Assembly: GCF_001720485.1 (NCBI RefSeq)
Contig: NZ_CP017114.1
Location: 2,914,001-2,978,000, forward strand
Direction: 5' to 3'
Source of the DNA: Cobetia marina
GTDB taxonomy: Bacteria > Pseudomonadota > Gammaproteobacteria > Pseudomonadales > Halomonadaceae
Length of the DNA stretch: 64,000 bases
Position numbers and translations under genes: made by a program. Shown here piece by piece: positions 1 to 64,000 of the stretch; within the stretch, counting starts at the first letter, position 1, and each line of letters starts with the position of its first letter. The notes below the pieces were generated by a model. It made no database searches. It was not told the DNA's origin and was given only the letters and a program-made list of their open reading frames with translations.

Positions 1-30
1 CCACCCGTCACAGACGGGTGGGGGGTTTTC
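1..30 (+). terminator. Intrinsic terminator at window edge
   Basis: A perfect 9-bp stem (CCACCCGTC / GACGGGTGG, 3-nt loop) is followed on the plus strand by GGGG and a short T-run. It probably ends a plus-strand gene left of the window and may also stop pepN transcription arriving from the right. Confidence 0.6.
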
Positions 31-71
31 ATGTCAGTCGAACTGACGGGGCGAGGACGTGATCCGGCGGA

Positions 72-2723
72 TCAGGCCAGCGCCTTCTCCACGACCTCGT
101 AGAGATTGCGCGACAGCTTCTCGCCACGGATACGCTCGAGCTCAGCCTTCATCAGCGCCTGACGCTTGGCATCGAAACGCTTGTAGCGCGTCAGCGGCGT
201 GATGATGCGCGCCGCGATTTCCGGATTCAGGCGATTGAGTTCGATGACCACATCCGCCAGCAGGCGATAGCCTTCGCCATCGAGGCGATGGAAGTTGACA
301 CGGTTCTGGCCGGCGAAGGCACCGATCAAGGCGCGCACCTTGTTGGGGTTGGTCAGCGAGAACGCCGGGTGCTCCATCAGGAAGCGCACGCGATCCAGCA
401 CGTCAGCCTGCGGGCGCGTGACCTGGATCGAGAACCACTGATCCATCACCAGCGGATCATGCGACCAGCGCTCGGCGAAGGCCTTGAGGGCCGGATCGCC
501 CAACTCGGTGCGCGAGGAGTGCACCAGCAACGTCAATGCCGCGCGTACGTCGGTCATGTTGTGCGCCGCGGCCAGCTGAGCCTGGGCCAGACGCACGCCC
601 TCCTCGTCCTCGATGCTCATCAGATAGCTGAGCGCGGCATTCTTGAGGCTGCGGCGCGCCATCTGCTCGAAGGTCGGCGCGTAGTCGCCCTGCTGCTCAT
701 TGGCGTGATAGAGCGCGACGAAATCATCGCGCAGTGCCGTGGCCAGTTGCGCCTTGGCGGTCTTGCGCGCCCAGTGGATGGCATCGACATCGACGACAGT
801 CTGCTGCTCGGCGATATAGGCCTCCGACGGCAGGGTCAGCATCTCGGCCAGCACGGCACGATCGGACGGCTCGCTCTGGAGCAGGAAGCGATAGGCGGCC
901 AGCAGACGCGCATCGAGTGATGCCTGGGTGTCGCCCTGCTGCCAGGCGGCCATCAGATCCTCGAGCGCTGCCAGCGCCAGACGCTGACCGGCATCCCAGC
1001 GGTTGAAGCCATCGCTGTCATGCTGCATCAGGAAGGCCAGCTGCTCACGGCTGTAGGCGAAGGACAGCTTGACCGGCGCCGAGAAGCCGCGCAGCAGCGA
1101 CGGCACGGGGTCGGCACCGGCCTCGAGGCCAGTGAAGACGAAGGTCTGCTCGGCCTCGGTCAGCTCCAGCACCGTTTCCGTGCCCAGCGCCTCGCCATCC
1201 AGCGTGAGCGACAGATCACTGCCATCCGCACCCACCAGGCCCATGCGCACCGGGATCACCAGCGGCAGCTTCTCAGCCTGCCCCGGTGTCGCCGGGGTGG
1301 ACTGCTGCAGCGTCAGGGAATAGCGGCCCGTCTCGGCATCGAAGTTGCCACGGGCGCTGATTTCCGGCGTCCCCGCCTGAGAGTACCAGCGCATGAACTG
1401 GGTGAAGTCACGCCCGGAGGCTTCGCTCATCGCACTGATGAAATCCTCGATGGTGGCGGCGCTGCCATCGTTGCGCGCGAAGTAGAGGTCACTGCCGCGG
1501 CGGAAGGCCTCTTCGCCCAGCAGGTTGGCGACCATGCGCACCACTTCGGACCCCTTCTCGTAGATGGTCAGGGTGTAGAAGTTGGAAATCTCGATATAGG
1601 ACGCCGGGCGCACCGGGTGCGCGGTGGGACCGGCATCTTCCGCGAACTGCGCGGTGCGCAGCATGGCGACGTCTTCGATGCGCTTGACCGGCGCCGAATT
1701 CATGTCGGCGGAGAAGGTCTGGTCACGATAGACGGTGAAGCCTTCCTTCAGGGACAGCTGGAACCAGTCACGGCAGGTGACGCGATTGCCGGACCAGTTG
1801 TGGAAGTACTCGTGTGCCACCACCCCTTCGACGCGCTGGAAGGCAGCGTCGGTGGTGGTGTCGGGATTTGCCAGCACACAGGCGCTGTTGAAGATGTTGA
1901 GACCCTTGTTCTCCATCGCGCCCATGTTGAAGTCATTGACCGCGACGATCATGAAGATATCGAGGTCATACTCGCGCCCATAGACCTCCTCATCCCACTT
2001 CATGGAGGCCTTGAGAGAGTTCATGGCGTGCTGGGTCTTGTCGAGATTCTCCGGCTCGACCCAGATCTCCAGGGCGACATCACGCCCGCTCATGGTGGTG
2101 AAGCTGTCGGCATGCTTGACCAGATCCCCCGCCACCAGCGCGAACAGGTAGCACGGCTTGAGGTGCGGGTCCTGCCAGGTGACGAAGTGACGGCCGCCGT
2201 CCAACTCGCCACGCTCGACGGGATTGCCGTTGGAGAGCAGGATCGGGTAGTTCGCCTTGTCCGCGATGACGGTCGTCGTGAATACCGACATCACGTCCGG
2301 ACGATCCGGGTAATAGGTGATACGGCGGAAGCCCTCGGCCTCGCACTGGGTGCAGAACATGCCGGAGGACACATAGAGCCCTTCCAGTGCCGTGTTGGCC
2401 GCCGGGTCGATCAGCACGACCGTCTCGAGCTCACAGCTGGCCGGCAGCGCCGCGAGGGTGAGATGCGTCTCGTCGACCTTGTATTCATCACTGGCGAGCG
2501 CTCGCCCATCGACACGCACGGATTCCAGCGTCAGGTGCTCGCCATTGAGCACCAGCGGCGGCGTCGCGTCACTGCCCACGGCGGCATCGGGATTGGCCTC
2601 GAGGGTCAGCACGGCCGTCACGCGGGTCGCGGACGGCGCCAGATCGAACGTCAACCGAGTGCTGAGAATGCGCCAGGCCGGCGCTTGATAATCATCAAGA
2701 TGAATGGCGGCAGGTTGTGACAT
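72..2723 (-). CDS. pepN: Aminopeptidase N (M1 zinc metallopeptidase)
   Basis: Cytosolic broad-specificity aminopeptidase that removes N-terminal residues from peptides during protein turnover. The M1 signatures are intact: the substrate-binding GAMEN motif near residue 267 and the zinc site HEYFH near residue 302, followed by the downstream glutamate in LKEG. The 883-aa length and the C-terminal helical region match the E. coli-type PepN family. I chose the ATG at 2723 (MSQPAAIH) because GGAG lies 6 nt upstream; the open frame extends six codons further without a ribosome site. It is monocistronic, with a hairpin terminator at its 3' end and a YbaN-like gene upstream on the same strand. Confidence 0.96.
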   Translation of the reverse strand: MSQPAAIHLDDYQAPAWRILSTRLTFDLAPSATRVTAVLTLEANPDAAVGSDATPPLVLNGEHLTLESVRVDGRALASDEYKVDETHLTLAALPASCELETVVLIDPAANTALEGLYVSSGMFCTQCEAEGFRRITYYPDRPDVMSVFTTTVIADKANYPILLSNGNPVERGELDGGRHFVTWQDPHLKPCYLFALVAGDLVKHADSFTTMSGRDVALEIWVEPENLDKTQHAMNSLKASMKWDEEVYGREYDLDIFMIVAVNDFNMGAMENKGLNIFNSACVLANPDTTTDAAFQRVEGVVAHEYFHNWSGNRVTCRDWFQLSLKEGFTVYRDQTFSADMNSAPVKRIEDVAMLRTAQFAEDAGPTAHPVRPASYIEISNFYTLTIYEKGSEVVRMVANLLGEEAFRRGSDLYFARNDGSAATIEDFISAMSEASGRDFTQFMRWYSQAGTPEISARGNFDAETGRYSLTLQQSTPATPGQAEKLPLVIPVRMGLVGADGSDLSLTLDGEALGTETVLELTEAEQTFVFTGLEAGADPVPSLLRGFSAPVKLSFAYSREQLAFLMQHDSDGFNRWDAGQRLALAALEDLMAAWQQGDTQASLDARLLAAYRFLLQSEPSDRAVLAEMLTLPSEAYIAEQQTVVDVDAIHWARKTAKAQLATALRDDFVALYHANEQQGDYAPTFEQMARRSLKNAALSYLMSIEDEEGVRLAQAQLAAAHNMTDVRAALTLLVHSSRTELGDPALKAFAERWSHDPLVMDQWFSIQVTRPQADVLDRVRFLMEHPAFSLTNPNKVRALIGAFAGQNRVNFHRLDGEGYRLLADVVIELNRLNPEIAARIITPLTRYKRFDAKRQALMKAELERIRGEKLSRNLYEVVEKALA

Positions 2724-2817
2724 GAAGGACTCCACGATCAACGCCGCGCGGACGATGCCACACGGCAGGAAAACATCGGGCAGCGATGGCAGCCTGCCAC
2801 CGCGCCCGCGATGAATG

Positions 2818-2835
2818 GCCCCTCACGGGAGGGGC
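2818..2835 (-). terminator. Weak hairpin after the YbaN-like gene
   Basis: GCCCCTC / GAGGGGC with an ACGG loop, 15 nt past the stop of the YbaN-like gene. There is no T-run, so termination is only plausible. Confidence 0.35.
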
Positions 2836-2850
2836 AGGACACGCGAAAGA

Positions 2851-3321
2851 CTAGTCGTTCTGCAGGCGTTCGCCGCTGACGGGTCGGGAAGGCTCATCGT
2901 AGGGCTCGGCCGGGGAAGGCGCAGGCGCGAGTTCCTCGTATCCCCCGCGCGGCTCGGGGCGCGTGCCCAGCCAGATGGCCAACAGGGAAAGGAAGACCAG
3001 CAGCGAGACCTTGACCGCCATCACGGAGACGGTGAAGAGGATAATCAGCATCGAGACCATCAGCATGCCGACCGCCAGGATGCGTGCACGCAGCGGGATG
3101 GCACGCTCGCGCTCCCAGGAGATCAGGGGAGGCCCGATCTGGGGGTGTTCGCGAATGTAGCGCGCGAAGCGAGGGGAGCCGCGACTGGCACAGGCCAGCG
3201 CCAGCAGCATGAAGACGGTCGTCGGCAACAGGGGCAGGAACATGCCGGCAAACCCGATCGCGAAGAACAGCCAGGCCAGCCCCAGCCAGCAGATCCGCTT
3301 CATGCGCCGAAAAATCATCAT
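2851..3321 (-). CDS. YbaN/DUF454 family inner-membrane protein
   Basis: A small membrane protein of 156 aa. The N-terminus carries a hydrophobic pair of segments around GLAWLFFAIGFAGMFLPLLP, followed by the DUF454-typical TTVFMLLALACASRGSPRF and further on HPQIGPPL. Two more membrane segments follow (about residues 80-120). The last 35 residues are a Pro/Glu/Arg-rich cytoplasmic tail that is longer than in E. coli YbaN. The start has two consecutive ATGs with GAGGGG about 8 nt upstream. The biochemical role of the family is unknown, and no neighbour suggests one. Confidence 0.85.
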   Translation of the reverse strand: MMIFRRMKRICWLGLAWLFFAIGFAGMFLPLLPTTVFMLLALACASRGSPRFARYIREHPQIGPPLISWERERAIPLRARILAVGMLMVSMLIILFTVSVMAVKVSLLVFLSLLAIWLGTRPEPRGGYEELAPAPSPAEPYDEPSRPVSGERLQND

Positions 3322-3494
3322 CTCAAGGTCCCCTCAACCATCGGGCGCACACCGCGTGCCACCTGCTACCAGTCAAGCGCCAGATGCCTCCCGAGGGAAG
3401 TGCATTCTGGCTATCTTTCCCATAGCTGCTGCGTGCATGGTAACGGGCTTGCCCGTGACACGAAAGGCGAACGGGGTTGCGGTGCAGGCGACAT

Positions 3495-4682
3495 TCAGTC
3501 GCTGTGCGCCACCTGCCAGAGGCGCATGATGGCTTCACAGCGGTCCGCCAGCAGTTCAGCGGTGCGCGTCAGGGCCTGCTCCAGCGGCATGGCAGCGTCA
3601 CACAGGGTGAAGACGGCGCTGACGCCTTCGTCATGCGCAGCCTGCCAGCCATCCGCGAGACGCCCTGCCAGCACGATGGCCGGCACTCCGGCCGCTCGGG
3701 CGGCACGCGCCGCGCCGATGGGCGTCTTGCCTCCCAGACTCTGCCCATCCAGCCCGCCCTCGCCGGTGATCAGCAGGTCACACCCTTCCAGGCGCTGGGC
3801 CACGTTCAGTCGTTCCATCACAAGCTCGATGCCCGGGCGCAGCTCCCCCGTGAGCCAGGCCGCCACTGCGTAGCCCATGCCGCCTGCGGCACCGGTGCCC
3901 GGCAGCTGCTGGTGGTCCTCCCCCAGCACCTCGGCACTCATCCGCGCGAAACGCCCCAGCGCGACGTCCAGTTCCTCGACCACCGCCTCATCCGCGCCCT
4001 TCTGGGGCCCGAACACGGCCGTCGCGCCACGCGGACCACACAGCGGGTTGTCGACGTCCACCGCCGCGGACACCTTGAGAGTCGCCAGCCGCGGGTCCAG
4101 GCCACTGGCATCCAGCCGCGCCAGTCGTGCCATTGCCGCCCCTCCGTCCGGCAGTTCGTCACCCGCCTCATCCAGCAGGCGCAGACCGAGTGCACGCAAC
4201 ATGCCGCTGCCGCCATCGTTGGTCGCGCTGCCGCCCAGCGTGACGATTAGGCGCTCGGCACCGGCCTCCAGCGCAGCAAGCACCAGCTGTCCGACGCCGA
4301 AGGTACTGGCGATGCGCGCATCACGCTCATCGGGGCTGAGCAGGTGCAGACCACTGGCCTCGGCGAGCTCGACGATGGCCGTGCGGCTACCCGCTTGCCA
4401 GCCCCATTGCGCAGTGACCTCGCGCCCCAGCGGATCACGTACCTGAGCGCTGCGCGCCTCGATGGGATCTGCCTCGCTTGCAGCGGCCAACAGTGCCGCC
4501 AGGGTGCCCTCTCCGCCATCTCCCAACGGGCACAGGTCGAGCTCGGCCTCGGGCAATACGCGCCGGATGCCGCTCGCCATTGCCTCGGCAGCCTCCAGCG
4601 CAGGCAGCGCCTCCTTGTAGCTGTCAGGGGCCAGCAGGATACGCAACGCCGAACGAGAGGAGGAAGTGGTAACGGGAGACAT
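3495..4682 (-). CDS. Glycerate 2-kinase (GarK/GlxK family)
   Basis: Phosphorylates D-glycerate with ATP to 2-phosphoglycerate, the last step of glyoxylate/tartronate or glucarate breakdown, in the cytosol. The N-terminus ILLAPDSYKEAL and the CPLGDGGEGT block are characteristic of the family, as are the later GSATNDGG and GEGGLDGQS-GKTP segments. The ATG at 4682 gives 395 aa, close to the usual 380. The frame stays open 91 codons upstream, but that stretch has no family similarity and I treat it as non-coding. No other glycerate-pathway gene is adjacent, so the feeding pathway cannot be read from context. Confidence 0.9.
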   Translation of the reverse strand: MSPVTTSSSRSALRILLAPDSYKEALPALEAAEAMASGIRRVLPEAELDLCPLGDGGEGTLAALLAAASEADPIEARSAQVRDPLGREVTAQWGWQAGSRTAIVELAEASGLHLLSPDERDARIASTFGVGQLVLAALEAGAERLIVTLGGSATNDGGSGMLRALGLRLLDEAGDELPDGGAAMARLARLDASGLDPRLATLKVSAAVDVDNPLCGPRGATAVFGPQKGADEAVVEELDVALGRFARMSAEVLGEDHQQLPGTGAAGGMGYAVAAWLTGELRPGIELVMERLNVAQRLEGCDLLITGEGGLDGQSLGGKTPIGAARAARAAGVPAIVLAGRLADGWQAAHDEGVSAVFTLCDAAMPLEQALTRTAELLADRCEAIMRLWQVAHSD

Positions 4683-4962
4683 GGGCTGACGATCCTTGTT
4701 GTCAATGGTGGGGATGATCTCAGGTGCTCCTGCGTGATCAGGCATGCGCTGGATGACGCCACGGCACGCTCGGCGCGTCATGGACACGCAGGGCGACTCA
4801 TGGTCCGCAGGGTCCTGACGCTCATTGGTGCCATGCGCTGCCCACAAACGCAACTGCCACCCACCGGAGAACCGACGAGTGGCAGCGAAATTGCCGACGG
4901 GAAGCTTGTGATGCTGGCGCGGCAGAAGCCGCTCGGGCGATGCGCGACGCATCACCGGCGCC

Positions 4963-5805
4963 TCACTTGACCAGGCGCGTCTCGGTGGGGGCCAGTGTCA
5001 CCTTGCCCTCGCGCTTCAGGTGGCCGATGGCACGCTTGAAGTTGGCCTTGCTGGCGCCGAAGGCGTCGCTGATGGCCTGGGGGTCGCTCTTGTCACCCAG
5101 CGGCAGCACCCCGGCGTTGGCTTCCAGACGTGCAAGGATGCGGTCCGCCAGCTGTTGATGGCCTGCAGGGCCCGGTGCCTGCGGGGTCAGGTCGATGTTG
5201 CCGTTGCCATCATTCTTGAGCACCCACAGACGCAGACGATTGCCGATATGCAGGCGGGTGAAGATGCGATCGTGGTGCACCAGCCCCCAATGGGCATTGT
5301 CGATGATGATCTTCATGCCCAATTCGGTCTTCGCCGCCACCAGGCCGGAGATTTCCTGACCGACGGTGTACTCGGCCGGTGTCTTGTCCAGCCAGCGATC
5401 CAGGCGCATCGACGCGACCATGCGATCGCTGTGCTTGTCGAGCCCCACGTGCACCATGGCGAATTGGCCCGCCTTGAGCTCACGCTTGCGCTCGCCGTAG
5501 GGCAGCAGCAGGTCCTTGCCCAGGCCATTGTCGAGGAAGGTGCCGATGTCGTTGACCTCGACCACCTTGAGGGCGGCGAACTCACCGACCATGGCGCGCG
5601 GATAGCGCGTGGTGGCCAGCAGGCGGTCTTCATCATCAAGACTCACGAAGACTTCCACCGCGTCACCGATATCGGCACCGGCAGGAATGAAGGGAGTCGG
5701 CAGCAGGATTTCACCGCGGTCACCGCCGTCGAGGAAGACGCCGAAGCCGACCCGCTTGGTGATGGTCAGGGTATTGCGCTGGCCGATAGCGAGCGGAGCA
5801 GACAT
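4963..5805 (-). CDS. cvfB: CvfB/YitL-type S1-like RNA-binding protein
   Basis: A 280-aa protein of the CvfB family: N-terminal S1-like beta-barrel modules (starting LTITKRVGFGVFLDGGDRGEILLP) and a C-terminal winged helix (about residues 225-280, GDKSDPQAISDAFGASKANFKRAIGHLKREGKV). Family members bind RNA and influence gene expression and, in Staphylococcus, virulence. The role here is unproven. The start at 5805 is supported by GAGAGG 4 nt upstream. The 280-bp gap between this gene and the glycerate kinase holds only a short GATGCG/CGCATC stem near 4939-4953 and no credible ORF. Confidence 0.87.
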   Translation of the reverse strand: MSAPLAIGQRNTLTITKRVGFGVFLDGGDRGEILLPTPFIPAGADIGDAVEVFVSLDDEDRLLATTRYPRAMVGEFAALKVVEVNDIGTFLDNGLGKDLLLPYGERKRELKAGQFAMVHVGLDKHSDRMVASMRLDRWLDKTPAEYTVGQEISGLVAAKTELGMKIIIDNAHWGLVHHDRIFTRLHIGNRLRLWVLKNDGNGNIDLTPQAPGPAGHQQLADRILARLEANAGVLPLGDKSDPQAISDAFGASKANFKRAIGHLKREGKVTLAPTETRLVK

Positions 5806-5940
5806 GTAACCTCTCTTTGCGCAGCCCGACCCACCCGGGGCGAGCGTCACGCGAATATGACGAACGAAGATGGTGAAACGCTTTGAGAGCGCAGCGCCTG
5901 AAACGGGTACGTGACGCTTTCAAAGCGATTCAAACGAACA

Positions 5941-5971
5941 CAGCACCGCTCGCCGAGAGCGAACGGTGCTG
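5941..5971 (-). terminator. Hairpin terminator after yajQ
   Basis: CAGCACCGCTCG and CGAACGGTGCTG form a 12-bp stem with one mismatch and a 7-nt loop. On the minus strand it is followed by the T-rich TGTTCGTTTG. It lies 85 nt past the yajQ stop. A separate 13-bp palindrome (CGCTTTCAAAGCG) sits beside it at 5915-5927. Confidence 0.6.
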
Positions 5972-6055
5972 AGAGTGGCGCCCCTGACACTTGTCGACGA
6001 CATTTGCCGCTGACAGCGGTCAGCCGTGACATGAGCGCCAGGCGCGCGAGGAAGA

Positions 6056-6544
6056 TCAGTCGCGGAAGTTGTTGAACTGCAGCGGCAGCTCGATGCTCTC
6101 GTCACCTTTCAGCAAGGCCATGGCCCCCTGGAGATCATCACGCTTCTTGCCGGTGACGCGCACCTTCTCACCCTGGATCTGGGCCTGGACCTTGAGCTTG
6201 GCATCCTTGAGCGCCTTGACGATCTTCTTGGCGGTCGGCTGGTCCAGCCCCTGACGCAGCACCAGCTGCTGGCGGGCACGCACACCGCCGGTGTCGGCGT
6301 CCTTCTCTTCCAGGCAACGCACGTCGATGCCACGCGCGATCAGGCGACCCTTGAGCAGCTCGATCATCTGACGCAGCTGGAAATCGGCGTCGGCTTCCAG
6401 ATTGACGGTCTCTTCCTTCTCGAGTTCGAAGCCGGCAGTCACGCCCTTGAAATCAAAGCGTGTCGCAAGTTCGCGATTGGCCTGATCGACGGCGTTCTGA
6501 ACTTCGTGCTTGTCGAGTTCGGAGACAATATCGAATGACGGCAT
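6056..6544 (-). CDS. yajQ: YajQ family nucleotide-binding protein (DUF520)
   Basis: A 162-aa protein matching YajQ end to end: MPSFDIVSELD at the start, FDFKG near residue 32, QGEKVRVTGKKRDDLQ near the C-terminus. Family members bind nucleotides, and some (in Xanthomonas and Pseudomonas) bind cyclic di-GMP and act as transcriptional co-regulators. Whether this one does cannot be told from sequence. It is monocistronic. AAGGA about 9 nt upstream supports the start. Confidence 0.95.
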   Translation of the reverse strand: MPSFDIVSELDKHEVQNAVDQANRELATRFDFKGVTAGFELEKEETVNLEADADFQLRQMIELLKGRLIARGIDVRCLEEKDADTGGVRARQQLVLRQGLDQPTAKKIVKALKDAKLKVQAQIQGEKVRVTGKKRDDLQGAMALLKGDESIELPLQFNNFRD

Positions 6545-6622
6545 GGGAGCGATTCCTTTGAAGCCATGAAGAATAAACAGCGCATCCTAGCCCATGGGGG
6601 CGACGCGCGCCATGCCCGGCCG

Positions 6623-7249
6623 TCAGGCAGCGCCCGCATCTCCCCACGTCGAGATCCCCTCAGCCCTGATGTCGCTGCTGCTGGCGGGCGGGTTTGATGA
6701 GGGAATCACCAGTGACTTGCGCATCTTCCAGGCCGCCGCGCCGTCGGCGTAGTAATCGCGCAGGCGACCATTCCTGGCAAAGCCGTGGCGCTCATAGAGG
6801 GTGATCGCTGCACCGTTGCCGGTATGCACTTCCAGATCGAACTGCTCACAGCCCTGCTCGATGGCCAGCTGCTCGAGCGCGATGAGCAGACGCTGGGCGA
6901 GACCGCGTCCGCGCGCCTCGGGATGCAGACAGAAGGAATAGAGTCGTGCCCGGCGTGAATTGCGTCGGAACAGCACGGTGCCATAGCCCAACACGCTGCG
7001 CAGCGGGGTGGCGTCATCCTGCGCCACGCTGCCCGCCGGCCACAGTGCGGCCATCGCATTGCCTGCCGCCGGCAGGGCGTCCGGGCCATCGCCTTCTGGC
7101 TGGATGATGACGAGGGTGCGTGCATTGGCACGCAGAATCAGATGGGACAGCTGACGACGACTGAACCAGTCGCTATCGAAACTGACTTCCTCGAGCTCTA
7201 CCAGAGCATCGAGATCGGCCCGGATCGCCGGACGCAGAATGGGGGTCAT
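6623..7249 (-). CDS. GNAT family N-acetyltransferase (RimI-like)
   Basis: A single GNAT domain of 208 aa. The acetyl-CoA pyrophosphate loop is visible as ARGRGLAQRLL (about residue 110), preceded by the beta-strand ARLYSFCLHPE and followed by TGNGAAITLYERHGF, the RimI-like alpha4/beta6 segment. It probably acetylates an amino group on a small molecule or peptide; the substrate is unknown. It is divergent from a RimK-like ATP-grasp gene 220 bp away. GNAT and RimK-like genes are neighbours in many proteobacteria, which suggests a joint role in peptide or protein modification. The first ATG (7249) has only a weak ribosome site. Confidence 0.85.
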   Translation of the reverse strand: MTPILRPAIRADLDALVELEEVSFDSDWFSRRQLSHLILRANARTLVIIQPEGDGPDALPAAGNAMAALWPAGSVAQDDATPLRSVLGYGTVLFRRNSRRARLYSFCLHPEARGRGLAQRLLIALEQLAIEQGCEQFDLEVHTGNGAAITLYERHGFARNGRLRDYYADGAAAWKMRKSLVIPSSNPPASSSDIRAEGISTWGDAGAA

Positions 7250-7367
7250 GATGCAGGCTCTCCCGCCTGTCAGCGCCCTGAGGCAGCCCTGAAATCAAGG
7301 TGTCGTGGGGCGGTAGCAATCCGCTGCATTCTGGGCATGCAGGCACGTCTTGTCTCGACCTATTTGC

Positions 7368-7382
7368 ATGAAATTATTTCAT
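7368..7382. promoter_or_regulatory. AT-rich palindrome between GNAT and ATP-grasp genes
   Basis: ATGAAAT-T-ATTTCAT, a perfect 7-bp-arm palindrome in the only AT-rich part of the 220-bp divergent promoter region. It is a candidate operator shared by the two genes; no regulator is known. Confidence 0.35.
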
Positions 7383-7469
7383 CTTGTTGTCTATTGCGAT
7401 GACGGAGATTGTTTTTCATGATGCGCTGCATTCGGCACCGCTTCGGTGCCCGCCCTTCGAGGCTACTCA

Positions 7470-9023
7470 ATGTCCCGCCTGCGTATCGTGGTTGACCGTG
7501 TCAGTGACTGGCGCGCCTTCTATCCCAGTGATGATGTCATCAGCGCCCACGACTTTCTGTCCGAGCTCTCCCACGACAGCTCCGTGCCCACGGACCGGGC
7601 AGACCAGGACGCTCCGCAGCCCGCGACCCACGTCATCAATCTCTGCGGCGGGCTCGATTACCTCGGGATCGGCTATTACGTCTCGCTGCTGGCACAGGCG
7701 CGCGGACAGAAAGCCCTGCCGTCGGTGGAAACGCTCAACCAGCTGTCGCGCAAGTCACTGATCGACATGGAACTGGGCAGCATCCGTGTGCTGCTTGAGG
7801 AGCTGACGCGCAAGAGCGCCCTGCCCGCCCCGCAGACAGTCCCCCACGAGACCGGCAAGCATGCGCATCTCGACCTGCTGCTGACCTTCGGTGAGAGCGA
7901 TGACCCCGCACTGGCACGTCTCGGTCGCAAGCTGTTCGAGCGACTGCCCTGCCCGTTGCTCGAGGTGCGACTCGAGGCGCGTGGCGAGCGCTGGACCCTC
8001 AGGCGAGTGCGCCCGCAATCCTTGAACCATCTGGCGGAAACGGACGAGGATCGCTTTGCCCAGGCGCTCAACCGCCATTCCCGCAAGGTCTGGCGCACCC
8101 CGAAGGCTCGCCGCCACTATCGTTTCGACCTGGCGATGCTGGTGGACCCGAATGAGGCACTGCCACCGTCCAATCGTACGGCGCTCAAGCACTTCATCCG
8201 CGAGGGACGCCGCCTGGGCATCGATGTCAGTCTGATCACCAAGCGTGACGAGGGACGTCTGGCCGAATTCGATGGGCTGTTCATCCGCGAGACCACAAGC
8301 CTGGACCACCATACCTACCGCATGGCCAAGCGAGCCGAACACGAAGGGCTGGTGGTGATCGACGACAGTCAGTCGATTCTGCGCTGTACCAACAAGGTCT
8401 TCCTGCATGAGCTCCTGAAGGCTCGCGGCCTCAGCGCCCCACAGGGGCGCCTGATTCATCGCGGCGAACTGCGCCAGCTGGCCGAACGCGGACAGCACAT
8501 GCGCTATCCGCTGGTGATGAAGGTGCCGGATGGTGCCTTCTCGCGCGGCATCGTCAAGATTGACGGGCCGGAGACACTGGTGCGTGAAGCCGAGCGACTG
8601 TTCCATGACTCCGCTCTGCTGCTGCTGCAGGAATGGCTCCCAACCGAGTTCGACTGGCGTATCGGCGTGCTCGACGGCAAGGTGCTGTTCGCCAGCCGTT
8701 ACTACATGGCGCGTGGCCATTGGCAGATCTATGACCACAGCGGCGCCCGCACCCGCTCCGGCGGCTTTGCCACCGTTGACCCGAGTGATGTGCCCCCCGC
8801 CGTGATCAAGGCGGCTCTCAAGGCGACACGTCTGATCGGTGATGGGCTCTATGGAGTTGACCTCAAACAGCTCGAGGATCGCGTGGTGGTCATCGAGGTC
8901 AATGACAACCCCAATCTGGATGCGGGGGTCGAGGATGTCGTGCTGGGACGCGAGCTCTACCACCGAGTGATGCAGGTCTTCCTGGAGCGCATGCAGGCGC
9001 GCCGCCAGCCCGTGCTCGGCTGA
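7470..9023 (+). CDS. RimK-like ATP-grasp ligase with RLAN domain
   Basis: A 517-aa two-part protein. Residues about 1-190 fit the RimK-like ATP-grasp N-terminal domain. The C-terminal part (about 285-515) is an ATP-grasp fold with PLVMKVPDGAFSRGIVKI, the QEWLPTEFDWRIGVLDG core and the metal-binding VIEVNDNPNLDAGVED. Such enzymes form amide bonds by activating a carboxylate as acyl phosphate, and RimK itself adds glutamate to ribosomal protein S6. This protein is longer than RimK and its acceptor is unknown. The start at 7470 has GAGG 7 nt upstream. It is divergent from a GNAT enzyme. The stop codon lies inside a 13-bp tandem repeat. Confidence 0.85.
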   Translation: MSRLRIVVDRVSDWRAFYPSDDVISAHDFLSELSHDSSVPTDRADQDAPQPATHVINLCGGLDYLGIGYYVSLLAQARGQKALPSVETLNQLSRKSLIDMELGSIRVLLEELTRKSALPAPQTVPHETGKHAHLDLLLTFGESDDPALARLGRKLFERLPCPLLEVRLEARGERWTLRRVRPQSLNHLAETDEDRFAQALNRHSRKVWRTPKARRHYRFDLAMLVDPNEALPPSNRTALKHFIREGRRLGIDVSLITKRDEGRLAEFDGLFIRETTSLDHHTYRMAKRAEHEGLVVIDDSQSILRCTNKVFLHELLKARGLSAPQGRLIHRGELRQLAERGQHMRYPLVMKVPDGAFSRGIVKIDGPETLVREAERLFHDSALLLLQEWLPTEFDWRIGVLDGKVLFASRYYMARGHWQIYDHSGARTRSGGFATVDPSDVPPAVIKAALKATRLIGDGLYGVDLKQLEDRVVVIEVNDNPNLDAGVEDVVLGRELYHRVMQVFLERMQARRQPVLG

Positions 9024-9069
9024 ATCCCCCGGCTGAATCCCCCGGCTGAATCCGCTGGCTGAACCGCTC
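9018..9069 (+). repeat. 13-bp tandem repeat over the ATP-grasp stop codon
   Basis: Four units: GGCTGAATCCCCC twice, then GGCTGAATCCGCT and GGCTGAACCGCTC. The TGA stop of the ATP-grasp gene is in the first unit, and each further unit also carries a TGA. A slippage event changes only the 3' untranslated region. Confidence 0.8.
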
Positions 9070-9105
9070 GGGCCGGCATCTTTCTTCGATATCCCCAGGC
9101 CATAC

Positions 9106-9145
9106 GACAACGCCCGCACTCCTTGAAGGGAGCGCGGGCGTTGTC
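9106..9145. terminator. Bidirectional hairpin terminator
   Basis: GACAACGCCCGC / GCGGGCGTTGTC, a 12-bp perfect stem between two convergent genes (ATP-grasp and DUF2797). There is no strong T-run on either side. It shares the AACGCC/GGCGTT core with five other hairpins in the window. Confidence 0.65.
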
Positions 9146-9187
9146 ATCGTCATTAGCCTTGAGCTTATTTCGCAACACGGGACGATG

Positions 9188-10135
9188 TCATTCGCCGAGC
9201 TGGACCTCGACCTCATACCCCGTGAACTTGCGCAGATTGATCACCCCGCTGTCGAGGATCAGATACTGACCCTTGAGCCCTTCGAGAACGCCTTCCACCA
9301 CGGGTGTCTTGTCGAAGTTGAACGAGGTGACCTTGGTCGGCGCGGTACGCACCGGAAACTCGAAGGCCAATGCCGTGGTATCCAGTACCCGGATGGCGTC
9401 TTCCCCGCAATGCGCCTGCAGCGCCGCCAGACCCTCGGCCATCTGCTCGAGCAGTGCATCACGCTCGGCTTCCAGATCCAGCTCGGCCACATCGCCCTTG
9501 AGCATCGCGCGCCAGTTGGTGCGGTCATTGAGTGCCTGCTTGAACAGCACCTCGACCAGCCCAGACTGCAGACGATTGGAGACCTCGACGATGGGCAAGG
9601 CCTGGATGGCACCCTGATCGAACCAGCGCGTCGGCATCTGGGTCTTGCGGGTGATACCGACCTTGAGGCCGGAGGAGTTGGCCAGGTAGACGATATGCGG
9701 CTGGAAGCAATGCTCCTCACCCCACTGAGGATCACGACAGGTTCCTTCCGCGAAGTGACAGGTCTCCGGCTTCATGATGCAGCCATCACACTGTGGCAGC
9801 TTGCGAAAGCAGGGATAGCAATGCCCCTGCGCGAAGCTCTTCTTGGTCTTGCGCCCGCAATGGCTGCAGTGGATCTGACCGGTGAAGTCCAGGCGTACCT
9901 TGTGGCCAATATAGGCGTTCAGCGGCTGGGTGATCTCGCCCAGTCGCAGGCCATAGCTGGCCGCCAGCGGCTCACGCGAGACTGACTGCGCATCCGCCGA
10001 GGTATCGATCGCAAGCGCCTCACCGGCAGGCACGATGGACATCTTGCGGATGTCCCCTTTCAGGGTCACCGACTCCACGGCGGGCTGAGGTGCGCCATCG
10101 ACGTCCAGTGCATCATCCAGTGTCAGTTGACCCAC
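9188..10135 (-). CDS. DUF2797 zinc-binding protein
   Basis: A 315-aa protein of family DUF2797. Residues about 85-135 hold a cysteine/histidine cluster (CSHCG, CYPCF, CDGC, then more Cys/His), which looks like one or two zinc sites. It is followed by HIVYLANSSGLKVGITRKTQMPTRWFDQGA, a stretch resembling the GIY-YIG fold (Y-A ... KVGIT ... R). A nuclease-like or nucleic-acid role is possible but unproven. It overlaps the 3' end of the YeaC gene by 13 bp in the same operon; the two families are often adjacent in gammaproteobacteria. Confidence 0.85.
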   Translation of the reverse strand: MGQLTLDDALDVDGAPQPAVESVTLKGDIRKMSIVPAGEALAIDTSADAQSVSREPLAASYGLRLGEITQPLNAYIGHKVRLDFTGQIHCSHCGRKTKKSFAQGHCYPCFRKLPQCDGCIMKPETCHFAEGTCRDPQWGEEHCFQPHIVYLANSSGLKVGITRKTQMPTRWFDQGAIQALPIVEVSNRLQSGLVEVLFKQALNDRTNWRAMLKGDVAELDLEAERDALLEQMAEGLAALQAHCGEDAIRVLDTTALAFEFPVRTAPTKVTSFNFDKTPVVEGVLEGLKGQYLILDSGVINLRKFTGYEVEVQLGE

Positions 10136-10401
10136 TTGATCTGCTCCGGCTCATCGCGTGAAGCAGTGTCGTCACCGTCACGTGGACCGCAGGTACCGTT
10201 GTCGATGAAGCCGACACGTGACTCGGCAGGCACGTTGTTGTGGACCTCGTACTTGATGACGGCCTCCATGCACAGCTCGACCTGCTCCGAGGTCAGCACC
10301 CGGCCGTCCGGCCATTTGCGCAGCTGCATGGACTGCTTGAGGCTCTCGTAGATGGTCGGGGTCATCTGTTCGACCATCCCGTCGAAAGTCATGTCACTCA
10401 T
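10123..10401 (-). CDS. yeaC: YeaC family protein (DUF1315)
   Basis: A 92-aa protein of unknown function with the conserved MTPTIYESLKQSMQLRKWPDGRVLTSEQ block and the C-terminal EPEQIKWVN. Start 10401 has AGGAG about 8 nt upstream; a longer frame to 10473 lacks a ribosome site. It is transcribed ahead of, and overlaps, the DUF2797 gene, so the two are probably translationally coupled. Confidence 0.88.
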   Translation of the reverse strand: MSDMTFDGMVEQMTPTIYESLKQSMQLRKWPDGRVLTSEQVELCMEAVIKYEVHNNVPAESRVGFIDNGTCGPRDGDDTASRDEPEQIKWVN

Positions 10402-10509
10402 GGGGGTTCTCCTGATGCTGGAGCACGGCGCGGGGGCAGCGCCACGCGGGCAAAGTGACGCCACGCCGTGCAAAATGCGACCATTCTATCATTGTCATCC
10501 GCCTGGCTG

Positions 10510-11400
10510 TCATGACGTGGCGCCCGGCGCGCGGCGCGGCAGCACGAATCCCAGCACCAGCCCTGCCAGCAGCCCACCGAGATGCGCCTCATTGGCGATG
10601 GCCCCAAGGCCGATGGCACTCGATAACGGTGTCATGCACAGCACCAGATAGATCAACATGAAGATCATCAGCGAGCGCTGCATCTGATAGCCCAGCATCG
10701 GCCGTCGACGAGCCGCGATGAAGACATAGCCGATCACGGCGAAATCGATTCCCGAGAGCCCGCCAAACAGCACACTGCCGGTGGCGTACTGCGCCAGGTT
10801 GGCAGCCACCCCGCTCACCAGCACCACCAGCGCGAAGCGCCAGGCGCCATCGATGGCCTCGATCTGGCGCCCGAACACCCATAGCCACAGCAGATTGAAG
10901 ACCAGATGCAGAATGCCGAAATGCATCAAGGAGGGTGACCACAGCCGCCACCACTCCCCCGCCAGTGTCGTGGACAACGGCGCCGGTGCAATGTGCTGAC
11001 TGCCCACCAGCTCAAAGGGCACGATGGCCAGCCATTCGAACACCGCCGCCTGACCCAGCACGTACTGACAGAGTACGGTGAGGCAACAGGCGAGCCCGAC
11101 CAGCCATGTCAGCGGAGTCTGTCTGACGAGCTGCCAGAGACCGCCCGATGCACCGCTTGAGAAACCCGACGCCTCCGTAGCCTCATCGCGCAGCGGCTCT
11201 CCGCGTGAGTGGCGCTCCAGCATCGCGATCACGCGGGGGAGCTGCTCGGGGTCCGCCAGCCACAGCATCTGACGCACCGCCTCCCCGTCAGGGGTCGAGA
11301 CGCGCTCGGAGGTGATCTGGTGGCCGATCTTCTCCGCCCACAGCGCCTGACGCAGTGCGAGCGTATCGAAGGAGTCGTCTAAGGTCAGAACCTGGAACAT
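10510..11400 (-). CDS. glpG: Rhomboid intramembrane serine protease GlpG
   Basis: Membrane protease that cleaves transmembrane substrates. The 296-aa protein has the GlpG arrangement: a cytoplasmic N-terminal domain (residues 1-95) and a six-helix rhomboid core with RLWSPSLMHFGILHLVFNLLWLWVFG. The catalytic dyad is intact: Ser216 in GGLSG and His273 in AHLGG. The start at 11400 is preceded by AAGGA. The frame extends 68 codons upstream, but that region includes the neighbour's terminator, so it is not coding. No glycerol genes are nearby. Confidence 0.92.
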   Translation of the reverse strand: MFQVLTLDDSFDTLALRQALWAEKIGHQITSERVSTPDGEAVRQMLWLADPEQLPRVIAMLERHSRGEPLRDEATEASGFSSGASGGLWQLVRQTPLTWLVGLACCLTVLCQYVLGQAAVFEWLAIVPFELVGSQHIAPAPLSTTLAGEWWRLWSPSLMHFGILHLVFNLLWLWVFGRQIEAIDGAWRFALVVLVSGVAANLAQYATGSVLFGGLSGIDFAVIGYVFIAARRRPMLGYQMQRSLMIFMLIYLVLCMTPLSSAIGLGAIANEAHLGGLLAGLVLGFVLPRRAPGATS

Positions 11401-11561
11401 GCAGTGTCCTTGCAGTGACAAGTCAGCGTGATGGCATCTCTCGACAGTAGCCCGACGTCGAGAGCGCCGATGGGCGGTCGGTGGCAGATCCAGCTGATGC
11501 CACTCTGGATAGGGACTTGTCTGGAGAGCCGCGGTGGGGGCGATGACAAACTGACAGGCAT

Positions 11562-11590
11562 AAAAAAAGTCCGGTGGGGGGCACCGGACT
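11562..11590 (-). terminator. Strong intrinsic terminator of the metallophosphatase gene
   Basis: On the minus strand a 9-bp stem (AGTCCGGTG / CACCGGACT) runs into seven T residues. It lies 126 nt past the metallophosphatase stop. The rest of the 316-bp gap (11401-11716) holds the glpG promoter region and no gene. The stretch after the T-run (ATGCCTGTCA on the minus strand) is identical to that of the terminator at 21802. Confidence 0.88.
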
Positions 11591-11716
11591 GAGCAAGGGA
11601 TCATTCAAGGGAACACTTACTCTGAGTCCGGGATGGCGCTTTGGTTCACTGGCTGCTTATTGAAAAAAACAATGGCGATGAGAAAAGGCCGGCAGGTATG
11701 ACTATGACCCCGCACG

Positions 11717-12784
11717 CTATCCCCTCATCTCACCGCGCCCCGACAACTCCTCGGCCGGCAACTCTTCCGGCAGTGGACGACTCGAGGGTTCGCGCGGCAC
11801 CGGCACCCAGACGAAATTGGCGGCATCCAGCGTCGCTTCGCCACTGAAGCGATAGGCGACCAGGCGACCGCACTTGACGGCGCTGTAATCGAGACAGGCG
11901 ATATTGGTCGCCGGGAGCGCAGGCACGCCTTCACACCAGTAATGCCCCAGGAACAATGGCAATTGCTCTGGTCCGTAATACGGCAATTTCTCGAGCTCGC
12001 CCTCGCTCAACCAGCGCGACTCCAGCTCTCCCGGCAGATTGTCGGGCTGGAACACCACATCGCCATAGGTGCGAGGCTCGCGCGCCCAGAAATGCGCCCG
12101 GAAACTGCGGCGCGTGAAGCCATCCCCCGAGTGGATCTCGACGCCCTCCGGCAAGCGCAGACTGGTCCCCCGAGTCAGGCGATCCAGCACCCGATAGGCA
12201 AAGCTCGAGGGGTCGACGGAGTCCTGCAGGAAGGCTTCATCGATGCAGCCATCCGGAAAGCGCGCCAGAAACGGACGCACCAGCGCTTCATCCCAACAGG
12301 CGTGGACCACGCGCAGACCACTCTTGCCCTCTCCCAGCGACGGCAGTTCAAGACACAGTGGCATGCGCATGAACCAGCTCAATGCGTCATCCCACTCATC
12401 GGGATGATGCTGATACTGATCGAGCGTCTCGCGAATGATGCGATTGTGCCGCGAGGTATGCGGGCGCAGAAAATCACGGTGATCGCCACTCTCCCGCAGG
12501 CGTGCACGCCGACAATAGGCCAGCGCGTTGTATTCATGGTTGCCCATCACGATCAACGCCTCACCGGCTTCCACCATCCGGCTGGCCAACTGGACGGCCA
12601 GTCGGATACGAGGCCCACGATCGATGATGTCACCAAGAAAGATCACCTTGCGCGAGGCATGACGATACACGCCATCCTTCAGGTGATAGCCGAGCTTCTC
12701 CAGCAGCGCCGCCAGCGTGGCGCCACAGCCGTGCACATCACCGATCAGATCATAGCCATCCCGTGGCGCCACGAATGCGTTCAT
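11717..12784 (-). CDS. PPP/ApaH-type metallophosphoesterase
   Basis: A calcineurin-like phosphoesterase with all three metal motifs: GDVHG (residues 15-19), GDIIDRGP (51-58) and GNHE (81-84). This is the layout of the PPP group, which includes bacterial Ser/Thr phosphatases and ApaH. At 355 aa it is longer than ApaH (about 280), and the C-terminal half has no motif I recognise, so the substrate (phosphoprotein, dinucleoside tetraphosphate or other) is open. It follows nadK by 16 bp on the same strand and is probably co-transcribed. Confidence 0.82.
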   Translation of the reverse strand: MNAFVAPRDGYDLIGDVHGCGATLAALLEKLGYHLKDGVYRHASRKVIFLGDIIDRGPRIRLAVQLASRMVEAGEALIVMGNHEYNALAYCRRARLRESGDHRDFLRPHTSRHNRIIRETLDQYQHHPDEWDDALSWFMRMPLCLELPSLGEGKSGLRVVHACWDEALVRPFLARFPDGCIDEAFLQDSVDPSSFAYRVLDRLTRGTSLRLPEGVEIHSGDGFTRRSFRAHFWAREPRTYGDVVFQPDNLPGELESRWLSEGELEKLPYYGPEQLPLFLGHYWCEGVPALPATNIACLDYSAVKCGRLVAYRFSGEATLDAANFVWVPVPREPSSRPLPEELPAEELSGRGEMRG

Positions 12785-12800
12785 GCTGCTTGCCTTGATG

Positions 12801-13685
12801 TCATTCGCCGAGGCGGTTGCTCCAGCCGAGCTTGGTGCGACAGATCTCGAAATAGTTGTGCTCCAGCGGATGGATCAGCGTCAGACGTTCGCGCTTGCGA
12901 CGAATCTTGAGCACATCGCCGGGCTTGGCCACGACCTGAGTCTGGCCATCGCAGCTGATGTGGGGATAGGTCGTGTTGCTGGCGCTGATGTGCAGGAGTA
13001 TCTCGCTGGCCGCGTCGATCACGATCGGACGACTGGACAGCGTATGCGGGAACATCGGCACCAGCGTGATGGCCTCCAGGCGCGGGTGGACGATCGGCCC
13101 GCCGCCAGAGAGCGCATAGGCGGTCGAGCCGGTCGGAGTGGCCACGATCAAGCCATCGGAGCGCTGGGAATAGACGAACTGGCCATCGATGAACAGCTCG
13201 AACTCGATCATCCGCGCCGCCTTGCCAGGATGCAGCACGACATCGTTGAGGCCGTCCGCCGCACCTATCTTCTCGCCGTCCCGAAAGACTTCCGCCTCCA
13301 GCAGGAACCGCTGCTCACTGAGGTAGTCACCCTCGAGCACCTCGGCGACCTTTTCCTCCAGCTCATCTGGACGGATGTCGGTGAGAAAGCCCAGCCGGCC
13401 GCGATTGACGCCCAGTACCGGCGTGCCACTGCGACACAATGCACGCGCCGCGCCCAGCAGACTTCCATCACCGCCCACCACGATCACCAGATCACAGCGC
13501 TCGCCCATCTGACGACGGCTCGCCACCTCAAGGCCATGGTCAAGCAACAGCGTCGCCGTGCGCTCCTCGATGATCATCGCCAGCTGGCGAGCCTCAAGAA
13601 AGCGAATCAAGCGCTTGAGCGTGTCCACTACCTGAGCACTGCCCAGTCGACCAATCACGCCGATCGTATTGAATTGCTGCTTCAT
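12801..13685 (-). CDS. nadK: NAD kinase
   Basis: Phosphorylates NAD+ to NADP+ in the cytosol, the sole route to NADP. The 294-aa protein has GGDGSLL at residues 71-77, the catalytic Asp motif of the family, plus the NDVVLHPG segment and the nucleotide-binding SDGLIVATPTGSTAYALSGGGPIV. Two candidate starts are adjacent, GTG at 13688 and ATG at 13685. I prefer the ATG because it leaves 4 nt, not 1, after GGAGG. It is the first gene of a pair with the metallophosphatase and divergent from the ECF sigma gene. Confidence 0.96.
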   Translation of the reverse strand: MKQQFNTIGVIGRLGSAQVVDTLKRLIRFLEARQLAMIIEERTATLLLDHGLEVASRRQMGERCDLVIVVGGDGSLLGAARALCRSGTPVLGVNRGRLGFLTDIRPDELEEKVAEVLEGDYLSEQRFLLEAEVFRDGEKIGAADGLNDVVLHPGKAARMIEFELFIDGQFVYSQRSDGLIVATPTGSTAYALSGGGPIVHPRLEAITLVPMFPHTLSSRPIVIDAASEILLHISASNTTYPHISCDGQTQVVAKPGDVLKIRRKRERLTLIHPLEHNYFEICRTKLGWSNRLGE

Positions 13686-13809
13686 CACGCCTCCCGGGCT
13701 GTCATGCAGAACATTATGCGGACTCCCTTGACCAGCGGCAATGCACCTGCATTTTCCGTTGCTGCATCAAGCCACTACCCACCCTTGGCGATATCAGCAC
13801 ATCCAATTG

Positions 13810-13834
13810 CCTGAATGGCGCGTTAGTTCAGGCA
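13810..13834. repeat. Inverted repeat upstream of the ECF sigma gene
   Basis: GCCTGAA / TTCAGGC with an 11-nt loop, flanked by a further CGATAT...ATATCG match. It is in the 321-bp divergent region between nadK and the sigma gene. It could be an operator or leader hairpin. I see no clear sigma-70 or ECF promoter in this gap. Confidence 0.4.
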
Positions 13835-14006
13835 TATCGCAAGACATTGTCCCGGTCCACGCCCGCGTGTGACAGACAGCGACTCAACGGGACCGGACCA
13901 GCACGCCATGCTCTGCATGTCTCGCCATCAAATCACCTTCATGCCTCCTCGACGTGCACCATCAATGTCACAGCCGAGGGGTTCACACGACTCTGGAGCT
14001 CTCTCC

Positions 14007-14663
14007 ATGTCACTTGCCAACCTCTCATGGGGCGACTACCGTCAGCTGAACGATGGATTCCCAGCCAATGGAGTCGGGCCCCCGATGCCAGCACACACGA
14101 CACCCGTCAGTTCGCAAGACCCGGACGACTTTGACCACGCCAGTGCCATAGAGGCCTGTGCGCTCGGTGATGAAACCGCCTTTCGTCGCCTCTATGACCT
14201 TGAGTCCGGCCGCATGCTGGCACTTGCCATGCGCCTGCTCGGCAGCCGGGATCAGGCCGAGGACGCCGTCCACGATGCCTTCATCAAGCTGTGGTCCAAT
14301 GCCGGCCAATATCGCCGTGAACTCGGCAATGGCCGCGCCTGGCTGTTCACCATCCTGCGCTATCGTGCACTGGATCAGCTGCGGGCCCAGGGACGGACGC
14401 CCCGCGGTGACAGCGAGGCGCTCGACAGCCTCGCCGACTTGCTCGCCAACCCGGAAGCGGCAGCACACGACAGTCAGACAGCCCATCAGCTGAGCGATTG
14501 TCTGGGTGAGCTGGAAGCCCCACGACGCGAACCCATTCTGCTGGCATTCTTCAAGGGCCTGACCCACGAGCAGATCGCCGAAAAACTCAGCGCCCCGCTC
14601 GGCACCATCAAGGGTCGCATCCGTGCCGGACTCAAGCGACTGCAGGAGTGCCTGTCACGATGA
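14007..14663 (+). CDS. ECF RNA polymerase sigma factor
   Basis: Group 4 sigma factor of about 218 aa. Region 2 is seen in FRRLYDLESGRMLALAMRLL-GSRDQAEDAVHDAFIKLW and region 4 in EPILLAFFKGLTHEQIAEKLSAPLGTIKGRIRAGLKRL. The frame is open to 13869, but the ATG at 14007 has GGAG 10 nt upstream and gives a normal ECF length; an even later start at 14088 is possible. It overlaps the anti-sigma gene by ATGA, so the two are translationally coupled. The inducing signal is not evident, and no target operon with a shared promoter was recognised. Confidence 0.9.
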   Translation: MSLANLSWGDYRQLNDGFPANGVGPPMPAHTTPVSSQDPDDFDHASAIEACALGDETAFRRLYDLESGRMLALAMRLLGSRDQAEDAVHDAFIKLWSNAGQYRRELGNGRAWLFTILRYRALDQLRAQGRTPRGDSEALDSLADLLANPEAAAHDSQTAHQLSDCLGELEAPRREPILLAFFKGLTHEQIAEKLSAPLGTIKGRIRAGLKRLQECLSR

Positions 14664-15463
14664 ACCATTCCCCGATCCCCGAATCTCCACAAGAGCAGAA
14701 TCTGTTGCTGGGTGAACACACCCTGGGCCTGCTGGACCCCGAACGTGAAGCCGAGGTGCGCGCCTGGATAGAACGTGACGATGAGGCCGCCCGCATGGCA
14801 CTTCGCTGGCAGCAGCACTGGCTGAGCGTCAGTGATCGCCTGCCGCCGGAACCGGCCTCCGATTCGCTGTGGAAACGCATCGATGCCAGTCTGACGCGCC
14901 TCAAGCAGACTCCGACGCCAGCCAATGACACGGGTGGCGCTCCTGCTCCGCAAGCCCCCTGGCTGTGGCGCTGGCTGGGAGGCGGACTGGGTCTGGGGCT
15001 GGGCGCCGGACTCGCCCTTGCTCTGGCGATGCAGGTGGGGCCCTTCGCGCCTCAATCACCACAAGATGGCACCCCGCCGGTGGCGAACGAGGTGCCCGAG
15101 TCATCCGCGCAGCGCATGGTCGCGGTGCTGCAGACTCTCGAGGACCCTGCCACGCCGACCTGGGTCGCCAGTGTCACGGCCGGTGGCGGACTTCAGCTGA
15201 CACCCAATGTCACTATCGAGCGTCCGACGGATCGCGCCATCGAACTCTGGACCCTGACCGATCCAGCGGAGGGCCCGCGTTCGCTGGGTCTGGTGGACCC
15301 GGTGGCAGGTATCGAGTTGAGCGCCGAACAGATCGGCCGCATGAGTCCGGGCCAGTTGCTCGAGATGACACTGGAGCCCAGCGGTGGTTCGCCGACCGGC
15401 AAACCGACCGGCAAGGTGCTGGCCATCGGCCGCCTGGTCAACCTGGGACAGATCGACAGCTGA
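14660..15463 (+). CDS. Anti-sigma factor, RskA-type
   Basis: Membrane-anchored partner of the preceding ECF sigma factor. The 267-aa protein has a cytoplasmic N-terminal zinc-less anti-sigma region (NLLLGEHTLGLLDPEREAEVRAWI...), one Gly/Leu-rich membrane helix near residues 105-127 (WLGGGLGLGLGAGLALALAM) and a periplasmic RskA C-terminal domain (from about 150; IELWTLTD and GPRSLGLVDP are typical). The start codon overlaps the sigma stop codon. It presumably holds the sigma factor inactive until a periplasmic signal triggers release or proteolysis. Confidence 0.9.
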   Translation: MNHSPIPESPQEQNLLLGEHTLGLLDPEREAEVRAWIERDDEAARMALRWQQHWLSVSDRLPPEPASDSLWKRIDASLTRLKQTPTPANDTGGAPAPQAPWLWRWLGGGLGLGLGAGLALALAMQVGPFAPQSPQDGTPPVANEVPESSAQRMVAVLQTLEDPATPTWVASVTAGGGLQLTPNVTIERPTDRAIELWTLTDPAEGPRSLGLVDPVAGIELSAEQIGRMSPGQLLEMTLEPSGGSPTGKPTGKVLAIGRLVNLGQIDS

Positions 15464-15606
15464 CGGGAGCACTCTCTGCCCAGGCTCGCCCGCCCTGCCA
15501 CGGCATGCCTTCTCATCAGAGGCTCGCCGTGCAGGGCGGGAGGCGCCATGCTCTCGGAGGCCTCCCCAGGCCATGGGGAGCAAGGTCAGCGAAATGGCAA
15601 CATCAG

Positions 15607-15632
15607 CGCCAGACACGAACGCCAGACACGAA
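15607..15632. repeat. 13-bp direct repeat entering the terminator palindrome
   Basis: CGCCAGACACGAA occurs twice head to tail (15607-15619 and 15620-15632). The second copy forms the outer arm of the 46-bp palindrome, as if one arm had been duplicated. Confidence 0.8.
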
Positions 15633-15667
15633 GAAGCCCCGCCATGGCGGGGCTTCTTCGTGTCTGG
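15622..15667. terminator. 46-bp perfect palindrome, bidirectional terminator
   Basis: Two 23-bp arms with no unpaired centre (core AAGCCCCGCCATGGCGGGGCTT) lie between the convergent anti-sigma and mvaT genes. There is no T-run, but the stem is very stable in RNA from either strand. The 244-bp gap holds nothing else. Confidence 0.75.
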
Positions 15668-15707
15668 TCAACCGTCTCTTCAGCAGATGCTCAAGGAAAG
15701 TGTCAAC

Positions 15708-16094
15708 TCAGCTCTCGGTACGCTCGAGCCAGGATTCGACGGTTTCGGCACCGTGCTCTTCCTTCCACTCTTTCAGCTGCTTGTGATTGCCACCACGGGT
15801 CTCGATCACTTCACCGGTATTCGGGTTCTTGTAGACCTTCAGCTTGCGCTTGCGACGAACGCCGCCAGCCTTGGTTTCCGCGCTCGCGGCAGCTGCCGGC
15901 GTCTGGCTGGCTTTCGGATCCAGCAGGCCAATCACGTCGCGAGTAGACTTGCCGTATTCACTCATCAGGGAATCAAGCTTGTCCTTGAATTCCAGCTCAT
16001 TCTTCAGGCGATCATCGTTGCGCAGGCTTTCCAGTTGCTCTTGAAGTTTCTTGAGCTCTTGTTCTTTCTGCATGAAATCAGTCAACAGGGACAT
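15708..16094 (-). CDS. mvaT: MvaT/H-NS-family nucleoid protein
   Basis: Xenogeneic silencer that coats AT-rich DNA. The 128-aa protein has an N-terminal oligomerisation coiled coil (residues 1-60, KEQELKKLQEQLESLRND) and, after a Pro/Ala linker, the MvaT DNA-binding domain KVYKNPNTGEVIETRGGNHKQLKEWK, whose G-G-N loop corresponds to the minor-groove pincer of Pseudomonas MvaT. The start at 16094 has GGAG 6 nt upstream. It is monocistronic, with a candidate sigma-70 promoter at 16244-16273 and an unusually AT-rich region upstream that could be its own target. Confidence 0.92.
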   Translation of the reverse strand: MSLLTDFMQKEQELKKLQEQLESLRNDDRLKNELEFKDKLDSLMSEYGKSTRDVIGLLDPKASQTPAAAASAETKAGGVRRKRKLKVYKNPNTGEVIETRGGNHKQLKEWKEEHGAETVESWLERTES

Positions 16095-16243
16095 GGGGTT
16101 CTCCAAGGGTATCGGGACAGTCAGGAATTCACTTCCGGAAACAGGTGTTGCGAAAGAATTCGCCGATCAACAAATAACAGCTGCTTCCTGGATTTGGCTC
16201 ACGCAGGGACTTGGGACAGTAAGACCCTACAGAAGCTGAAGGG

Positions 16244-16273
16244 ATTATAGACCAAGCATGTCCACGCCGTGAA
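16244..16273 (-). promoter_or_regulatory. Candidate sigma-70 promoter of mvaT
   Basis: On the minus strand TTCACG, an 18-bp spacer and a consensus TATAAT, 150 nt upstream of the mvaT start. Confidence 0.55.
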
Positions 16274-16690
16274 GCACTAATCAACTAACGACAAGTTAAT
16301 CAAGCGCTCTCTGGAATGCAATAGCTGGCACTCGAAAAGATATGTGAATTCAAAATAGTCTCTGCCTGCAAATATCGTTAATTAGAATCGACATGAGCCT
16401 AGAGTCCCTATATGGCGGGCGTCAGCGGCCATCAGGCGGTATTGTAGAATCACATCGACATCACAGGCAGGTAAATTCTCTCGCTGGCAAGCCGCAGCTT
16501 TCATGAAGTATTCATATTGTGACTTTTTCAGTAGCTCTTTCATCACACATCATCACTCCGAGTCCCTCTTGTTCTTGAGCGTATCCTCAAAAGCATGCAG
16601 ACACAGAGGAAAGTAAACCTTCGCTTCGGCTCCACCAATCCCCCAGCACTATTTCCGACGGCAATATTAGAGACATCACCCCCTCCAGAA
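16274..16690. other. AT-rich gene-free spacer between mvaT and bioA
   Basis: About 400 bp of clearly lower GC than the flanking genes, with runs such as AATATCGTTAATTAG and GACTTTTTCAG. I find no ORF, RNA or repeat. It is a likely MvaT-binding region and may hold bioA promoter elements near its right end. Confidence 0.5.
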
Positions 16691-16708
16691 AGTGACACTT
16701 CACAAATC

Positions 16709-16741
16709 ATGTCAACCTGATAAAGTGGTCAAGGTTAACAA
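16709..16741 (+). promoter_or_regulatory. Probable BirA operator upstream of bioA
   Basis: ATGTCAACC, a 15-bp spacer and GGTTAACAA match the proteobacterial BirA site (TTGTAAACC-N15/16-GGTTTACAA) at 15 of 18 positions, with the dyad kept. It lies 38 bp before the bioA start. The -10-like GATAAA falls inside the spacer, as expected for repression by biotinoyl-AMP-bound BirA. Confidence 0.75.
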
Positions 16742-16778
16742 AGAGGCTCAATTGCCGTCAGCGTCGATGGAGAACATC

Positions 16779-18083
16779 ATGTCCTACCCCCAGACCGCCT
16801 CACATGCCGATCAGCCACAAGCGCTTTGGCATCCGTATACGCAGATGCACGCGATGCCTGCCCCGCTTGAGGTCGTGGGCGGAGTCGGGCCGCGCATGAC
16901 ACTGAGTGACGGCGAGACCCTGCTGGACGCAACCTGCTCCTGGTGGTGCATGATCCATGGCTACGGCCATCCTCGACTCGTCTCCGCGATTCAGCAGCAA
17001 GCGGCTCAATTGTGTCATGTGATGCTCGGGGGCATTCGGCACCAACCGGCGGTGGCGCTGGCCGAGGCACTGGTGCGCATCACCCCGGAGGGGCTGAACC
17101 ACGTGTTCTTCTCGGACAGTGGCTCCGTCGGCATGGAAGTCGCCATGAAGATGGCAGTGCAATACCAGCAACAGCGTCAGGATCGTGATGACACTCGCGG
17201 GCGGACGCGAATGCTGTCGTTGATGAAGGCCTACCACGGGGACACGGCAGGCTGCATGGCGGTCTGCGACCCGGAAGAGGGCATGCACTCACTGTTTGCC
17301 GACTTCCTGCCCAGACATCATTTCGCGCCGGCACCGACGGCGGGATTCACGGCGCCATATGAAGAGGTCCTCGGTGACATCGCAGCGCTGCGCAGAGAGC
17401 TCGAGACGCATGATGACATCGCCGCCCTGCTGATGGAGCCGCTGCTCCAGGCTGCCGGCGGTCTCAACATGTACTCGCCTCACTACCTGAAAGCGGCACG
17501 TGATTTATGTGACGAGTTCGGCGTGGTGTTGATCTTCGATGAGGTCGCGACAGGATTCGGACGTACTGGAAAACTGTTTGCCTGTGAGCATGCAGATGTG
17601 ACGCCCGATATCATGGTGCTGTCAAAAGGACTGACGGGAGGGTATCTGGGACATGCTGCCACCCTCGCCCAGAGCCATATCTTTCATGCCTTCGATGGCA
17701 AGGATGCCAATACTGCCTTCATGCATGGCCCGACGTTCATGGGCAACCCATTGGCTTGCCGAGTGGCACTGGAAAGCCTCAAGGTTTTCGAGGAAGACGA
17801 TTATCTCGGCAAGATCGCCAGCCTCAATCAGGTACTACGAGAGGAACTCGCGGATTTCTCACATCCCGCCATTGGCGACATACGCGTATTGGGAGCCACT
17901 GCCGTGATAGAGGTTCACGATGCAGCAAGTCTTGAAGGGGCTCAGGCTCACGCTCGTCAGCAAGGGGTCTGGTTGCGACCCTTCGGCCGCTGGCTCTATA
18001 CCATGCCGGCTTATATCACCTCACACGACGACTTGCGCAAGATCACGCATGCCATGAAGAGCCACTTTACCGACAATCTCTGA
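16779..18083 (+). CDS. bioA: Adenosylmethionine-8-amino-7-oxononanoate aminotransferase
   Basis: PLP enzyme converting KAPA to DAPA in biotin synthesis, using S-adenosylmethionine as amino donor. The 434-aa length is close to E. coli BioA (429). LWHPYTQM at the N-terminus, the SWWCMIHGYGHP segment, FDEVATGFGRTG and the PLP lysine in VLSKGLTGGYLG are all present. I chose ATG 16779 (MSYPQ), with GGAG 6 nt upstream; the frame is open further left, across the operator. It stands alone, away from bioBFCD, and has its own BirA site, so it is probably biotin-repressed. Confidence 0.95.
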   Translation: MSYPQTASHADQPQALWHPYTQMHAMPAPLEVVGGVGPRMTLSDGETLLDATCSWWCMIHGYGHPRLVSAIQQQAAQLCHVMLGGIRHQPAVALAEALVRITPEGLNHVFFSDSGSVGMEVAMKMAVQYQQQRQDRDDTRGRTRMLSLMKAYHGDTAGCMAVCDPEEGMHSLFADFLPRHHFAPAPTAGFTAPYEEVLGDIAALRRELETHDDIAALLMEPLLQAAGGLNMYSPHYLKAARDLCDEFGVVLIFDEVATGFGRTGKLFACEHADVTPDIMVLSKGLTGGYLGHAATLAQSHIFHAFDGKDANTAFMHGPTFMGNPLACRVALESLKVFEEDDYLGKIASLNQVLREELADFSHPAIGDIRVLGATAVIEVHDAASLEGAQAHARQQGVWLRPFGRWLYTMPAYITSHDDLRKITHAMKSHFTDNL

Positions 18084-18110
18084 GGCAAGGCGTCAGGACA
18101 GGGATCTGCT

Positions 18111-18142
18111 CGGCTGCCTGTCGGCTGCCTGCCGGCTGACGG
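18111..18142 (+). repeat. Short 11-bp tandem repeat after bioA
   Basis: CGGCTGCCTGT, CGGCTGCCTGC and a partial CGGCTGACGG directly behind the bioA stop. Confidence 0.7.
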
Positions 18143-18195
18143 GGAGTGACTGATAGTGACGATCACCCTCATCACTCCCCTCTTCTTCCCTCTCT
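18141..18195 (+). terminator. Terminator of bioA
   Basis: GGGGAGTGA and TCACTCCCC pair around an inner GTGA-CGA-TCAC hairpin, followed on the plus strand by the pyrimidine-rich TCTTCTTCCCTCTCTC. Confidence 0.55.
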
Positions 18196-18272
18196 CTTCT
18201 CTCAACTCCTATCTTCTCTCAACGACGAGATTCGAGGCCCATCTCTCGGCAGGGGAATGCGGTCGGAAGCGC

Positions 18273-18893
18273 TCAATCTCCCCAGAGACGCCGCTCGAGG
18301 CGCGCATGTGCATCTGCCGTCAGCATCCCGCCCTTCATCAGCTTCTTGAGAAAATGACGATAGCGGCGGGCGATCTTGCGGCGCGCCAACCAGGCGATAC
18401 CGGTGGCGAGGGGGATGAAGTCCGGATTGGAGATACCATCGATCAACCACAGGCGCGGGGATTGATGCTCGCGAAACTGGACCACGATGTTGCGATCATT
18501 GAGGTCGGACGGTATCAGCCAACGCTTGTCGAGATAGCGATAGAGGTTGGCCAGCTCATCCATCAATGCCTCCTCCCCCACCCGCTCGGGAGTTTCATGA
18601 CAGACCTCTCGCAGACGGCGCGAGGTCGTGCCGTCATCGTCGAGTATCAGATCGAAGACCAGCCCGAGGCCCTCTCGGGTCGCCACGCTGCCATGATAGG
18701 CAGGCACGTAGGACCAGTCGTGCACACCTCGCCTCACGAGCCCTTCGAAGTAGCGCTGCTCGCGCTGATTCTGGCGGCTTCCTTTGTCGGGATAGCGCGG
18801 TACCTTGATGCAGCGCCGAGGATCACGGGGGTCCTGATAGACACGGCGATCATTGCCCATGCCGATGACACGGGCATTTTCAAGCTCCAGCAT
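18273..18893 (-). CDS. yrbL: YrbL family kinase-like protein
   Basis: A 206-aa protein of the YrbL family, known in enterobacteria as part of the PhoP and BasR regulons. It has a degenerate protein-kinase-like fold: a glycine-poor N-lobe with RRVYQDPRDPRRCIKVPR and a catalytic-loop-like LIPSDLNDRNIVVQ followed by LWLIDGISNPDF, where the Asp of a DFG-like element is visible. The activity is not established. It is convergent with bioA and monocistronic. The upstream gap holds a 12-bp GC palindrome at 18979-18990. Confidence 0.88.
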   Translation of the reverse strand: MLELENARVIGMGNDRRVYQDPRDPRRCIKVPRYPDKGSRQNQREQRYFEGLVRRGVHDWSYVPAYHGSVATREGLGLVFDLILDDDGTTSRRLREVCHETPERVGEEALMDELANLYRYLDKRWLIPSDLNDRNIVVQFREHQSPRLWLIDGISNPDFIPLATGIAWLARRKIARRYRHFLKKLMKGGMLTADAHARLERRLWGD

Positions 18894-19018
18894 GCGCTCT
18901 CCTGTTGAATAACGCCTGCGACTGCAGCCGCCGGGCAGCGTGGCATTCTACAAAAAGCCCTTCCCTTGCGCCAACCGTGCCGCCGGCGGCCGCGTTCCAT
19001 GAGGTCATTCATCGGCCA

Positions 19019-19047
19019 TTCAGCTTGGGACCTCGCTCTGGTATGAT
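19019..19047 (+). promoter_or_regulatory. Candidate sigma-70 promoter of the antiporter gene
   Basis: TTCAGC, a 17-bp spacer and TATGAT on the plus strand, about 145 nt before the antiporter start. It leaves a long untranslated leader of unknown purpose. Confidence 0.5.
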
Positions 19048-19193
19048 AACGCGCCGTTTTCTGGCAGTTTCAGGACGAAACCGCCTGACGTAAGCGATCA
19101 GCACGACTTGCGAGGTATTGCCCGGGATCGGGTGGCCGCGCACACCTGCAACCCCCCGCTCCATTGGCACATCTCCCTTAATGAGGTACTCGC

Positions 19194-20540
19194 ATGAATG
19201 CGGTAATACTGGCCGTTCTGGTCATGGTCGGCCTGTCACTGGCCCGAGTCTCGGTCGTCTTCGCTCTGGTGGCCGGCGCCTTGGTCGGCGGCCTGTTCAG
19301 TGGCCTGTCTCTGACTGACACTCTCGGCGCCTTCAACGACGGCGTCGGCGGTGGTGCCAAGGTCGCCCTGGCCTATGCCACGCTCGGTGCCTTTGCCGTG
19401 GCCCTGTCTCGCTCCGGCCTGCCGGATCTCCTTGCGGCACGCCTGATCGGCATGCTCAATGGAGAGAGCACCCCTCGCCGTCAGACCGCCATCAAGTACG
19501 GCTTGCTGGGCAGCGTGACATTGGTGGCGATCTCGTCCCAGAACCTGATTCCTGTCCACATCGCCTTCATTCCGATCCTGATTCCGCCACTGCTGGTGGC
19601 CATGAACCGCCTGCGCCTGGATCGCCGCGCCGTCGCCTGTGCCCTGACCTTTGGTCTGACGGCTCCCTACATGCTGCTGCCGGTGGGCTTCGGTTCCATC
19701 TTCCTCAATGACATCCTGCTGGCCAACATCAATGAAGCGGGCCAGGCAATGGGGCTGGAAGTCACCCGCGGCATGGTGCCGATGGCAATGGCCATTCCGG
19801 TAGGCGGCATGTTCCTGGGACTGCTGACTGCGGTCTTCGTCTCCTATCGCAAGCCGCGTGACTACGCCAATCGCGAGATCAAGTCGACCAATGTCCCGCA
19901 CCATACTCCAGTGCACGCACCATCCCGCAGCGGCCTGATCATGGCTGGGGTCGCCATCATCGCCGCCCTGGGCATCCAGCTCTATTCCGGTTCGATGATC
20001 CTGGGCGGCCTGGTCGGCTTCGCCATTCTTTCCCTGGGTGGCCTGTTCAAGTGGAACGAAGCCGACGACCTGTTCACCTCCGGCATGCGCATGATGGCAC
20101 TGATCGGCTTCATCATGATCTCGGCAGCCGGCTTCGCCTCCGTCATGAAAGCCACGGGTGATATCCAGACCCTGGTGGATGCCTCCTTCCACATCATCGG
20201 AGACAACAAGCCGTTGGCCGCGCTCGTCATGCTGATGGTCGGACTCTTCATCACGCTGGGCATCGGCTCCAGCTTTTCCACCATCCCGATCATCGCGGCG
20301 ATCTATGTCCCGCTGGCCCTGCAGTTCGGCTTTTCCCCCCTGGCGACCGTCGCCCTGATCGGCACCGCGGCCGCACTGGGCGATGCTGGCTCCCCCGCCT
20401 CCGACTCCACGCTCGGCCCGACGGCAGGCCTGAATGTCGATCAACAGCATGATCATATCTGGGACAGCGTGGTGCCGACCTTCATCCACTACAACATCCC
20501 GCTGATCGTCTTCGGCTGGGTAGCGGCGATGACGCTGTAA
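19194..20540 (+). CDS. NhaC-type Na+/H+ antiporter family protein
   Basis: A 448-aa inner-membrane transporter with about 11-12 hydrophobic segments, matching the Na+/H+ antiporter family that includes Bacillus YuiF. Conserved polar segments inside helices are visible: [21 protein letters not shown] (about residues 115-140) and, near the C-terminus, [25 protein letters not shown]. In a halophile it would plausibly export Na+ in exchange for H+, but relatives transport amino acids such as histidine, so the substrate is uncertain. GAGG 7 nt upstream fixes the start. Confidence 0.83.
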
Positions 20541-20579
20541 TCCGCCGGCCAGGGTAGCCTGGCAACGGCAACAGGAAAT

Positions 20580-20622
20580 ACGACAACGCCCGGCAGGCAT
20601 CACGTCTGCCGGGCGTTGTCGT
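20580..20622. terminator. Terminator of the antiporter gene
   Basis: A 17-bp perfect stem (ACGACAACGCCCGGCAG / CTGCCGGGCGTTGTCGT, 9-nt loop) between the antiporter and dinB. It shares the ACAACGCCCG arm with the hairpin at 9106. Confidence 0.8.
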
Positions 20623-20656
20623 CTCTGGGCGAAGAATGAGGCGACACGCCGCCTGA

Positions 20657-20676
20657 TACTGGACAGCCATCCAGTC
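20657..20676 (+). promoter_or_regulatory. Possible LexA (SOS) box of dinB
   Basis: TACTGG-N8-CCAGTC is a symmetric near-match to the SOS box TACTGT-N8-ACAGTA, 18 bp before the dinB ATG. One position in each half-site departs symmetrically; the right half CCAG also occurs in E. coli dinB (from memory). Confidence 0.45.
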
Positions 20677-20694
20677 TTTTAGGATGATGCGCGA

Positions 20695-21753
20695 ATGCGC
20701 AAGATCCTTCATGCTGACTGCGATTGTTTCTACGCCGCCGTCGAGATGCTTCGTCACCCAGAGTGGCGCGAGGTGCCCATCGCCATCGGTGGCCGCACCG
20801 AGCAACGTGGCGTGATCGCCACCTGCAATTATCCGGCTCGCGCCTTCGGCGTCCGCTCTGCGATGTCCACAGCGCGCGCCCTGCGCCTGTGTCCGCAACT
20901 GATACTCGTCCCCCCCGACTTCGAGCGCTACCGTGCCGTCTCGCAGGAGATCCAGGCACTGTTTCACGAACTGACACCACTGGTGGAACCTCTATCGCTG
21001 GACGAAGCCTACCTGGACGTCAGCGACATCGAGGAATTTCAGGGAAGCGCGACCTGGATGGCGCGCTGGCTGAAGGAAGAAGCCCTGAAGCGCACCGGGA
21101 TCACGCTGTCGATCGGCGTGGCCGCCAACAAGTTCCTGGCCAAGATCGCAAGTGATTGGGAGAAACCCGATGGCCTGACGGTGATCACGCCAGAGTCCAG
21201 CGACGCCTTCATTCGTAAGCTGCCCGTCGGCAAGCTGCATGGCGTCGGCCCGGCCACGCTGGCCCGCCTCAATCGGCTGGAGATTACCACCTGCGATGAC
21301 ATCCGCACGACACCACTGACCACACTGGTCGAACACTTCGGCAAATTCGGACATCGCCTGCATGAACTCTCTCATGGCATTGATGACCGCCCCGTCAAGG
21401 TCGAGAGAGAGCGGAAGTCCATCAGTGTCGAACGCACTTTCGATCAGGATCTTCCGGATCTCTCCGCCTGCCTCGCCAAGCTTCCCATGCTGATGGAGCG
21501 CCTCGGGGAGCGTCACGCACGCCAGGAACAGCCGGTGCTGGCCAAGCAGTTCGTCAAGGTACGCTTCAACGACTTCACCAGCACCACGCTGGAAAGCCTC
21601 CTCCCCGCCTCCACCCTCTCATTGCCGGACGCCAGGAGTTTCGCACTGCTGATGGAGCAAGCCTGGCAACGTGGCCATCGACCGGTGCGCCTGCTGGGAG
21701 TCGGTGTTCGACTCAAGGCCCACGAAGAGACGCAACAGCTGGGGCTGTTCTGA
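20695..21753 (+). CDS. dinB: DNA polymerase IV
   Basis: Y-family translesion polymerase, error-prone, used at stalled forks. The 352-aa protein has the catalytic carboxylates in HADCDCFYAAVE (Asp8) and SLDEAYLDVS (Asp/Glu near 102-103), the KFLAKIASDWEKPDGLTVI palm segment and the little-finger domain. The very C-terminal QQLGLF is the beta-clamp-binding motif. AGGA lies 10 nt upstream of the ATG. A near-consensus LexA site overlaps the promoter region, so SOS control is likely but unproven. It is convergent with the GGDEF-EAL gene. Confidence 0.96.
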   Translation: MRKILHADCDCFYAAVEMLRHPEWREVPIAIGGRTEQRGVIATCNYPARAFGVRSAMSTARALRLCPQLILVPPDFERYRAVSQEIQALFHELTPLVEPLSLDEAYLDVSDIEEFQGSATWMARWLKEEALKRTGITLSIGVAANKFLAKIASDWEKPDGLTVITPESSDAFIRKLPVGKLHGVGPATLARLNRLEITTCDDIRTTPLTTLVEHFGKFGHRLHELSHGIDDRPVKVERERKSISVERTFDQDLPDLSACLAKLPMLMERLGERHARQEQPVLAKQFVKVRFNDFTSTTLESLLPASTLSLPDARSFALLMEQAWQRGHRPVRLLGVGVRLKAHEETQQLGLF

Positions 21754-21801
21754 GAGGGTGCCGCGCCTGACTGGCAAACTTGACGGACGGATGACAGGCA
21801 T

Positions 21802-21828
21802 AAAAAAAGCCAGTCACAAGGACTGGCT
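21802..21828 (-). terminator. Strong minus-strand intrinsic terminator
   Basis: Minus strand: AGCCAGTC / GACTGGCT stem with a 5-nt loop, then seven T residues. It lies 320 nt beyond the GGDEF-EAL stop, so it ends either a long 3' UTR or a separate small RNA. Confidence 0.85.
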
Positions 21829-22005
21829 TGTCCGGTCATCGATACCCCAAGGGTATCGCCGGAAGGGTCGTGAAACCCGCTCAAGGAACCATCGCAACCT
21901 GCAATGCAGGCAGGAAGCGAGAGTGGGCGAACAGCTCTGCGCATTGAACGACGCAGCCACTCTCGGCAAACGCCTGCGGGGAGCATGAGATGCTCGACCC
22001 GCAGG
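21802..22005 (-). ncRNA. Candidate structured small RNA or 3' UTR
   Basis: About 200 nt without a credible ORF, packed with hairpins: 21973-22005 (CCTGCGGG+GAGCAT paired with ATGCTC+CCCGCAGG), 21918-21965 (CGAGAGTGG / CCACTCTCG), 21898-21910, 21865-21878, 21841-21857 (GATACCC / GGGTATC), ending in the minus-strand terminator. It does not resemble RNase P, tmRNA, 6S or SRP RNA. The strand is inferred from the terminator. The rest of the 396-bp gap (22006-22149) has nothing clear. Confidence 0.4.
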
Positions 22006-22149
22006 TGTCAGGAAGGAATGCCCAGATTCATCGATGATGATGACAGTCCATCCGCTTCAACTGTCAGCATCATATCTTTTAGCCCGCAAACTAAAAAGCC
22101 GATCCACAGCAACAGTCCCATGCCACAACGGCACCGGATCAACGCTGAC

Positions 22150-24165
22150 TCAATGGCAACCGTTGGATGCACTGGTTGGATCACTGGACGGGCGATGGGC
22201 GCCAGGATGAGGCGGGTTGTTGCCCCCGGACAGCAGCCGCTGGATATCCGCCGCCGCCATGGGCTTGTAGAAGTAGTATCCCTGAATGAGATCACAGCGC
22301 ATTTCACGCAACAGCTCGAGTTGCTGGATATTCTCCACCCCCTCGGCCACCACCTCCAGCCCCAGTCGATGCCCGAGGAAGACCGTCGCTTCCATGATGG
22401 CGCGATCCTTGGGTTCCTGAGCACATTCGATCACGAAGGAGCGATCGATCTTGAGCGCCGTCACCGGCAGCATCTTGAGGTAGCTCATCGAGGAGTAGCC
22501 GGTCCCGAAATCATCGATCGCGATCTTGTAGCCTCTGTCGTGCAGGGCACGCAGGCTATCGCGCACCTTGACGTCAGCATCGATCAACACGTTCTCGGTC
22601 AGCTCGATGCCGATGTCCCGTGGCGTCAGGCCATATTCCGCCACGCATGCCTCAAGACGCTGGAAGACGTCGCTGTTGATCGCCTGACGCCCGGAGATAT
22701 TGATATCGATCCGATAGCCCTTGATCCCCATGGCATGCCACTCGGCCTGCTGGCGACATGCCTGGCGAATCACCCAGTCACCCAGGCGCTCGATCAGATT
22801 GGTGCGCTCTGCCACCTTGATGAAGTCAGTCGGGGGAATGGGCCCCTCGGGCGCATGCCAGCGCATCAGCGCCTCTACCGACTCGATACGCTCACTGCGC
22901 GCCGCGACCTGAGGCTGGAAGTGGAGGAACAGCTCGCCACCCCCATCCTCGCTCAGCAGCGTCTGAAGGCGCCCCGCCAGATGATGCTGATGCAGCATGG
23001 CATCGCGCACTTCCTGGTTGAAGAACTGATATCCATCACGCCCGGCCTGCTTCGCTCGGTGCTTGGCGACGTCCGCATTGCGCACCAGTTCCGGCGCATC
23101 ATTGCCATTCTCGGGATAGAGGCTGACGCCGATGCTCAGACGCAGCAACAACTCACGCCCTTCTATCTGGAAGGGGCGCTGGAAATCTTCGCGGATCCGC
23201 TCCACGACCGACAAGGCATCACTTTCATAATCCAGGCGCGGCATCGCCATGACGAATTCATCGCCGCCGAAGCGTGACAGTAGATCCTGACTCCGCTGGA
23301 ACCCCTGCAAGCGCGACGCGACGCTGCGAATCACGAGGTCCCCCATCTCATAGCCCTGGGTATCGTTGATCTCGGTGAAGTGGTCGATATCCAGGAACAG
23401 CACCATCAAGGTATCGCCGTGACGCTGACACTCCCCGAGCATGTTCTCGAGCTCAGTCTCGAACGTCTGCCGATTGGGCAGTTCGGTCAACGGATCGAAT
23501 CGCGTCATGTAGTCCAGCTCACGCTGCACCTTGCGCTCGCCCGCCAGATCGATGTCGATGCAGAACATCAATGGATTGTCCGACCGCTCACCTAACATGA
23601 CGTGGTGAGAGAACACCGGCACCGGTGCGCCTGACTTGTGCTTCAGCTCAAGCTCGCTCGCCGGGATCTGGGTGCCGTGATTGACCCACGCGTGGTGGGC
23701 ATCCACCACGATGTCCGCCATTTCATCCGGTATCAGCAAGGCTTCAAGACAACGCCCTCGAGCTTCCTGCTCGCTGAAACCATACAGTCGCTCGCTGGCC
23801 TCATTCCAATAGATCACTCGGCGCTGGCTGTCGTACCCCTGCACTGCCACACGTGGCAGGCTTTCCAGCAATTCGCGAAAGCGCTGGTCACTGGCGGGGA
23901 GTCCCATGCTGGCCGAGGGGCCAACAACACTAGTCTGCATGACCGCCTCCTGCGTGTGCTGTTGATATGCCATCTGACGATGACGAATCAGCATGATGCC
24001 CGCAGTTGCGCCAATAATCACCATCAGCAGCGCTGAAGGCCAGCGGCCGATGATGTCCTGCACTGCCACGACCCCCACCAGCAGGCCGATCGCGATGGCA
24101 GCGACCACTGTTCCAAAGAGCGCAATTCCAGTCGCTCTTCCGGTCTGACGAGACCCATCTGCCAT
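22150..24165 (-). CDS. PAS-GGDEF-EAL cyclic di-GMP signalling protein
   Basis: A membrane-bound bifunctional candidate of 671 aa. Order: two hydrophobic segments (about residues 12-32 and 45-63), a PAS domain (about 95-205, with YWNEASERLYGFSEQEARGR), a GGDEF domain with an intact RFGGDEF and an inhibitory I-site RSQD five residues before it, and an EAL domain with intact EALMRW, IDDFGTGYSSMSYLK and AEGVEN. Both cyclase and phosphodiesterase activity are possible; many such fusions act mainly as phosphodiesterases. I chose ATG 24165, with GGGGAGG about 12 nt upstream; 24189 or 24225 are alternatives. Confidence 0.88.
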   Translation of the reverse strand: MADGSRQTGRATGIALFGTVVAAIAIGLLVGVVAVQDIIGRWPSALLMVIIGATAGIMLIRHRQMAYQQHTQEAVMQTSVVGPSASMGLPASDQRFRELLESLPRVAVQGYDSQRRVIYWNEASERLYGFSEQEARGRCLEALLIPDEMADIVVDAHHAWVNHGTQIPASELELKHKSGAPVPVFSHHVMLGERSDNPLMFCIDIDLAGERKVQRELDYMTRFDPLTELPNRQTFETELENMLGECQRHGDTLMVLFLDIDHFTEINDTQGYEMGDLVIRSVASRLQGFQRSQDLLSRFGGDEFVMAMPRLDYESDALSVVERIREDFQRPFQIEGRELLLRLSIGVSLYPENGNDAPELVRNADVAKHRAKQAGRDGYQFFNQEVRDAMLHQHHLAGRLQTLLSEDGGGELFLHFQPQVAARSERIESVEALMRWHAPEGPIPPTDFIKVAERTNLIERLGDWVIRQACRQQAEWHAMGIKGYRIDINISGRQAINSDVFQRLEACVAEYGLTPRDIGIELTENVLIDADVKVRDSLRALHDRGYKIAIDDFGTGYSSMSYLKMLPVTALKIDRSFVIECAQEPKDRAIMEATVFLGHRLGLEVVAEGVENIQQLELLREMRCDLIQGYYFYKPMAAADIQRLLSGGNNPPHPGAHRPSSDPTSASNGCH

Positions 24166-24613
24166 GATCCAGGATACCTCCCCTACCATCTTGTCTACCG
24201 ACCGGTGCTCGGCGGGGACACGCACGTTGCCTGAATCCGCTGAGTTATCGCGATATACATCACTGGAGCCAATAGCAGTCTAAGTGTCTGCCTCGCATAA
24301 ACACAGTGCCAAACCCGCCGTGACACACGCCTCCTCTCAACGCTACCAGCACATGTGTCACGCATTGCCCATGCCGTTTTTCGCCGAAAGGCGACAAAGA
24401 ATACCGCTCATGACTGACATGATGCCAGGAGATCAGACCTCTAATACCCCTCCATCGCCCAGACGCCCATATTGATGATACTTACGCAAGATTAACGCTC
24501 TAAGCCGCGCGCTTGGTTTGACTCTCTCTCATGCATCTTCCCATTCTCCTCGACGTTGCGAACGCAACACCTTCCAACAGGCGCTAAATGCCGAAACATC
24601 GAGGAATTCTTGC
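24166..24613. other. Divergent promoter region, GGDEF-EAL / dioxygenase
   Basis: About 390-450 bp between divergent genes. I see no ORF or strong inverted repeat. TATA-rich stretches near 24249-24259 and 24470-24490 are possible promoter elements, but I cannot assign them. Confidence 0.4.
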
Positions 24614-25480
24614 ATGAACATCGTAAACCGTGGTGTACGTCAGCTGGCCGATGCTTCCCGTAAACTCACTCTGGACCAGAGCGCTCTCAACGATCGCTAC
24701 CCGGCAACGTCATCAGAGGATAGCGCTCTCTCGCTGCCCAGGATCTCTGAGTACTGGCCGACAAGCGTGCATGAGGAGCTGGCTCGTCAGCACTGGAGCA
24801 AGGCAACGATCACTCCACACATTGACTTGAACGCCTGGCAGGGTTTCCTGGACAACCTTCCCCGTGACCCTTACGTCAACACACGATGGAAGCGCATGTC
24901 CTGGCTGCACCTGAATGACCAGATGGAAGTCGAAACCCTTGGCGAGTGCCCGATGGCGCAGGGTGGACGCTTCAATGATGCTGCCAGCATGGCGGACCGC
25001 CTGAGATACTACGATCCGCTGGAAGCGGCGTTCACCGAGCGCGACGACGTGCGCGCCTTCGTCAAGGCCTGGGCCGACATGTGGGGCATCGGGCCGCGTG
25101 AGCCGATCCTGATGCAGATCACGGGTGTCCGCGGCGACGGCACCATTGACCCTCTCCAGGGACAAGGCATTCACGCCGATGGCTGCAAGTACTTGAGCAT
25201 TCTGGTACTCAATCGCGAGAACGTCAGTGGTGCCATCAATACCCTCTACCGCGACAAGGCCGGCAGCGAGTTGCTGGCGACCACCGAGCTGGCACCGGGA
25301 GAGGTTCTGCACATCCATGATGACCAGCTGTTCCACAGCGTCAGCTCCATCACTCAGGATAACGCGGGCCAGCACTTCGAGCGCTTCATCATCATCATCA
25401 ACTGCTCATTCATCGATGAGTTCCAGAACCGCATGCTGCGTCGTCACTTCCCGGGGGCAGTCCTGAACGACTGCGAGTGA
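24614..25480 (+). CDS. 2-oxoglutarate/Fe(II) dioxygenase family protein (PF10014-like)
   Basis: A 288-aa protein resembling the 2OG-Fe dioxygenase family that includes Bacillus L-isoleucine 4-hydroxylase. Putative iron ligands are His and Asp in GQGIHADGCKYLSILVLNR and a distal His in HDDQLFHSVSSI; FERFIIIINCSF supplies the Arg that usually holds 2-oxoglutarate. It would hydroxylate a substrate, perhaps a free amino acid, with loss of CO2 from 2-oxoglutarate. The start at 24614 has GAGG 9 nt upstream. A LysE-type amino-acid exporter lies 390 bp downstream on the same strand, which favours an amino-acid substrate. Confidence 0.8.
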   Translation: MNIVNRGVRQLADASRKLTLDQSALNDRYPATSSEDSALSLPRISEYWPTSVHEELARQHWSKATITPHIDLNAWQGFLDNLPRDPYVNTRWKRMSWLHLNDQMEVETLGECPMAQGGRFNDAASMADRLRYYDPLEAAFTERDDVRAFVKAWADMWGIGPREPILMQITGVRGDGTIDPLQGQGIHADGCKYLSILVLNRENVSGAINTLYRDKAGSELLATTELAPGEVLHIHDDQLFHSVSSITQDNAGQHFERFIIIINCSFIDEFQNRMLRRHFPGAVLNDCE

Positions 25481-25870
25481 AGCCATTCGAATCCACTGAG
25501 CAGACTGGCAACCCGGTGTCCGGGCATCGCCCGCACAACTGCCTCGACGACAGCTTTCCTCATCTCATCCTGGGGGATCGGTAGCTTCCGAGGCCTCCCC
25601 ACCTGACCTGCACTCAAGCGTCGCAGCACGCTACCTGAGCACGACACGAGGAACCAGCCGGGCAACCGGCTGGCCTGGCGTGCCACTCCTGACTGGCCCG
25701 AAGGCCTCAGCCTGATCGCGACCGACCCCCTCCTGCAACAGCCCCACCAACGGCTTCCGCCTGCATGCCAAGCGCATCGGTTTCATTGTCCGCGCGCCAT
25801 GTACAGGCGATATACTCGACTCATGACAGAGGCGTTGCCCACGATGCGCCTTCCACGACAGGAAATCCTC
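25481..25870. other. Spacer between dioxygenase and exporter, with hairpin
   Basis: 390 bp. It holds a GNRA-loop hairpin at 25654-25673 (CCAGCCGG-GCAA-CCGGCTGG) without a T-run and a TATACT -10-like element at about 25812 in front of the exporter. I found no supportable gene. Confidence 0.4.
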
Positions 25871-26488
25871 ATGACGCTTGAATCAGGACTGACCTTCTTC
25901 CTTGCCATCTTCCTCTTCGGGATCACTCCCGGCCCCGGAATCCTCGCCCTGATGGCGCGTGGCATGAGCCAGGGAGGCAATGCCTGTGTCCCGATGGCCG
26001 TCGGCATGAGCCTCAGTGACGTCTGCTACATGCTGGCGGCCGTCTTCGGGCTCTCGGCACTGGCGACCCATTGGAGCGAGCTCTTTCTGGTCATCCGCCT
26101 GCTGGGGGCCGCCTATCTGATCTACCTGGGGTACAAGCTCTGGACCTGCCGACCCAGCCTGGAAGACACGGAAATTCCCGACATACGCGGAAGCTGGTGG
26201 CGTGGCTTCCTGCAAGGCTTCCTGATCTCGGCCTCCAACCCCAAGGTCATCCTGTTCTACATCGCCTTTCTGCCGACCTTCATGGACATCACCCGCCTGA
26301 GTGGTGGCGATATCGTGATCGCGGCCGCTCTCAATCTCAGTGCCTTGCTGATCGGGGTCGTCCCTGTCGGTTACGCCGCAGGCCGCATTCGTCGCCATCT
26401 GCGCTCGACGCGAGCCGTCAGACGCCTCAACCGCAGTGCTGCCAGCCTGATGATCGGTGCCGGCAGCTACCTCGCACTGCGTGGTTGA
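25871..26488 (+). CDS. LysE/RhtB family amino-acid exporter
   Basis: A 205-aa inner-membrane protein with six hydrophobic segments. The family hallmark GITPGPGILALMARGMSQGG is at residues 19-38, and RGFLQGFLISASNPKVILFYIAFLPTF around 115-140 carries the conserved NPK. Members export amino acids such as lysine, threonine or homoserine lactone; the substrate here is unknown. AGGA 7 nt upstream fixes the start at 25871. Its position after a dioxygenase suggests export of a hydroxylated amino acid, which is inference. Confidence 0.9.
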   Translation: MTLESGLTFFLAIFLFGITPGPGILALMARGMSQGGNACVPMAVGMSLSDVCYMLAAVFGLSALATHWSELFLVIRLLGAAYLIYLGYKLWTCRPSLEDTEIPDIRGSWWRGFLQGFLISASNPKVILFYIAFLPTFMDITRLSGGDIVIAAALNLSALLIGVVPVGYAAGRIRRHLRSTRAVRRLNRSAASLMIGAGSYLALRG

Positions 26489-26523
26489 GCACCGACCTCC
26501 TGCGCCAGTCTGGCCGCCGATAC

Positions 26524-26561
26524 GAGAACGCCCCTGTCAATCACATGACAGGGGCGTTCTC
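26524..26561. terminator. Bidirectional terminator
   Basis: A 16-bp perfect stem (GAGAACGCCCCTGTCA / TGACAGGGGCGTTCTC, 6-nt loop) between the convergent exporter and yceI genes. Confidence 0.8.
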
Positions 26562-26608
26562 TTCGATCACTGAGGCAATTCGCTCAGGTCATGCAACGGA
26601 TGGCACCG

Positions 26609-27226
26609 TTACTGACGGATACCTTCCACCACCAGGTACATGTCGACCGTCGCGGCCGCTGGCCCAAGCTTGGAGGTGTCGATGCCATAGTCGGCGAGCT
26701 TGAGCGTGGTGGTGCCCTCGAAGCCCTGACGATAGCCGCCCCAGGGGTCTTCGCCACCGCCGATGTGATCGACATCGATGGTGATCGGCTGCGTCTCGCC
26801 ATGCAGTGTCAGATCCCCCGTCAGCTTGCCGGCACCATCACCGGAAGAGGTGAACCCGGTGGAGACGAAAGACGCCGTCGGGTACTCGGAAGCATCCAGG
26901 AAATCAGCGGACTTGATGTGCTTGTCTCGCTCGGCGTGGGCGCTGTCCAGGCTGTCGACATCGACTTCGACCTTGACGCTTGACGCCTCGGGCTGACCCT
27001 CGTCATAGCGGAAGGTCCCCGTGAAGTCCTTGAACTCACCCAGGACGTAGGAGTAGCCGAGATGGCTGATCTTGAACTGGATGAAGGCGTGCTGGCCCTT
27101 GGTGTCAATGACATAGTCCGAGGCCTGAGCCTGGCCCGCCATCAAGGGGAGTGCCGCTGCCAGAAGGCCGCCAGCGAACGTCTTGCCGAGCGAGAAGGCC
27201 TTGGGTGTCAGGGATGTGTCGTTCAT
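26609..27226 (-). CDS. yceI: YceI family periplasmic protein
   Basis: A 205-aa lipocalin-like protein. It has a signal peptide (residues 1-35, cleavage likely after AQA), then YVIDTKGQHAFIQFKISHLGYSYVLGEF and the FTGTFRYDE, LTGDLTLHGETQPI segments that define YceI. Relatives bind polyisoprenoids such as ubiquinone-type lipids. It is the second gene of an operon with a cytochrome b561 gene 59 bp upstream, the same pairing as yceJ-yceI in E. coli. AAGGAG fixes the start. Confidence 0.94.
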   Translation of the reverse strand: MNDTSLTPKAFSLGKTFAGGLLAAALPLMAGQAQASDYVIDTKGQHAFIQFKISHLGYSYVLGEFKDFTGTFRYDEGQPEASSVKVEVDVDSLDSAHAERDKHIKSADFLDASEYPTASFVSTGFTSSGDGAGKLTGDLTLHGETQPITIDVDHIGGGEDPWGGYRQGFEGTTTLKLADYGIDTSKLGPAAATVDMYLVVEGIRQ

Positions 27227-27285
27227 GTCCTAGCTCCTTGAGGATTCGTCATGCATGGTGCCGCCGTGGTGGCCGGCAATTCCTT

Positions 27286-27828
27286 TCAGCGCAGCGGCCA
27301 GAGCATACGTCGCAACGTGTCCTGGCCCTCCATCAGATGATGCTTGAAGGCGGCAGCGGCGTGACCAAGCGACAGGATGACAAGCGCCCAGGCCGCGTAC
27401 CAGTGAACGTCTCCTGCCAACGTCGCCTGATCCTTCATCCCGCTGAGCAAGGCAGGCACGTCAAACAGCCCGAATACGCTGATGGCTCGTCCATCCGCCG
27501 TCGAGATCAGATACCCCGAGATCATCACCAGCAACAGCAATGCATACAGCAAGGCATGCCCGATGCGCGCCGCCCGCTGCTCGATGCGGGAGCCATGCGC
27601 CTGTGGCGTCGGCTGCATGGCTCGCCAGACAAGGCGCAGCAACGTGATCACGAACAGCACCACGCCCACGGAGCGATGCCACCAGGGACCCAGCTGATAC
27701 CAGCGATCATAATAGCCCAGTGATGTCATCCACCACCCGAGGGCGAAGAGGCCGATGATGGCCAGCGCCGACAGCCAGTGCATCACGATGACGGGCCAGC
27801 CCCACCCCCGACGACTATTGCGCCACAT
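27286..27828 (-). CDS. yceJ: Cytochrome b561 (YceJ/CybB family)
   Basis: A 180-aa four-helix membrane cytochrome. Probable haem ligands are the histidines in VIVMHWLSA, GPWWHRSVGV, VHWYAAWALV and LGHAAAAFKHH. It probably moves electrons between the quinone pool and a periplasmic partner, and the downstream isoprenoid-binding YceI is the obvious candidate. It leads the yceJ-yceI operon. Confidence 0.92.
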   Translation of the reverse strand: MWRNSRRGWGWPVIVMHWLSALAIIGLFALGWWMTSLGYYDRWYQLGPWWHRSVGVVLFVITLLRLVWRAMQPTPQAHGSRIEQRAARIGHALLYALLLLVMISGYLISTADGRAISVFGLFDVPALLSGMKDQATLAGDVHWYAAWALVILSLGHAAAAFKHHLMEGQDTLRRMLWPLR

Positions 27829-28072
27829 GCTTGTCTCCCTGTCCTGTCATCCAACGCGCCGAGCGTGAGCCCACCTGCCGTGATCGACGCTCTGAACCGC
27901 GATACGACACCGTAGCGTGATGATGTCTTCCCATGGCTGCCAGCTTACCCACTGGCCTGCCACGCGCCAAGCGATAGTCCCACCCCTTTCTCATCATGCC
28001 GCGCCAGCCATGCCGGCGCTGAGCGCTCTCTTCCCGAGACACCGGCCACCGTCATGGCCGAGCAGATGCAGA

Positions 28073-28095
28073 AACGCCCGGCATGGCCGGGCGTT
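28073..28095 (-). terminator. Terminator of metZ
   Basis: AACGCCCGGC / GCCGGGCGTT with a 3-nt loop, 23 nt past the metZ stop. Only TTCTG follows on the minus strand. Confidence 0.6.
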
Positions 28096-28118
28096 CCCTC
28101 ACGACAGTGCTGGTCGAC

Positions 28119-29336
28119 TCATGCAGACGCCAGGCGATCCAACCCAAGCGCCAGATCACGCTTGATGTCATCGAGATCTTCCAGGCCCACTGCGATGCGC
28201 ACCATGCCGTCCACGATACCGGCGGCCGCTTTCTGCTCATCACTCAAGCGGCCATGCGTGGTGGTGGCAGGATGCGTGATGGTGGTCTTCACATCACCGA
28301 GGTTGCCGGTGATCGACAGGATGCGCGTGGCATCGATGACCGACCAGGCCCCTTCACGACCTCCCTTGATGACCACCCCCAGCACGGCACCGAAGGCCTT
28401 CTGCTGAGCCTTGGCGAGCGCATGCTGCGGATGACTCTCGAGGCCTGAATAGTGGACGCGCTCGACCGCAGGATGCGCTTCCAGCCAGTGCGCCAGCTCC
28501 AGCGCACGTGCACAGTGGGCCTCCATGCGAATGTTGAGCGTCTCCAGTCCCTTGAGGAAGACCCAGGCATTGAAGGGACTCAGGCAGGGCCCGCACGTCC
28601 GCACCACGCCGAAGACCTCTTCCATCAACGCGCTGCTGCCGACCACTGCCCCGCCCAGAGTCCGCCCCTGCCCATCCAGATACTTGGTGGCGGAGTGGAT
28701 GACGATATCCGCGCCCAGGGTCAGCGGACGCTGCAATGCCGGGGTGCAGAAGCAGTTGTCGATGGCAAGCCATGCATCATGTTCATGTGCCAGCGCTGCC
28801 AGCGCCTTGATGTCACCGATCTCGGACAACGGGTTGGACGGCGTCTCGGCGAACAGCAGCTTGGTGGACGGTGTGATGGCCGCGCGCCAGGCCTCGAGAT
28901 CCCCCAGTTCGACGAAGCGCGTGGTGATGCCCAGCTTGCCGAAGTACTTGGTGAACAGGCTCACACTGGAGCCGAAGATGGAACGCGAGGCGACGATCTC
29001 ATCCCCGGCTTCCAGCAGGGCCAGCACGGTGGACATGATCGCGGCCATGCCGGAGCTGGTGGCCACGCAGCGCTCACCGCCCTCCATTGCCGCCAGTCGC
29101 TCCTCGAAGAAGCGCACCGTCGGGTTGGTGAAGCGCGAGTAGATGTTGCCGGCTTCGTCACCACCGAACTTGGCTGCCGCCTCGGCCGCACTGCCATAGA
29201 CGAAGCTGGACGTGGTGTAGATGGGCTCGCCGTGCTCCTGCTCACCGCCACGCAAGTGACCGGCGCGGATGGCGAGCGTCTCCAGTCCCAGCTCATCGCG
29301 GGAAAGGTCGGCGCGGGAAAGATTGTCGTCGTGCAT
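28119..29336 (-). CDS. metZ: O-succinylhomoserine sulfhydrylase
   Basis: PLP enzyme that makes homocysteine directly from O-succinylhomoserine and sulfide, bypassing cystathionine. The 405-aa protein shows the Cys/Met-metabolism fold, with YSRFTNPTVRFFEERLAAMEGGE, the ATSSGMAAI loop, and the PLP lysine in IHSATKYLDGQGR. I start it at ATG 29336, which gives the family length; an upstream ATG at 29396 would add 20 residues without similarity. It follows purF but is separated from it by a double-hairpin terminator, so it likely has its own promoter. Confidence 0.94.
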   Translation of the reverse strand: MHDDNLSRADLSRDELGLETLAIRAGHLRGGEQEHGEPIYTTSSFVYGSAAEAAAKFGGDEAGNIYSRFTNPTVRFFEERLAAMEGGERCVATSSGMAAIMSTVLALLEAGDEIVASRSIFGSSVSLFTKYFGKLGITTRFVELGDLEAWRAAITPSTKLLFAETPSNPLSEIGDIKALAALAHEHDAWLAIDNCFCTPALQRPLTLGADIVIHSATKYLDGQGRTLGGAVVGSSALMEEVFGVVRTCGPCLSPFNAWVFLKGLETLNIRMEAHCARALELAHWLEAHPAVERVHYSGLESHPQHALAKAQQKAFGAVLGVVIKGGREGAWSVIDATRILSITGNLGDVKTTITHPATTTHGRLSDEQKAAAGIVDGMVRIAVGLEDLDDIKRDLALGLDRLASA

Positions 29337-29486
29337 GGTGTCCAGTACCTCTACTGATGGAATCCGCTGATCTCTGTCTCGGATGACATGGCTCACGGGA
29401 TTGTCAGGTTACGCGCCGCGGGCGCTTCTTTCATGAGCCGGGAAACAGAGCAGAAAGCTGTCGGTCAATGTTACCGGTTTTGAACG

Positions 29487-29565
29487 CGCAACGGGCCCCG
29501 GATTTCTCCGGAGCCCGTTGCGAATCACTCACCCTGCCATGACCTGTCACGCGAGACAGGTCATG
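29487..29565 (-). terminator. Double-hairpin terminator of purF
   Basis: Two perfect stems follow the purF stop on the minus strand: 29538-29565 (CATGACCTGTC / GACAGGTCATG) and 29487-29522 (CGCAACGGGC / GCCCGTTGCG, extended by an inner CCGGA / TCCGG). Confidence 0.75.
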
Positions 29566-29568
29566 GGG

Positions 29569-31083
29569 TCAGTCGATGTCTTCGGAATCGTTGTGCAGAT
29601 CCACGACCGCGTGGGTCTCGCCTGCGTTCTTGGCACCATCGTTGCGTGAGGCCTGCAGGTCGTTGAGGTAGGCCTCATCGATATCGCCGGTCACGTAGAT
29701 GCCATCGAACACGGAGCAGTCGAACTCGTCGAGGGCAGGATTGACCTCGCGACAGGCGTCCTTCAGGTCATCGAGATCCTGATAGAACAGACGATCCGCG
29801 CCGATCAGATCCGCGATTTCCCTCTCGGTACGACCATGGGCGATCAGCTCTTCCGCGGCCGGCATGTCGATACCGTACACATTGGGATAGCGAACCGCTG
29901 GCGCCGCCGAGGCGAAGTAGACATTCTTCGCGCCCGCCTCACGGGCCATCTGGATGATCTCGTTGCAGGTGGTGCCACGCACGATGGAATCATCCACCAG
30001 CAGCACGTTCTTGCCGGCAAACTCGATATCGATGGCGTTGAGCTTCTGACGCACGGACTTCTTGCGCAGCGTCTGCCCCGGCATGATGAAGGTACGACCG
30101 ATGTAACGGTTCTTCATGAAGCCTTCGCGGTAAGTCACTCCCAGATGCTGAGCCAGCTCGAGAGCGGACGTACGCGAGGTATCCGGAATCGGGATGACGA
30201 CATCGATGTCCTGCTCCGGCCATTCCCGCACGATCTTGTCGGCCAGCTTCTCCCCCATGCGCATGCGGGTACCGTAGACATAGGCACCGTCCAGCAGGGA
30301 GTCCGGACGCGCCAGATAGACGTGCTCGAAGATGCACGGCTTGAGTACCGGGTCATCAGCGCACTGCAGGGTATGAAGCTGACGCTCCATGTCGATGAAG
30401 ACGGCTTCCCCCGGTGCCAGGTCACGGATCAGCTCGAAACCGGCGACGTCCAGCGCCACGGATTCGGAAGCGATCATGTACTCGGTACCTTCAGCAGCCT
30501 CGCGCTTGCCGAAGCAGGCCGGACGAATCCCGTGCGGATCACGGAAGGCGACCAGGCCGGTGCCGTTGATGATCGACACGGCGGCATAGCCACCCTTGCA
30601 GCGACGGTGCACACGACGTACCGCATCAAAGACATCACCCGCGCCCAGACGCATGCCCTGCTTGCCCAGCTCGTGAGCGAAGACATTGAGCAGCACTTCG
30701 GAATCGGAGCTGGTGTTGATATGACGCAGGTCGGAGGAGAAAAGCTCCTGCTTGAGCTGCTCGGAGTTGGTCAGGTTGCCGTTGTGCGCCAGGGTGATGC
30801 CGTAGGGCGAGTTGACGTAGAACGGCTGCGATTCCGCCTCGCTGGAAGAGCCAGCGGTCGGATAGCGAACATGGCCGATGCCCATGTTGCCCTTGAGTCG
30901 CTGCATGTGACGAGTGCGGAAGACATCACGCACCAGGCCATTGCTCTTGCGCAGCAGGAAACGACCCTCGTGCCAGGTCATCATCCCCGCGGCATCCTGC
31001 CCACGATGCTGCAATACGGTCAGCGCGTCATACAGCGCCTGGTTTACCGAGGCGTTGGCCATCAAACCTACAATCCCGCACAT
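29569..31083 (-). CDS. purF: Amidophosphoribosyltransferase
   Basis: First committed enzyme of de novo purine synthesis, forming 5-phosphoribosylamine from PRPP and glutamine. The 504-aa protein begins MCGIVG, so Cys2 is the glutaminase nucleophile after Met removal. The N-terminal Ntn domain (with HRGQDAAG and GHVRYPTAG) is followed by the phosphoribosyltransferase domain with the PRPP loop [16 protein letters not shown]. It is preceded by cvpA, but a terminator lies in the 245-bp gap. I found no clear PurR-like palindrome upstream. Confidence 0.97.
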
Positions 31084-31292
31084 CCCGTCATTACCTCACT
31101 GATACACACTAGGAGAGGGAGGCGCCAGCCATCATCAGCGCGCCTCCACATGGCAATATGAGTGCTCACATGCCGCAATTGTCAGGCCTGCCCACACCAC
31201 AGGCAACACCTGACCGATGGGTCAATCGATACCACGATGCTTGCTGCACCTCGACGCGCTGACCTGCTCGGGGGGTCGAACAGACAAAACAA

Positions 31293-31320
31293 AAGCGCCG
31301 AGCAAGAATGCCCGGCGCTT
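31293..31320 (-). terminator. Terminator of the accD-cvpA segment
   Basis: AAGCGCCG / CGGCGCTT stem followed on the minus strand by TTTTGTTTTG, 9 nt past the cvpA stop. Confidence 0.8.
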
Positions 31321-31328
31321 CTGTCGTC

Positions 31329-32006
31329 TCAAGGTGCTGCGGTGTCACCATCACGCTGCTGATGCTGCTGACGCATGAACTGCTCGGCGACCTGCTGACT
31401 GACGCCTTCACTCAGCGTGCGGCCTTCGTGGCGGGCACGCTCGAGCAGGCCACTCGCCTGCTGCTGGAAACCGGCAGTCTGTGAGGATGGAGCCGTCCCG
31501 TCCTGCGGCAACTGCCAATCCCCTCCCGTGTCCCACTCACGGTAGCGTGCCAGCGACCAGTCGCGCAGCTGCTCCAGCGTCGGGCGCAGCTGCGCCGCCT
31601 GCCAGTCCGCACTGTCACGCAGAGGTGTCAGGCCGACGACAGCCGTCACCAGCACCAGGATCACCGCCGCCCGAAGCGCGCCGAAGACACCCCCCAGCAG
31701 GCGATTGAAGCCCCCCATGCCGACCGCCTGGACCAGGCGTTCGAGCAGACGCAGCATCAATCCCCAGACCAGCACCGTGCCCAGTACCACCAGCACGAAG
31801 CCGACCGCGGTGCGAATGCCCGGAGACAGGATCACCTCGTCGAGCAGGGCCCCGGCTTCCGCCCCGAACTGGCGTGCCGCCACCAGGGCCACCAGCCAGC
31901 CTGCCAGTCCCAGCGCCTCGCTGAGCAGACCACGCATCAACCCCAGCAACACGGAGATGATCAGCAACCCCAGACACAACCAATCGATCCAGACCAGCGC
32001 GTTCAC
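31329..32006 (-). CDS. cvpA: CvpA family membrane protein
   Basis: A 225-aa inner-membrane protein with four hydrophobic segments, first named for colicin V export and linked to envelope homeostasis. Conserved features are the N-terminal DWLCLGLLIISVLLGLMRGLLSEALGLAGW and the later GGFNRLLGGVFGALRAAVIL. The C-terminal 60 residues are a polar Gln-rich tail, longer than in E. coli CvpA (162 aa). The start is GTG, overlapping the dedD stop as GTGA, with GGAGG upstream, so translation is coupled. Confidence 0.92.
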   Translation of the reverse strand: MNALVWIDWLCLGLLIISVLLGLMRGLLSEALGLAGWLVALVAARQFGAEAGALLDEVILSPGIRTAVGFVLVVLGTVLVWGLMLRLLERLVQAVGMGGFNRLLGGVFGALRAAVILVLVTAVVGLTPLRDSADWQAAQLRPTLEQLRDWSLARYREWDTGGDWQLPQDGTAPSSQTAGFQQQASGLLERARHEGRTLSEGVSQQVAEQFMRQQHQQRDGDTAAP

Positions 32007-32695
32007 TCACCCTCCTTCCGGCGCACCAGAAGGCCCTTGATATTGACCTGCTCCTGAAGGCGAGAGCGCGCGGACTCACCAATCTCGGAAGATTTGTAGG
32101 GACCGACGAATACCACGGTCAGATTGCCATCCCGCGCGACGCGATAGGCCGCGAATCCCTTGCTCTGCAGGTCCTTCTGGAGTCGCTCGGCGTTGGCCGG
32201 CTTGCCGAAGCTGCCGACCTGCACCGCCCAGCCACCGGCGGAAGAAGATGGCGCGCTGGCGGCAACGGCAGGCTTGGGCTCAGGCGCCGGCTTGGGCTCT
32301 GGCTTGGGCGTCGGGGCCGGCTTGGGCTGCGGTGTCGGCGCAGCCTTCGGCTCGCTGCTGGACACGGATCTGGTCGGCGACAGCTGCTGCGCCTCCGCCA
32401 CGCGAGCTCGCGACTCGGAGGCGTTTTCGATGCCGGGTCCGGGATCACTGTCACGCACCTTGCCATTGCCATCCACGAAGGTGATGGGGACATCGGTACC
32501 AATCTTCAGCTCGCTGGGGGGCTGCGGTGCATCCACCGTCGAACGGTCGATATCCACCGGCTTGCCCAATGTCATCACCGGACTGGGACGCTCATCACGG
32601 GCCGGCGGCTCATCAAACAACATCGGGATGAAGATCACGCCCAGAGCCAACAGGATGACTGCGCCGCTGATCCGTTCTCGCTTGCCATATTTCAT
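32003..32695 (-). CDS. dedD: DedD-like SPOR-domain cell-division protein
   Basis: A bitopic envelope protein of 230 aa: a short cytoplasmic N-terminus, one membrane helix (about residues 10-28, SGAVILLALGVIFIPMLF), a Pro/Lys-rich periplasmic spacer (PKPAPTPKPEPKPAPEPKP) and a C-terminal SPOR domain (from about 155, GWAVQVGSFGKPANAERLQKDL), which binds denuded septal peptidoglycan. Start 32695 has GGGAG upstream. It sits between folC and cvpA, as in other gammaproteobacteria. Confidence 0.9.
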   Translation of the reverse strand: MKYGKRERISGAVILLALGVIFIPMLFDEPPARDERPSPVMTLGKPVDIDRSTVDAPQPPSELKIGTDVPITFVDGNGKVRDSDPGPGIENASESRARVAEAQQLSPTRSVSSSEPKAAPTPQPKPAPTPKPEPKPAPEPKPAVAASAPSSSAGGWAVQVGSFGKPANAERLQKDLQSKGFAAYRVARDGNLTVVFVGPYKSSEIGESARSRLQEQVNIKGLLVRRKEGE

Positions 32696-32746
32696 CGTGC
32701 CATCTCCCTTGCACCCGGATTCCAATGACCGCGGTCCTGCTTCACC

Positions 32747-34192
32747 TCAGGCATCCTCGTCGTCAAGCCATGCCAGCGCTTCGCCGACCGTGAAGAAGGA
32801 GCCGCAGACCAGCACCTCCCCCGCGGTGGCATGCTCCACCAGCCAATCCGCCGCCTCAGCGACCGAATCACATTCCGCCAGCACGGTCCCCTGGCCGGCA
32901 CGCACCACGGCAGCCAGCTCACTGGCCTGGCGAGCACGCTCGCCGCCCAGTGTCGCCACGACGAAGCCATCCACCACGGGCGACAGCGCCTCGATCACGC
33001 CTCGTGCGTCCTTGTCTCCCAGCATGGCCAGCAGCACCAGACGCGGTCGAGCGGAACGCTCACGCGCCGCCAGACGACTGGCCAGATAACCTGCCGCATG
33101 CGGGTTGTGCCCCACATCCAGACACCAGTCACGCCCATGACGCTGGACCCATTGCATGCGCCCCTTGAGCTGGACATTGGCCATGGCATGGCGCACGCAT
33201 GACACCTCAAGCGCCACACCGGCCGCGACGAGCGCATTCAGCGCGCTGGCCGCGTTGTCGCGTGGCAGGCCGGGGTCCGGAAGTGCCTCGAGGGTCATGA
33301 TGGGGTCGCTCAGTCGCTGCCAGTGCCAGAGCCCATCCGCTGACGACCTTGCCGGGGAGGCGAGGTCCTGCTCGCAGGCGTCCTGCCAGACAAAGTCCTG
33401 CCACAGCACCTGAGGCGTCACACCCAGCGAGCGGGCGTGCTCGGCACAGCTGCTCGGCAAGTGATCGGAGCCGAAGATGGCCGGGCGCCCTGCACGCAGG
33501 ATACCCGCCTTCTCGAAGCCGATGTTCTCGAGGTCCGTGCCCAGGAAGGCAGCATGATCCTGTGCCACGGTGGTGATCATCGCCACATCGCAGTCGATGA
33601 TGTTGACGGCATCCAGACGCCCGCCAAGACCGACCTCCAGAATCGCCAACCGTGGCTGTCGCTGAGCGATCAACCACAGGCCAGCGAGCGTGCCGGCCTC
33701 GAAGTAGGTCAGGCTGATCACGCCCTGCCCATCTCCCGCATCCGAATGACGCGCCGAATCCACCTGCTCGAAGGCAGTGATCAGCTCGTCGTCACTGGCG
33801 TGCTGCCCATCGAGGGTCACGCGCTCGTTGTAATGCAGCAGGTGCGGAGAGGTGTAAGTCGCGGTCGTCAGACCATGCGCACGCCCGAGCGCCTCGAGCA
33901 TGGCGACCGTGGAGCCCTTGCCGTTGGTACCGGCCACGGTGATGACCCGCTCGCCAATGCGACGAGCCCCGGGGCCGACAAGCCCCAGACGCTCAGCCAC
34001 GCATTGCACGCGGGCGAGCCCCATGTCGATGCTGACGGGATGCTGGCGCTCCAGACGCGAAAGCCAGTCTTGCAGTGACAGCTCGCGTGGCACGGCCTCA
34101 TGCAGGGCAGCAACGCTCAGCGGAGGCCGCTCACGGGACTGCAGCACCTCTCGGGTGCTGCAGTGGCCCGGCGCATTGGCCTGCTCAGCCAT
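32747..34192 (-). CDS. folC: Dihydrofolate synthase / folylpolyglutamate synthase
   Basis: Bifunctional ligase that adds glutamate to dihydropteroate and extends folate polyglutamates. The 481-aa protein has the Mur-ligase P-loop [14 protein letters not shown] (about residue 100), the omega-loop region [14 protein letters not shown] and the C-terminal [12 protein letters not shown]. The N-terminus is about 45 residues longer than in E. coli FolC (422 aa total) and contains an 11-bp hairpin in its coding sequence. ATG 34192 overlaps the accD end by 8 bp, implying coupled translation. Confidence 0.95.
34138..34164 (-). repeat. Hairpin inside the folC 5' coding region
   Basis: ACTGCAGCACC / GGTGCTGCAGT, 11-bp perfect stem with a 5-nt loop, 28 nt after the folC start codon. 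In mRNA it could hold back ribosomes or fold over the initiation region. Confidence 0.5.
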
Positions 34193-35216
34193 CGCGACGA
34201 TCGCCTTGCGGCTTGTCGGCGGAGAATGTCTCGTCAAGCACGCTGTCAACCGCGGAGCGCGGCTCTGCAGGCTGCGGCTCGCTCGGTGCAGCCTCGACAG
34301 CCTCACCTTCGACGACGACTTCCGTGGCATCTACCACCGGTGCCTGCACGTCAGCCTTGACCGGCAGACCCTGCAGCTTGAGCAGGATGCTGGACAGACG
34401 CTCACGCATGTCGCGACGATGGATGATCATGTCGACCGCGCCATGCTCGAGCAGGAACTCTGAACGCTGGAAGCCTTCCGGCAGTTTCTCGCGCACGGTC
34501 TGCTCGATGACACGCGGGCCAGCGAAGCCGATCAGGGCATTCGGCTCGGCAACGTTCAGGTCGCCCAGCATGGCAAGCGATGCCGATACGCCACCGAAGA
34601 CCGGATCCGTCAGCACGCTGATGTACGGTACGCCTGCCTGCTTGAGCTTCTCGAGCGCAGCGGAGGTCTTGGCCATCTGCATCAGGGAGAACAGTGCTTC
34701 CTGCATGCGCGCGCCACCGGAGGCCGCGAAGCATACCAGCGGCACTTCTTCCGCCAGCGCGAGTTCGGCGGCACGCACGAACTTCTCACCGACGATGGCC
34801 CCCATCGAGCCGCCCATGAAGCTGAATTCGAAGGCAACGGCCACGACAGGCTGTCCGGAAAGCGTGCCGCGCATGGCGACCAGCGCATCCTTCTCGGACG
34901 TCTGCTTCTGGGCGGCGCTCAGGCGATCCTTGTACTTCTTGGAATCGCGGAACTTGAGGCGATCGACCGGCTCCAGATCTGCCGCGATCTCCTCGCGACC
35001 CTCGCTGTCGAGGAACCAGGACAGACGGGCACGCGCAGTGAGACGCAGATGGTGGTCACACTTCGGGCAGACGTTGTCGTGCTTGGTCAGCTCCGGAAGG
35101 TACAGGACTGCTTCGCACTTGGGGCATTTACGCCACAGGCCATCAGGAATGGAGGTGCGCCGATCCTTGCGTTGGATACGGCTCATTGACGGCACAATCT
35201 TGTCAAGCCAGCTCAT
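34185..35216 (-). CDS. accD: Acetyl-CoA carboxylase carboxyltransferase beta subunit
   Basis: Beta subunit of the carboxyltransferase that makes malonyl-CoA for fatty-acid synthesis, acting with AccA. The zinc ribbon is intact (CPKC at about residue 30 and a second CPKC near 49), followed by the crotonase-fold core with [14 protein letters not shown] and [13 protein letters not shown]. At 343 aa it has a C-terminal Glu/Pro/Ala extension of about 45 residues beyond the E. coli form. The start at 35216 lacks a good ribosome site: GGAAG is 10 nt away, and CCTCCCC lies directly before the ATG. Confidence 0.95.
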
Positions 35217-35560
35217 GGTGGGGAGGCTTCCGTTTTGCTGCTGTTCTGGGCACCGCTCGACGACTGTCGGCGGCCATGCGAGTTGGCACACGCCCACCTC
35301 TCCGGGAGGCAAGGACGTGGCGGGCAACGACTGACACCCTCTTCGCCCCCTTGTCTCGGGACGCTGGAGGAAGTCAGTGGCGCCAAAGGAAAAGACCGTG
35401 CAACCCATTGGTCGTACGGCCCCTTTTCCAGATTCTGGCAAACATTGTAGCGGCTTCGCCCCCCTTGCGGGTAGTGCGAGATGCCAATTGCCTTGTGGAG
35501 TCCAGTGTTGCGCCTGTCCCGCGCAGGCCTTGCGGCATGCCGCGCAGGGCATCAGTGTTG
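35217..35560. other. Leader/promoter region of accD
   Basis: 344 bp with no supportable gene. On the minus strand TACAAT (35444-35449) is a possible -10 box without a good -35. A 12-bp palindrome GCGGCATGCCGC at 35532-35543 may form part of a trpF 3' hairpin. Confidence 0.35.
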
Positions 35561-36202
35561 TCAGTCGGCGGCTCGTACTGCCTGACAGAACGCCTGGAGG
35601 CGCTCCCGTGACTTCTCACCAGGGGCAGACTCTACCCCTCCCGAGACATCGACCGCGTGGGGCGCTACCTGCCTGACCGCCTCCGTCACGTTGCCGGCCT
35701 CGAGCCCGCCCGCCAGGATCACTGGCAGGGGCAATTCTCGAGGGATGCGCGACCAGTCAAAGGTCTCGCCAGTACCACCGGGGACACCGGGACGATAGGC
35801 ATCCAGCAGCAGCCCGCGTGCGTCATGGAAGCGTTCTGCCTCTGCCGCCAGGTCGATCCCGTCACGCATGCGCAACGCCTTGATATAGGGGCGGCCAGCG
35901 GCGCGGCACTGCTCGGGCGTTTCGTTGCCATGGAATTGCAGCAGATCGAGATGCGGGGCAGCGGCGGCCACTTCAGCCTCACTGGCATCGACGAACAATC
36001 CGACACGCATCACGAATGCCGGCACCAGGCGCGAAAGCTCCGCCAGGCGAGCAACGTCCACCGCCCGCTTGCTGCCCGCCCACAGCACGAACCCCAGCGC
36101 ATCGGCACCTGCCGCCACGGCGCCGGCGATATCCTGTTCACGTGTCAATCCGCAGATCTTGATTCGGGTACGCTGGCTCGCTCGAGCGCTCATCTCGGTC
36201 AT
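35561..36202 (-). CDS. trpF: Phosphoribosylanthranilate isomerase
   Basis: Third step of tryptophan synthesis from anthranilate, a TIM-barrel enzyme. The 213-aa protein begins with [11 protein letters not shown] (catalytic Cys in KICG) and contains [14 protein letters not shown] and [17 protein letters not shown], the phosphate-binding end. The start at 36202 has GGAG 7 nt upstream; a second ATG three codons later is possible. It lies 13 bp after truA, probably in the same transcript. Confidence 0.96.
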
Positions 36203-36215
36203 GGGATCACTCCGT

Positions 36216-37325
36216 TCAACGTGAGGATTCATTCTGTGCGACAGGCGATCCTGCGGCGGACGATCCTGCGGCGGGCGCCCCCGCGACAGGCGACCCTGCG
36301 CCTGCCGCAGGAATCGCTTGTTCATGTTCCCGACTGAGACGCTCGGCCTCACGGGCAACGCTTGCCAGCCGAATGGCTTCCTTTTCACTGAGCTTGCCTG
36401 CCGCCCGAGCCTCTTCGGCACCCTCGGCTTCGGCACGGGCCAGGCGTGAGCGTACCATCGGGCAATCCGGCAAGGGACGCTCTCCCGTCCACTCCCCGAG
36501 ATGGGCCACCAGACCAGGCCCGAGCGGCTCCCTGGGCAGCTCATAGCGCGGCGGATAGATGACGTCGACGAAGTGAAGTCCCGTGGCTGCTGCCGTGGCA
36601 CTCGAGCGCGTGCGATCTCCCCCGCGCATCAGCTCGACGATCCACTCGACAGGCTTCTCGCCACGCCCGATGGCCATCAAGGTACCGGCGATATTGCGCA
36701 CCATGTGGTGCAGGAAGGCATTCGCCTGGATGTCGATCATGACCAGCTGGCCGTGACGACTCACCTCGATGAAATGCACGTGGCGTCGTGGCGAGCGCGA
36801 CTGACAACCTGCCGCACGGAAGGCCGAGAAGTCCAGCTCCCCTACCAGATGGGCGGCCGCCGCCTGCATGTCGGCGACATTCAGGGGTTCACGACACCAG
36901 GTGGCGTTGTGTCGCTCCATCACTGGCCTAAAAGGCTGATTGATGATCATGTAGCGATAACGACGCGCGATGGCGCTGAATCGGGCATGGAAGTCATCGG
37001 GAACGGGGACCGCCCAATGGATACCGATATCCGGGGGAAGATTGACGTTGCCGCCCATGCGCCATGCCTTGCGGCTGCGGCCCACGGGGGTATCGAAGTG
37101 CACGACCTGACGCACGGCGTGCACACCTGAATCGGTGCGCCCGCTGCAGTGGACGGTGATGGGAGTGGAAGCCACCTTGGAAAGCGCCTTTTCAAGCGTT
37201 TCCTGCACGGAAGGTGCGTGGCTGAGGCGCTGCCAACCGCAATAGCGGCTGCCATCATACTCGACGCCCAGAGCGATGCGCCCCGGGCGTCTTTCATTAT
37301 CATCAAGCGGTGTAAAAAAGGGCAT
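36216..37325 (-). CDS. truA: tRNA pseudouridine(38-40) synthase
   Basis: Converts uridines 38-40 of the tRNA anticodon arm to pseudouridine. The catalytic Asp is in CSGRTDSGVHA (about residue 65), and the FHARFSAIARRYRYMIIN and FLHHMVRNIAGTLM segments are present. At 369 aa it is about 100 residues longer than E. coli TruA; the extra part is an Ala/Glu/Arg helix followed by Ala/Gly/Ser/Pro repeats (AGSPVAGAPAAGSSAAGSPV). The start ATG shares one base with the fimV stop (TGATG), implying coupled translation. Confidence 0.95.
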   Translation of the reverse strand: MPFFTPLDDNERRPGRIALGVEYDGSRYCGWQRLSHAPSVQETLEKALSKVASTPITVHCSGRTDSGVHAVRQVVHFDTPVGRSRKAWRMGGNVNLPPDIGIHWAVPVPDDFHARFSAIARRYRYMIINQPFRPVMERHNATWCREPLNVADMQAAAAHLVGELDFSAFRAAGCQSRSPRRHVHFIEVSRHGQLVMIDIQANAFLHHMVRNIAGTLMAIGRGEKPVEWIVELMRGGDRTRSSATAAATGLHFVDVIYPPRYELPREPLGPGLVAHLGEWTGERPLPDCPMVRSRLARAEAEGAEEARAAGKLSEKEAIRLASVAREAERLSREHEQAIPAAGAGSPVAGAPAAGSSAAGSPVAQNESSR

Positions 37326-40090
37326 CAGGTCAGACCAAAGCGCTCCATCAACGCCAGCGCCTCTTCACGGATCATCCCGTCACTGGCGGAGGCGAGCGGC
37401 TCAAGCAGCGCTGCCGCTTGATCATCCTCACCATCCACCAGCAACTGGCGGGCTTCCTCGAGCTGCTGGAAAGCCACGCTGTCCTGGGCGCCAGCCCCTG
37501 CCCCTGCCATGCCGACAGAGGGATAGGCATTATCCTGATCCCCGGACTCGAACGCCACTTCCTCCACCTCGAATTGCGAGATATCACGACGAGGGACATC
37601 CACCTCTTCCAGCGTCATGCTATCCAGCGACGGCAACTCGTCGGCTGCTGAAAAGGCGCTTGCAGGCGCCACCTCGTCGCCTGAAGGTGCACTGGATTTC
37701 GCAGATTCACCTTCCTCATCGATGGAGGCGGAGGTAAATTCGACCGCCTCACCCTTGAGCGCCTCGTCCGCCTTCTCGGCACTTGCCACTGCCGCAGGCT
37801 CCACACCGTCATCAAGCGTCAGTTCCGGCGCCTGGTAATCGATCACGTTGTCACTGAAGAAACTGGTATCGGGTGCCGCCTTTCCGTGCTCGGGACTCTT
37901 GCCCTTGAGGCCGGGCTCGAATGCGACTCCCACGTCTGCCGGAGTGTCATTCGTGACGGCGGCATCAGCGTGCAAGTCATCCTCGAACGAGCCACTGTCC
38001 TGCCCTTCGCCTGAAGAGTCAGACACGTCACCCTCCGGCTCGCGCTCATCGTCCTGCAGGTTCGCGCCACCTGCCGCCAGCCTTTCAGAGGCTGCGCTGG
38101 CCGAGGATGGCACACGTAGGGACTGGGCATATTGACTGACGACACCGGAGAGATGCGTCACGTTGCTTGCGGCCACCGCGCCACCCATGGCGGCACGCAT
38201 GGGGCTACCCATTCCGGCATAACGGTTGAGCAGCGCCTGAGCCTCTTCACGCTCTTCTGCATTGCCCGCCGCCAATACCTTCTCGCTTTCGTGATTCAGC
38301 GCCTCGAGATTGCCAAGTTCTCCATGCACACCCATCAGCTTGAGACGCAGGTCCTGACGACTCTCATCGTCTGCAAGGCCGGTTTCCAGCAGGGCTTGCG
38401 CCTGATCGAAGCGTCCATAGGCGATGAAGATATCCGCCTCGCTGATGGCAGCGGCCTCAGGCTGGGCCAGAGGCTCAAGAGTGTGAGAGCCACGACTTGC
38501 CACTGCGGACGTCTCTTCCGGGACCTGTCTGTCAGCGGTACCCGCTGCAGCTCCAAAGGCACCCCGTGACGGGTCCTGCAGGTCCTGGTCGTTGTGACGC
38601 ACGGCATCCGCGAAGCTCATGCTGGAGTCATCCTTCGGCCCCGAGCGACGACGCAGCAACAGCAACAGCAGCAACAGCAATGCTCCCGCCGCGCCGCCCA
38701 CCATCATCAGATTGTCCTGTACCCACTTCCACGTCGCCTGCGGCCAAGGCTGGCTGGGCAACACGAGATTGCCTTCACCATCACGCGGCTGGCCCAGATC
38801 CACCCCGGCAGCGACCAGACTCTCGGGTAGTGTCAAGGGAGTGATGCCGCTGTTGACCAGCAGACGGTTCTGCTTGGCCAGCAATACCTTGGCCGTTTCC
38901 AGCTGCTCGGTACGCTCGGCTAGGGAAGCACGCAGCTCACCGACTTCACTGCGCAATGAAGCGACTTCACTGCGCAGGTCGTCACGCTCCTGCTCCAGTT
39001 GATCCAGACGCTGCTGGTTGGTCAGCAACTGGTCTTCCAGCGATTCGAGGCGATCCGACAGCTCATCGATGGCCTGCTGGCTGCCCGCGGAAATCTGCGT
39101 ACTGGCGGCCGCCTTGCTCGCCGGCGTGGCCTCTTCATCGATCAGCGTCAGGCGCGGCTTGCCGTCAGCACCCGCACTGGCGGGGCCGCTGGGAGCGGGC
39201 GCTGCAGCGGGCGTCTCACTGGCCGTGGCGGTATCCTTCGGAGACGCGGGCGTCGTCTTCTTGCTGGCCGGGGCAGGAATGGTCTTGCCTTGCGCCCCCG
39301 CGACCCACTGCTGATATTGCTCACGCACTTCGCGATCGGCCGCCGTGCGCGAGCGGCCCAGCATGGTGGCGCGATCGGGAACGCTCAGGACCACCCCCGC
39401 CCTCAGCTTGTTGATGTTGCCGCCCGGGAAGGCACTGGGATTGGCTTCCTGAATCGCCAGCATGGCCTGACGGATGCTGACCCCGGCATCCGGACGCACG
39501 CGTCGTGCGATGGTCCACAGGGAATCGCCACTGCGTACCTTGATGCTTGACGGCGTTTCGCCCGCCGCGGGCGCAGCGCTTGCCGAGGACGACTGACCAC
39601 TGTCACGGAAGACCACGGAACGCGAGGGTGTCGACCCCGTGTCGGCCAACGGACGTGAGCGCGCACCAGAAGGCGTCACCAGTGCCGGCTGGCTGGAATA
39701 GCCCGCCGGATCGAACAGCAGCGTGACCTGACGCTGCAGCTTGCCATTGGGCCACTCGACGTCCAGCAGCAGATCCACATAGGGCTCACGTACCGCCCCG
39801 TTGGTGGTCAGCTGAAGATAATAGCGGCTGCCCTGCTGCTTGATGGCCACCTTGACGTCATCACTGACATAGCTGCGGTCCACACCGGCACGCGCAAAGG
39901 CGGCGGCATCGGAGACGTTCGCCTTGATCAGGCTGCTATCAAGCCCGGAGGTATCTGTCAGGCCGATGCGGGCATCCAGCGGTTGATTCAGATTCGAGCG
40001 CAATCGCGGCGATTCCATGCCGACCGCCAAGGCCTGAGCACTATAGATGGCGAAGGAGATCGCCAGTGCGAGAGGAAGCTTGCGTCCCAT
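37325..40090 (-). CDS. fimV: FimV/HubP family polar envelope protein
   Basis: A 921-aa polar organiser related to Pseudomonas FimV. Order: signal peptide (1-22), an N-terminal FimV domain, a LysM-like peptidoglycan-binding module (about residues 180-245, IKVRSGDSLWTIARRV), a coiled coil (about 335-405), one membrane helix of almost pure leucine (about 455-475), a long acidic cytoplasmic region and the conserved C-terminal TPR-like FimV domain (EEARQLLVDGEDDQAAALL...MERFGLT). In relatives it places type IV pili, chemosensory arrays or flagella at the pole. No pilus gene is in this window. Confidence 0.93.
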   Translation of the reverse strand: MGRKLPLALAISFAIYSAQALAVGMESPRLRSNLNQPLDARIGLTDTSGLDSSLIKANVSDAAAFARAGVDRSYVSDDVKVAIKQQGSRYYLQLTTNGAVREPYVDLLLDVEWPNGKLQRQVTLLFDPAGYSSQPALVTPSGARSRPLADTGSTPSRSVVFRDSGQSSSASAAPAAGETPSSIKVRSGDSLWTIARRVRPDAGVSIRQAMLAIQEANPSAFPGGNINKLRAGVVLSVPDRATMLGRSRTAADREVREQYQQWVAGAQGKTIPAPASKKTTPASPKDTATASETPAAAPAPSGPASAGADGKPRLTLIDEEATPASKAAASTQISAGSQQAIDELSDRLESLEDQLLTNQQRLDQLEQERDDLRSEVASLRSEVGELRASLAERTEQLETAKVLLAKQNRLLVNSGITPLTLPESLVAAGVDLGQPRDGEGNLVLPSQPWPQATWKWVQDNLMMVGGAAGALLLLLLLLLRRRSGPKDDSSMSFADAVRHNDQDLQDPSRGAFGAAAGTADRQVPEETSAVASRGSHTLEPLAQPEAAAISEADIFIAYGRFDQAQALLETGLADDESRQDLRLKLMGVHGELGNLEALNHESEKVLAAGNAEEREEAQALLNRYAGMGSPMRAAMGGAVAASNVTHLSGVVSQYAQSLRVPSSASAASERLAAGGANLQDDEREPEGDVSDSSGEGQDSGSFEDDLHADAAVTNDTPADVGVAFEPGLKGKSPEHGKAAPDTSFFSDNVIDYQAPELTLDDGVEPAAVASAEKADEALKGEAVEFTSASIDEEGESAKSSAPSGDEVAPASAFSAADELPSLDSMTLEEVDVPRRDISQFEVEEVAFESGDQDNAYPSVGMAGAGAGAQDSVAFQQLEEARQLLVDGEDDQAAALLEPLASASDGMIREEALALMERFGLT

Positions 40091-40577
40091 TGAGTGTCCC
40101 TTCGTATGCGACCGATTCAGTGTCCGGCCGGCGCATTATGTTACGTATTCTTACATATAAGATACCAGAGAGTCCGCCTCATGATTCAGGCAAGGCGCGA
40201 CTCAGCCAGAAAAATTTCAACGCTAGCGGGCGTCGTCCCCTCTGATAGCCCACCTGCTCCCCGGATGACAGGAGTGACCAGCTCCACCTCATCCGGCTGA
40301 CACGATACTCAAATATGCATACGAGATGCCATCATGCATCAACATCGCCAGCCAAATTCGCAAAAAATGCGCAAGCCGGAATGAAGCCGGTCAGTCATTG
40401 GAATGACATGCCGGTCATCTGATGCCCATGGCACTGCCGATCATCGGCACGACCGACCATCGTAATCACCCTTCATTGGGCATTCGGGGAATGACAGGGG
40501 ACCCGGGCATGGCCCGCCAGGACATTCGCCAGGGAAGTTCGAGTGCATGGATATTCGATTGCAGGATTTTCGACCGC
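40091..40577. other. Gene-free upstream region of fimV
   Basis: 487 bp with no credible ORF. An AT-rich inverted repeat at 40145-40165 (GTATTCTTA-CATA-TAAGATAC) lies about 55 nt upstream of fimV and could be an operator or part of its promoter. Short GGTCAT/ATGACC-type inverted matches near 40389-40460 are too imperfect to name. Confidence 0.4.
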
Positions 40578-40614
40578 AAAAAAATCGCCCCCGGCTCCGA
40601 AGAGTCGGGGGCGA
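40578..40614 (-). terminator. Strong intrinsic terminator of asd
   Basis: Minus strand: TCGCCCCCG / CGGGGGCGA stem with a 12-nt loop, then seven T residues; 52 nt past the asd stop. Confidence 0.9.
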
Positions 40615-40666
40615 CGTCTTGCATCACGCCATGGCACTCAACCGCGAGGGCCAGCCATCGTGATGA

Positions 40667-41788
40667 TCAGGCGGCGCGATGTTCCCGCAGAATGGTCAGC
40701 ATGCGCTTGAGCGGCTCCGCGGCCCCCCACAGCAGCTGGTCACCCACGCTGAAGGCAGACAGGTATTCACCACCCATCGCCAGCTTGCGCAGACGGCCGA
40801 CCGGAACGGTCAGGGTGCCGGTAGCAGCAGCCGGTGTCAGGTGCTTGAGGCTGTCTTCCTTGGTGTTGGCGACGACCTTGACCCAGTCATTGTGCTTGGC
40901 CAGGCGGTCTTCGATCTCGTCCAGCGGCACGTCCTGCTTGAGCTTGACGGTGAAGGCCTGGGAGTGGGAGCGCATCGCACCGATCCGCACGCACAGCCCA
41001 TCGATCATGATCGGGTTGCCTTGGCTATCGAGAATCTTGTTGGCCTCGACACCGGCCTTCCACTCCTCGCGGGTCTGACCGGATTCCATCGGGGAATCGA
41101 TCCACGGCAGCAGCGAGCCGGCCAGCGGCGCACCGAACTGCTGGGTCGCGAAATCATCGCCGCGCATGGTGGCGGTCACCTTGCGGTCGATATCCAGAAT
41201 CGCGCTGGCCGGGTCTGCAAGCTCCGAGGCCACGCTGCCATTGAGCTGGCCCATCTGGGTCAGCAGCTCACGCATGTGGCGCGCACCGCTGCCGGAAGCC
41301 GCCTGGTAGCTCATGGAGGTCATCCACTCGACCATGCCGGCCTCGAACAGGCCACCCAGACCCATCAGCATCAGGCTGACGGTGCAGTTGCCGCCGACGA
41401 AGGTGTTGGCGCCGGCGCCGATCTTCTCATCAATCACGTGACGGTTGACCGGGTCCAGCACCAGCACGGCATCCTTTTCCATGCGCAGGGTGGAGGCCGC
41501 ATCGATCCAGTCGCCCTTCCAGCCGGCTTCACGCAGCGGGCCGAACACCTGCTTGGTGTAGTCGCCGCCCTGACAGGTGACGATGACGTCCAACGCCTTC
41601 AGCTCATTGATGTCATTGGCATCCTTGAGCGCTGGCACCGGCGTACCCACGTCCGGGCCGGCCTGACCGACCTGGGAGGTGGAGAAGAATACCGGCTCGA
41701 TACCGGCGAAATCGTTGTCATCACGCATGCGCTGCATCAGCACGGAACCGACCATGCCACGCCAACCGACAAATCCGACTTTCAACAT
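40667..41788 (-). CDS. asd: Aspartate-semialdehyde dehydrogenase
   Basis: Makes aspartate semialdehyde from aspartyl phosphate with NADPH, feeding lysine, diaminopimelate, threonine and methionine synthesis. The 373-aa protein has the N-terminal dinucleotide loop [14 protein letters not shown], the catalytic Cys in [12 protein letters not shown] (about 135) and the active-site His in [13 protein letters not shown]. Length and motifs match the gammaproteobacterial type. It lies between leuB and fimV, as in Pseudomonas, but with its own strong terminator. Confidence 0.97.
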
Positions 41789-41964
41789 GCTTGTTCTCCT
41801 TGTTCATGCACGGCCGGGAGCATGGAAGACACCACCGCTCCCGACACAGGAATGACCCGCAGCGAGCACAGGCAACTCACACGAGGCGAGCCTTGCCCAA
41901 CGCTCCAGCCGCAGGTCCTGACATGAGAACCCGGCGACGCACGCCGAGCTCCCCCATGATCATC

Positions 41965-41994
41965 GCGTGAACGCCGCTGGCTCGGCGTTCACGC
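41965..41994 (-). terminator. Hairpin terminator of leuB
   Basis: GCGTGAACGCCG / CGGCGTTCACGC, 12-bp perfect stem with a 6-nt loop, 10 nt past the leuB stop. No T-run. Confidence 0.65.
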
Positions 41995-42004
41995 GGGTCT
42001 TGCC

Positions 42005-43087
<1,083 letters not shown>

Positions 43088-43229
43088 CTGGAACTCCTTG
43101 GGCCGGAGAGCATCCGGCAAGACCGACGGTTCACCGCCGGTGCTGAGACTGGGCTCGCTGCCACTCTGGACGGCGAGCCATGACGAATGTGTTGCGACTT
43201 CGGCGCTGACTGGCGTGACGCTGGACAGA

Positions 43230-43883
43230 TCAGGCCGTCTTGCCATCGCGGAACAGCCACGGACGCTCGGCGCGATGACGCGTCTCGAAGCTGTCGATGG
43301 CGTCCTGATCCTTGAGAGTCAGACCGATGTCATCCAGGCCTTCCATGAGGCAATGCTTGCGGAAGCTGTCCACCTCGAAGGGGATCGACTCACCGGACGG
43401 CGTGATGACCGCCTGTGCCTCGAGATCGATATCCAGACGATACCCTTCCACCGCTTCGGCCTCCTTGAACAGGCGATCCACCGTGCCCTCGTCGAGGGTG
43501 ATCAACAACAGGCCGTTCTTGAACGAGTTGTTGTAGAAGATATCGGCGAAGCTCGGCGCGATGACGACACGGAAGCCGAAGTCGGTCAGTGCCCAGGGCG
43601 CGTGCTCCCGCGAGGAGCCGCAACCGAAGTTGCGACGTGCCAGCAGCACGCTTGCGCCTGAGTAACGAGGCTGATTGAGCACGAAATCCGGATTCAGCGG
43701 ACGCTTGCTGATGTCCTGTCCGATATAGCCCTCATCGAGATAACGCAGCTCATCGAAGAGGTTCGGGCCGAAGCCGGTACGCTTGATCGACTTCAGAAAC
43801 TGCTTCGGGATGATCAGGTCAGTATCGACGTTGGCGCGATCGAGCGGTGCCACGAGGCCCTGCTGGCGAATGAACTTTTCCAT
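43230..43883 (-). CDS. leuD: 3-isopropylmalate dehydratase small subunit
   Basis: Swivelling-domain subunit of isopropylmalate isomerase. The 217-aa protein has [17 protein letters not shown] near the N-terminus and the conserved [15 protein letters not shown] active-site loop. It lies 11 bp after leuC and works with it as a heterodimer. Confidence 0.97.
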
Positions 43884-43894
43884 GTCGGGCCTCC

Positions 43895-45346
43895 TCAGGC
43901 TGCGTGGGTATCGGAAGTAGGAATGGGGGCAAAGTCACGAACATCAACGAAGTGACCCGCAATCGCGGCAGCGGCGGCCATGGCCGGGCTGACGAGGTGC
44001 GTACGCCCACCGAAGCCCTGACGGCCTTCGAAGTTGCGGTTGGAGGTGGAAGCACAATGCTCGCCGGCGCCCAACTTGTCGGCATTCATCGCCAGACACA
44101 TGGAGCAGCCCGGCTCGCGCCATTCAAAGCCCGCGGCGAGGAAGATCTCGTGCAGCCCTTCGGCTTCCGCCTGTGCCTTCACCAGGCCAGAGCCCGGCAC
44201 GACCATCGCCTGCTTGAGGCTCTTGGCGACCGTACGGCCTTCGGCCACGCGCGCCGCTTCACGCAAGTCCTCGATACGCGAGTTGGTGCAGGAGCCGATG
44301 AACACGCGGTCCAGCTTGATGTCGGTGATCTTCTGCTGAGCGCTGAGGCCCATGTACTCGAGCGCACGGGTGATGCCACGCGCTTCGGTGTCATCGTTGG
44401 CGGCTGCCGGGTCCGGCACCACGCCATTGACGCTGGTGACCTGCTCCGGGCTGGTGCCCCAGGTGACCTGCGGGGCGATGTCCTCGGCCTTGAGCACGAC
44501 GACCTTGTCGAATTCGGCGTCTGCATCGGAGACCAGATTGCGCCAGTCGGCCACGGCCGCTTCCCACTGCTGGGCGTTCGGCGCATAGGGACGGTCGCGC
44601 AGGTAATCGATGGTGATGTCATCGACCCCGACCAGACCGACCCGTGCACCGGCTTCGATGGCCATGTTGCAGATGGTCATGCGGCCTTCCATGGAAATGT
44701 CCTGGATGGCGGTGCCGCCGAATTCGATGGCATAGCCGGTACCGCCGGCGGTACCGATCTCACCGATGATGGCGAGCACGACATCCTTGGCGGTGACGCC
44801 AGTGCCGAGACGACCATCGACGCGCACCAGCATGTTCTTCATCTTGCGCTGGATCAGACACTGGGTGGCGAGCACGTGCTCGACCTCGGAGGTGCCGATA
44901 CCGTGAGCGAGTGCCGCGAAGGCACCGTGGGTCGCGGTGTGGGAATCGCCACACACCACGGTCATGCCCGGCAGGGTTGCGCCCTGCTCCGGCCCGACCA
45001 CGTGCACGATGCCCTGACGCGCATCATTGATGGTGAACTGCTCGATGTTGAAGCTGTTGCAGTTGTCGTCGAGGGTCTGCACCTGGATGCGAGAGGTTTC
45101 ATCCTCGATCCCCGCGATACCGGCAGCGCGCTCCTTGAGAGAGGTCGGCACGTTGTGGTCCGGCGTTGCAAGGTTGGCATCCAGACGCCACGGCTTGCGA
45201 CCGGCCAGACGCAGCCCTTCGAAGGCCTGCGGTGACGTCACTTCGTGCAGCAGGTGACGGTCGATGTAGATGAGTGCAGTACCGTCTTCACGTTGCTTGA
45301 CCAGATGCTGGTCCCACAACTTGTCATAAAGGGTCTGGCTGGCCAT
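43895..45346 (-). CDS. leuC: 3-isopropylmalate dehydratase large subunit
   Basis: Aconitase-like subunit carrying a [4Fe-4S] cluster that interconverts 2- and 3-isopropylmalate. In the 483-aa protein the cluster cysteines are in FIGSCTNSR (about 350) and [11 protein letters not shown] (about 410). [32 protein letters not shown] is the typical substrate/cluster loop. It leads the leuCDB operon and is divergent from a LysR-type regulator whose candidate site lies between them. I found no leucine-rich leader peptide. Confidence 0.97.
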
Positions 45347-45492
45347 GTCGTGTCTCCTCGTGGCGCCCTACGGTAAGAGCGCTTGCTGCCTCGGGGCTCG
45401 TGGCGGCCCCTTGATGAGGTGTGTCGTCCAGTGTTGATGGCGGGGCGGTCGTGCGAGCCATGTCGCAGGTGGCTTGCCACCAGAGGCTCGAG

Positions 45493-45537
45493 CATCGCCG
45501 CCGCGTCCTGTGTCATCAAGAGTACTCGGCGGCGATG
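45493..45537 (-). repeat. Inverted repeat in the leuC upstream region
   Basis: CATCGCCGCCG / CGGCGGCGATG, perfect 11-bp arms around a 23-nt loop, about 150-190 nt before the leuC start. It could be an mRNA leader hairpin or an operator. Confidence 0.55.
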
Positions 45538-45569
45538 AATAAAAGCAATTCATGTTTTTCATGCTTTGG

Positions 45570-45584
45570 ATTCCCAAAAGGAAT
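45570..45584. promoter_or_regulatory. LysR-type T-N11-A site
   Basis: ATTCC-CAAAA-GGAAT, a perfect dyad with the T-N11-A spacing of LysR-type recognition sites, 82 bp before the LysR start in the divergent leuC/lysR region. Confidence 0.65.
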
Positions 45585-45666
45585 ACCATTGTCTCAGCCG
45601 ACATTCCCCCTGATCGCACGGAAGATCATTCTTCTGAACGCCCTCATGACAGGATAGCTGCCTCAC

Positions 45667-46557
45667 ATGGACACTCCCTCTCTTCAGGCCTTCGTTGCCG
45701 TCGCGGAAACCGCCTCCTTCTCGCTGGCGGCCGAGCAGCTGCACCTGACACAACCCGCTGTCTCCAAACGCATCGCGCAGCTGGAACAGCTCCACGGCGC
45801 GCGGCTGTTTGATCGCATCGGGCGGCGCGTCACCCTGACGGAGGCCGGCAACATCCTGCTGCCGCGGGCCCGTGCCATTCTGGTGATGCACGATGACACG
45901 CGGCGCGCGCTACGCAATCTGTCCGGCGAGGTAAAAGGCAGCCTGACGATGGCGACCAGCCACCATGTGGGCCTGCACCGTCTGCCGCCACTGCTCAAGG
46001 CCTTTACCATGTCCCATCCCGAGGTACGCATGGACATGCGCTTCCTGGATTCGGAACAGGCCTATCAGGGCGTACTGGATGGAGAGCTGGAACTGGCCGT
46101 CGTCACTCTGGCACCGCATCGCGATCCCAATCTGACGGTGGTGCCGGTGTGGCTGGACGAGATGCGCTTCGTGTGCGGACGAGACCACCCGCTGGCGGGA
46201 CACAAGGCGTTGCCGCTGGCCGCCCTTTCACAGCACGACGCCGTGCTGCCGGGCCACCTGACCTTCACGCGTGGCATCGTCATCGACACCTTCGCGCGTG
46301 ATGGCCTCTCGGTGGAAGTCTCGATGTCTACCAACTACCTCGAGACCCTCAAGATGATGGTCGCCATCGGCCTGGGCTGGAGCGTGCTGCCGGAAAGCAT
46401 GATCGACGACGAGATCGAGATCCTGCCCATCGACCACCGCCCCATCGAACGCCAGCTCGGCTACCTCTATCACAACAACCGCACCCTCTCGAATGCCGCC
46501 AGCGCCATGATCGAGCTGCTGGAAGGGGCAAGGGATGCGGCCTCGAGACACCGCTGA
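45667..46557 (+). CDS. LysR-type regulator, probably of leuCDB
   Basis: A 296-aa LysR-family regulator: N-terminal winged helix-turn-helix (residues 1-60, SLQAFVAVAETASFSLAAEQLHLTQPAVSKRIAQLE) and a periplasmic-binding-protein-like effector domain (about 90-290). It is divergent from leuCDB, the same arrangement as in Pseudomonas. A perfect T-N11-A dyad lies between. It is therefore likely to regulate leucine synthesis and itself; the effector is unknown. It is convergent with phaC, with a shared terminator. Confidence 0.92.
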   Translation: MDTPSLQAFVAVAETASFSLAAEQLHLTQPAVSKRIAQLEQLHGARLFDRIGRRVTLTEAGNILLPRARAILVMHDDTRRALRNLSGEVKGSLTMATSHHVGLHRLPPLLKAFTMSHPEVRMDMRFLDSEQAYQGVLDGELELAVVTLAPHRDPNLTVVPVWLDEMRFVCGRDHPLAGHKALPLAALSQHDAVLPGHLTFTRGIVIDTFARDGLSVEVSMSTNYLETLKMMVAIGLGWSVLPESMIDDEIEILPIDHRPIERQLGYLYHNNRTLSNAASAMIELLEGARDAASRHR

Positions 46558-46572
46558 CGAATTTCGAAAGCA

Positions 46573-46599
46573 CAACGCCAGCCCTGAGGGCTGGCGTTG
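46573..46599. terminator. Bidirectional terminator, lysR / phaC
   Basis: CAACGCCAGCCC-TGA-GGGCTGGCGTTG, 12-bp perfect stem between the convergent LysR and phaC genes. Confidence 0.8.
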
Positions 46600-46630
46600 C
46601 TGTAGAACGTCCTGCTGGTGGTGCCGCTGA

Positions 46631-49600
46631 TCAGCGCTTGCCAGTGTCCTTGTCATTGCCCGCTGAGCCATCCGTCTTGCTGGCCGTAGGCTTGGCATCA
46701 TCCTTCTTGGCCTCTTCCGCTGCCTTGGCGGCGGCGGCCTTGCTGGCGCTGGAGGGACGACCACGGCGCGGCTTGGGCGCTTCGCTGGTGGTGTCGCTCT
46801 TGGCATCTGCACCCGCCGCACTGCCAGTGTCACTCTTGGCGGCAGATCCAGCAGCCTTGGCAGTGCTTCCAGCACCTGTGCTGCTGGCGATCTTGGCAGT
46901 GCTTCCGGTGCTCGCACTCCCTGTCGAGCTGGAGGCTGGCTTGCTGGCCGCGGCGCGCTTGGTGGTGCTGGCTGTCGTCTTTCTGGAGGCCGCCGGCTTG
47001 CTTGCCGCGGTGCTCTTGGGAGCACTGGCCGCCGCCTTGCTCTGTGTCGCAGGCTGCTTGGCAGCGGGCGATGTCGCCGTGCTGCTGGAGCCCGAGGCAG
47101 TGGAAGCAGCGCCGCCGGTTGAGGTGCCGGACGCAGACGTCTTGCTGTCAGAGGCTGGCTTGCTTGCCGTCGTCTTGGCCGCAGTTGTCTTGCTCGCGGT
47201 CGTCTTGTTCGCGGTCGTCTTGTTGGCAGCTGTCTTGCGCGGCGTGGAGGTCTTTCTCGCCGTGGTGGTCTTCGCCGTTGAGCTACCTGTACTGCTGGCA
47301 GCCGTGCTCGCAGTGCTCGGTTTTGCCGTGCTCGGTTTTGCCGTGCTCTGTTTTGCAGTGCTGTCGCTGGCCGTGCTGCTGGTGGGCGTTGCGCTCTTGG
47401 CAGCAGTGCTCTTGGCAGCAGTGCTCTTGGCAGCAGTGCTCTTGGTAGCAGGGCTTTTGGAAGCTGTGCTCTTGGGTGCAGCACGTTTGCGCGCGGCGGG
47501 CTTGCTTGCCGGCGCTGCTGACTCAGTAGCCGCTGATGCCGCCTTGGAAGCGGCAGGCCCGGTGCTGGCGCCTTGCGCCCTGGAGGCACCGGACGAGCTG
47601 CTGCCCTTCGCGTCGCTGGCATCATTGCTCGCCTTGCCCGCCGCGCTCCCTGTCATTGCCGACACCATCTCTTCCAGCGGCAATGTCACCTGCTTGAGCG
47701 CGTCATTCACACTCTTCTCGACCGTCTCCTGCACATCACGCACGGTCTTGAGCTGCGCCTGTGCGGCTGAGGTGATCTCTTCCGGCACAGTCTGGCCGAG
47801 TACTTCCGGAATGGTCTGGCGCGCATAACGCCCCGGCGCCGCTTCGATCACGTCGAGCTTGCCCTCACCCGGCGTGCGCGCAGAGACTTCCGGTTCAGGC
47901 TCGACGAAACCATTGCCGGACATCCATGCCTGCCAGTCATTCCACCAGGAGCCTTCATGCGCCTCGGTGCCCTCAAGCCAGGCATCCGGTGTCGCCGGCA
48001 GCTCGTCATTGGTGACGTAGCCGTACTTGTTCTTGTGCGGCGGATTGACGATACCCGCGATATGGCCTGAGCCACCCAGCACGAAGCGCTTGATGGAAGC
48101 CTTGGGCAGCTGGGTGCCGTTGTAGGTGGTCTGCCACTTGGCGATGTGATCCTCGCGGGCAGAGACCCAATAGCTGGGAATCTCGATCTGCGAGAGGTCG
48201 ATCGGCACACCGTCCAGCTCGATACCGCCGGGCTGCACAAGGCGGTTCTCCAGATACATGTGACGCAGATACCAGGCATGGGTACCGGCCGGCAGGTTGG
48301 TGCCGTCGGTATTCCAGTACAGCAGGTCGAACGCGGTCGGCGCTTCGCCCTTGAGATAGTTGGAGACGTAGAACGACCAGAAGAGGTCATTCTCGCGCAG
48401 CAGGTTGAAGGAGAACGCCATCACGCGGCCATCCAGGTAGCCGTCCTGCGCCATCTGCTTCTCAAGGCCCTGCAGTACCGGCTCGTTGAGGAAGACACCG
48501 ATCTCGCCGGGATCGGAGAAGTCCTGCAACGTCGCCATGTAACTGACCGAGCGCACGCGATCCGCCTGTTTCCTGGCCGTGAGATAGGCCATGGTGCTGG
48601 CCGTCAGCGTGCCGCCGATGCAGTAGGACAGGATATTGACCTGCTTCTCGCCGGTGGCCTGTTCGATGGCATCCATCGCGGCAAGCGGCCCCATCTGCAT
48701 GTAATCGGCCCAGGTGAGATCGCTCTGCTCCGGCCCGGGATTGCGCCAGGAGATCAGGAACACGGTGTGCCCCTGCTCCACCAGCCAGCGCATCATCGAA
48801 TTGTCCTGACGCAGATCGAGAATGTAGTACTTGTTGATCCACGGCGGCACGACCAGCAACGGCGTACTGAAGGCCTTTTCCGTCGCCGGGCGGTACTGGA
48901 TCAGCTGGATCAGCTCATTCTCGAATACCACATCCCCCGGCGTGACGGCGATGTTGTCGCCGAGACGGAAGGCTTCGGTGTCGGTCATCGCGACATTGAT
49001 GCCTTCGGCGGAGTTGGCAAGGTCTTCCCGCAGACGCTTCAAGCCGTCGAGCAGATTCTGGCCGCCGGTTTCACGGGTCACCCGCTGCACTTCCGGGTTG
49101 GTGGAGGCGAAGTTGGAGGGCGAGAAGGCACTGACGTACTGGCGCGCGTAGAACTCGAGATTGCGCTTCTGGCTCTCCGGCAATCCCTTGATGCCCGCCA
49201 GCATCTCATCCACGGCGCGCGAGAACAGCAGGTATTGCTGCACGAGGAAGTGATAATACGGTTCGCTCTGCCAAGCCTCATCGCGGAAGCGACGATCAGA
49301 GCGTGCGGGGCTGATCACGGGCTCGACACTCTCACCGCTCATCTCGCGCAGCGTGCCCTGCATCAGGGCCATCTGGTCCTGGAAGAGGCGGGTCTGCGTG
49401 GAAATCAGCAATTGGGGGTCACGTGCCAGCGCCTCCGCGCCTGCCTGGAAGCAACGTCCCATCTCGTCGTAGATGGTGGAGGCAGCAGCACTTGGCCACA
49501 GGCGCTCCAGCATGTCACTCATCAGAGCCTGATACTGGGTGCTGGCTTCCTGTACCACGCCGGCCCATTCACCGCCGTCGACGCCATCGGGGAACAGATG

Positions 49601-49654
49601 GGAAAAGGCCTGAGAGAATGCCTGAGAAAGTGCCTGCTGCTGGGCTGAAACCAT
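46631..49654 (-). CDS. phaC: Class I PHA synthase with histone-like C-terminal tail
   Basis: Polymerises (R)-3-hydroxyacyl-CoA into polyhydroxyalkanoate on granules. Residues 1-600 are a normal class I synthase with the catalytic triad Cys345 (SYCIGGT), Asp502 (REDHIAKW) and His531 (GGSGHIAG). A short phasin-like helix follows (about 610-660, LKTVRDVQETVEKSVNDALKQV). From about 670 to 1007 there is a Lys/Ala/Ser/Thr low-complexity tail with STAAK-type pentapeptides and, near 961-969, PKPRRGRPS, an AT-hook-like core. Class I enzymes are usually about 590 aa, so the tail is the odd feature. Start 49654 has GGAGG about 10 nt upstream. A DNA-binding role for the tail is inferred. Confidence 0.93.
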   Translation of the reverse strand: MVSAQQQALSQAFSQAFSHLFPDGVDGGEWAGVVQEASTQYQALMSDMLERLWPSAAASTIYDEMGRCFQAGAEALARDPQLLISTQTRLFQDQMALMQGTLREMSGESVEPVISPARSDRRFRDEAWQSEPYYHFLVQQYLLFSRAVDEMLAGIKGLPESQKRNLEFYARQYVSAFSPSNFASTNPEVQRVTRETGGQNLLDGLKRLREDLANSAEGINVAMTDTEAFRLGDNIAVTPGDVVFENELIQLIQYRPATEKAFSTPLLVVPPWINKYYILDLRQDNSMMRWLVEQGHTVFLISWRNPGPEQSDLTWADYMQMGPLAAMDAIEQATGEKQVNILSYCIGGTLTASTMAYLTARKQADRVRSVSYMATLQDFSDPGEIGVFLNEPVLQGLEKQMAQDGYLDGRVMAFSFNLLRENDLFWSFYVSNYLKGEAPTAFDLLYWNTDGTNLPAGTHAWYLRHMYLENRLVQPGGIELDGVPIDLSQIEIPSYWVSAREDHIAKWQTTYNGTQLPKASIKRFVLGGSGHIAGIVNPPHKNKYGYVTNDELPATPDAWLEGTEAHEGSWWNDWQAWMSGNGFVEPEPEVSARTPGEGKLDVIEAAPGRYARQTIPEVLGQTVPEEITSAAQAQLKTVRDVQETVEKSVNDALKQVTLPLEEMVSAMTGSAAGKASNDASDAKGSSSSGASRAQGASTGPAASKAASAATESAAPASKPAARKRAAPKSTASKSPATKSTAAKSTAAKSTAAKSATPTSSTASDSTAKQSTAKPSTAKPSTASTAASSTGSSTAKTTTARKTSTPRKTAANKTTANKTTASKTTAAKTTASKPASDSKTSASGTSTGGAASTASGSSSTATSPAAKQPATQSKAAASAPKSTAASKPAASRKTTASTTKRAAASKPASSSTGSASTGSTAKIASSTGAGSTAKAAGSAAKSDTGSAAGADAKSDTTSEAPKPRRGRPSSASKAAAAKAAEEAKKDDAKPTASKTDGSAGNDKDTGKR
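47169..47450. repeat. 15-bp-period repeats in the phaC tail
   Basis: Three tandem blocks with a 15-bp period, all in frame: 47169-47228 (GTCGTCTTGTTCGCG type), 47313-47357 (GTGCTCGGTTTTGCC type, 3 units) and 47391-47450 (GTGCTCTTGGCAGCA type, 4 units). On the minus strand each unit encodes a Lys/Thr/Ser/Ala pentapeptide. Confidence 0.9.
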
Positions 49655-49850
49655 ATCGCCCGTCCTCCTTGTCATTGGCTATCGAAGCATGGCTGTCGAA
49701 CGAACGCCGACATGCACGATTTCATCGAACCGAATCCTTCCGTACCTCTGCAGTGCAATGCCCTCGAAAGGCGTTCGCGGCGCCGTCACTGGCACCTTGC
49801 ACCGACTCTCTTCACTCTGGCGTCACTTTGGCAGGCCAGAGCCTTGCAGT

Positions 49851-49899
49851 CCGCTTTCCGTCGCATTCATGCCAGAGGCGCGAATACGACGGAAAGCCG
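49851..49899. repeat. 18-bp inverted repeat upstream of phaC
   Basis: CCGCTTTCCGTCGCATTC pairs with GAATACGACGGAAAGCCG, with one or two mismatches around a 13-nt loop, about 200 nt before the phaC start and after the phaP terminator. No T-run follows on either strand, so an operator or leader structure is likelier than a terminator. Confidence 0.6.
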
Positions 49900-49989
49900 G
49901 CTGAGACCTCTCATCTGTCGTCTTGCCGCCTCGGGGGGCGACTCTCAGCATGCACCCGGGCCGTGATGGGGGCAATGCCTGACCTCGCC

Positions 49990-50019
49990 AAAAAAAGGGC
50001 TGGCGCATGCGCCAGCCCT
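49990..50019 (-). terminator. Strong intrinsic terminator of phaP
   Basis: Minus strand: AGGGCTGGCGCATGCGCCAGCCCT palindrome split at GCGC|ATGC, then seven T residues, 12 nt past the phaP stop. It separates phaP transcription from phaC. Confidence 0.9.
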
Positions 50020-50031
50020 CTCGATGATTCT

Positions 50032-50481
50032 TCAGCTCTGCTTGGCGCGGCTGGTGGCACTTGCCGGCTTGCTGGTGCTGTCTTTCGCGGCATCCGCCGT
50101 GGCGGAAGACGCCTTGCTGGCAGCGGAAGATGCCTTGTCCGTGGCTTCCTTGCCCGCATCGGAATAGGCCTGTTCCATCTGGCTGCGCATCTCGTTGCCC
50201 ATTTCCGCCAGTTTCAGGGAATCGTCCATCATCTGCTGGGACAGCTCGGTGGCCACTTCCAGCTGACGATTGCCGAATTCGCTGAGCTGCTCGACACTCT
50301 TCACTTCCGTCGCGGCGCGGGCACGCTCGAAACCGGTATCGGCATAGCGCTTGGCGGCATCCATCTGGAACTCGGCCACCTTGCTCATGTGGTCGAGCAC
50401 CAGGCTGTTGAGCTTGCGCATCGGCTGATAGAAGCTGCGAGCCTGCTCGGCAAAGGCGTTGAACATCTGATCCTGTTGCAT
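50032..50481 (-). CDS. phaP: Phasin (PHA granule-associated protein)
   Basis: A 149-aa phasin. Residues 1-115 are amphipathic helices typical of the family (MFNAFAEQARSFYQPMRKLNSLVLDHMSKVAEFQMDAAKRYAD), which coat PHA granules. The last 35 residues form a basic Ala/Ser/Lys tail (SKASSATADAAKDSTSKPAS...RAKQS) similar in composition to the PhaC tail. GGAGG supports start 50481. It lies between phaC and a third granule-type gene and has its own strong terminator, which suits a highly expressed coat protein. Confidence 0.9.
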   Translation of the reverse strand: MQQDQMFNAFAEQARSFYQPMRKLNSLVLDHMSKVAEFQMDAAKRYADTGFERARAATEVKSVEQLSEFGNRQLEVATELSQQMMDDSLKLAEMGNEMRSQMEQAYSDAGKEATDKASSAASKASSATADAAKDSTSKPASATSRAKQS

Positions 50482-50651
50482 GACGGTTCCTCCCATGGAT
50501 TCCGTACCGGAAGAGCGCGCAGAAGACTCTGCGCCATCTTTGGAGCGCAGCATTATGCTGCACTGCACAAAGACTAGTCTGCTCCCGAAGCGGTTGCAAT
50601 CCCATGACGATAATCCTGCACCGCAATGCCTTCAGCTTCCCTCGTCATCCA

Positions 50652-51161
50652 TCAGTCACGCTGACTGCGTGAGCGCGCGCTGGCGGCCTTGGGTCTGTCC
50701 TCAGCGGCCGCCTTCTGCGCAGCTCCCGCATGCGGGTCATTCCCAGCGGGCTCACTGTCGCCACCACTGGCCCCACCACTGGCGTTGCCCGTGCCCTGCT
50801 GACCGAACTGCTGCAAGGTATCCAGCATCATCTTCTGGTACTGCTGGAAAGCCGCCATGCCCTTGGCCATGCTGTCGCCCATCTCATTGGATGAGGCCCC
50901 CGGGGAATCGGCCGCTGACGCGCCGCCCATCCCCGCCATGCCTTCCGCCATCCCCGGCGGCATGAACCTGGCAAACGGCGTGCCCGCCCCCGGTGTCATC
51001 AGCGGCTTGAGCAGGCTCATCGGATCATAGCCCTCGACGCCCGCTTCCATCTGACGACGAAAGCGCTCCATCAATTCCTGTTGAAAGGCTTCCACATCCG
51101 GCAGGCCCATCGCCTGGCGAAACTCCTGAGGCGTCAGGTCGAATTCGACATTGATCTTCAT
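50652..51161 (-). CDS. DUF6489-like protein of the PHA locus
   Basis: A 169-aa protein whose N-terminus (MKINVEFDLTPQEFRQAMGLPDVEAFQQELMERFRRQM) resembles DUF6489 proteins, which I recall near PHA genes. The middle is Met/Gly/Pro-rich and contains an amphipathic helix (MAAFQQYQKMMLDTLQQFG); the end is a basic, disordered Ala/Arg/Ser tail. It is probably granule-associated or a synthase accessory factor by location. It is 170 bp upstream of phaP on the same strand. The function is not established. Confidence 0.65.
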   Translation of the reverse strand: MKINVEFDLTPQEFRQAMGLPDVEAFQQELMERFRRQMEAGVEGYDPMSLLKPLMTPGAGTPFARFMPPGMAEGMAGMGGASAADSPGASSNEMGDSMAKGMAAFQQYQKMMLDTLQQFGQQGTGNASGGASGGDSEPAGNDPHAGAAQKAAAEDRPKAASARSRSQRD

Positions 51162-51313
51162 GGCAGTGTCCTTGTGTTGTCTGCCCGCGCACGGCGTGGT
51201 GCGCGAGTCCGCTGGCATGCTTGCCATTCGAGTCTAGCAGCGAGAATGACACGGGGGCAGCCTGCTACTTACGCCTTTTCTTATTTACTTTGTGCAAGCC
51301 AACCCACCACGCA

Positions 51314-51365
51314 AGACGCCCCAGCCACGAAGGATGCAGGGCATCACTCCACGGATGGGGCGTCT
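51314..51365 (+). terminator. Long-loop hairpin between aroC and the DUF6489-like gene
   Basis: AGACGCCCCA / TGGGGCGTCT, 10-bp perfect stem with a 32-nt loop, followed by CTTTCTC on the plus strand. Its orientation does not match either minus-strand neighbour well. Confidence 0.35.
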
Positions 51366-51379
51366 CTTTCTCACTAAAA

Positions 51380-51438
51380 GTTCAGCAGCTTGGCAGCGTT
51401 ACAAGTTCAACAGCTGGGCAGCGCCAGCAGTTCAGCCG
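51380..51438. repeat. 25-bp imperfect tandem repeat after aroC
   Basis: GTTCAGCAGCTTGGCAGCG (51380) recurs as GTTCAACAGCTGGGCAGCG (51405) and in part at 51430, with period 25. It lies just past the aroC stop. Confidence 0.7.
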
Positions 51439-51451
51439 CGCCGCAAGCGGC

Positions 51452-52543
51452 TTACACCTCGCGCAGCACCGGTGTGTCGACCTTGACGTCGGCATTCTGG
51501 CCACGATGGCGCAGCAGGTGGTCCATCAACGTCAGCGCGACCATCGCCTCGGCGATCGGCGTGGCACGGATGCCGACACACGGATCATGACGGCCGGTGG
51601 TGATCACCTCGACCGCCTCGCCGTTGACGTCGATGCTGCGACCCGGCAGTCGCAGGCTGGAGGTCGGCTTGAGCGCGATGCTGGCACGCAGGGTCTGGCC
51701 GCTGGTGATACCGCCCAGGATGCCGCCGGCATGATTGGAGAGGAAACCTTCCGGCGTCATCTCGTCACGGTGCTCGGTACCCTTCTGGCTGACCACGGCG
51801 AACCCGTCCCCGATCTCGACGCCCTTGACGGCGTTGATGCTCATCAGGCCATGGGCCAGCTCGGCATCGATGCGATCGAAGATCGGCTCACCGAGACCCA
51901 CCGGCACGCCAGTCGCCTCGACGGTGACCTTGGCGCCCACGGAATCGCCTTCCTTGCGCAGGGCGTCCATGTACTGCTCCAGCTCCTCGAGGCGGTCCGC
52001 ATCGCCACAGAAGAACGGATTGGTGTCGACCAGCGACCAGTCCTTGACCTCAAGCTCGATGGGACCGAGCTGGGACAGATAGCCGCGCACCTGCACGCCG
52101 TGGCTCGCCAGATACTTCTTGGCGATGGCACCGGCGGCGACGCGCATGGCCGTCTCGCGCGCGGAGCTGCGGCCACCGCCACGGTAGTCACGCTCACCAT
52201 ACTTGTGGTGATAGGTGTAGTCGGCGTGGGCCGGACGGAACTGGTCCTTGATCTTGCCGTAGTCCTTGGAGCGCTGATCGGTGTTCTCGATCATCAGGCC
52301 GATGGCCGTGCCGGTGGTGCGGCCCTCGAACACGCCCGAGAGAATGCGCACCTGGTCCGGCTCGCGCCGCTGGGTGGTGTGACGCGAGGTACCGGGGCGG
52401 CGGCGGTCCAGATCGATCTGCAGATCCGCTTCGCTGATCTCGATGCCCGGCGGGCAACCATCGATGATGGCGCCCAGCGCCGGGCCATGGCTTTCGCCGA
52501 AGGTGGTGACAGTGAACAGCTTGCCGAAGGTATTTCCGGACAT
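51452..52543 (-). CDS. aroC: Chorismate synthase
   Basis: Last step of the shikimate pathway, eliminating phosphate from EPSP with reduced FMN. The 363-aa protein has the family signatures [18 protein letters not shown] (residues 15-32), [22 protein letters not shown] and, near the C-terminus, [17 protein letters not shown]. It lies near pheC, which uses chorismate-derived arogenate or prephenate, but on the opposite strand. Confidence 0.98.
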
Positions 52544-52654
52544 TCAGGGGGTCCTCAGGCGATGCCGCCGGTCATGGCCGACGGCGTTCTGATAATAGTT
52601 GTCGTGAGCTTTTCAGGTCTGGGGCTGAAGCGACGGCACCAGACGAGCCTGTCT

Positions 52655-53617
52655 TCAGGCGAATTCGGGGGCGCAGACGTCCAGTGTCTGGGCATCGATG
52701 GCGAAGACGCCGTTGCCGCCGCGCTCGAACTCCAGCCACATGAAGGGCACGTCCGGGAACGCGTCCATCAGGTGGCGCTCGGAGTTGCCGACCTCGACGA
52801 TCAAGACGCCGTCGTCGGTCAGGTAGTCACGCGCCTCGCGCAGGATACGGCGCACGATATCCAGGCCATCATCACCGGCGCCCAGCGCCAGCGCCGGCTC
52901 GTGGCCGAATTCCTGCGGCATGTGGGAGAGATCGAAACTGTCCACGTAGGGCGGATTGGAGACGATCAGGTCATAGCGCTTGCCGGCCACGCCCGCGAAC
53001 AGGTCCGACTGCACGGCGATGACCCGCCCTGCCACGTCGTGGCGCTCGATGTTGCGACGCGCGACTTCCAGCGCCTCGCTGCTGATATCGACCAGATCCA
53101 CCTCGGCGGTCGGCATCACCAGCGCCGTGGCGATCCCGATGCAGCCGGAACCGGTGCACATGTCCAGCACCCGGGTCGGCGGCAGTTCCGGGAACCAGGC
53201 CGAGAAGCCGCTCTCGATCAGTTCGGCGATCGGCGAGCGCGGAATCAGCACGCGCTCATCGACATCGAAGGGAACGCCGGTGAAGAAGGCTTCACCGAGC
53301 AGATACGGCAGCGGCTTGCGGGTGGTGATGCGTTCACGCACCAGCGCCACGATGCGCGCACGCTCCATGGTCAGCAGACGGGCGTCGATCACGGCGGGGT
53401 CCGTGTCCCACGGCAGATGCAGCGCACCCAGTACCAGCGCCACCGCCTCGTCCCAGGCAGAGTCGGTGCCGTGGGCGAAGTGCAGACGGTGCGCGTGGAA
53501 CTCGCTGGTCGCCCAGCGAATCAGGTCGCGCAGAGTCACCAGCTCCTCGACGAGACGGGAATCCGGCTCACTGAGGCTGGAAGGATGGCGCAGGTCGGAC
53601 GCGGAAGTAGTGGACAC
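52655..53617 (-). CDS. prmB: Ribosomal protein L3 glutamine methyltransferase
   Basis: Methylates a glutamine of ribosomal protein L3 using S-adenosylmethionine. The 320-aa protein has the SAM motif [14 protein letters not shown] (about 135-150) and the catalytic NPPY in [13 protein letters not shown] prefer the GTG at 53617, preceded by AGGA, over the in-frame TTG at 53647. It is 111 bp upstream of aroC and divergent from the Smr gene, the arrangement also known in E. coli (prmB/smrB). Confidence 0.93.
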
Positions 53618-53802
53618 GGTGATTCCTGTAAGCGGACAGATGGACAACGAGCGCCGCCAGTCATGAAGCGTCGGTGGCGTCTCGCGCAGGCATTGTAGCG
53701 TTCACGAGGCGTGGCGGCGACCCTTGCACGCGCCATGGTCACCGCGCGTGACGTGCGCGACATCATGGGACGCCACTGACCTTGCACGGCACGGCGCGGT
53801 GC

Positions 53803-53830
53803 TTCACAGCACCGACAGCCACGCTATACT
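53803..53830 (+). promoter_or_regulatory. Candidate sigma-70 promoter of the Smr gene
   Basis: TTCACA, 16-bp spacer, TATACT on the plus strand. The expected transcript start near 53837 makes upstream start codons unlikely and points to the ATG at 53869. Confidence 0.6.
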
Positions 53831-53868
53831 GCGCCCCTTGCCATTCACCGCTTGCGGAGCCCCCAGCC

Positions 53869-54473
53869 ATGCCCCCCGACACGACGACAGCTCGGATGAC
53901 GGCGACGATTTCAACGCCTTCCGCGCCGCCCTCAAACAGGCCGGCGTGCGCAAGATCACCAGCAACCGGGCAGACCCCGGCCGCAAGCCGCTCAGCCGTG
54001 ACGAGCAGGCCCGACTGGCCGCGCGTCGCGCTGCCGCCAGCGAAGCCTCGACCGACTCTCTCGGCACGCCATCGCGCACCACGGACGGCCAGGTCGAACC
54101 GGTCACGCCCAGCCAGCTGCTCGACTTCGCGGTACCGGACCTCCCCTACCGCCAGCGCCAGCGCCTCAAGCGCGGCGAGATCGCCTGGGAAGCCGGTCTC
54201 GATCTGCACGGCTACACACTGGAGCAGGCGCGCAGCGAGCTGGAATCCTTCATCGATGACGCCATCGCGCGGCGCTCACGCTGTGTGCTGGTCGTACATG
54301 GCAAGGCGTGGACCGGCATGGCGGATCACCCGATCATCAAGAGCCACGTCAACGCCTGGCTGCGCCAGTGGCCGGACGTGCTGGCCTTCACCTCGGCGCT
54401 GGAGCTGGACGGCGGCAGCGGCGCAGTTTATGTATTGTTGCGCAGCAAGGGCCGTGATCCGTTGATGGACTGA
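53869..54473 (+). CDS. smrB: Smr-domain protein SmrB, start out of frame
   Basis: A putative ribosome-collision endonuclease of the SmrB type, with a C-terminal Smr domain (LDLHGYTLEQARSELESFIDDAI, VLVVHGKAWTG) and an N-terminal acidic region (DDSSDDGDDFNAFRAAL). The only well-placed start is the ATG at 53869, with GGAG 11 nt upstream and a promoter at 53803, but it is in a different frame from the Smr domain. The run of six C after the ATG (53872-53877) would restore the frame if it had seven. In-frame alternatives are TTG codons (53724, 53838) without ribosome sites. Either a sequencing error, a phase-variable tract or a mis-set start. Confidence 0.8.
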
Positions 54474-54573
54474 GCGCCCCCTCGGTCGTCACGCCGCCGA
54501 CAAATTGACGATCTGAACATCTGAAGCAGGCCTCACGCCGAGCCTGCCACCATAACGACAAGGGAACACCCCG

Positions 54574-55416
54574 ATGACACCCAACGCTGAACACTCCACA
54601 CGCCAGCCCTCACGCCGCGCGCGCTCCACCGCCATCTTCAGCGGCGTGACCGCAGCCACCCTGTCACTGACGCTTGCCATGCCCGCTGCCGCCAGCGATT
54701 CCCTGACCGACAGCACGCTTTCCCGCGTGAAGGACACTCAGGTGCTGAAGGTCTGCACCACCGGTGACTATGCCCCCTTCAGCCATCGTGAAGACGACGG
54801 CGAGTTCGAGGGCATCGACCTCGACATGGCCGCCTCGCTGGCCGCAAGCCTGGGCGCAAGCGTCGAGACGGTTCCGACCAGCTGGCCGACGCTGATGGAG
54901 GACTTCACCTCCGGCAAGTGCGACATCGCCATGTCCGGTATCTCGATCAAGCTGGATCGTCAGGCACAGGCCTACTTCAGCCTGCCCTACCAGACCGGCG
55001 GCAAGACGCCCATCGTGCGCTGTGAAGATGTCGACAAGTACCAGACCGTCGCCCAGATCAATCAGCCAGGCGTGCGCATCACCGTCAATCCGGGCGGTAC
55101 CAACGAGCGCTTCGCCAACGAGTTTCTCGGTGATGCCACCCGTGTGGCACACGATGACAACCGCACCATCTTCAACAACATCATCGAAGACCGCGCCGAC
55201 GTGATGGTGACGGATGCCATCGAGACCCAGCTGCAGGCCAGCCGTCACCCGGCGCTGTGCAGCGTGCATCCGGACACGCCATTCACCTTCTCCCAGAAGG
55301 GCTATCTGCTGCCGCTGGGTGACAACATCTGGAAAGCCTATGTGGATCAGTGGCTGACCCAGATGCAGGGCACCGGCGAGCAGGCCGCTATCTTCGAGAA
55401 ATGGATCAAGGGCTGA
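54574..55416 (+). CDS. pheC: Cyclohexadienyl dehydratase (periplasmic)
   Basis: Converts prephenate to phenylpyruvate or arogenate to phenylalanine. The 280-aa protein has a long signal peptide (cleavage likely after PAAA, about residue 40) and a bilobed solute-binding-protein fold. It matches Pseudomonas PheC through VCTTGDYAPFSHREDDGEFEG, CDIAMSGISI, VNPGGTNERF and MVTDAIETQLQASRHPALCSVHP, so I prefer PheC to a generic amino-acid-binding protein. No ABC-transporter genes adjoin it, which agrees. It follows the Smr gene by 100 bp. Confidence 0.85.
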   Translation: MTPNAEHSTRQPSRRARSTAIFSGVTAATLSLTLAMPAAASDSLTDSTLSRVKDTQVLKVCTTGDYAPFSHREDDGEFEGIDLDMAASLAASLGASVETVPTSWPTLMEDFTSGKCDIAMSGISIKLDRQAQAYFSLPYQTGGKTPIVRCEDVDKYQTVAQINQPGVRITVNPGGTNERFANEFLGDATRVAHDDNRTIFNNIIEDRADVMVTDAIETQLQASRHPALCSVHPDTPFTFSQKGYLLPLGDNIWKAYVDQWLTQMQGTGEQAAIFEKWIKG

Positions 55417-55452
55417 ACCAGCGCGTCAGCGTCAGCCTGAGCCACATGCCAA

Positions 55453-55484
55453 AAGCCCCCGCCAATCTCGTTTGGCGGGGGCTT
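55453..55484. terminator. Bidirectional terminator
   Basis: AAGCCCCCGCCA / TGGCGGGGGCTT, 12-bp perfect stem between convergent pheC and the patatin gene. Confidence 0.8.
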
Positions 55485-55512
55485 GCGTCATTGCCGCGTG
55501 CTCATCGACCTC

Positions 55513-56751
55513 CTAGCCATCCAGCCCCTTCTCGTAACGATCCAGCGCCTCGGCGGCCAGGTGACGGCCCAGCTTGATCAGGCCTTCGGCCCGATGGAAT
55601 TCGTAGGCGCCACACACCGTCTTGGGGATCTCGACCAGAATGTCCGGCGGATACCCGGCGATCTTGTACTTGGCCAGTGTCGCCTGGGTGATATCGAAGG
55701 AGCGCATCATCATGTCGAGCTTGCCCCAGGCCTGCTCCGGCGAATTGTCGTCGTCGACTCCCTCCTCGATCTCCGCGAGCCGCCGCGACTCCCGATTCTC
55801 GCTCTGACGCCCCTGCGCCTCGCGCGGGTCAGCATCGTCCCGGCCCTCCTTCACGGCCTGATTCAGCACATCGTTCAGGGTCGCGCCCGTGCTGGTGGCG
55901 GGCTCCGTCTCCGGCGCCTCCGACAAGGCCGTGAGGGGCGGGGCGAGACTGCCTCCCGGCGGCAGCGGCACGCCGCCCAGGGGGCTCACCGCCGAGGTGG
56001 AGGATGGCGGTGGCTCGGCGAGCTCAGGAGGCTGCGTCGCCTCACGCTCGGCCGAGAACATGCGCTCGGCACTGCGGCGCACGCCACGCAGCCAGTCACC
56101 GAATCCGCCCTCCTGCGCCTGCAGCGCGGCCTCGCGTGCTTCCTCTTCGGCCGCCTCCGCCGGGGGCAGCATCTGCTCCAGCGTCTGGTTGCGCGGCGAG
56201 TGCGCGGTGGCATTCACCGCCAGCACCAGATCCACATGCGCGGCCACCAGCGGCGTGATGGGCAACGGATTCATCAAGCCACCATCCACCAGCATCTTGC
56301 GATCGCGCTGCACCGGCGTGATCACCCCCGGCACGGCGATGGAGGCCCGGATCGCCTCGAGCAGATTGCCGCTCTGGAACCAGACCTCCTTCTGGGCGAT
56401 CAGGTCCGTGGCAACGGTGGTGAGCGGTATCGGCAGGTCCTCGATGCGCGTATCCCCGATCAGGGCCTCCAGCTCTTCCATGATGCGACGGGCGCGGATG
56501 GCGCCCATCGGGCTCCAGGTCACGTCCACTAGTCGCAGCACATCGAAATAATCCAGCTTGCACACCCAGTCCCGATAGGCGTCGAGCTGACCGGCGGCAT
56601 AGATGCCGCCCACCAGCGCGCCCATGGAACAGCCGGAGATGGCGCGAATGTCGTAGCCCCGCGCCAGCACTTCCTCGATGACACCGATATGAGCATAACC
56701 GCGTGCCCCGCCACTCCCCAGTGCCAGGGCGATGGTCTTGCGCTTGGCCAT
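55513..56751 (-). CDS. Patatin-like phospholipase
   Basis: Serine hydrolase of the RssA/patatin group, probably acting on acyl lipids at the inner membrane. The catalytic dyad is Ser in SGCSMGA (about 40-46) and Asp in VDGGLMNP (about 178), with the oxyanion loop GSGGARG at residues 13-19. Residues about 205-330 are a long, charged, Pro/Ser-rich insertion not typical of RssA, followed by a conserved C-terminal helical segment. It ends a likely operon with two alpha/beta hydrolases. GGGAG supports the start. Confidence 0.88.
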   Translation of the reverse strand: MAKRKTIALALGSGGARGYAHIGVIEEVLARGYDIRAISGCSMGALVGGIYAAGQLDAYRDWVCKLDYFDVLRLVDVTWSPMGAIRARRIMEELEALIGDTRIEDLPIPLTTVATDLIAQKEVWFQSGNLLEAIRASIAVPGVITPVQRDRKMLVDGGLMNPLPITPLVAAHVDLVLAVNATAHSPRNQTLEQMLPPAEAAEEEAREAALQAQEGGFGDWLRGVRRSAERMFSAEREATQPPELAEPPPSSTSAVSPLGGVPLPPGGSLAPPLTALSEAPETEPATSTGATLNDVLNQAVKEGRDDADPREAQGRQSENRESRRLAEIEEGVDDDNSPEQAWGKLDMMMRSFDITQATLAKYKIAGYPPDILVEIPKTVCGAYEFHRAEGLIKLGRHLAAEALDRYEKGLDG

Positions 56752-56799
56752 GGCATGTCTCCCGATGACGATGATGAAGGATGACCTTGGCGCGACGGA

Positions 56800-57756
56800 C
56801 TACTCGCCCGCGACGGTCCAGTCGATGATCCGTGCCGCGACCGCCGCGACATGTCCCGGCTCCAGATGCAGGTGATGGCCGCCGGGCAGGACGCAACGCT
56901 CCAGCCCGCGCACGGCCGCTCGCGCCAGCTGCGCTTCGGGCCGCTCCCTCAGGATACCCTGCTCCCCCTCGATCAGCAGCACCGGCTGATTGACGGCGGC
57001 CAGCAGCGCCAGTACCTGCTCCGGGGTATAGCGCATCACCGAGGGTCTGAGCAGACGACGGTCACTGCACAGCCGCCAGCCCTCTTCGAGGGGTTCGAGG
57101 TTGCGCTCGACCACCGGGCGTATCGTCTCGGCATCCACGGGCGTGACGCCACCAGCCACACGCGCCGCCACCGCCTCCTCGATGCCACGATAGTGCGCAC
57201 GACGCGACGGCTGGCTCCCTGAGGCCTCTCGCGAGAGCGGACGCGCATGACGCGCCAGCAGGCCACGGCGCAACTGCCCCACCACCTCGTCAGCCGGTGT
57301 CGCCAGCGCCCCGATACCGTCGATAAGCACCAGTCGGGCGACATGCTCCGGCAGGGCCGCTGCGACTTGTCCGGCGACGGCAGCGCCAAGCGAGTGCGCC
57401 AGCAAGGTGACCGGTGCCTCCGACATGCCCTCGCCTCGCAACCCCTCCAGCGCTTCGATGACATCGTGACAATAATCCCACACCGCATAGTCGCCATCCG
57501 GCCCCTGGGGACTCGAGCGACCATGCCCGACCAGGTCGATGGCCACGATCCGGATGCCAAGTCGCTCACACAGCAGAGGTGCCAGGCGCGTGAAGCTGGC
57601 GGCATTGTCAAGCCAGCCGTGCAGCGCCAGCCATACCGGGGCGTCAGCGCTGGCCTGCTCGGAGCGCCACTCCAGCGCCGCTATCTCGCCGCCGCAGCGA
57701 CGCGTGAACGTCAAGGGACGAGGGGATGGGCGTGATGTGCCCGTCGTGGAATTCAT
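56800..57756 (-). CDS. Alpha/beta hydrolase
   Basis: A 318-aa alpha/beta-hydrolase with LHGWLDNAASF (oxyanion region), the nucleophile elbow AHSLGAA (about 115-121) and a C-terminal PGGHHLHLEPGHVAAV carrying the catalytic His. It is an esterase or lipase of unknown substrate. It overlaps the next upstream hydrolase by ATGA and precedes the patatin gene by 48 bp, so the three form an operon that probably handles acyl esters. Confidence 0.85.
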   Translation of the reverse strand: MNSTTGTSRPSPRPLTFTRRCGGEIAALEWRSEQASADAPVWLALHGWLDNAASFTRLAPLLCERLGIRIVAIDLVGHGRSSPQGPDGDYAVWDYCHDVIEALEGLRGEGMSEAPVTLLAHSLGAAVAGQVAAALPEHVARLVLIDGIGALATPADEVVGQLRRGLLARHARPLSREASGSQPSRRAHYRGIEEAVAARVAGGVTPVDAETIRPVVERNLEPLEEGWRLCSDRRLLRPSVMRYTPEQVLALLAAVNQPVLLIEGEQGILRERPEAQLARAAVRGLERCVLPGGHHLHLEPGHVAAVAARIIDWTVAGE

Positions 57757-58691
57757 GCCATCAACTCCGGTGCCAATTGCGTGAGGGTCGCCAGCAGCGC
57801 CTCACGCGTCAGATCAGGATGCTCAAAGGGATACATGTGTCCGCCCGGCACCGTGGCGACCTCAAGCCCGGCCCGTTGGAGCCTGGCGATGCGCGGTGGC
57901 GTCAAGAGGTCCGACTGCTCACCTGCCAGTATCTTCACCGGTACCTTGAGCCTGGCCACGGAGCCCGTGAGGTGATCACTCAGATGCCGGAAGATCTCCA
58001 CCTCGTGACGCGTATCGAAGCTCAGCGACAGGCTGCCATCGCCGTGGCGATGCGTGGCATGCTCGATGTAGTCCGCAAGTGCCCGGGGCGTGAAGTTGGC
58101 GAACAGCGAGCGGCGACGCAGGTAATCATGCATCGCCTGAGGCGAATCCCAGCGGGCACGCCGGCCACGCGTGCGCCCTGCCGGCGTGACACGGTCGATG
58201 AAACCGAAGCGCTTGGCGATCTTGAGGCCGATGGCATCACGTCCCAGCATCAAGGGCGGGTCAAGCAGGATGACGCAGTGGAAACGCGCCGGCTGCTTGA
58301 GCGCGGCCATGTAGTTGACCACGCCTCCCAGCGAATGCCCTACCCCGATGACCTTGCGACTGTCCGGCGTGCCCACCGGCCCCAGCGCCGTGTCCAGACA
58401 GGCCAGCCATTCGTCCCGCAACGCGATCAGATTGCGCCCCACCGGATAGGCGGGATCATGCGCCAGCCTGTCCACCGGCAGCAGATCGAACGACTCGGCC
58501 AACGGGGCCAGCAGGCTGTTGTAACAGGCGCCGGTGAAGCCATTGGCATGGGCAAACGCCAGCAGCGGACGTGACTCTCGCGGCTCGGACACCTCCCGAG
58601 GCTCCGCTTGCGGCGTGACCTCTACGGCCCCCGCCACGGCGGCTTGCCCAGCGGATGCTGATGAGGCATTGCGGGATGGCACTGTCATCAT
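57753..58691 (-). CDS. Alpha/beta hydrolase, first gene of hydrolase operon
   Basis: A 312-aa alpha/beta-hydrolase with AHANGFTGACY, the nucleophile elbow GVGHSLGGVVNY (about 115-122) and a catalytic His in PGGHMYPFEHP near the C-terminus. The first 35 residues are Ala/Pro/Glu-rich and probably disordered. GGAG 5 nt upstream supports ATG 58691. Its stop overlaps the next hydrolase start (ATGA). The substrate is unknown. Confidence 0.86.
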   Translation of the reverse strand: MMTVPSRNASSASAGQAAVAGAVEVTPQAEPREVSEPRESRPLLAFAHANGFTGACYNSLLAPLAESFDLLPVDRLAHDPAYPVGRNLIALRDEWLACLDTALGPVGTPDSRKVIGVGHSLGGVVNYMAALKQPARFHCVILLDPPLMLGRDAIGLKIAKRFGFIDRVTPAGRTRGRRARWDSPQAMHDYLRRRSLFANFTPRALADYIEHATHRHGDGSLSLSFDTRHEVEIFRHLSDHLTGSVARLKVPVKILAGEQSDLLTPPRIARLQRAGLEVATVPGGHMYPFEHPDLTREALLATLTQLAPELMA

Positions 58692-58788
58692 GAAGTCTCC
58701 TCACCTTGCGTGGCGGTGTCGCCGGATGCCACAGAGCAAACGGTCGTTTGACCCAGTCTCCCAGCATGCCAGCCCCACTGCCACCACG

Positions 58789-60036
58789 CTACTCGCCTAA
58801 TGTCTCACCTTGCGCGGCAGGCCTGGCATCCACCGCCGAAGCCACCTCTTCGTTCGCCTGGGAAGCCGCCTGCAGAGCAGCCTGAATCGCCGTTGGCGAC
58901 AGTCTGCCCGCCTCGAGGCCACCGCCCGCCTCTGCCGAGCCAGCGGACACGCCAGGATGAGGCCCGGTATGGGTCTCGATGACCTTGCCCAGCCCGATCA
59001 AGCGCTCGCGCAGCGCACCGTTGACCTGGATCTCCACCGCCGCGAGACGCCGTACCAGAGCCGCCGGCCAGCGCGTGCCCTCCAGGGTCAGACGCGCCCA
59101 GGGCTTGCTGCCGGAAGCGATGGACAGCGTCAGCTGCAGGTGATCATCCCGCGATGGCGGCTGGCGATACTGCCGCGCAGCGTGGGACCAGTTCAGGGTC
59201 AGCGTGACCGCCGGCTGCCAGTCCGCCTGCGCGACACGCAGGCGCAGATCGTTCTGGTTCAGGGGCGAGAGCGCCGCCATGAGGGCCTCGGCCGCTGCGC
59301 TGTCGGGGGCAAGCCCCCGCGTGTGCGGGGTATGGGATGCCTGCGGATGAGGCGCCAGACGCACCTCCACACGACTCAGCGCGGGCGGCCCCTGCCTCTC
59401 GTGCAGCAATGCGGACAGATCCAGCACCTCGCTTGCCGCCAGGCCGCCCCGCCAGTCCGGCAAGCCGATGTCGCGAGACAGTTCCAGCACCGGCGAATCC
59501 GGCAGCGAAAGCCAGCGCACGTAACGCCCCGGCAAGGCATCAGCACCACTGCGGGCAGCTGACGGCGTGCCGCCCAGTTGCAGACTCACCTCACCATCAC
59601 TGCCGGTGACATTCACTACCGGAGACTGCCCCGCCAGCCCCAGCGCCTGAAGCGCCTGGTCAGTCGCGGGCTTGCGCGTGCGCAGGCGTGCCTCGCTCAG
59701 CTGGTGCAGCAGCCCGGTCACCTTGTCCTGACGCGCCGGCCAGTTGCCCAGTGATGCCAGCTGCCAATCCCCCTTCGGGTCTCGCGTCAGACTCAGCCAG
59801 TCCTGCGCCTCATCGGGATGGCGACGAATGCCGATTCTCTGCGCCGTCGCGGCGACATGCGACAACGCCGGCAGCGGTGTCAGGATGGCGCTTGAGGCCT
59901 CGCCCTCCTGAAGCGGAGCGCCTGGCCCGGCATCCGGAAACGAGCCCGACTCACGCGGGCCGAGCGTCAGAGCCCCGATCGCCAGCAACGAGGCCAGTGC
60001 TGTCAGCGCCCATCCGGCGCGATTGAAGCGACTCAT
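58789..60036 (-). CDS. DUF4340 domain protein of a Gld-like ABC operon
   Basis: A 415-aa protein with an N-terminal membrane anchor (residues 8-26) and an extracytoplasmic part like DUF4340, beginning GIRRHPDEAQDWLSLTRDPKGDWQL and rich in Leu/Pro/Arg afterwards. DUF4340 proteins commonly follow GldF/GldG-type ABC permeases and are thought to be accessory subunits. It overlaps the gldFG-like gene by ATGA. The last 50 residues are low complexity. The function is unknown. Confidence 0.8.
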   Translation of the reverse strand: MSRFNRAGWALTALASLLAIGALTLGPRESGSFPDAGPGAPLQEGEASSAILTPLPALSHVAATAQRIGIRRHPDEAQDWLSLTRDPKGDWQLASLGNWPARQDKVTGLLHQLSEARLRTRKPATDQALQALGLAGQSPVVNVTGSDGEVSLQLGGTPSAARSGADALPGRYVRWLSLPDSPVLELSRDIGLPDWRGGLAASEVLDLSALLHERQGPPALSRVEVRLAPHPQASHTPHTRGLAPDSAAAEALMAALSPLNQNDLRLRVAQADWQPAVTLTLNWSHAARQYRQPPSRDDHLQLTLSIASGSKPWARLTLEGTRWPAALVRRLAAVEIQVNGALRERLIGLGKVIETHTGPHPGVSAGSAEAGGGLEAGRLSPTAIQAALQAASQANEEVASAVDARPAAQGETLGE

Positions 60037-62750
60037 GCGTCATCTCCCCTGCGGCGCTCGCCGCGATGATCCTCAGCGGCTCGGTCAGACGTGCTGGATG
60101 AGTCCGGTCTGCCGGATGCCGACGCCGTCTCGGCGCTGGTGGACGCGGACAGTCCCCCGCCACCGAGGCGATGACGACCGGGCTGACGATGGCCGGACAG
60201 TCGCCCGGCAGGGCGATAGCCCGCTCGACGACTCGCGTGATAGCGCCGCCAGCAGATCAGCTCACCCAACAGGCCCAGCAACACCGGCAGCGCCAGCAAG
60301 GTCCAGAGACGAAGCCTGCGACGCAGATCATCACGCTCGGCATTCGCCGCGCGCTGCTGGCGCGCGAGTGCGCTCTCGAACGCCTGTTGCATGTCATCCA
60401 ATGCCGTTCGCTGGCGTGTCGCCTCCGCCTTGTCGGCCACCGGGGCAGCCCCCAGTGCACTCAGGCGCGACTGCCAGTCATTGCGCAGACGGGTTTCCTC
60501 GGCCGCCTGGCGATCCGCCAGCTGATGCAGTCGCGTCAGCTCGCGCACCTGATGGGCACCGGCACGCAGCGCCACCAGCTCCGGGCTGCCCGCCAGCACA
60601 TCCACCGCGTTCTCCAGCCAACGGGCATTGGCATTCAGCTCGCGCTCACTGCCGTCCGCCGCGCTGCGCCGCCACAGGCGATCACTGGCCATGTCGACAT
60701 CGCTGACCACCAGCAGCTGGCCCTCACGCCCGTCTTCATGCCCGTCGTCACGCGCCCCCTGATCCACTGGCGCCGGCCAGTGGGTCAGCACCGCCAGCCC
60801 ACCCTCCTCGACGCCCTGGCCGGACAGGCCGGACAACGGCCGCGGGTCCATGCGATTGGCGTACACCTTGTCGGCCGGCAGCAGGCGCGTGGTGTCGGCC
60901 CCTCGGATCAGCCACTGCCGCGAGGTCGCTGACGGTGTCTCCGCCGTCTCCTCACGCGGGGCCAGCCAACCAGCGCTGGACATCACCAGCTGATCGACAT
61001 TCTGGTTCAGCAAGGCATCCGACAGACGGTCCGGGCCGATGCCAAGCAGCGTCGGACTGAGGGCGCGCGTGCCGTCCAGCAGACCGATCGGCAAGGCAAG
61101 TCGGGTGTCCGCCACCACCTCGCCGGCACGTGACTCAAGTCCTGCATGGGCCAGCAAGGCGCTCAGAGCCTCAGAGGCCGGGGCTGGCTGATCCAGCATC
61201 TCGGGGAGCGGGTCCAGCATCATCAGCACTCGCCCTCCACGATCCAGATAGTCACGGATCGCCGTCAGCGTCGCCGTCGGCAACAGGCGCGGGGCGATCA
61301 CCAGCAGCGCATCCTGATCGCCGATAGGGCGCGCCGGGTCATCCCCGCCGGACAGCCAGTCGATGCGCAGGCGGGCATTGAGACGTTCCATCAGCCCCCA
61401 GCTACCCAGTGCCCGGCCCTGCTCCATGCTCGGCTGACCCATCACCGGCAGGCTGGAGATCACGCCCAGGCAGGGTGGCTGGGTGCGCGAGACTTCCTGG
61501 ATCTGACGCGCGACCTGCGCTTCCAGTCCGCCGAGATCGGAGGCCTTGAGCATCGGGATCGCACGGCGCTCGGAATAGGGGCCATCGATGATCAGACCGA
61601 ACAGCATTCTTTCACCGCCAGGTAGCGAAAGCGCCGTGAGTCCCTGGGCCTCGAGGTCCGTGAAATCGGCACTGTCCGGCTGCGGGTCCACCCGCTTCAG
61701 GCGCACCTGAGGCTCACGCGCGAAGGCGCCCAGACGCGTCTCGATACGTGTCGCCAGCTCCCGCAGCTGCGGGAGGTCCGCGGCAAAGCGCTCGCTGTAG
61801 GCGAAGGTCAGCGTCACGGGGGATGTCAGCCGCGATAGCAGCTCCCGGCTGGCAGGGCTCAGGCTGTGCTGGCGGGTATCGGTGAGGTCATGCGCCGTGA
61901 TCAGCGGATTGGACGCGTTCGGGGATACCATGGCGGGCAGACGCTGGGCGGCCAGCAGCACGGCCGTGACACTTGATGCCACGGCCAGGGCGACCAGCCA
62001 CTGGGGCGCCTGCCGACGCGTGTTGCGCTCCTGCTTGAGGCCACGCACCTGCAGCACCAGACCGGCCAGGGTCAACGACAGGAAGTAGCCGACATCCAGC
62101 AGCGCGGGGCGCCCTTCGCTGAAGGGCGTGAGATGGGCCGGCAGACTGATCAGATCCAGCAGCTGCACCCAGTGTGGCGCCAGATGACGCGCCAGCTGAG
62201 CAGTCACCGCCGGCGTGCCCGGCAGCATCAACGCCAGCCCCAGCACCAGCGCCCCCAGCCAGGCCGAGAGCGCCGAGGGCGCACGGACCGCCAGCGCCTG
62301 ACCGAGACTTGCCAGTGCCATCACCAACAGCGCCATGCCAAGATACCCGCTGAGCACAAGGCCGAGATCGGGATCGCCCAGCCAGTGGATCAGCACCAGC
62401 AACGGTGCCGTCATCGCCAGGCCCAGCCAGCCCAGCACACAGGCGCTTGCCAGGCGGGCGCCCGCCAGCCGCCATGGACCAAGTCCGAGCCCTGACAGCC
62501 ATTCAAGCAGGCCATTGGCGCGCTCTTCCGGCCAGCCACGCAGGGCCAGCAACGGTGTCCATAGCACCAGCAGCCATGGCAATACCTGCCACAGCGCTCC
62601 CAGGTCCGCACGATCACGTGCCAGAAGATCACCGACCTCGAAGGCCCCCAGCGGGGCCAGCACCGCCATCACCACCAGCAGAGACCAGCTGGCCCCCTGG
62701 GTCATTGCCTGATGCAGGTCACGCCGCACCAGCGCCATCATCGCCCTCAT
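60033..62750 (-). CDS. GldF-GldG-like fused ABC transporter permease
   Basis: A 905-aa fusion. Residues about 1-250 are an ABC-2-type permease with six hydrophobic segments; about 255-700 are a GldG/ABC-auxiliary domain with extracytoplasmic residues (SRELLSRLTSPVTLTFAYSERF, LLVIAPRLLPTATLTAIRDYLDRGGRVLMMLDP); about 750-830 are a coiled coil ending in a membrane helix (LRLWTLLALPVLLGLLGELICW). The C-terminal tail of about 70 residues is Arg/Gly/Ser-rich. In Flavobacteria the homologous system serves gliding motility; proteobacterial copies have no known role. It overlaps both neighbours by ATGA. Confidence 0.85.
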   Translation of the reverse strand: MRAMMALVRRDLHQAMTQGASWSLLVVMAVLAPLGAFEVGDLLARDRADLGALWQVLPWLLVLWTPLLALRGWPEERANGLLEWLSGLGLGPWRLAGARLASACVLGWLGLAMTAPLLVLIHWLGDPDLGLVLSGYLGMALLVMALASLGQALAVRAPSALSAWLGALVLGLALMLPGTPAVTAQLARHLAPHWVQLLDLISLPAHLTPFSEGRPALLDVGYFLSLTLAGLVLQVRGLKQERNTRRQAPQWLVALAVASSVTAVLLAAQRLPAMVSPNASNPLITAHDLTDTRQHSLSPASRELLSRLTSPVTLTFAYSERFAADLPQLRELATRIETRLGAFAREPQVRLKRVDPQPDSADFTDLEAQGLTALSLPGGERMLFGLIIDGPYSERRAIPMLKASDLGGLEAQVARQIQEVSRTQPPCLGVISSLPVMGQPSMEQGRALGSWGLMERLNARLRIDWLSGGDDPARPIGDQDALLVIAPRLLPTATLTAIRDYLDRGGRVLMMLDPLPEMLDQPAPASEALSALLAHAGLESRAGEVVADTRLALPIGLLDGTRALSPTLLGIGPDRLSDALLNQNVDQLVMSSAGWLAPREETAETPSATSRQWLIRGADTTRLLPADKVYANRMDPRPLSGLSGQGVEEGGLAVLTHWPAPVDQGARDDGHEDGREGQLLVVSDVDMASDRLWRRSAADGSERELNANARWLENAVDVLAGSPELVALRAGAHQVRELTRLHQLADRQAAEETRLRNDWQSRLSALGAAPVADKAEATRQRTALDDMQQAFESALARQQRAANAERDDLRRRLRLWTLLALPVLLGLLGELICWRRYHASRRAGYRPAGRLSGHRQPGRHRLGGGGLSASTSAETASASGRPDSSSTSDRAAEDHRGERRRGDDA

Positions 62751-63931
62751 GACGATACCTCCTGATCCGCATCCAGGGGGCGCTTCACGCGCGGCAATGG
62801 CGCGGGCTGCTCGGCCATGCGCGCCACCAGCTGACGGAATGCCACCTCGATGTCCCCCCGCTCATGCACGCACTCATCGAGCCGTATCTGCATGTAGCTG
62901 CACCACCGCGCCAGCGCGGAGCGCGGGTCCTGCCCGGGCCTGCCCACCAGTCGATAGGCCGGGTCCGCCATCAGGCGTCGCCCTGAGCGGGACACTCGCT
63001 CGGCGCCCTCGGGCGACACGGCGGTGATGGCCGCGACACCGGGCAGCCGCGAGACGCTGGCCAGTTCCAGCTCGCTGAGTTCACGGCTCAGGATCACCCG
63101 CCACACCGGCAGGGGCGACGTGCCGCCATGAGCGGCACCGAGTCGCTCACGATAGGCACTGGGCACCGCCTCGCTGACGGACAGGGCCGCCAGCGCCGCC
63201 GGCGTGTCATCGAAGCCCAGCTGGCCGTTGGCCATGACCAGCACGCGATCACAGATGCGCGGCACCTCTTCCAGCAGATGAGTGGAGACGATGATCAGGC
63301 GCTCGCGCCCCAGCTCACGTATGAAGGCGCGCACGCTGTCCTTCTGCAGCGGGTCCAACCCATCGGTGGGCTCATCCAGCAGCAGGATGTCCGGGTCATG
63401 GGTCAGCGCCATCGCCAGTGCCACGCGCCGGCGATAGCCTTTGGATAACACGGCGCACAATTGATTGGCGAACGGCGTGATGTCGAGGCGATCCATCAAG
63501 GCAGGCAGGCGCTCCTTGCGAGTCCTGCGCGACAGACCATGCAGGCCCGCGACGCACTCGAGCGTCTCGCGCACGGTAAGCTGCGGCCACAATGGTGCCC
63601 CTTCCGGCAGATAGCCGATCCGTCGCTTCAGGCGATTGAGCTGACGCTGACCGGCTCGCCCATCGAAGGCCTCTCCCTCGAGCGTCAGTTCGCCATCGGT
63701 TGCCGCCAGGGTGCCTGCCAGCATGCGCAGACTGGTGGTCTTGCCGGCGCCATTGGGCCCCAGCAGGCCGATCACTTCGCCGCGAAAGGCCTTGAAGGAG
63801 AGTCCGGACACGGCCTGGTGAAGGCCGAATTGACGCCCCAGCCCCCGGCTTGCCAGCAGTGGCACAGGCGCAGGCTGATGAGGCAAGGGCACGGAAGACG
63901 ATGCGGCAGAGGTCGCGTATGGGTCCTGCAA
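62747..63931 (-). CDS. GldA-like ABC transporter ATP-binding protein
   Basis: ATPase of the Gld-like exporter. The 394-aa protein has Walker A GPNGAGKTT, the signature LSKGYRRRV and Walker B ILLLDEPTDGLDP with the H-loop STHLLEE. After the ABC domain come about 120 extra residues with no motif I know (ending in a cluster RWCSYMQIRLDECVHERGDIEVAF). The start is a TTG at 63931, with AAGGAG 8 nt upstream. It leads the ABC-FG-DUF4340 operon. The promoter, if any, is in the last 70 bp of the window or beyond it. Confidence 0.87.
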   Translation of the reverse strand: MQDPYATSAASSSVPLPHQPAPVPLLASRGLGRQFGLHQAVSGLSFKAFRGEVIGLLGPNGAGKTTSLRMLAGTLAATDGELTLEGEAFDGRAGQRQLNRLKRRIGYLPEGAPLWPQLTVRETLECVAGLHGLSRRTRKERLPALMDRLDITPFANQLCAVLSKGYRRRVALAMALTHDPDILLLDEPTDGLDPLQKDSVRAFIRELGRERLIIVSTHLLEEVPRICDRVLVMANGQLGFDDTPAALAALSVSEAVPSAYRERLGAAHGGTSPLPVWRVILSRELSELELASVSRLPGVAAITAVSPEGAERVSRSGRRLMADPAYRLVGRPGQDPRSALARWCSYMQIRLDECVHERGDIEVAFRQLVARMAEQPAPLPRVKRPLDADQEVSS

Positions 63932-64000
63932 GTTACCCGCTCCTTGTGGTGATGTGGGGCCTGCGCCCGAAAGATTGCAGCACAGGGTAAGCGGACAGCC

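Follow-up and report, generated by a model that had tools for sequence, protein, structure and literature searches.

Whether the enzyme that makes polyhydroxyalkanoate (PHA) can itself tie the growing granule to the chromosome is the question raised by a locus of Cobetia marina, in which the genes of the PHA synthase PhaC2, a phasin and a DUF6489 protein are neighbours. The window analysed was a stretch of 64,000 nucleotides, and the features of the locus are listed in Table 1. The central idea, a basic tail on the synthase that links granules to DNA, is already known as an in silico hypothesis of Christensen et al. 2021 (PMC8686332), which concerned the same protein in the same genus. An extended basic C-terminus of PhaC2 with a C-terminal pI >10 and HC2-like matches was reported there in 19/19 Cobetia genomes, and the tail was proposed to replace PhaM, of which no homologue was found in Cobetia sp. 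MC34, as the tether between carbonosome and DNA. The main text of that paper does not contain the word AT-hook and reports helices only in general. A literature search found no later test of the tether idea and no DNA-binding experiment on the tail. Added here are a five-residue period, the selection on the tail and a family survey, none of which is part of the account in that main text, together with a link between DUF6489 and PHA synthases.

Table 1. Positions of the features of the PHA locus in the window
Feature	Position	Strand	Details
phaC2, class I PHA synthase with C-terminal extension	46631..49675	minus	1014 aa, TIGR01838
Synthase body, residues 1-619	47819..49675	minus	TIGR01838 match 85-619; invariant columns
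Predicted 44-residue helix, residues 632-675, from synthase body to tail	47651..47782	minus	AF2, hydrophobic moment
Basic Ala/Ser/Thr/Lys tail, residues 676-1014	46634..47650	minus	probably disordered
15-bp tandem repeat, 5.5 copies, encoding S-T-A-A-K units	47393..47475	minus	
Further 15-bp arrays in the tail DNA	47169-47237 and 47313-47362		
AT-hook-like RGRP core, residues 971-974	46754..46765	minus	sequence
Terminator-like palindrome followed by a T-run, just past the phasin stop, at the phaP/phaC2 boundary	49990..50018	minus	by eye
phaP (phasin_3)	50032..50481	minus	149 aa from its ATG; TIGR02809
DUF6489 protein	50655..51161	minus	169 aa; PF20099; two conserved blocks and terminal motif
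Terminal motif AASARSRSQRD of the DUF6489 protein	50655-50687	minus	alignment of 38 sequences

PhaC2 is a class I synthase with a long basic extension

PhaC2 matched TIGR01838 with 737 bits (cut-off 622.65), and the PhaC box with the active cysteine was found as SYCIG at residue 350. Invariant columns in an alignment of 34 sequences reached I622. Counted from the Met at codon 8, the protein has 1007 aa and 106.4 kDa, in agreement with the size published for C. marina DSM 4741T. The tail is no block to catalysis, since the tailed PhaC2 of strain SF2003 is reported to give rise to PHA in C. necator PHB-4, a strain that produces none.

Past residue 620, the protein continues for 394 residues with 14.7% K+R, 6.3% D+E, a net charge of +33 and a pI of 10.35; the net charge of the basic region was 0.10-0.12 per residue. 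The initial annotation had described about 335 extra basic residues, and this was confirmed by residues 676-1014 (339 residues), 84% of which were Ala, Ser, Thr, Gly or Lys. Within residues 691-1014, Lys or Arg recurred with a period of 5 residues (z 6.3 relative to shuffled sequences), in step with the 15-bp tandem repeats of the DNA. Slippage of 15-bp units alone would also produce a Lys/Arg period of 5. The repeat DNA was open in other frames as well (465 aa on the minus strand and 396 aa on the plus strand), and therefore an open frame alone proves nothing here. Real coding of the tail is supported by the dN/dS of residues 676 onward, which was 0.21-0.50 (15 pairs from six genomes).

Between the synthase body and the tail, residues 621-675 were the best-conserved part of the extension, with a dN/dS of 0.10-0.31, lower than that of the tail. 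A helix was predicted for residues 632-675 in a low-confidence AF2 model (pLDDT block means 60, 72, 76, 55 and 44), with an amphipathic character (hydrophobic moment 0.43-0.60 in 18-residue windows starting at 632-656, calculated without a shuffled control). The helix stretch had no Pfam match above the curated cut-off. This helix may lie against the surface of the granule or bring synthase subunits together in pairs. The pLDDT of the tail was <50 throughout, which is a weak sign of disorder, with parts of the synthase body also <50; in the whole model, 646/1014 residues were <50, many of them in the body. PSIPRED had assigned mostly coil to the extension, together with ten helices and one strand (PMC8686332). 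We infer that the tail is disordered in solution. The tail was also the sole match in the whole genome to the histone H1-like family HC2 (PF07382), below the cut-off of 40, with 23.1 bits for whole PhaC2 and 26.6 bits for the tail alone.

An AT-hook is an R-G-R-P core with basic flanks. The RGRP core pointed out in the initial annotation occurred once in PhaC2, in the context PKPRRGRPSS, and was present in 30/33 tail homologues but missing in 3/33; judging from these sequences, it appears not to be strictly required. The Pfam AT-hook family was absent from the listed matches (E up to 10), from which HMMER filters may drop weak ones.

The tail was probably gained in the Cobetia lineage

A search with residues 612-1014 against proteins of full-length size (about 558-1775 aa), in which scores were computed for the 7979 candidates with the most words in common, revealed that the long tail relatives were PhaC in 33/33 cases, many of them from close strains. 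All 33 tails had a net charge of +19 to +32, a pI of 10.0-10.4, a length of 275-389 residues and a Lys/Arg period of 5 (z at least 3.0), and the stretch at residues 632-675 was recognisable in every one. Rapid indel turnover was seen in the tail among Cobetia genomes, and identity to the PhaC2 of the window went down to 43%; charge and length are therefore maintained despite sequence turnover. When the tail alone was compared with proteins of 222-705 aa (7994 candidates scored), there were four matches, all Ku-domain proteins (E 4e-5 to 3e-4). Ku binds DNA ends, though these matches are weak and probably compositional.

The survey of Halomonadaceae synthases for tail and AT-hook that the initial annotation had suggested gave a divided result. 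The tail was found in 6/6 sampled Cobetia genomes and RGRP in 5/6, but a long, strongly basic tail was carried by only 2 of the 79 complete named Halomonadaceae relatives, both of them Cobetia, and 75/79 had 39 residues or fewer at this position. An outcome named beforehand as speaking against the proposal was that most close relatives have lost the tail, and formally this is what was found; we read the distribution of these sequences as a likely gain in the Cobetia lineage rather than loss elsewhere. Two Vreelandella synthases had a tail of 152-153 aa with a 5-residue period, in which positive and negative charges almost cancelled (net 0.02-0.05 per residue). At least 11 family loci had frames of 697-900 aa (L118-L128), of which 10 had 14 residues or fewer past the synthase match, the length of these ten (L118-L127) lying at the upstream end of the frame. 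In four genomes of genus g3, Lys/Ala/Pro-rich PhaC tails of 59-111 aa were present (L098, L099, L103 and L106/L128, the last pair being one genome), and a fifth (L089) had 13 aa past the match; the survey covered these five g3 genomes, three more with frames of 634-640 aa lying outside it. A different, shorter Lys-rich PhaC extension therefore exists outside Cobetia.

Comparison with known tethers and alternative functions of the tail

The tethers known so far attach to the granule with one end and, without sequence specificity, to DNA with the other; the account in PMC13052382 names only PhaM, PhaF and PhaH for PHB granules. PhaM of Cupriavidus necator, which connects granules with the nucleoid and is also an activator of PhaC (PMC3556143, PMC13052382), is a separate protein; in E. 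coli it is reported to draw granules away from the poles towards the nucleoid (PMC13052382). AlgP of Pseudomonas aeruginosa, likewise a separate protein, has a PhaF-like DNA-binding tail and spaces storage granules, in this case of polyphosphate (PMC13052382). In the related layout of PhaF from Pseudomonas, an amphipathic helix binds the granule and leads into a disordered tail rich in Lys and Ala (PMC3574117); PhaF is a phasin in its own right, whereas in Cobetia the tail sits on the synthase. The PhaF-like repeat tail claimed in the initial annotation held for the regular spacing of lysines but not for the details: the PhaF tail in two controls had AAKP repeats with a period of 4, lacked acidic residues and carried a net charge of 0.20 per residue, whereas the PhaC2 tail had a period of 5 and about half this charge density, with AAKP at 0 copies in the window PhaC2 and present in 2/33 homologues. 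An origin of the tail by fusion with PhaF was not supported, as the matches among the candidates scored were only to PhaC or weakly to Ku, none was to a phasin, and period and charge density differed. The PhaF/PhaI phasin family PF05597 was found neither in the scan of PhaC2 nor elsewhere in the genome. It was also absent from other genomes of the family (at least 4), so that the tail is not required to stand in for PhaF.

As a best guess, tethering by way of the synthase is reasonable, and we give an even chance to the proposal that Cobetia PhaC2 is a class I synthase with a gained tail that ties granules to the nucleoid. An active class I enzyme would have acquired its extension in the Cobetia lineage; the sequences show the synthase body leading into a conserved, predicted-helical linker and then into about 220-340 basic low-complexity residues, usually with RGRP near the end. 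The tail would bind the chromosome electrostatically, without sequence preference. From its first polymer chain onward, each granule would be attached to the nucleoid, and granules would be spread and inherited with the nucleoid, as with PhaM, PhaF and PhaH in other bacteria. If the tail does tether, positioning of the organelle would fall to the polymerase itself and not to an adaptor of the phasin type, and the tail would be a small tag with which industrial PHA strains could be engineered for granule number and inheritance.

The same residues could instead work without DNA, as a disordered, charged brush or a sticky element at the surface of the granule, by spacing granules, recruiting phasins or acidic proteins, or binding polyphosphate or RNA. 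The low complexity of the tail, its poorly conserved sequence and its modest charge density are all in keeping with such a brush, the near-balanced Vreelandella tails suggest that a tail may be of use through its length and disorder alone, and surface anchoring was also raised by the 2021 authors (PMC8686332). A neutral brush, however, needs no net positive charge, which was kept in 33/33 Cobetia tails, and this function is considered rather unlikely. We regard as unlikely, too, that the extension serves synthase control or assembly, with the helix pairing subunits or activating the enzyme, as PhaM does in C. necator, and with the tail as a passive or weakly useful trailer: the strong conservation of residues 621-675 relative to the tail, their recognition in all homologues and their amphipathic character argue for it, but it leaves unexplained the long basic tail in every Cobetia sequence found, and the helix stretch matches no Pfam family above its curated cut-off. 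The dN/dS of at most 0.50 in 15/15 pairs, the retention of charge, frame and length in 33/33 homologues and that of RGRP in most make it quite improbable that the tail is a near-neutral product of 15-bp slippage in GC-rich DNA, a lengthening of the C-terminus that is merely tolerated, even with the tandem arrays, the rapid indel turnover, the tailless state of nearly all named relatives and the open alternative frames on its side.

The phasin and DUF6489 protein carry family-wide basic ends

PhaP matched TIGR02809 with 86.5 bits (cut-off 65.85) and the DUF6489 protein matched PF20099 with 26.8 bits (cut-off 23.6); the AF2 model of the latter was poor (pTM 0.23). The basic tails that the initial annotation had assigned to both proteins were seen, but they were far shorter than that of PhaC2 (in PhaP, the 37 residues 113-149 with 6 K/R and 3 D/E) and not genus-specific. 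The last 25 residues were net positive in 77/78 phasins and 79/79 DUF6489 proteins adjoining synthases of named Halomonadaceae; almost none of these synthases had the PhaC tail. A short Lys/Ala-rich phasin end was also found in another family of the order. Since these positive ends occur beside tailless synthases, the special layout of three tailed proteins was not borne out; the ends would be accessory features common to the family and not components of a device found only in Cobetia.

The gene at the DUF6489 position was labelled only "hyp" in PMC8686332. DUF6489 was present in 110/115 synthase-positive and 0/36 synthase-negative Halomonadaceae genomes sampled, and in the class sample a PHA synthase was found in 23/24 DUF6489-positive genomes. 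The possibility that DUF6489 always adjoins phaC was rejected, with a synthase-type gene at 18/39 order-level loci (43 DUF6489 genomes matched and 39 loci studied, the own genome and three of the family being left out) and at 1/22 class-level loci. This sole class-level locus (L237) contained a class III PhaC (528.6 bits) and PhaR (149 bits). The wider link between DUF6489 and the synthase is co-occurrence. A match to PF20099 was also present in a Caulobacter control genome. DUF6489 looks like an undescribed PHA accessory protein, which would supply a possible function for a family that has none assigned, its presence following the PHA synthase in both the family and class samples. A broader proposal is tentative and on balance doubtful: that one Cobetia protein fuses polymer synthesis with chromosome tethering from nucleation, that DUF6489 is a general, undescribed PhaM-like partner of PHA synthases in Gammaproteobacteria, with its own conserved basic end in Halomonadaceae, and that the coupling is split differently between synthase, phasin and DUF6489 by lineage.

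The terminator-like palindrome recognised by eye was absent from the consensus scan list. The phasin and DUF6489 protein appeared to share a terminal motif, ..SxSRxK.

Structure and conservation of the PhaC2 tail

The Cobetia marina genome, a single contig of 4,176,400 bases, contained a second synthase, PhaC1, of 583 residues (64.0 kDa and pI 5.31, computed from the sequence). PhaC2, counted from the Met at codon 8, was computed at 106.4 kDa, and all of these values were equal to those of C. marina DSM 4741T in Table 3 of Christensen et al. 2021 (PMC8686332: 64.0 kDa / pI 5.31 and 106.4 kDa). The DUF6489 gene, phaP and phaC2 followed one another in this order on the minus strand; the next gene, identified as LysR in PMC8686332, was on the opposite strand. 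A GC-rich palindrome with a T-run was seen by eye past the phasin stop and was absent from the list of the consensus scan. It suggests a putative terminator between phaP and phaC2, which, if real, could give a high phasin-to-synthase ratio.

Features and loci of the PHA cluster and its relatives
Feature	Locus	Coordinates	Strand
DUF6489 gene	window	51161-50655	-
phaP	window	50481-50032	-
Palindrome and T-run	window	49990-50018	
phaC2	window	49675-46631	-
Tailed PhaC, V. zhuhanensis	L062	4956-7208	
Tailed PhaC, V. rituensis	L079	4956-7205	
Lys/Ala/Pro-rich PhaC tails, genus g3	L098, L099, L103, L106/L128		
Other DUF6489 loci	L003-L082, L160-L198, L223-L244		
DUF6489 with long basic end, order family f24	L176	6803-7183	
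DUF6489 with long basic end, order family f24	L177-L179, L183, L184, L189		

PhaC2 matched the class I synthase profile with 737 bits against a cut-off of 622.65. The 394 residues past residue 620 carried a net charge of +33 with a pI of 10.35, and Ala, Ser, Thr, Gly and Lys made up 84% of residues 676-1014. The AlphaFold2 model, built on a shallow alignment of 34 sequences and taken as a hint only (mean pLDDT 45.8; 646 of the 1014 residues below 50, many of them in the synthase body), showed residues 632-675 as a single helix of 44 residues (pLDDT block means 44-76), followed by very low confidence up to the C-terminus. This helix was amphipathic by its hydrophobic moment, calculated without a control. 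The PSIPRED analysis in PMC8686332 placed ten helices and one strand in the extension, which it described as mainly coil. Lys and Arg recurred in the tail every 5 residues (z 6.3), coinciding with 15-bp tandem repeats in the phaC2 DNA. The histone H1-like profile HC2 matched the tail below the profile cut-off, and this was its sole match genome-wide.

Since other reading frames were also open across the repeat DNA, the open frame of the tail was weak evidence. In 15 pairs from six Cobetia genomes, dN/dS was 0.01-0.09 for the body of the synthase, 0.10-0.31 for the stretch 621-675 and 0.21-0.50 from residue 676 on, the repeat-spanning alignments being uncertain, with those of loci L116 and L113 the worst. 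The tail of basic repeats read in PhaC by the initial annotation was confirmed, and these ratios support its being truly coding. Residues 612-1014 were searched against 5.8 billion proteins (size range ~558-1775 aa); scoring covered the 7979 candidates with the most words in common. All 33 proteins returned contained PhaC_N, and every one of their tails had 275-389 aa, a net charge of +19 to +32, a pI of 10.0-10.4 and a K/R period of 5 with z of at least 3.0. The AT-hook-like core RGRP was found in 30 of these tails and AAKP, the repeat typical of PhaF, in 2. Among the six Cobetia genomes, only that of L116 lacked RGRP and had five AAKP instead, which suggests that the charge of the tail, rather than one motif, is conserved. 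When the tail alone was searched among proteins of ~222-705 aa, the only short proteins matched were four (P0034-P0037; E 4e-5 to 3e-4), all with a Ku (DNA end-binding) domain. The matches probably reflect similar basic tails in these proteins; given the low complexity, they point weakly toward DNA-binding tails.

Distribution of the tail and comparison with PhaF

The tail was present in all six Cobetia genomes (274-394 aa), two of which, those of L003 and L004, also belonged to the scan of relatives. When named genomes were scanned for the synthase body, 104 relatives were found; the best 80 were kept and 79 counted, since L082 ends at a contig edge. Seventy-five of these 79 had at most 39 aa past residue 620, with an acidic pI. 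Two Cobetia synthases had 345 and 278 aa (pI 10.1 and 10.2), and two from Vreelandella had tails of TEKQ-type repeats (153 and 152 aa; pI 8.9 and 9.5) whose charge was near balance. The Vreelandella tails, from V. zhuhanensis and V. rituensis, consisted of TEKQ/PEKQ repeats with a 5- and 10-residue period. In g3, another genus of the family, K/A/P-rich PhaC extensions of 59-111 aa were found in four of five genomes examined. PhaC_N was found in 94 of 369 class genomes, and PhaC2 was the only frame longer than 800 aa among the class-level matches listed. The second synthase type of the family (L118-L121) had open frames of 806-900 aa, with the extra length upstream of the synthase match and not C-terminal.

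The tails of two PhaF-like proteins from the order (L253 and L256) repeated every 4 residues (z 7.7 and 9.4), contained no acidic residue and had a net charge of 0.20 per residue, whereas the basic regions of the six Cobetia tails had 0.10-0.12 per residue and a period of 5 (z 2.5 in L113 and 5.4-6.3 in the other five). No PF05597 (PhaF/PhaI) phasin was found in the genome by profile search. Because of these differences in period and charge and the lack of PF05597, the PhaC2 tail is not a PhaF, yet it may act as PhaF does.

The proposed layout of three granule proteins with DNA-binding-type tails was partly supported. Beside the 80 named synthases, 77 of 78 phasins and all 79 DUF6489 proteins carried a net positive charge over their last 25 residues (the phasin was not located in L005 and L007, nor DUF6489 in L005, with 588 upstream bases only). 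A K/A-rich phasin end also occurred in another family of the order, where the synthase was tailless, and the second phasin of the C. marina genome had no such basic tail. The DUF6489 consensus end was ASARSRxKR, with one Arg invariant among 38 aligned proteins (the window and 37 of the 79). Tailless DUF6489 proteins were found in g3, beside a tailed PhaC, and in several further genera and families. Since the phasin and DUF6489 ends are widespread beside the named synthases, the three-tail picture is mostly ordinary for the family, and the PhaC tail is its unusual part.

Proposed function of the tail

Our best guess, which we consider evenly balanced between right and wrong, is that PhaC2 would nucleate the granule, that the helix would help to keep it at the granule surface, and that the flexible basic tail would touch chromosomal DNA through many weak contacts. 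The domain order, conservation, charge, periodicity and near-restriction to Cobetia in this sample were observed directly. From them we infer tail disorder, DNA contact and granule placement. In published work, PhaC2 of strain SF2003, assigned to Cobetia by PMC8686332, led to PHA production in C. necator PHB-4, so a tailed enzyme is active outside its native host. The finding is real and interesting, but it is already in print as a hypothesis, and its novelty as given is low. PMC8686332, which proposed that the tail tethers the carbonosome to DNA, left this question for in vitro or in vivo methods to address, and no later test of the tail was recognised from titles and abstract starts in the literature searched, which covered few subscription journals. 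What this analysis adds is a survey of the family, tests of the tail for selection and periodicity, and the association of DUF6489 with PHA synthase.

Association of DUF6489 with PHA synthases

Of 151 family genomes, 110 had DUF6489 by the profile A2, made from a DUF6489 alignment; every one of them was among the 115 with PhaC_N, and the gene was found in none of the 36 without it (Fisher 9e-30, kinship ignored). Among the PhaC_N-positive genomes without DUF6489, G007, G031, G046 and G089 had only a weaker-range PhaC_N match (E 1e-55 to 1e-59), the range of the other synthase type, and G008 had a contig end at the expected gene site. The Pfam profile PF20099 was insensitive and missed the gene in G005, G010 and G058, where A2 recovered it. 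All named loci except L005 (79 of 80) had a DUF6489 frame upstream of phaC. In the class sample, where both surveys apparently covered the same 369 genomes, PF07167 (PhaC_N) matched 23/24 DUF6489-positive versus 71/345 other genomes (p 4.5e-14); 21/22 remained without the C. marina genome and one doubtful match (p 6e-13), and strong PhaC_N matches only gave 19/24 versus 53/345 (p 8e-11).

At the order level, a synthase-type gene was present in the stretch at 18 of 39 fetched DUF6489 loci (nine class I, including L196 from the own family, and nine class III type) and was not seen in the other 21 stretches. Six of the nine class III type loci were scanned, and TIGR01836 was best in all six and over the cut-off in four. 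The neighbours in L167 were PhaE-like and PhaR-like from a reading of the frames. At the class level, one of 22 DUF6489 loci (L237) had class III PhaC and PhaR, and the search found no PHA gene in the other 21. Because co-occurrence was strong and many fetched loci showed no synthase, DUF6489, judged from these genomes, tracks PHA synthesis without constant gene linkage. The name DUF6489 was absent from the literature searched, and the gene in its position was labelled 'hyp' in PMC8686332; it is the most open lead of the analysis.

In part of the order, DUF6489 sits inside pha clusters of class I or of class III. In the order family f24, whose fetched stretches showed no synthase, DUF6489 had long basic ends such as RRSASSKSKS, and the neighbour of the L176 gene looked aconitase-like by eye.
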